A stretch of 15,489 bases of DNA from a bacterium. GTDB lineage: Bacteria > BMS3Abin14. The notes under the pieces are model-generated. The model was not told the origin of the DNA. It saw only the letters and a program-made list of their open reading frames with translations, and ran no database searches. Where the stretch lies: assembly GCA_029210545.1 (NCBI GenBank), contig JARGFV010000059.1, positions 1-15,489 on the forward strand. Direction: 5' to 3'. Shown in pieces: positions 1 through 15,489 of the stretch; the stretch's first letter is position 1; each line of letters starts with the position of its first letter. A program made the translations under genes and the position numbers.

Positions 1-86
1 GAAAGGGAAAACGACGCTTTTCCCTTTCCCCAGAACATTAAGGAGCCAGGAAAAGTCCCGCCTGGACTTTTTGCGACCCTGTCAAG
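1..86 (+). repeat. R1 extragenic hairpin repeat, left-end copy
   Basis: Two perfect hairpins are followed by a conserved tail. The first pairs GAAAGGGAAAA (1-11) with TTTTCCCTTTC (18-28). The second pairs AAAAGTCC (51-58) with GGACTTTT (64-71). The tail is GCGACCCTGTCAA (73-85). The same hairpins and tail occur at 12461-12528 and, inverted, at 15418-15489. The window starts inside the element, so its 5' part is missing. It sits just upstream of the M16 peptidase gene and probably forms part of its leader. Confidence 0.8.
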
Positions 87-103
87 CTTGGATGGAGAAA
101 ATG

Positions 104-2689
104 ATGAAAAATCCAGTTTTTATCGTTAGGCTTTCGCTCCTCTTGACGATCCTGATTATTTTCGGCTCAGCAGCTCCTGCCTGGGCCGAGATCGTGGATC
201 TTTCCGGGAACTTCTCCCTGGAGAACGGTCTCGACGTCCGTCTCATGCCCGACACATCCACCTCCATGGTGGCGGTCATGGCCCTGGTGCGCACCGGCTA
301 CGCTGTCGAAGGAGCCGGCCGCAGCGGTTTTTCCCACCTTCTCGAGCACCTGGTCTTCGCGGGGACTCAGAAACGGTCCAAAAGCCGGATCCAGCGGGAA
401 GTGGAGGGCCTGGGCGGGTACGTCAACGGCTTCACCCGGGACGATTACACGGCCTATCTCATCGTCGGACACAGGGACCACCTCGGGCAGCTCCTGGACG
501 TTCTTTCCGACATGCTTTTTAACTCCACTATCCCGGAGAAGGCTGTGGATGAGGCAAAAGCGGTCGTCCTCGAGGAGATCCTGCGGTCCCGGAGCCGACC
601 GGACACAAGGGACGAGGAACTGTTCACCTCCCTCCTTTACGGGGGCTCGCCCTACGCGCGGACAGGTCTGGGCAGCGAGACCACCGTATCGGCCGCCACC
701 CGGGAAGAGATCGAAAGTTTCTACAAAAAGAACTACCGCCCGGACAACATGATCCTCCTTTTCAGGGGAGGGTTCGAGCCGGACCGCGTCCACGAGGCGC
801 TGGAAAAAACTTTCGGCCCGGCTCCAATGGGGGCTGACCGTATTGCCGTCACCAAACCCGAGCCGATCCTTGCCCGGAGGGTGTACCGGGCAGACAGCTC
901 GACTCCCGGCGTGAAGGTGCGCATCGGGTTCGCCGGTCCCCATCCGAGGCACACCGACGCCCAGGCGATGGAGCTTCTCGCCGGTGTCCTCGGGGGCGGG
1001 GAGGGGATCCTTGACAGGGCGCTCAAGAGCGCCGGTTTCATGCCGCGGAGCAGTTCAGGCACCCTCGCTATCAACGACGGGTTCTCCCGCTTCATCATCT
1101 CCGTTTCCCTTCCGGCAGGCGCCGACCCGGCTGCCGTCCGCAGGGTCCTGCTGGATGCCATACCGGCAGCCCTCACGACGGAGAGGTTCCCCGACCTCGT
1201 TGATCGAACCCGCGAGGCCATGGTGTCGGCCGAGATCATGGAACGGGAAAAACTCCATTACTTCCTCATGGGCAAGGCGCCGTGGATCGTATCCGGCTCT
1301 CCGGGGCAGGGGCTGTCACCAGCCAGGTGGGACCACCTCACGGCCGAGGATCTGGCCGAAGCGGCACGGGCGTACCTCGTCGAAAAGCCGTCGGTGGCCC
1401 TTATCACGTCTCCAGGCCCGGCGGATGCCGGTGGGGTAGCCGCCGGCGCGGTGCGGGCCGAGGCCATGCTGGACAACGGCCTTCATGTTATCGCCGAACA
1501 AAGGCCGGGTTCGGATGTTTTCGCTCTTCACCTGATGACCAGGCACCGCGGCGCCCTGGAGCCGAAAGGCAGGGAGGGGATCGCCGATTTTTTGCACCGC
1601 CTCCTGGCCATGGGCACCGACACCCGCACCCGAGAGGAGATCCAGGCCGCGCTCCGGTCCATGGGGGTTTCCCTGTCCACGGCGGGCAACCCGATGGTGC
1701 CTTTCGGGGACTTCTACACTTCCAGGCTGTTTTCCTATATCCGTCTCGAGTGCGTGACGGAAAAAGCGTCCGATGCGGTGGCTCTGCTTGCGGACATGGT
1801 CCAGAACCCGGCGCTGACGGACGCGGACATCGAGGAGGTCCGGGGGCAGATGCAGGATTTCATCTCCTACCGGTCTGCAAAGCCGGACACGGTGGCCTCG
1901 GGAATGCTGGCTGAAAGGCTGTACGGGGGAGTCCTGGGCCCGGACGTCTACGGCTCGGCCGGGTCGATCTCCGCTATCACCGGGGGTGAACTGCGCGATT
2001 TCCACGGGCGTTATCTGGCCGGCAGGAACCTCATCGTCAGCGTGGTCAGCCCGATGGCCCCGGAGGAGAGCATCTCCCTTGTGGAGAAGAACCTCCGCCG
2101 CCTGCCCGCCGGTGAAAAGGCCAGGATTGCCACTGTACCCCTGACCGTCAAACCCTTTGTGACCGAGGCGGACCTGGGCAGGCCACAGGGCGCCCTGGCG
2201 GCCGGTGCTGTTACGGGCGAGGCTCCCCCGGCCGATGATATCCCTGCCCTCGTGATCGCCTCGGGGCTGCTCAACGTCCGCCTGGCCGAAGAGCTCAGGG
2301 AAAAGGAAGGGCTGGCCTACTCCCTGGGGGCGTCCCTGGGTGATGTGGACGGCCGGGTCGTTTTCACCTTCTCCATGGGGACAGCACCCGAAAAGATCGA
2401 GCGGGCCCGGGAGGCGCTCAGGGAACAGCTGGAGGCGGCCAGGAAAAGCCCGGTGAACAGGGAGGAGATGGAAAGGGAGATCAACGGTCTCGTGGGCCGG
2501 CTCCAGATGAGGATGCTATCGTCCATCAACCGGGCTTACTATCTCGGGGTCGCGACCCGTGAACGGCTGTCACATACCTTCGGTGAAAAGTACAGGCAGC
2601 AGCTCCTGGCGCTGACCCCGGAAGACATCGAAAGGGTCCTGGACAGGTACCTCCCCGGCGACGCCCTTATCGAGGCCGTGGTCCGCTGA
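104..2689 (+). CDS. Exported two-domain M16 family zinc metallopeptidase
   Basis: This 861-aa protein resembles fused M16B (pitrilysin/processing-peptidase-like) enzymes, which degrade or process peptides in the periplasm. A signal peptide with hydrophobic core (about residues 4-22) ends in APAWA, with likely cleavage after residue 28. The N-terminal half carries the inverted zinc motif HLLEH (His78, Glu81, His82). The third ligand would be Glu157 or Glu158, 75-76 residues after His82, in the usual spacing. The C-terminal half (from about residue 460) repeats the fold but has HRLLA at residue 498 where a motif could lie, so it is probably the inactive half, as is common in M16 pairs. I chose ATG 104 because GGAG (94-97) lies 6 bases upstream; ATG 101 and ATG 92 are possible, and a TTG at 71 lies inside the repeat and is unlikely. 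The gene is followed 20 bp later by a hydrolase gene on the same strand. Confidence 0.9.
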   Translation: MKNPVFIVRLSLLLTILIIFGSAAPAWAEIVDLSGNFSLENGLDVRLMPDTSTSMVAVMALVRTGYAVEGAGRSGFSHLLEHLVFAGTQKRSKSRIQREVEGLGGYVNGFTRDDYTAYLIVGHRDHLGQLLDVLSDMLFNSTIPEKAVDEAKAVVLEEILRSRSRPDTRDEELFTSLLYGGSPYARTGLGSETTVSAATREEIESFYKKNYRPDNMILLFRGGFEPDRVHEALEKTFGPAPMGADRIAVTKPEPILARRVYRADSSTPGVKVRIGFAGPHPRHTDAQAMELLAGVLGGGEGILDRALKSAGFMPRSSSGTLAINDGFSRFIISVSLPAGADPAAVRRVLLDAIPAALTTERFPDLVDRTREAMVSAEIMEREKLHYFLMGKAPWIVSGSPGQGLSPARWDHLTAEDLAEAARAYLVEKPSVALITSPGPADAGGVAAGAVRAEAMLDNGLHVIAEQRPGSDVFALHLMTRHRGALEPKGREGIADFLHRLLAMGTDTRTREEIQAALRSMGVSLSTAGNPMVPFGDFYTSRLFSYIRLECVTEKASDAVALLADMVQNPALTDADIEEVRGQMQDFISYRSAKPDTVASGMLAERLYGGVLGPDVYGSAGSISAITGGELRDFHGRYLAGRNLIVSVVSPMAPEESISLVEKNLRRLPAGEKARIATVPLTVKPFVTEADLGRPQGALAAGAVTGEAPPADDIPALVIASGLLNVRLAEELREKEGLAYSLGASLGDVDGRVVFTFSMGTAPEKIERAREALREQLEAARKSPVNREEMEREINGLVGRLQMRMLSSINRAYYLGVATRERLSHTFGEKYRQQLLALTPEDIERVLDRYLPGDALIEAVVR

Positions 2690-2709
2690 GGCGGAAGGTG
2701 AAGACGCCA

Positions 2710-3522
2710 ATGACAAGTGTTCTCACAGGCACCCTGATCCTGTTTTGCGCTCTCCTTGTATGGGTGCGGTGGCAGGAGAGGGCCAACCTGTTTTTCCCGT
2801 CGGCGGATCTTTACCTTACACCGGCTGACCTCGGTCTCACCTTCAAAGATGTCCGTTTCGGTTCGGCCGGGAACACGCTCCACGGATGGTACATCCCGGG
2901 GGAAGGGGAGCAGGTGGTCTTGTGGCTTCACGGCAACGCCGGCAACGTTTCCGACAGGGCCGATATGGCTGTGGCAATGAACGGCGCCCTCGGGGTGTCG
3001 AGCTTCCTCTTCGACTACAGGGGGTATGGGCGAAGCTCCGGGCGGCCCACGGAGAAGGGGCTTTACGAGGACGCTGCCGCCGCCTTCCGATGGCTGGCGG
3101 AGACGAAGGGGATCGCTCCGGGAGATATCTTTCTTTATGGTCACTCCCTGGGCAGCGTGGCGGCCGTGGACCTGGCCCTTGGCGCCGGGAAGGGTGCGGG
3201 CGGCCTCGTCCTGGAATCCCCCTTCACCGGCGCCCGCGACATAGCCCGCATGATCTATGCCGGCCTGCCGGTGGACCTTTTCATGTCCCTGAAGCTGGAT
3301 AACGTGGGCCGGGTCGGGAAGGTGGCCATGCCCGTGCTGGTCATCCACGGCGAGGCGGACGGGACCATTCCCTTCGAGATGGGCCGGAAGGTCTTCGAGG
3401 CGGCCGCGGAACCGAAACGGTTCCTGGGCATCCCCGGAGCGGATCACAGCGATTGTTATATCGTGGGAGGGGAGAACTACTGGTCCGAATGGAAGAAACT
3501 TCTGGACCAGAGTCAACGTTGA
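2710..3522 (+). CDS. Membrane-anchored alpha/beta hydrolase (BEM46/COG1073-like)
   Basis: This 270-aa protein has one N-terminal hydrophobic segment (about residues 4-19) followed by an alpha/beta hydrolase domain. Oxyanion motif HGNAGN begins at His74. The nucleophile elbow is GHSLGS (Ser146), the acid is Asp217 in HGEADGTIP, and the base is His246 in GADHSD. This complete triad fits serine hydrolases of the BEM46/YfhR group, whose substrates are mostly unknown. Start ATG 2710 has AGGTGA (2696-2701) 8 bases upstream. GTG 2698 would add four residues but has its purine run too close. It probably shares a transcript with the upstream M16 peptidase. The stop codon lies inside the left arm of a 9-bp inverted repeat (3515-3548). 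Confidence 0.88.
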   Translation: MTSVLTGTLILFCALLVWVRWQERANLFFPSADLYLTPADLGLTFKDVRFGSAGNTLHGWYIPGEGEQVVLWLHGNAGNVSDRADMAVAMNGALGVSSFLFDYRGYGRSSGRPTEKGLYEDAAAAFRWLAETKGIAPGDIFLYGHSLGSVAAVDLALGAGKGAGGLVLESPFTGARDIARMIYAGLPVDLFMSLKLDNVGRVGKVAMPVLVIHGEADGTIPFEMGRKVFEAAAEPKRFLGIPGADHSDCYIVGGENYWSEWKKLLDQSQR

Positions 3523-3548
3523 TGGATTTTTGCGACTCTATCAACGTT
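3515..3548 (+). repeat. Inverted repeat over hydrolase stop, partial R1 tail
   Basis: AACGTTGAT (3515-3523) pairs with ATCAACGTT (3540-3548). The loop carries TTTTTGCGACTCTATCAA, which matches the end of the R1 element (hairpin 4 right arm plus tail). It contains the TGA stop of the hydrolase. It may be a remnant of R1, and could act as a weak 3' end structure. Confidence 0.6.
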
Positions 3549-3587
3549 AAGGGCGCGGTTCCTGTAAAAGCGGCGTTTTTTTATTAC

Positions 3588-3618
3588 CACGGAGACACGG
3601 AGAAAGGCGGAAACGGAG
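3588..3618. repeat. CACGGAGA direct repeat tract
   Basis: CACGGAGA occurs twice back to back from 3589, followed by looser ACGGAGA copies. The reverse complement of the same unit, TCTCCGTG-type sequence, occurs at 7656-7688. This makes it a dispersed short repeat rather than a gene part. Confidence 0.5.
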
Positions 3619-3660
3619 AAAAGGCTGAACCCGAACCCTGAACACCAGCCGCAGGCCGGT

Positions 3661-3764
3661 GTCATTCCGGACCTGAGATAGTCCATCTCATTATTCTTCC
3701 TCTCCCCTGGGGGGAGAGGACCGAGGTGAGGGGGAAAGTGTTCCGAGCCGGAATCCTGGTCCGA
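3661..3764. repeat. R2 element bounded by ATTCCGG / CCGGAAT
   Basis: ATTCCGG (3664-3670) and CCGGAAT (3748-3754) form inverted ends. Inside is a perfect 10-bp hairpin, TCCTCTCCCC (3698-3707) with GGGGAGAGGA (3711-3720). Order and wording (TTATTCTTCCTC, then GAGGTGAGGG or similar, then AGTGTTC) match the longer copy at 12078-12272. No coding content is seen, so it resembles a miniature, non-autonomous repeat. Confidence 0.65.
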
Positions 3765-3784
3765 CAATATCCCGATAAAATAAG

Positions 3785-3810
3785 AAGCGGCGGGCTTGCG
3801 CCCGCCGCTT
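3785..3810 (-). terminator. Intrinsic terminator of the LamG lipoprotein gene
   Basis: A perfect 11-bp GC-rich stem, AAGCGGCGGGC (3785-3795) with GCCCGCCGCTT (3800-3810), has a 4-base loop. Read on the minus strand it is followed by CTTATTTTATC. It lies 40 bp beyond the stop codon at 3851, in the right place to end the minus-strand transcript. Confidence 0.75.
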
Positions 3811-3850
3811 TCACGTTACTTGAAACCAGCCGGAAATTCCCCCGGGTGAT

Positions 3851-4645
3851 TTATTCGGAATAATACACCGGTGTATTCCCGTTGGTGCCGTCGTGCCCGT
3901 TTCCGGAGGCATCGTTGACGGCGCTGTCTGTGATCTGGGGGGAGAAGAAGAGGTACGGGTCGCTGTCGTTTACCGTACCGTCATAGGCATCTATTTCCGG
4001 TGCGGTCAGGAGCCGCTGGAACCATGCCTGGTGGGCAAAGGTGACGTCCACTTCCGAATAGAGGTCTCCATATGTGGCCGTGTTGGCGTGATTTTCCTGG
4101 CCTCCCCAGTAGAGCAGGTTCGTGTTCGTCTGATCGTCCATGGGAGTAACCGTTGTCGAAACGTACCCTGCTGAGCCGTCGACATACAGTTCCAATGTCA
4201 TGCTGGCATAGTCGTACTGAAGGCAGACCGTATACCATTCGCCCTTTGTCAGGGTGACGTCTTTTCGCACAGGTACCCAGCCCCCCTTTTCTACCCAGGC
4301 ATAGACTCCGGTTGGACTGCCATATGTAAACTGGATCGCGATGTCCCCTTCCACATCGTTCCACGCGCTTCCGCGGAAAAAATGCCACCCACCCACCGAC
4401 GTGTCGGCGTCGGCCGGGATCTGGACCTTTTCGATGATCGACCAGTCGGTGGAGTAGGTGAACCCCTCCATCGTTCCGAAATTGACGAAATCCTCATCGA
4501 TGGCTTCAAGTTCCACGAGCGGCGTCGGCTCTTTATCGCTGCCTCCTCCCCCTCCGCAAGCCGCGAGGAGTGAAAGCGCCATCAGAAACGGGATGGCCCC
4601 TGTTAACAAGAAGATTCTGGTGTTTCCCCTGTCCCAAAAAATCAT
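3851..4645 (-). CDS. LamG/ConA-like jelly-roll lipoprotein
   Basis: This 264-aa predicted lipoprotein starts with charged residues and a hydrophobic stretch, then lipobox LLAAC with lipidated Cys30, then a GGGGG spacer. The rest resembles a concanavalin A-like LamG domain: a GEWYTVCLQYD strand followed by LELYVDGS, and a late AHQAWFQRLLTAPEI strand typical of Laminin_G_3 proteins. Such domains bind carbohydrate or protein; the ligand here is unknown. It is probably outer-membrane or surface bound, since Gly follows Cys. Start ATG 4645 is preceded by AGGAAGGG (4650-4657, minus strand). An upstream in-frame ATG at 4783 would bury the signal peptide and is rejected. It is monocistronic in appearance, with its own terminator. 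Confidence 0.8.
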   Translation of the reverse strand: MIFWDRGNTRIFLLTGAIPFLMALSLLAACGGGGGSDKEPTPLVELEAIDEDFVNFGTMEGFTYSTDWSIIEKVQIPADADTSVGGWHFFRGSAWNDVEGDIAIQFTYGSPTGVYAWVEKGGWVPVRKDVTLTKGEWYTVCLQYDYASMTLELYVDGSAGYVSTTVTPMDDQTNTNLLYWGGQENHANTATYGDLYSEVDVTFAHQAWFQRLLTAPEIDAYDGTVNDSDPYLFFSPQITDSAVNDASGNGHDGTNGNTPVYYSE

Positions 4646-4815
4646 GTGTCCCTTCCTGAAAAAGGTTTGTATTGTGATAAAAAATAATATGTAAGTTGTT
4701 TCAGGGGAAGGGGTGAGAAAACCAAAGAGGCGGCATATGGTTCTGAAAGGGGGACTTCCGGGGTCTAGGCCGGAATTTGGCAAATCATCGATTCAAAATT
4801 ATCTGTTCCGGCAGA

Positions 4816-5200
4816 TCAGCTTCGCTTGGAAAACTTAACCCTTCCGGCGACGTTCAGGAAGAAATCGCGGGACCATACCTCGATTGAAGAGACATCGGAA
4901 AGGAACTTCACAACGTCGGCTTTCGCTTTATCGACATCGAGGCCGAAGATATTCTCTTTGACGATCTCAAGGAAGCGCTCCTCGGTGAGAGGACCATGTT
5001 CGGTGTAATGCCCGCTCCGGCGCACCCTGGCCTCAAGATGCCGGAGGTCGAGGTCAGTGCCACGTCCCACATACCATACGAAGTCATACCAATCCCTGCC
5101 CTTCACTCTATTGCCCCATCCTCGGCAGAGGAGGGCGTGCATCTTCCCGGCGCCACATTTGTGGCGATCTCTTCCGGCTTCAGCAGGGAGAAGTCCATGC
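4816..5200 (-). pseudogene. Degraded AbiEii-type nucleotidyltransferase toxin, C-terminal remnant
   Basis: From 5151 down to 4816 the minus strand encodes about 110 residues resembling the C-terminal part of AbiEii/AbiGii family proteins, with AGKMHALLCR followed by RVKGRDWYDFVWYV and an RVKF-like end. The N-terminal nucleotidyltransferase motifs are absent; the family is usually near 280-300 aa. Upstream of 5151 the family-like reading appears to continue in another frame (FSLLKPEEIATNVA), suggesting a one-base frameshift, and then runs into the R2 repeat at 5201-5245. No AbiEi antitoxin gene is adjacent. I read this as a dead remnant of a type IV toxin-antitoxin locus. An open frame with ATG at 5223 exists but its start lies in the repeat. 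Confidence 0.65.
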
Positions 5201-5245
5201 TGGATTCCGGATAGCCATGCCATTGGCAGGACTTCCGGAATGACG
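5201..5245. repeat. Short R2 element at edge of AbiEii remnant
   Basis: GGATTCCGG (5202-5210) and CCGGAATGAC (5235-5244) form an inverted pair around about 25 bases. It is the short form of the elements at 3661 and 12078. It lies exactly where the similarity to AbiEii ends. Confidence 0.55.
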
Positions 5246-5292
5246 GCTTGCCTTTCCCCTATCCCCTTTATCCCTGTAAATAGCTTTTGCCT

Positions 5293-5327
5293 GAGATCGC
5301 TTCACTCGGGATACGGTTCGCAATGAC
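5293..5327. repeat. R4 partial copy (TCGCAATGAC type)
   Basis: GAGATCGCTTC (5293-5303) and TCGCAATGAC (5318-5327) match the right half of the fuller element at 7571-7645. The GTCATTGCGAG palindrome type is common between genes in several Gram-negative lineages. Confidence 0.55.
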
Positions 5328-5346
5328 GGCGATGATGCATCTGTTT

Positions 5347-6570
5347 TTATTCTACGTTCTCCATTGGGCCTGACCGCTCGCCGCATCCGGCTTTCAGCCG
5401 TTCCTCAAATTTCCTCACGATGCGGCGATTGACGCCAGGCATGGGCAGCGCCTCCAGTTCCTCCAGCGTCACCCATCTCGCTTCCGGATTTGTCACCGTC
5501 CCCGCTTCGCGTTTGCAGATGAACACGTGGAGCTTTACCCGGAACCGGGTGTAGGTGTGGGTAAAGATCCCCAGCTTTTCGCAAACCTGGACCCGCAGGC
5601 CCGTCTCCTCCCGTACCTCGCGAACCATGGCCTCCTCCGGGCTTTCGCCGGGAGGAGGCTTACGTATGTGCGTGTGGGCGTGGAGCGTATGTGCGTAAGA
5701 TCTGCTCTGCTTTGTTCGCTGGTTTTTCGCGTTCACGGATTCACGCACATACGCACTTTCGGACCCACGGATCTTCCCTCCCGGAAACTCCCACATCCCG
5801 GAAAAAAGGCCGCCTTGCGGCCTTTTTTGTACAAGGGCCGTTCCGTCTTTCAAGATAATACCGATAGCAGCCTCGATGTGGGTCGTCTCGGGCCTGGGCC
5901 TTTTCTGTGGGAACAGCTCCACCTGCTCCAGTCTCAAGGCCCGGCACCAGGCAGCCAGGGGACACCCGGCGCATCGGGGTGCCTTGGGTGTACAGACCGA
6001 CGACCCGAGGTCCATGAGGGCCTGGTTGAAATCGCCGGAGCGATCAGCGGGGATGATGCGGCCAAAAACCGCAGCGATACGTTTTTTATCGGAGGTGGCC
6101 AGGAGCCGGGACCAGACCCGGATGTTGTTGGCGTCCAGGGCGGGGACACGCGCCCCGTAGGCGATGGAAGCCACCGCGGCGGCCGTGTACTCTCCGATAC
6201 CGGGGAGTTTCTTGAGATCGAGGGGCTCCCGGGGAACCTGCCCTCCGTACCGGGTCGAGATCTCTTTAGCTGCTGCGTGCAGGTTCCTCGCCCGGGAGTA
6301 GTAACCGAGTCCCTCCCAGGCACGGATCACCCCCTCTTCATCGGCACCCGCCAGCGCTTTGACGGTGGGGTAGGTGCGCATCCAGCGCTCAAAGTAGGGG
6401 ATGACGGCGGTCACCGTGGTCTGCTGGAGCATGAACTCGGAAACCAGAACCGAATATGCCTCGGCAGGCTCGGCACGGGCGGTTCCGGATGTTTTGCGCC
6501 ATGGAAGCTCACGCCGGTTGGCGTCGTACCAGGAGAGTAAGGCAGCGGCGAGTCTGGATCCAGGTTTCAA
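5347..6570 (-). CDS. mutY: MutY adenine glycosylase fused to a Nudix (MutT-like) domain
   Basis: This 407-aa protein removes adenine mispaired with 8-oxoguanine. Catalytic Glu45 lies in SEFMLQQT, the helix-hairpin-helix is LPGIGEYTAA (122-131) and the catalytic Asp146 is in PALDANN. The iron-sulfur cluster cysteines are 193, 200, 203 and 209 (C-x6-C-x2-C-x5-C). A Nudix domain follows (about 232-395) with GGKI (264-267) and REVREETGL (317-325), so it may also hydrolyse oxidised nucleotides. Oddly, about 38 residues (269-306) are inserted between GGKI and PGES, splitting the Nudix box. This stretch is encoded by an R3 palindromic repeat. The start is TTG 6570, with GAGG nine bases upstream. No ATG lies in frame before residue 47, and a stop lies just upstream. 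Residue 1 onward aligns with the usual MutY N-terminus. Confidence 0.9.
   Translation of the reverse strand: MKPGSRLAAALLSWYDANRRELPWRKTSGTARAEPAEAYSVLVSEFMLQQTTVTAVIPYFERWMRTYPTVKALAGADEEGVIRAWEGLGYYSRARNLHAAAKEISTRYGGQVPREPLDLKKLPGIGEYTAAAVASIAYGARVPALDANNIRVWSRLLATSDKKRIAAVFGRIIPADRSGDFNQALMDLGSSVCTPKAPRCAGCPLAAWCRALRLEQVELFPQKRPRPETTHIEAAIGIILKDGTALVQKRPQGGLFSGMWEFPGGKIRGSESAYVRESVNAKNQRTKQSRSYAHTLHAHTHIRKPPPGESPEEAMVREVREETGLRVQVCEKLGIFTHTYTRFRVKLHVFICKREAGTVTNPEARWVTLEELEALPMPGVNRRIVRKFEERLKAGCGERSGPMENVE
5653..5766. repeat. R3 palindromic repeat inserted in frame in mutY
   Basis: GCGTATGTGCGT (5685-5696) and ACGCACATACGC (5743-5754) are 12-bp inverted repeats. CGTATGTGCGT recurs at 5663-5673. 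The stretch is a multiple of three and keeps the mutY frame open. A related element lies just upstream of mutY at 6582-6650 (shared TGTGCGTGAA, GATCTTA and ACATACGC). Boundaries are set by where the Nudix box resumes and are accurate only to a few codons. Confidence 0.7.
5802..5828. terminator. Terminator-like perfect palindrome inside mutY
   Basis: AAAAAAGGCCGC (5802-5813) pairs perfectly with GCGGCCTTTTTT (5817-5828) across a 3-base loop. It therefore has a GC core and a T6 run on both strands. It lies in the codons for Gln248 to Phe256 of the Nudix domain. The form is that of a bidirectional intrinsic terminator, but it may be a by-product of the codons for KRPQGGLF. Function is unproven. 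Confidence 0.4.
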
Positions 6571-6578
6571 TCCAGACT
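6551..6578. promoter_or_regulatory. 9-bp dyad spanning the mutY TTG start
   Basis: AGTCTGGAT (6551-6559) and ATCCAGACT (6570-6578) form a perfect inverted repeat with a 10-base loop that includes the start codon region. It could occlude translation initiation or be an operator-like site, or be the edge of the neighbouring repeat. Confidence 0.4.
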
Positions 6579-6581
6579 GCC

Positions 6582-6650
6582 TCGTACGTGCGTTTGTGCG
6601 TGAAGCGTAAATGCGATCTTAACGCCATCACGTGCCCAAGGACATACGCA
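6582..6650. repeat. R3-related repeat upstream of mutY
   Basis: TGTGCGTGAA, GATCTTA and ACATACGC occur in the same order as in the element inserted in mutY (read on that element's minus strand). It occupies most of the leader of mutY, between its start codon and the heptamer tract. Confidence 0.5.
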
Positions 6651-6701
6651 TGCACGGGCACTTTTCATCAGGCCGCCTCCTTAGCCTTTGATTCAGTCTT
6701 T

Positions 6702-6736
6702 CACTGCACTCTGCACTTTACACTTTGCACTCGGGA
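6702..6736. repeat. Heptamer tandem repeat, CTTTGCA-type
   Basis: Units in register are CACTGCA, CTCTGCA, CTTTACA, CTTTGCA and CTCGGGA, with a strict 7-bp period. The tract lies in the gap between the ABC permease stop and the mutY leader. Confidence 0.7.
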
Positions 6737-6752
6737 CACCGAAGGTGTCCCG

Positions 6753-7514
6753 CTACATCCTCGCTCCCCGGAACAGCAGCGCTCCCAGGGTCAGGAAGGC
6801 GGCCGAGACCGTTCCTAACACCGCCAGGTCCAGGGCCGGGCCCATGGCCGACTGTCCCAGGAGAGCCCAGCGCAGGCCGTCCACACCGTAGGTGAGGGGG
6901 TTCAGGTAGGCGGCGACCCGAAGGGCCGTTGGAAGCTGGTCCAGGGGGAAGAAAGCTCCCGACAGGAAGAAGATGGGCATGATGAGGAAATTGAAGATGA
7001 GCTGGAACCCGTGGGGGTCCTCCATGCGGGATGCCATGGCCACCCCGAGGCTGGTGAACGACACGCCGATGAGGGCCATGAAGGCCAGGATGAAGAGGAA
7101 CCCTGTCGGAGTCGGGACCCGGAGCCCGAGGAGGATGCTGATCCCCAGCATGAGCAGGGCCTGGATGGAAGCCGTGGTGGTCCCCCCGGCGGTGCGCCCC
7201 AGGACGATGGCGAGGCGCGGGATGGGAGCCACCAGCATCTCCTTTAAAAACCCGAACTGGCGGTCCCAGATAACCGAGATGCCCGCCACGGTGGAGGAGA
7301 AGAGGAGGACCATGCCCACGATACCGGGGGCGATGTAGTCCAGGTAGCGCTCGCCGCCGGGCCGCATGCCGAAAGCGGACTGGAGCCCCATCCCCAGGAA
7401 GGCGAGGAAGAAAAAGGGCATGCCCAGGCTGCCGATGATCCGGGAGGGCGACCTGAGGTAGCGGATCACTTCTCGCTGCCAGATGGTGGCGGATGCGAAA
7501 AAAAGAGTTTTCAT
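6753..7514 (-). CDS. ABC-2 type transporter permease (DrrB/NodJ-like)
   Basis: This 253-aa integral membrane protein has the ABC-2 permease pattern: a short cytoplasmic N-terminus, a first hydrophobic segment near residues 27-46, and further segments at about 62-83, 105-135, 140-160, 173-193 and 228-247. The motif around residues 195-215 (FFPLDQLPTALRVAAYLNPLTYGVDGLR) is characteristic of the DrrB/NodJ/YadH group. It would export drugs, lipids or polysaccharide together with the ATPase encoded upstream; the substrate cannot be read from the sequence. Start ATG 7514 has no strong ribosome binding site, because its leader is a TCTCAAA heptamer tract. The 239-bp gap to the ATPase stop is long for such a pair and is filled with repeats. 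Confidence 0.88.
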   Translation of the reverse strand: MKTLFFASATIWQREVIRYLRSPSRIIGSLGMPFFFLAFLGMGLQSAFGMRPGGERYLDYIAPGIVGMVLLFSSTVAGISVIWDRQFGFLKEMLVAPIPRLAIVLGRTAGGTTTASIQALLMLGISILLGLRVPTPTGFLFILAFMALIGVSFTSLGVAMASRMEDPHGFQLIFNFLIMPIFFLSGAFFPLDQLPTALRVAAYLNPLTYGVDGLRWALLGQSAMGPALDLAVLGTVSAAFLTLGALLFRGARM

Positions 7515-7520
7515 AAATTC

Positions 7521-7550
7521 AATCTCAAATCTCAGATCTCAAATCTCAAA
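7521..7550. repeat. Heptamer tandem repeat, AATCTCA
   Basis: AATCTCA, AATCTCA, GATCTCA and AATCTCA stand in perfect 7-bp register at 7521-7548. It lies 7 bases upstream of the permease start, where the ribosome binding site would be. Confidence 0.8.
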
Positions 7551-7570
7551 CGGTAATGCTGGTTGCTTAT

Positions 7571-7645
7571 GTCATCGCGAACCGTAGATCGTGTGAAGCG
7601 ATCCCGTCTCCGAGATTGCTTCGCTTGGCAGTGGCTCGCAATGAC
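7571..7645. repeat. R4 imperfect palindrome, GTCATCGCGA / TCGCAATGAC
   Basis: GTCATCGCGA (7571-7580) pairs with TCGCAATGAC (7636-7645) with one wobble. An inner stem pairs GAAGCGATC with GATTGCTTC. A partial copy lies at 5293-5327. It is a dispersed REP-like element in the gap between ABC ATPase and permease genes. Confidence 0.65.
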
Positions 7646-7655
7646 ATCCTTTTGG

Positions 7656-7688
7656 CTCCGTGTCTCCGTGTCCCCCCATCTCCGTGTC
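7656..7688. repeat. CTCCGTGT direct repeat tract
   Basis: CTCCGTGT occurs twice in tandem (7656-7671) and again at 7680-7687. It is the reverse complement of the CACGGAGA tract at 3588-3618. Confidence 0.5.
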
Positions 7689-7748
7689 AAAAGGTTTGCC
7701 TCCCCGTTACCCCGACACTCCGATACCCCGTTACGTTCCGAAGGAACT

Positions 7749-7769
7749 GGCCTTCACCTGTTGAAGGCC
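7749..7769 (-). other. Hairpin over the ABC ATPase stop codon
   Basis: GGCCTTCA (7749-7756) pairs with TGAAGGCC (7762-7769). The ATPase stop codon (7754-7756) is in the stem. No T-run follows on the minus strand, so it is not a standard terminator. Confidence 0.4.
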
Positions 7770-8746
7770 CTCCTGCGTTGCCGCATGCGGTCCACGTTAT
7801 CGGCATCCGAGTCCCGGATGTCCCGGCCGGTGTGGTAAATAAAGACGTCCTCTAATGTCGGCTTTTTCAGGGCGATGGACCGGGCCGACGCGCCGGTCTG
7901 GTCGGTGAGCCTCAGGACCTCGGGGATGCGTGTTTCGCCCCCCTGGACCGTAATGTCTACCTTCCCGTCCCGGGCCCTGATAGAGAGGACCCAGTCGACT
8001 CTCTCCAGGGCAGCCACCACGAAACCGGTTGGGCCTTCTACCTCCAGGCTGATGACGTCCCCGCCAAGGCCGTTTTTCAGCTCGGCGGGAGTGCCCAGGG
8101 CGATGAGCTTTCCGTGGTCCATGATCCCGATGCGGCCGCAAAGGGCGTCGGCTTCTTCCATGGAATGAGTGGTGAGGAGGATGGTCAGCTCTTCGGCCTT
8201 GTTGATCCTCTCGATATGATCCCAGATGCGTCTGCGTGTCTGGGGATCAAGACCGGTGGTGGGTTCGTCCAGGAACAGGACCGATGGGTGGTGTAAAAAC
8301 CCCCGGGCGATCTCCAGACGCCTTTTCATCCCTCCCGAAAAGGTCTTGACCCTGTGCCCGCTGCGGTCGGCAAGGTCCACCATCTCCAGAAGCTCCGGGA
8401 TGCGCTCCCGGCGATCTGCTCTCGGGACACCGTAGAGGCGGCCGTGAAAGTCCATGTTCTCCCAGGCGGTGAGTTCCTCGTCCGTGGACGGGTCCTGGAA
8501 GACGAGGCCGATGGCCCGGCGCACGGCGTCCTTTTCCCCCGAGATGTCGTGCCCCGCAACCGACGCGGTGCCGGTTGTGGGCGGCAGCAGGGTGGCCAGC
8601 ATGGACAAGGTGGTGGTCTTCCCGGCCCCATTGGGCCCCAGGAGCCCGAAGATCTCCCCTCGCTCGATGGTCAGTTCGAGGCTGTCCACAGCGGTGAGGG
8701 CGCCGAAAGAACGGGAGAGGGACGATGTTATAACGGCGCTGTCCAT
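7754..8746 (-). CDS. ABC transporter ATP-binding protein (DrrA-like)
   Basis: This 330-aa protein is the nucleotide-binding partner of the ABC-2 permease encoded next. Walker A is GPNGAGKTT (37-45), the Q-loop Gln is residue 84, the signature is FSGGM (136-140), Walker B with catalytic Glu is VLFLDEP (156-162), and the H-loop His is residue 194. A C-terminal extension of about 90 residues ending LKKPTLEDVFIYHTGR matches the daunorubicin-resistance (DrrA/CcmA-like) group, where it aids dimerisation. The final basic tail is variable. It is probably cytoplasmic on the inner membrane. Start ATG 8746 has only a distant GAGG upstream. It lies 100 bp after the AsmA-family gene, likely on the same transcript. 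Confidence 0.92.
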   Translation of the reverse strand: MDSAVITSSLSRSFGALTAVDSLELTIERGEIFGLLGPNGAGKTTTLSMLATLLPPTTGTASVAGHDISGEKDAVRRAIGLVFQDPSTDEELTAWENMDFHGRLYGVPRADRRERIPELLEMVDLADRSGHRVKTFSGGMKRRLEIARGFLHHPSVLFLDEPTTGLDPQTRRRIWDHIERINKAEELTILLTTHSMEEADALCGRIGIMDHGKLIALGTPAELKNGLGGDVISLEVEGPTGFVVAALERVDWVLSIRARDGKVDITVQGGETRIPEVLRLTDQTGASARSIALKKPTLEDVFIYHTGRDIRDSDADNVDRMRQRRRAFNR

Positions 8747-8836
8747 AACAATGGGAGTTATACCTCAACAGGGGCGAGTCCCCAAGCGAAAGTCGAAGCA
8801 AGCCGCCCCGAAAGGCGCCTAACCAGTGTATCTATC

Positions 8837-8856
8837 TGACTACTGACTACTGGAAC
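8837..8856. repeat. Heptamer tandem repeat, TGACTAC, containing a stop codon
   Basis: TGACTAC (8837-8843), TGACTAC (8844-8850) and TGGAACA follow a 7-bp period. The TAG stop of the AsmA-family gene (8847-8849, minus strand) is inside the second unit. Confidence 0.6.
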
Positions 8857-11054
8857 AGTTCCTTCAGCTTCTTTCCCAGGTCCTTTTTCAGCTCTTCCTT
8901 TTTCTCCTCCACTTCCTGCTTCATCTCTTCCTTCGCCGCCTGGTTCATGGCGGAAGAGTCCAGGCCCACCTTGGGAGAGGTCACGGTTCCCCCGATCTTC
9001 AGGGGGATCTGGAGCCTGCCGTCCGTCTCCTTGGGGAACAGCTTTCGGCGGTCGGCCGGCACTTTGGCTGTCGATTCCTGGGACAGGGTCATGCGTGAGG
9101 TCATGGCAAGGGACTTGTCCAGGCCGATGTCCCCCTGTATCCTCATGGTGTACTCAGCGGTGGCGATGCGCATGTTGCTGACTTTGATTTTCCCATCCTC
9201 GATGGTGAAAGAGACGTCCATGTCCTCGAAGCGGGTTTCTCCCCTGCTGTCGTCGAGACCGAGCAGGGAGGCTGCCTTTGCCGCTCCGCCGCCCAGGTTG
9301 GCCGTGGTCAGGCGGCCGTCTGCGGCTTTCACGGCCCCCCGGCCGGAGAGGTATTTCTCCAGGTCGGCGAACTCGGTGCCTTTACCTTCAATAGCGACAT
9401 CCATGGAGGCCTTGCCGTACAGGACCCCGTCCATTCCCGCCACAGCAGCGAGGGCGTCGTTGACCTCGACGCCGGTCATCTTCATGTTGCTGCCGTAGGC
9501 CAGGGGAAGTGCACCGAGGTCGGCCCAGGCCGCACCGGCCAGCAGACCGGAAAAGGCGGAAAGCTTCATCCCGTCTAACGCGAACCGGGTCCCTTTCATG
9601 GAAAGGGCTGCCGACATGTCGGAAAAGGAGATCTTCTCGAACCTGCCCTGCTGGACCGTTACCGTTCCAGTGACCGTTACAGGGAGCGGCTGGATGGGCT
9701 CCAGGCCTTTTGCCGCTGCCGGTGCCGCGATGGGAGGCGCTGAAGAGCTTCTCTCGAGGAGCGCCGGCCCTCGATCCACCTCGAACTTTCTGGAGACGAA
9801 GGTGAGATCGGCGGCCAGGTCCTTGCCGACGGTGCCGGTTACCTTCCCTTCGAAGGTCAGGTCGCCGTCCAGTTTCACCATGGGACCCAGGTCCGGCAGT
9901 ACGGCATCCCACCCTGACAGCGGGATGGCGTTGGATCTTACAGCGAGGTCCACGGTGGGCTGCGACCCCGGGTTCCGGACCGTGCCGGAGGCGTCGAAGA
10001 CGGCCTGGTAAGCCTTGAGGGAAAAACTTTCCAGGGTCAGGAGCTTTTTGCCGAGGTCGACACGCCCTTTTTCCACGATGGAGCCCTCAAAACCGGTCAC
10101 GAGGGGGACGCCGTCCTTCCGGGCGACGTTCAGATCCTGGAGGGAGGCGGTAAGTTCGAAGACGATCCCCGTCGAGAGACTCCCGCTGATCTTCTCGGTG
10201 GCGCTCACCACGCCCGAGACTCCCACCGGCAGGGGGCCGGCGATCTCAGGGATGCGGGCCAGCTCGAAGGGGAGGATGGTGAGGGAAAGGTCCACGGGGA
10301 TCCGGTCGGGTACGATCTGCCTGCCCACCGGCCCCACCGTGCCTTCGAACCGGACATCCTCCCCCATCCGGCCGATGCCGAGAGCTGCCGAGATGGTGAT
10401 GGGCCGGTCGAAGGACAGGTCCCTGAGGGAGAGGGTCATCTCCTTGAGGGAGATCCCCCTTGCGAGCCTTGGGTTGGTGGCATCGGCGAAGAATACCTCG
10501 CCCTGTTCCATGCGGATCTCATCCACGAGCAGGTCGATGGGAGGCGCCTTGACAGCCTGAGCGCCGGGATCCATGGCGGCATAAGGGGCAGCCAGGGGGG
10601 CAGCGAGGGCTTTTGGATGCTGCGGGATGCCGGCGGTGGCGGTGGAGCGGTTGAGGCTGTCTAAAATGTCGTCGAAATTAAAGCGTCCCTCCTTTGTGCG
10701 CACGATCCGGATCTTCGGTCCGGACAGGACGACGTACTCCACCGAAAGCCTGAGCCTGAAAAGGTCTGTCAGGCGCAGCTTGAGGTCGAAGGAATCGAAA
10801 CGGGCGAACGGTTCGTCGCCGAACCCGTCCGCCTCGGCGATGGAAAAACCGGACAACTTGATCTTTGGCCCTGCCCATGAAAAGCCGGCTTTCTCAATAG
10901 TCACCTGCCTGCCCAGTCGCCCGGTGGCCTGTCGCTCCCCGTACTCCCTGAGAGCGTCGACGTTGAGCAGGTAAGGAGCCGCGATGAGCCCGGCAACGAG
11001 AAGCAGGATGAGGATCCCGCCGCCGATGAGGGAATATTTGACGAGTTTGTTCAT
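8847..11054 (-). CDS. AsmA family inner-membrane protein
   Basis: This 735-aa protein has one N-terminal membrane segment (about residues 7-29) followed by a long, beta-rich periplasmic region. The beginning, with LNVDALREYGERQATGRLG then VTIEKAGFSWAGPKIKLSGF, is typical of the AsmA N-terminal domain. A low-complexity Pro/Ala linker lies near 150-170, and the AsmA-like C-terminal region is at about 520-680. It ends in a highly charged Lys/Glu helix (about 708-735). AsmA-like proteins affect outer-membrane biogenesis and are proposed to help move lipids across the periplasm. Start ATG 11054 follows GAGGTG closely. Its neighbours are an exported protein upstream and the ABC pair downstream, which would fit an envelope-transport operon, though the gaps hold repeats. 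Confidence 0.85.
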   Translation of the reverse strand: MNKLVKYSLIGGGILILLLVAGLIAAPYLLNVDALREYGERQATGRLGRQVTIEKAGFSWAGPKIKLSGFSIAEADGFGDEPFARFDSFDLKLRLTDLFRLRLSVEYVVLSGPKIRIVRTKEGRFNFDDILDSLNRSTATAGIPQHPKALAAPLAAPYAAMDPGAQAVKAPPIDLLVDEIRMEQGEVFFADATNPRLARGISLKEMTLSLRDLSFDRPITISAALGIGRMGEDVRFEGTVGPVGRQIVPDRIPVDLSLTILPFELARIPEIAGPLPVGVSGVVSATEKISGSLSTGIVFELTASLQDLNVARKDGVPLVTGFEGSIVEKGRVDLGKKLLTLESFSLKAYQAVFDASGTVRNPGSQPTVDLAVRSNAIPLSGWDAVLPDLGPMVKLDGDLTFEGKVTGTVGKDLAADLTFVSRKFEVDRGPALLERSSSAPPIAAPAAAKGLEPIQPLPVTVTGTVTVQQGRFEKISFSDMSAALSMKGTRFALDGMKLSAFSGLLAGAAWADLGALPLAYGSNMKMTGVEVNDALAAVAGMDGVLYGKASMDVAIEGKGTEFADLEKYLSGRGAVKAADGRLTTANLGGGAAKAASLLGLDDSRGETRFEDMDVSFTIEDGKIKVSNMRIATAEYTMRIQGDIGLDKSLAMTSRMTLSQESTAKVPADRRKLFPKETDGRLQIPLKIGGTVTSPKVGLDSSAMNQAAKEEMKQEVEEKKEELKKDLGKKLKELFQ

Positions 11055-11070
11055 GGGGCACCTCGGTGTT

Positions 11071-11097
11071 TCAGTAATCAGTAATCAGAAATCAGGC
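11071..11097. repeat. Heptamer tandem repeat, TCAGTAA
   Basis: TCAGTAA, TCAGTAA, TCAGAAA and TCAGGCT stand in 7-bp register. The tract lies 16 bases upstream of the AsmA-family start codon. Confidence 0.75.
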
Positions 11098-11143
11098 TAC
11101 TGCTTCAATACTGTTTGACACAATCTGGCGTCAGGATACACTT

Positions 11144-11164
11144 TTTCACGCTTCACGCTTCACG
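11144..11164. repeat. Heptamer tandem repeat, CTTCACG, containing a stop codon
   Basis: TTTCACG, CTTCACG and CTTCACG stand in 7-bp register. The last unit contains the TGA stop (11160-11162, minus strand) of the exported protein gene. Confidence 0.75.
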
Positions 11165-11777
11165 GTCTCTTCCACTCCACCTCAACGCACTTTGCAAAGC
11201 TCTCCCCGTTCCAGCAGTAGGCCCGCCGTAAGCCGTCAGAGTTCCCGTCTCCCATCTGGAGGAACGTCACGCTCGGATCCTGGCCCTCATTACCAAGAAT
11301 GGGGTATCCGGGTGGAATGGTCTCGTCTTCCAGAATCCTTCGCAGGAGGGGCGAACCGTCCGGGCCTCTCTCCATGGCCAGGATCCTGGTGACCATGGCG
11401 GCTTCCCCCGGGGTCAGGTAATAGGCAAGGATCTCGTCCTTACCGTCCCCGTTGGTGTCGGACAGTTCCATGGAGCAGGCCCTGGCTCTGTCCTCCCTTT
11501 CCAGGGGGGTGCTGCCGTCGCTCCATTTCGACCAGCGGCCCGAGTCGGCCCTGAAAAGGGCAAGCCGCACGGCGTCGTCGGAACTGTACAGGACGGCCAG
11601 TTCCTTCCGGTGGTCCCCGTCCATGTCCCCGAGGCCGTACTGAAGGACGCGGATCCCGGGCGGCAGCGCGGCGTAGACGTCCGGGTCAGCGATGGCCGGA
11701 TCGGCAGCGAAGAGCATCAGCGACGAGCAGACAGCCGCCAGAAGATGGAAACGTCCGAACAGGAGTAAAGATCTCAT
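11160..11777 (-). CDS. Exported protein with FG-GAP/VCBS-like calcium-loop motifs
   Basis: This 205-aa protein has a signal peptide (about 1-30, ending PAIA before DPD). Three Asp/Gly-rich loops are seen: DMDGDHRKE (51-59), SDTNGDGKDE (106-115) and GDGNSDG (176-182). They resemble calcium-binding loops of FG-GAP/VCBS beta-propeller repeats, and their spacing of about 55-70 residues fits propeller blades. There are too few for a full propeller, so it may be a small or partial form. Function is unknown; it is probably periplasmic. I chose ATG 11777 because the signal peptide begins there, although no clear ribosome binding site precedes it; an in-frame ATG at 11846 would add 23 polar residues. 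The end lies in a heptamer repeat. Confidence 0.7.
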   Translation of the reverse strand: MRSLLLFGRFHLLAAVCSSLMLFAADPAIADPDVYAALPPGIRVLQYGLGDMDGDHRKELAVLYSSDDAVRLALFRADSGRWSKWSDGSTPLEREDRARACSMELSDTNGDGKDEILAYYLTPGEAAMVTRILAMERGPDGSPLLRRILEDETIPPGYPILGNEGQDPSVTFLQMGDGNSDGLRRAYCWNGESFAKCVEVEWKRP

Positions 11778-11819
11778 GGAGAAAAGGTAGCATGGAAAGG
11801 GAGGGGAAGAAAGGGAGGA

Positions 11820-11877
11820 CCCGCCGTCGCCATCATCCTTCGTCAATCGGCTAAGGATGACAAAGGGCTATGGCGGG
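11820..11877. repeat. Imperfect long hairpin upstream of the exported protein gene
   Basis: Nested inverted arms are CCCGCC (11820-11825) with GGCGGG (11872-11877), and TCATCCTT (11833-11840) with AAGGATGA (11853-11860). Similar GGCGA-rich palindromes appear as dispersed repeats in other genomes; only one clear copy is seen here. Confidence 0.45.
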
Positions 11878-11963
11878 CAGGGGGAGGGATGAGCATCTAG
11901 ACCGGATGAAGCGCCGTCTGGCCGACGGAGCGAAAAATCCAAGGAGGATGAGGGGAAAGGGCA

Positions 11964-12037
11964 GGCTGGAGGCTGGATGCAAGAAGATCAGGCAACAGGC
12001 AATGGGCGATGGGAAAATCAGTGCAGGGCGCAGGGTG
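11964..12037. repeat. Three adjacent heptamer-period clusters
   Basis: GGCTGGA twice (11964-11977); AGGCAAC, AGGCAAT, GGGCGAT (11990-12010); GTGCAGG, GCGCAGG, GTG (12021-12037). The units differ between clusters but each keeps a 7-bp period. Confidence 0.5.
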
Positions 12038-12077
12038 ATAAAATCAGAAGCCGGGAACCAGGAGGAGTCCCTCCATC

Positions 12078-12272
12078 ATTCCGGGCCGATCCATAGTCCC
12101 TTCCTTATTCTTCCTCCCCCTGCCGAAGGGGGAGGAGGAGCACTTCACCCTCCCCTTGGTCCCCTCCCCTCAGCCGCCTTCGCATAGAGCTTCGTCGGGC
12201 CAGGAGGGAGGGGGAAATTAAGGAGGTTGGTTGCTGAAAGGAGGTGGGGGTGATAGTGTTCGGACCCGGAAT
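12078..12272. repeat. R2 element, long copy
   Basis: ATTCCGGG (12078-12085) and CCCGGAAT (12265-12272) form 8-bp inverted ends. A 9-bp hairpin, TCCTCCCCC (12112-12120) with GGGGGAGGA (12128-12136), follows TTATTCTTCC as in the 3661 copy. It is about twice as long as that copy and carries extra sequence around 12138-12240. Confidence 0.65.
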
Positions 12273-12316
12273 CCGGACATCAAAATCGGGGCTTTTCATT
12301 GAACGTGATTTTGAGG

Positions 12317-12347
12317 TTTAGACTTGTACCCCGGCTATGGTTATAAT
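12317..12347 (+). promoter_or_regulatory. Possible promoter for the SPFH operon
   Basis: A perfect -10 TATAAT lies at 12342-12347 with a near-extended TGG just upstream. The -35 region (TTTAGACT, about 12317-12324) matches poorly. If used, the transcript would start near 12354 and carry both R1 modules in a leader of about 320 bases. Confidence 0.35.
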
Positions 12348-12404
12348 GGAAAGGTAGCGAAGGCAGTGTGGCTGAAACTGATAGCTTCGTAAAAAGTCAT
12401 CAAT

Positions 12405-12528
12405 GCGCCCGGATTGGGCGCCCGGATCAACGTCCGGATCGGCATGTCGGTGATCCGTGAGGGAAGGGAAAATGACATTTTTCCCTTCCCGTGGAGCGAA
12501 AAGTCCCGTCTGGACTTTTTACGACCCT
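12405..12528 (+). repeat. R1 four-hairpin module, tandem unit 1
   Basis: Four consecutive stems: GCGCCC (12405-12410) with GGGCGC (12416-12421); CGGATCA (12423-12429) with TGATCCG (12451-12457); GGGAAGGGAAAA (12461-12472) with TTTTCCCTTCCC (12479-12490); AAAAGTCC (12499-12506) with GGACTTTT (12512-12519). The tail is ACGACCCTAA. It is followed directly by a diverged second unit with the same four stems. Confidence 0.85.
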
Positions 12529-12661
12529 AATATAGCGCGCCTGGAAATGGCGCCCGGATAAGTGAGCAGAAATGTGTTACTTATCCGTGAGCAAAGGGAA
12601 AACCGCGCTTTTCCCTTTGCGTTGACAAAAGATCTCGCTTGGATCTTTTGTCCCTATCAAT
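12529..12661 (+). repeat. R1 four-hairpin module, tandem unit 2
   Basis: Stems in the same order as unit 1: GCGCC (12537-12541) with GGCGC (12549-12553); CGGATAAGT (12555-12563) with ACTTATCCG (12579-12587); GCAAAGGGAAAA (12591-12602) with TTTTCCCTTTGC (12609-12620); GACAAAAGATC (12624-12634) with GATCTTTTGTC (12642-12652). The tail is CCTATCAA. It ends immediately before the ribosome binding site AGGAG of the first SPFH gene. Confidence 0.85.
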
Positions 12662-12673
12662 AGGAGCAGGACT

Positions 12674-13816
12674 ATGACCGAAAGCGGAAACGGCGGTTCC
12701 AAGGGACCGTTTCAGGACACGCCCATATTCGGGAAGCGGGGGCTGAACCTGCCAAAGTTCCCTAAATTCCCCGGGATTCCCGGGATCAACTTCTCCTTCG
12801 GGGGAAGAAAGCCGGTGGCCCTTGTGGTGATCGTCCTTGCGATCATCGGGGTGATCTACAACCTGATGCTGGTTTATGTCGGACCCGGCGAATACGGGAT
12901 CAAGCAGGTCAAAATCGGGATCAACCGGGGCATCCAGGAGAAGGTCTACACGGCGGGCCTTCACCTGGTTCTGCCGGGGATGGAGGTCATGCACAAGTTT
13001 CCCAGGAACCTCCAGGTCTTCGAGCTCAACAACTACCCCACCCAGTACACCCGCCTCAACCGTTACGAGAAGGCGGCCCACATCCAGACCTCCGACGGGT
13101 TTTTCGTGGATGTGGACATGGCGATCCTCTACCGGATCGCCGACCCTTACCTGCTCATCACCACCGTCGGACCCGGCCTCCTGTACGAGGACAACGGGAT
13201 CGTTCCCAAGGCTGAGCCGGTGCTCAAGGAGGCCCTGGGCGAGCTGTCCACCGAGGAGTTTTACAACAGCCCCCTGAGGGTCGAGAAGACCATGAAGGCC
13301 GGGGACATGCTCAGCGCCGAGCTCAAGCCCTACGGGATAGAGGTGGTAGAAGTGCTCGTCCGCTACTTCCATTACAGCGAGGAGATCCAGAAGAACATCG
13401 AGGCCAAAAAGCTCCAGGATCAGCTGGTCTTTAAAAACCAGGCCGAGCGCCGTGCTGCGGAGGAGGGCGCCAAGCTCCAGAAGGTGATCAGCGAGGGCGA
13501 GGCCCTCGTCAAGGTCAAGCTCCAGGAAGGGCAGGCTTACAGGGTCACCCGGACCGCCGAGCGGGACCTTTACGTCAGGAAGCAGCACGCTGAAGGCGAC
13601 AAGCTGATCAAGCTGGCGGAAGCCAAGAGAACGGATCTGAAGAACAAGGCCCTGGAGGGCATGGGTTCCGAGCGCTTGGTGGGGCTGAAGATGGCCGAGG
13701 TATACGAGGGGCTCGAAGCGATCATCCTTTCCTCCGATGGTCCGAGGGGCGTCAACCCCCTCGACCTTGAGAGTACCCTCCAGATGTTCGAGGTCAGGAA
13801 AGGAGGCCGCCGATGA
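12674..13816 (+). CDS. SPFH/Band 7 membrane protein (HflK/prohibitin-like)
   Basis: This 380-aa protein has a Pro/Gly-rich N-terminal tail with a repeated KFP motif (28-37), one membrane segment (47-68), an SPFH domain (about 69-245) and a charged coiled coil (about 240-330) rich in AEGDKLI/KLAEAKR-type heptads. Such proteins form large membrane rings or cages (HflKC, prohibitins) that organise lipids and control FtsH-type proteases. The arrangement of a cytoplasmic tail, one membrane span and an outside SPFH domain matches HflK, but the tail lacks the usual HflK sequence, so I give no symbol. ATG 12674 has AGGAG (12663-12667) 6 bases upstream. Its stop overlaps the next start by ATGA. It lies directly after the R1 tandem. 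Confidence 0.87.
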   Translation: MTESGNGGSKGPFQDTPIFGKRGLNLPKFPKFPGIPGINFSFGGRKPVALVVIVLAIIGVIYNLMLVYVGPGEYGIKQVKIGINRGIQEKVYTAGLHLVLPGMEVMHKFPRNLQVFELNNYPTQYTRLNRYEKAAHIQTSDGFFVDVDMAILYRIADPYLLITTVGPGLLYEDNGIVPKAEPVLKEALGELSTEEFYNSPLRVEKTMKAGDMLSAELKPYGIEVVEVLVRYFHYSEEIQKNIEAKKLQDQLVFKNQAERRAAEEGAKLQKVISEGEALVKVKLQEGQAYRVTRTAERDLYVRKQHAEGDKLIKLAEAKRTDLKNKALEGMGSERLVGLKMAEVYEGLEAIILSSDGPRGVNPLDLESTLQMFEVRKGGRR

Positions 13817-14883
13817 GATCCCTGAAGCCGTTCCTTCTGCTGGCCGTCATGAGTTCCTTCCTGATCTCCGGGTGCTGGCCTCACCAGGCCGGACCCACCG
13901 AGGTCGGTGTCCGCACGGTCAAGTTCGGGATCTTCAAGAAACGTGGAGTGGAGGAAAAATACTACGCCCCGGGCAAGACCTACTTCTTCATGCCGATCAT
14001 CAACGACTGGCACACCTTCGATACCAAGCTCCAGACCATGGAGATGACCTTTGACCCCAAGCGGGGTGACCTGAGAGCCAGGGACGACCTGCTGTTTAAA
14101 ACCATCGACGGCAACGACATCAGCCTCGACGTCATCATCCAGTACCGTATCGATCCAATGAAGGCTCCCAATATTCTGCAGAACGTGGCAGAGGACGATT
14201 TCCTGCTGCGCCAGAAGGTCGTGCGCACCGTAGTGCGCAGCGTTCCCCGGGACGTTTTCGGAGAGCTGAAAACCGAGGATTTCTACATCTCCGGCCAGCG
14301 CCAGGAGAAGGCGGAGAAGGTTCAGGAGTCCCTCAACTCGATCCTGGAGCCTTTAGGGGTCATTATCACCAGGGTCTCCACCAAGGACTACCGGTTCCCC
14401 CCCGCCTATCAGCAGGCCATCGAGGACCGCAAGGTCGCCGACCAGCAGGCTGAAAAGAACAAATCCCAGGCCAAGGCTGCCGAGGAGGAGTACCGCCGCA
14501 AGGTCGCCGACGGCCAGGGCCAGGTCAACCGCGTCATCGCCGAGGCGGACGGCGAGTTCGAACGGGCCAAGCTCGAGGCCGACGCCTATTTTCAGCAGCA
14601 GGGTCAGATCGCCAAGGCCATCGAGGCGGAGGGCCTTGCAGATGCTGCGGGTATCAGGGCCATGAACCGGGCTCTTACCGGTTCCGGTGGCGAGGCGCTG
14701 GTGAAACTGCGGATCGCAGAGGCCCTCAAGGGCAAGAAGATCTACCTGCTCCCTGTTTCCGAGGGAGGGATCAACCTGAAGACAACGGACATCAACGACC
14801 TTCTCAAGGTCTACGGTTTACAGAGCATGGCCAAGCGGGCGGCGCCCGCTCCACAGGCTGAAAAGCCCGCTGAGGCCAAATGA
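13813..14883 (+). CDS. SPFH/Band 7 domain lipoprotein (HflC/prohibitin-like)
   Basis: This 356-aa protein starts with a lipoprotein signal, SSFLISGC, with lipidated Cys21, instead of the usual SPFH membrane span. The SPFH domain covers about 28-215 (ISLDVIIQYRI at about 103-113), followed by an Ala/Glu/Lys coiled coil (215-290) and a Pro/Ala-rich end. It is probably the partner of the preceding SPFH protein in a hetero-oligomeric ring, as HflC is of HflK. Trp follows Cys, so by the enterobacterial rule it would not be held at the inner membrane, which is at odds with a ring around an inner-membrane partner. AGGAGG (13801-13806) precedes ATG 13813 by 6 bases, and the ATGA overlap suggests translational coupling. 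Confidence 0.86.
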   Translation: MRSLKPFLLLAVMSSFLISGCWPHQAGPTEVGVRTVKFGIFKKRGVEEKYYAPGKTYFFMPIINDWHTFDTKLQTMEMTFDPKRGDLRARDDLLFKTIDGNDISLDVIIQYRIDPMKAPNILQNVAEDDFLLRQKVVRTVVRSVPRDVFGELKTEDFYISGQRQEKAEKVQESLNSILEPLGVIITRVSTKDYRFPPAYQQAIEDRKVADQQAEKNKSQAKAAEEEYRRKVADGQGQVNRVIAEADGEFERAKLEADAYFQQQGQIAKAIEAEGLADAAGIRAMNRALTGSGGEALVKLRIAEALKGKKIYLLPVSEGGINLKTTDINDLLKVYGLQSMAKRAAPAPQAEKPAEAK

Positions 14884-14910
14884 GGGAGGATTGTCGTTTC
14901 GTTTAAATAA

Positions 14911-14944
14911 CAGCCGTGTTTCAGGGTTTTTTGAAACACGGCTG
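14911..14944 (+). promoter_or_regulatory. 13-bp perfect hairpin abutting the uspA-type ribosome binding site
   Basis: CAGCCGTGTTTCA (14911-14923) pairs perfectly with TGAAACACGGCTG (14932-14944). GGAAGGAG begins at the next base. No T-run follows the stem, so it is not a standard terminator. It could set the mRNA 5' end, stabilise or attenuate, or affect access to the ribosome binding site. Confidence 0.6.
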
Positions 14945-14957
14945 GGAAGGAGCGCCC

Positions 14958-15401
14958 ATGAAGTTCAACAAGGTCCAGAAGTTCCTGGTTCCCGTGGATT
15001 TTTCCACCACCAGCAACAAGGCGTTCGCCTACGCAAGGGAGTTGGTCAAGCGCTGTGGGGGTGAGCTGCACCTGCTCCATGTCCTGGACACCGAATTTCT
15101 TACCGGAGCGGTGCACATCACCATCGAGCCCCTGGAAGAATCAGTGGGCAAATGGAGAAAACGGGCCCAGGAAAAACTCGCGGTCGTCTACCATGGGGAG
15201 GGCGAGACCAGGCTGCCCGGCAAGATCCACCTCCGGGAGGGCAAACCCCACGAGGAGATCCTGAAGGCTGCCGAGGACCTGGGCGTCGATATGATCATCA
15301 TCGGCAGTCACGGCCGACATGGGATCGAACGGGCCATTTTCGGGAGCGTGGCTGAAAGGGTGGTCAAGAACGCGCCCATACCGGTGCTCGTCATTAAATA
15401 A
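14958..15401 (+). CDS. UspA family universal stress protein
   Basis: This 147-aa single-domain protein has the Usp fold pattern: a first strand KFLVPVDFS (8-16), LHLLHVLD as a second strand, and the ATP-binding motif GSHGRHG followed by nine residues and GS (G-x2-G-x9-G-S/T) near the C-terminus. Such proteins bind ATP in the cytoplasm and act in stress survival; the exact role varies. ATG 14958 has GGAAGGAG (14945-14952) upstream. A GTG at 14916 would read through the hairpin and is rejected. It lies 74 bp after the SPFH lipoprotein gene and may be co-transcribed with it or separated by the hairpin. Confidence 0.9.
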   Translation: MKFNKVQKFLVPVDFSTTSNKAFAYARELVKRCGGELHLLHVLDTEFLTGAVHITIEPLEESVGKWRKRAQEKLAVVYHGEGETRLPGKIHLREGKPHEEILKAAEDLGVDMIIIGSHGRHGIERAIFGSVAERVVKNAPIPVLVIK

Positions 15402-15417
15402 ATTTCTGTGCGCAAAC

Positions 15418-15489
15418 ATGATAGAGTCGCAAAAAGTCCAATCCGGGACTTTTCGCTCCACGGAAAGGGAAAAGCGTCGTTTTCCCTTT
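15418..15489 (-). repeat. R1 repeat, inverted right-end copy
   Basis: Read on the minus strand, AAAGGGAAAA (15489-15480) and TTTTCCCTTT (15473-15464) pair, then AAAAGTCC (15453-15446) with GGACTTTT (15439-15432), then the tail GCGACTCTATCA. The first hairpin is identical over 26 bases to the reverse complement of 2-27. The window ends inside the element. Confidence 0.8.

Follow-up and report, generated by a model that had tools for sequence, protein, structure and literature searches.

A superfamily of MITEs whose five-hairpin fold is conserved and strand-specific, represented by two copies upstream of a bacterial SPFH gene

The structured region upstream of the SPFH gene

The window analyzed in this study is the entire contig C59 of the home genome (15,489 nucleotides), which carries an SPFH/Band 7 gene on the forward strand (12674..13816); the SPFH genes here encode ordinary Band 7 proteins. 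A promoter-like site, TAGACT-N17-TATAAT, is located upstream on the same strand (12319..12347), and a stretch at this site, ACTTG...GGTTATAATGG, is also kept upstream of the SPFH orthologue in the relative G002. Downstream of this site and ahead of the SPFH start codon, two adjoining structured units lie on the sense strand, and the Shine-Dalgarno-like AGGAG of the gene starts a few bases past the end of the second unit.

Unit 1 (12380..12531, + strand) is a full-length five-hairpin element running from GAT to CCCTAAT, with a covariance model score of 144 bits. Its first hairpin and left end, H1, is GATAGCTTCGTAAAAAGTCATC (12380..12401), followed by H2 (12405..12421, GCGCCC-GGATT-GGGCGC), H3 (12423..12457, CGGATCA...TGATCCG), H4 (12461..12490, GGGAAGGGAAAA-TGACAT-TTTTCCCTTCCC) and H5 with the right terminal inverted repeat (12496..12531, GCGAAAAGTCC...GGACTTTTT), all on the + strand. 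Unit 2 (12534..12658, +) is a second, diverged copy without H1, ending in CCCTATC, in which H2' (12537..12553, GCGCC-TGGAAAT-GGCGC), H3' (12555..12587, CGGATAAGT...ACTTATCCG), H4' (12591..12620, GCAAAGGGAAAA-CCGCGC-TTTTCCCTTTGC) and H5' (12624..12652, GACAAAAGATC...GATCTTTTGTC) follow each other on the + strand.

The original prediction, made from the sequence of the window, had described two adjoining units with the same four stems and with changes on both arms of these stems. Both units are present at 12405-12652, stems 1 to 4 of that description being H2 to H5, and the paired changes between them are real (one pair and an extension in stem 2, two pairs in stem 3 and two in stem 4). The span given missed the outermost 5' hairpin of unit 1, which is the fifth (H1, 12380-12401), as well as the element ends, GAT... 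at 12380 and ...CCCTATC at 12658. The predicted RNA fold of 12383-12662 had a free energy of -124.3 kcal/mol (z = -8.2), and none of 200 shuffled sequences was equally stable.

Partial copies were found at both ends of the window, one at the contig start with H4-H5 and the right end (1..80, +) and one at the contig end (15423..15489, -), where the assembly breaks within the repeat. Both termini of C59 fall inside element copies and thus represent assembly breaks at the repeat. Many further contigs of the home genome also terminate in element copies, and the repeat limits assembly. Tandem and partial modules of the element are present elsewhere too. On the reverse strand of the window, a MutY-NUDIX-like ORF (5350-6570) has an apparent extra ~40 residues between FPGGKI and PPGESPEE, within the NUDIX domain, which are perhaps an in-frame repeat insertion.

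Copy number, ends and candidate transposases

The full element is ~150 bp long from GAT to ATC and consists of H1 (GATGACTT cgcaaa AAGTCATC), H2, H3, H4 and H5, then CGACCCTATC, with imperfect terminal inverted repeats (GATnnnTCGCAAAAAGTC) at both ends, as in MITEs. In the home genome, BLAST with the region returned at least 40 copies and the covariance model search at least 150 matches, and the right-end pattern GGACTTTTTRCGACYCT, with up to two mismatches allowed, occurred at 340 sites in 2.72 Mb vs 2 for the reversed control. The element is a short, dispersed, multicopy sequence without a coding region, as MITEs are. Target duplication was assessed on 91 copies of the home family whose ends are clean: the 6-bp flanks were identical at all six positions in 30 of them, against 2.6 expected, with the excess confined to target positions and a target consensus of AANNTT. 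Units 1 and 2 are copies of this MITE with 6-bp AANNTT target duplications; an intact duplication is absent from the composite that they form in the window.

One IS with a DUF772/DDE_Tnp_1 transposase (C1:15778-17337) was found in the home genome. This IS (L063, 15762-17422, G000:C1) lies directly beside an element copy, its ends are GACGGCATCGCAAAAAGT / GATGGACCCGCAATTAGT, and its homologues in two sister genera (G009 and G007) have the ends GACGGACTCGCAAAAAGT and GATGGCTTCGCAAAAAGT. With the NCBIfam equivalog NF033551, the transposase scored 116 bits, below the cut-off of 270, so it is named IS1182-like only. The IS is single-copy, and its flanking 6-mers, AACCTT and AATATT, differ. With ends similar to those of the element, it is a likely candidate for an autonomous relative. 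Another palindromic repeat, also short, whose outer end (TCGCAAAAAGTCTCTTCGAGCCATTTTGCGAGG...) is similar, was observed at G000:C3:44583, C6:15377 and C8:39107, and at G003:C1:194293, 211072 and 238455; the same transposase probably serves this repeat as a further non-autonomous element. At a contig end, an IS1634-type transposase fragment (L117, G000:C154:4076-4989) has its 5' part broken by an element copy. This fragment was considered as a driver and rejected, being only a gene into which the element had inserted.

Gammaproteobacterial copies have ends of another type (GGAACCTCTGATTAATT and similar), common to resident IS5-family transposons, and a target of YTAR as judged by eye. The five transposases concerned scored 326-353 bits with NF033581 (cut-off 140) and belong to the IS5 family. 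Their ends match those of the MITEs in G170, G306 and G348; ranked by end match, the IS of the same genome came first or second in three of the five genomes and was not the best in G126 and G372. The match between MITE and IS thus holds at group level, and the partnership is predicted from end similarity.

The element occurred in 11 of 12 home-family genomes (10 of 11 besides its own genome) and in none of 29 genomes of other families. Searching GTDB genomes with the H4 DNA pattern returned home-family MAGs, Mariprofundus sp. KV, a Mariprofundaceae MAG, two Gammaproteobacteria MAGs and Candidatus Adiutrix. Whole-genome searches then gave 59 matches in Mariprofundaceae S009_29, 23 in Mariprofundus KV, 16 in Centralia_MAG_32, 4 in RIFCSPLOWO2_02_FULL_61_13 and 2 in Adiutrix, and 36 of 369 sampled Gammaproteobacteria genomes had matches at E <= 1e-6. 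A plasmid collection searched with two gammaproteobacterial copies gave no match.

Conservation and strand of the fold

Changes on both sides of a pair were counted in three sets of copies. Among 33 copies of the home genome, 10 of 48 pairs had changed on both sides, compared with 3.9 in column shuffles (0 of 500 reaching the observed value). The sister genera had 17 such pairs, and 32 gammaproteobacterial copies had 44 of 48, with a covariation score of 0.755 vs 0.184 for shuffled and at most 0.138 for slid alignments. In none of the three sets did any of the 500 shuffles or the slid controls reach the observed number of both-arm changes; the sister-genus and gammaproteobacterial alignments were built by Infernal, fitted to the model, and lean towards it. 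Because of this leaning, the stems were found again with a Watson-Crick-only hairpin finder for counting G.U and A.C pairs. The ~8,000 stem positions yielded 172 G.U vs 39 A.C, and a further gammaproteobacterial sample gave 31 vs 9, in copies that had been gathered with a structure model accepting G.U; since the copies are related to each other, P values are nominal. Of 224 informative cases for the H4 loop, YSACRY, 216 had C-G or T-A at positions 1 and 5 (133 and 83, against 8), and this pair closes a triloop beside an unmatched base (position 6).

G.T is steadier than A.C in single-stranded DNA as well, so the asymmetry indicates one strand and not RNA as such. Cruciform extrusion and arm-to-arm repair should be blind to strand, and the G.U excess therefore argues against either as the sole cause. 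Taken together, the G.U excess and the H4-loop covariation favor a single strand of + polarity, most simply RNA, or single-stranded DNA. The suggestion that the folded form matters was thereby supported and much extended, from two units to the home genome, the sister genera and the Gammaproteobacteria. Its caveat, that palindromes can be kept by templated repair between arms, is unlikely to be the whole cause in view of the 172:39 ratio and of the loop pair that covaries beside an unmatched base.

The elements of Zetaproteobacteria, Gammaproteobacteria and Adiutrix had the five hairpins in the same fixed order, and almost every stem sequence had been exchanged pair by pair. H4 is the most conserved hairpin of the superfamily, with a near-invariant apex. 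This apex, AAAA-YSACRY-TTTT (with the loop at, e.g., window 12473-12478), is the most constant part even where GGA loops have been lost. There is good support for a MITE superfamily in which a strand-specific five-hairpin fold is conserved. The first reading had recognized no named RNA family, which holds: in Rfam, the window had no match at the gathering threshold and 16 related loci had none at E<=1. No description of the element was found in the open-access literature on MITE and IS1182, on IS5-MITE hairpins, or on CsrA and mobile elements.

CsrA-type loops, rival explanations and related systems

In Gammaproteobacteria, the loop motif C[AC]NGGANG occurred in 31 of 33 H2 and 36 of 42 H5 loops of a first sample, and in 47 of 49 and 44 of 49 of a second, with about none in H1, H3 and H4 or on the reverse complement. 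Most H2 and H5 loops of Gammaproteobacteria and Zetaproteobacteria are of the ANGGA type that characterizes CsrA-binding RNA. A typical H2 loop, CACA-GGGA-TGTG, fits the SELEX consensus RUACARGGAUGU, and H5 (CCAGGATGG) fits the CsrB repeat CAGGA(U/A/C)G (PMC7652899). The GGA stems of the element are longer than the favored CsrA ligands given in that paper. Home-family copies had the motif in 1 of 98 H2 and 15 of 119 H5 loops, all 15 in G005 and G010 (71-78% complete), where about a third to half of the H5 loops have kept it. H2 of unit 1 occupies the position of the CsrA-type loop of relatives and is degenerate; the loops of unit 1, CCCGGATTGGG and CCCGTCTGG, lack the motif.

A CsrA gene was detected in 1 of 12 home-family genomes (G007) vs 21 of 23 others, the two exceptions being Adiutrix, whose copies are also without the motif, and G053. 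The Mariprofundaceae genome G042 combines home-type ends with two CsrA genes and has the motif in both loops of 9 of 9 full-length copies, so the transposase type can be separated from the presence of CsrA. Two genomes do not fit, as G007 has CsrA without the motif and G053 has the motif with no CsrA detected, and the association is a correlation between a few clades, largely a clade contrast. On these sequence patterns, we offer as a tentative hypothesis that the element may bind CsrA in CsrA-bearing hosts. The wider proposal, that a cross-phylum mobile superfamily borrows IS5 or IS1182 transposases, carries a five-hairpin RNA with two CsrA loops as a sponge or portable leader, and has lost these sites in hosts without CsrA, would be a shade more tentative still.

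The first reading had suggested leader RNA of the SPFH operon or DNA hairpins. The leader reading stands only as regards position, both units, in sense orientation, following a conserved promoter-like site and preceding the SPFH start codon. A cis-regulatory RNA specific to this operon, such as a riboswitch or leader, is nevertheless very improbable: the element is a dispersed mobile repeat with hundreds of copies elsewhere in the genome, Rfam gave no match, and a profile search of the fetched flanks of SPFH orthologues in G002, G003, G004 and G005 found no clear element. The SPFH leader of G002 is short and without an element. With one genome per species compared and no element found near these orthologues, the window copies are best read as an insertion in the leader of this lineage and not as an SPFH-specific riboregulator. 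A conserved SPFH-specific function is largely refuted, and a recent, copy-specific effect on the operon is possible. G001, a complete genome from this family, lacks both the element and the SPFH gene, which sets it apart from most of its relatives.

An ordinary MITE whose hairpins are kept at the DNA level only, as cruciforms, as palindromic ends used by the transposase or through templated repair, would account for H1 and H5, which are made of the terminal repeats themselves, and IS1272 of the IS1182 family has been reported to target inverted repeats (PMC5678879). Gene-relative orientation was also near random in Gammaproteobacteria, with 13 sense and 22 antisense copies between co-directional genes (n.s., crude ORF calls); a first set of 31 Gamma/Zeta copies had suggested that the sense orientation is strongly avoided (1 vs 12), which this larger sample did not bear out. 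We consider this explanation unlikely, because the three hairpins inside the element, which bear no relation to its ends, persist across phyla, G.U far exceeds A.C, GGA loops occur on one strand only, and the H4-loop pair covaries beside an unmatched base. Intrinsic termination offers another account of the spread, in which H5 and H4, with A-rich 5' and T-rich 3' arms, act as bidirectional terminators at gene ends. H5 (AAAAGTCC...GGACTTTTT) and H4 are terminator-like in composition by eye, and in 43 of 72 gammaproteobacterial cases the right-hand gene is directed towards the element, but a terminator scan of 12250-12700 found none, the home family has no excess of copies between convergent genes, and the GGA loops and five-hairpin order would be left unexplained, which makes it a quite improbable account. 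A preferred location relative to genes, expected by the first reading if the fold is functional, received a weak answer: a sense bias was seen in the home family only (42 sense vs 23 antisense between co-directional genes, p 0.025, crude ORF calls).

Considering these results, it is probable that the window holds a full and an H1-less MITE copy in the SPFH leader, mobilized in trans, with a fold selected as a single + strand. According to this model, a ~150 bp non-autonomous element would have inserted into the 5' leader of the SPFH operon, and DUF772/DDE transposases would mobilize it in trans, IS1182-like ones in the home family and IS5 ones in Gammaproteobacteria, as the likeness of the ends suggests. 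Selection would keep the fold as a single + strand, most simply as RNA within read-through transcripts, transcription of the element being predicted from its position alone. In CsrA hosts, H2 and H5 might each offer a CsrA/RsmE-type site, and the transcribed element could either bind CsrA in cis or serve to titrate it. In the home lineage, where CsrA is not detectable, these sites would have decayed, and the window copy would be at most a structured leader RNA.

Several known systems resemble the element in part. BOX of Streptococcus pneumoniae is MITE-like and has a modular build in which the number of internal hairpin modules varies, and its RNA folds are stable; it shares tandem and partial modules with the element and differs in phylum and in the modules themselves. 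To our knowledge, BOX has no CsrA-type loops. Bacterial MITEs, among which BOX is named, are IS-derived and share with the element a short, non-coding sequence, terminal inverted repeats, target duplications, high copy number, structured transcripts (predicted here) and a resident IS with similar ends (PMC10969869). The element differs in that its internal five-hairpin order is kept across phyla while stem sequences are almost wholly replaced, and in that its ends track two related transposase groups; a MITE with this combination was not found in the open-access literature. The IS1272/IS1182 and IS5 families have DUF772/DDE_Tnp_1 transposases and ends similar to those of the MITEs described here, and carry a transposase, which the element lacks. 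IS1272 has been linked to stem-loop targets (PMC5678879) and reportedly replaces the target with no duplication, whereas the home-family element duplicates 6 bp. CsrB/CsrC and RsmY/RsmZ present hairpin loops of CAGGA(U/A/C)G or ANGGAN (PMC7652899), like H2 and H5 of Gammaproteobacteria and Zetaproteobacteria. They are single-locus sRNA genes with many sites, whereas the element is mobile and dispersed, has two sites and has no known promoter, and the Rfam search of 16 element loci returned none of these families.

The superfamily is a rare case in which the fold of a bacterial mobile element is shown by cross-phylum covariation and not assumed from palindrome folding. If the link to CsrA is true, transposable elements would be carrying the sites bound by a global regulator from place to place in genomes, and hosts lacking this regulator would serve as a natural control.
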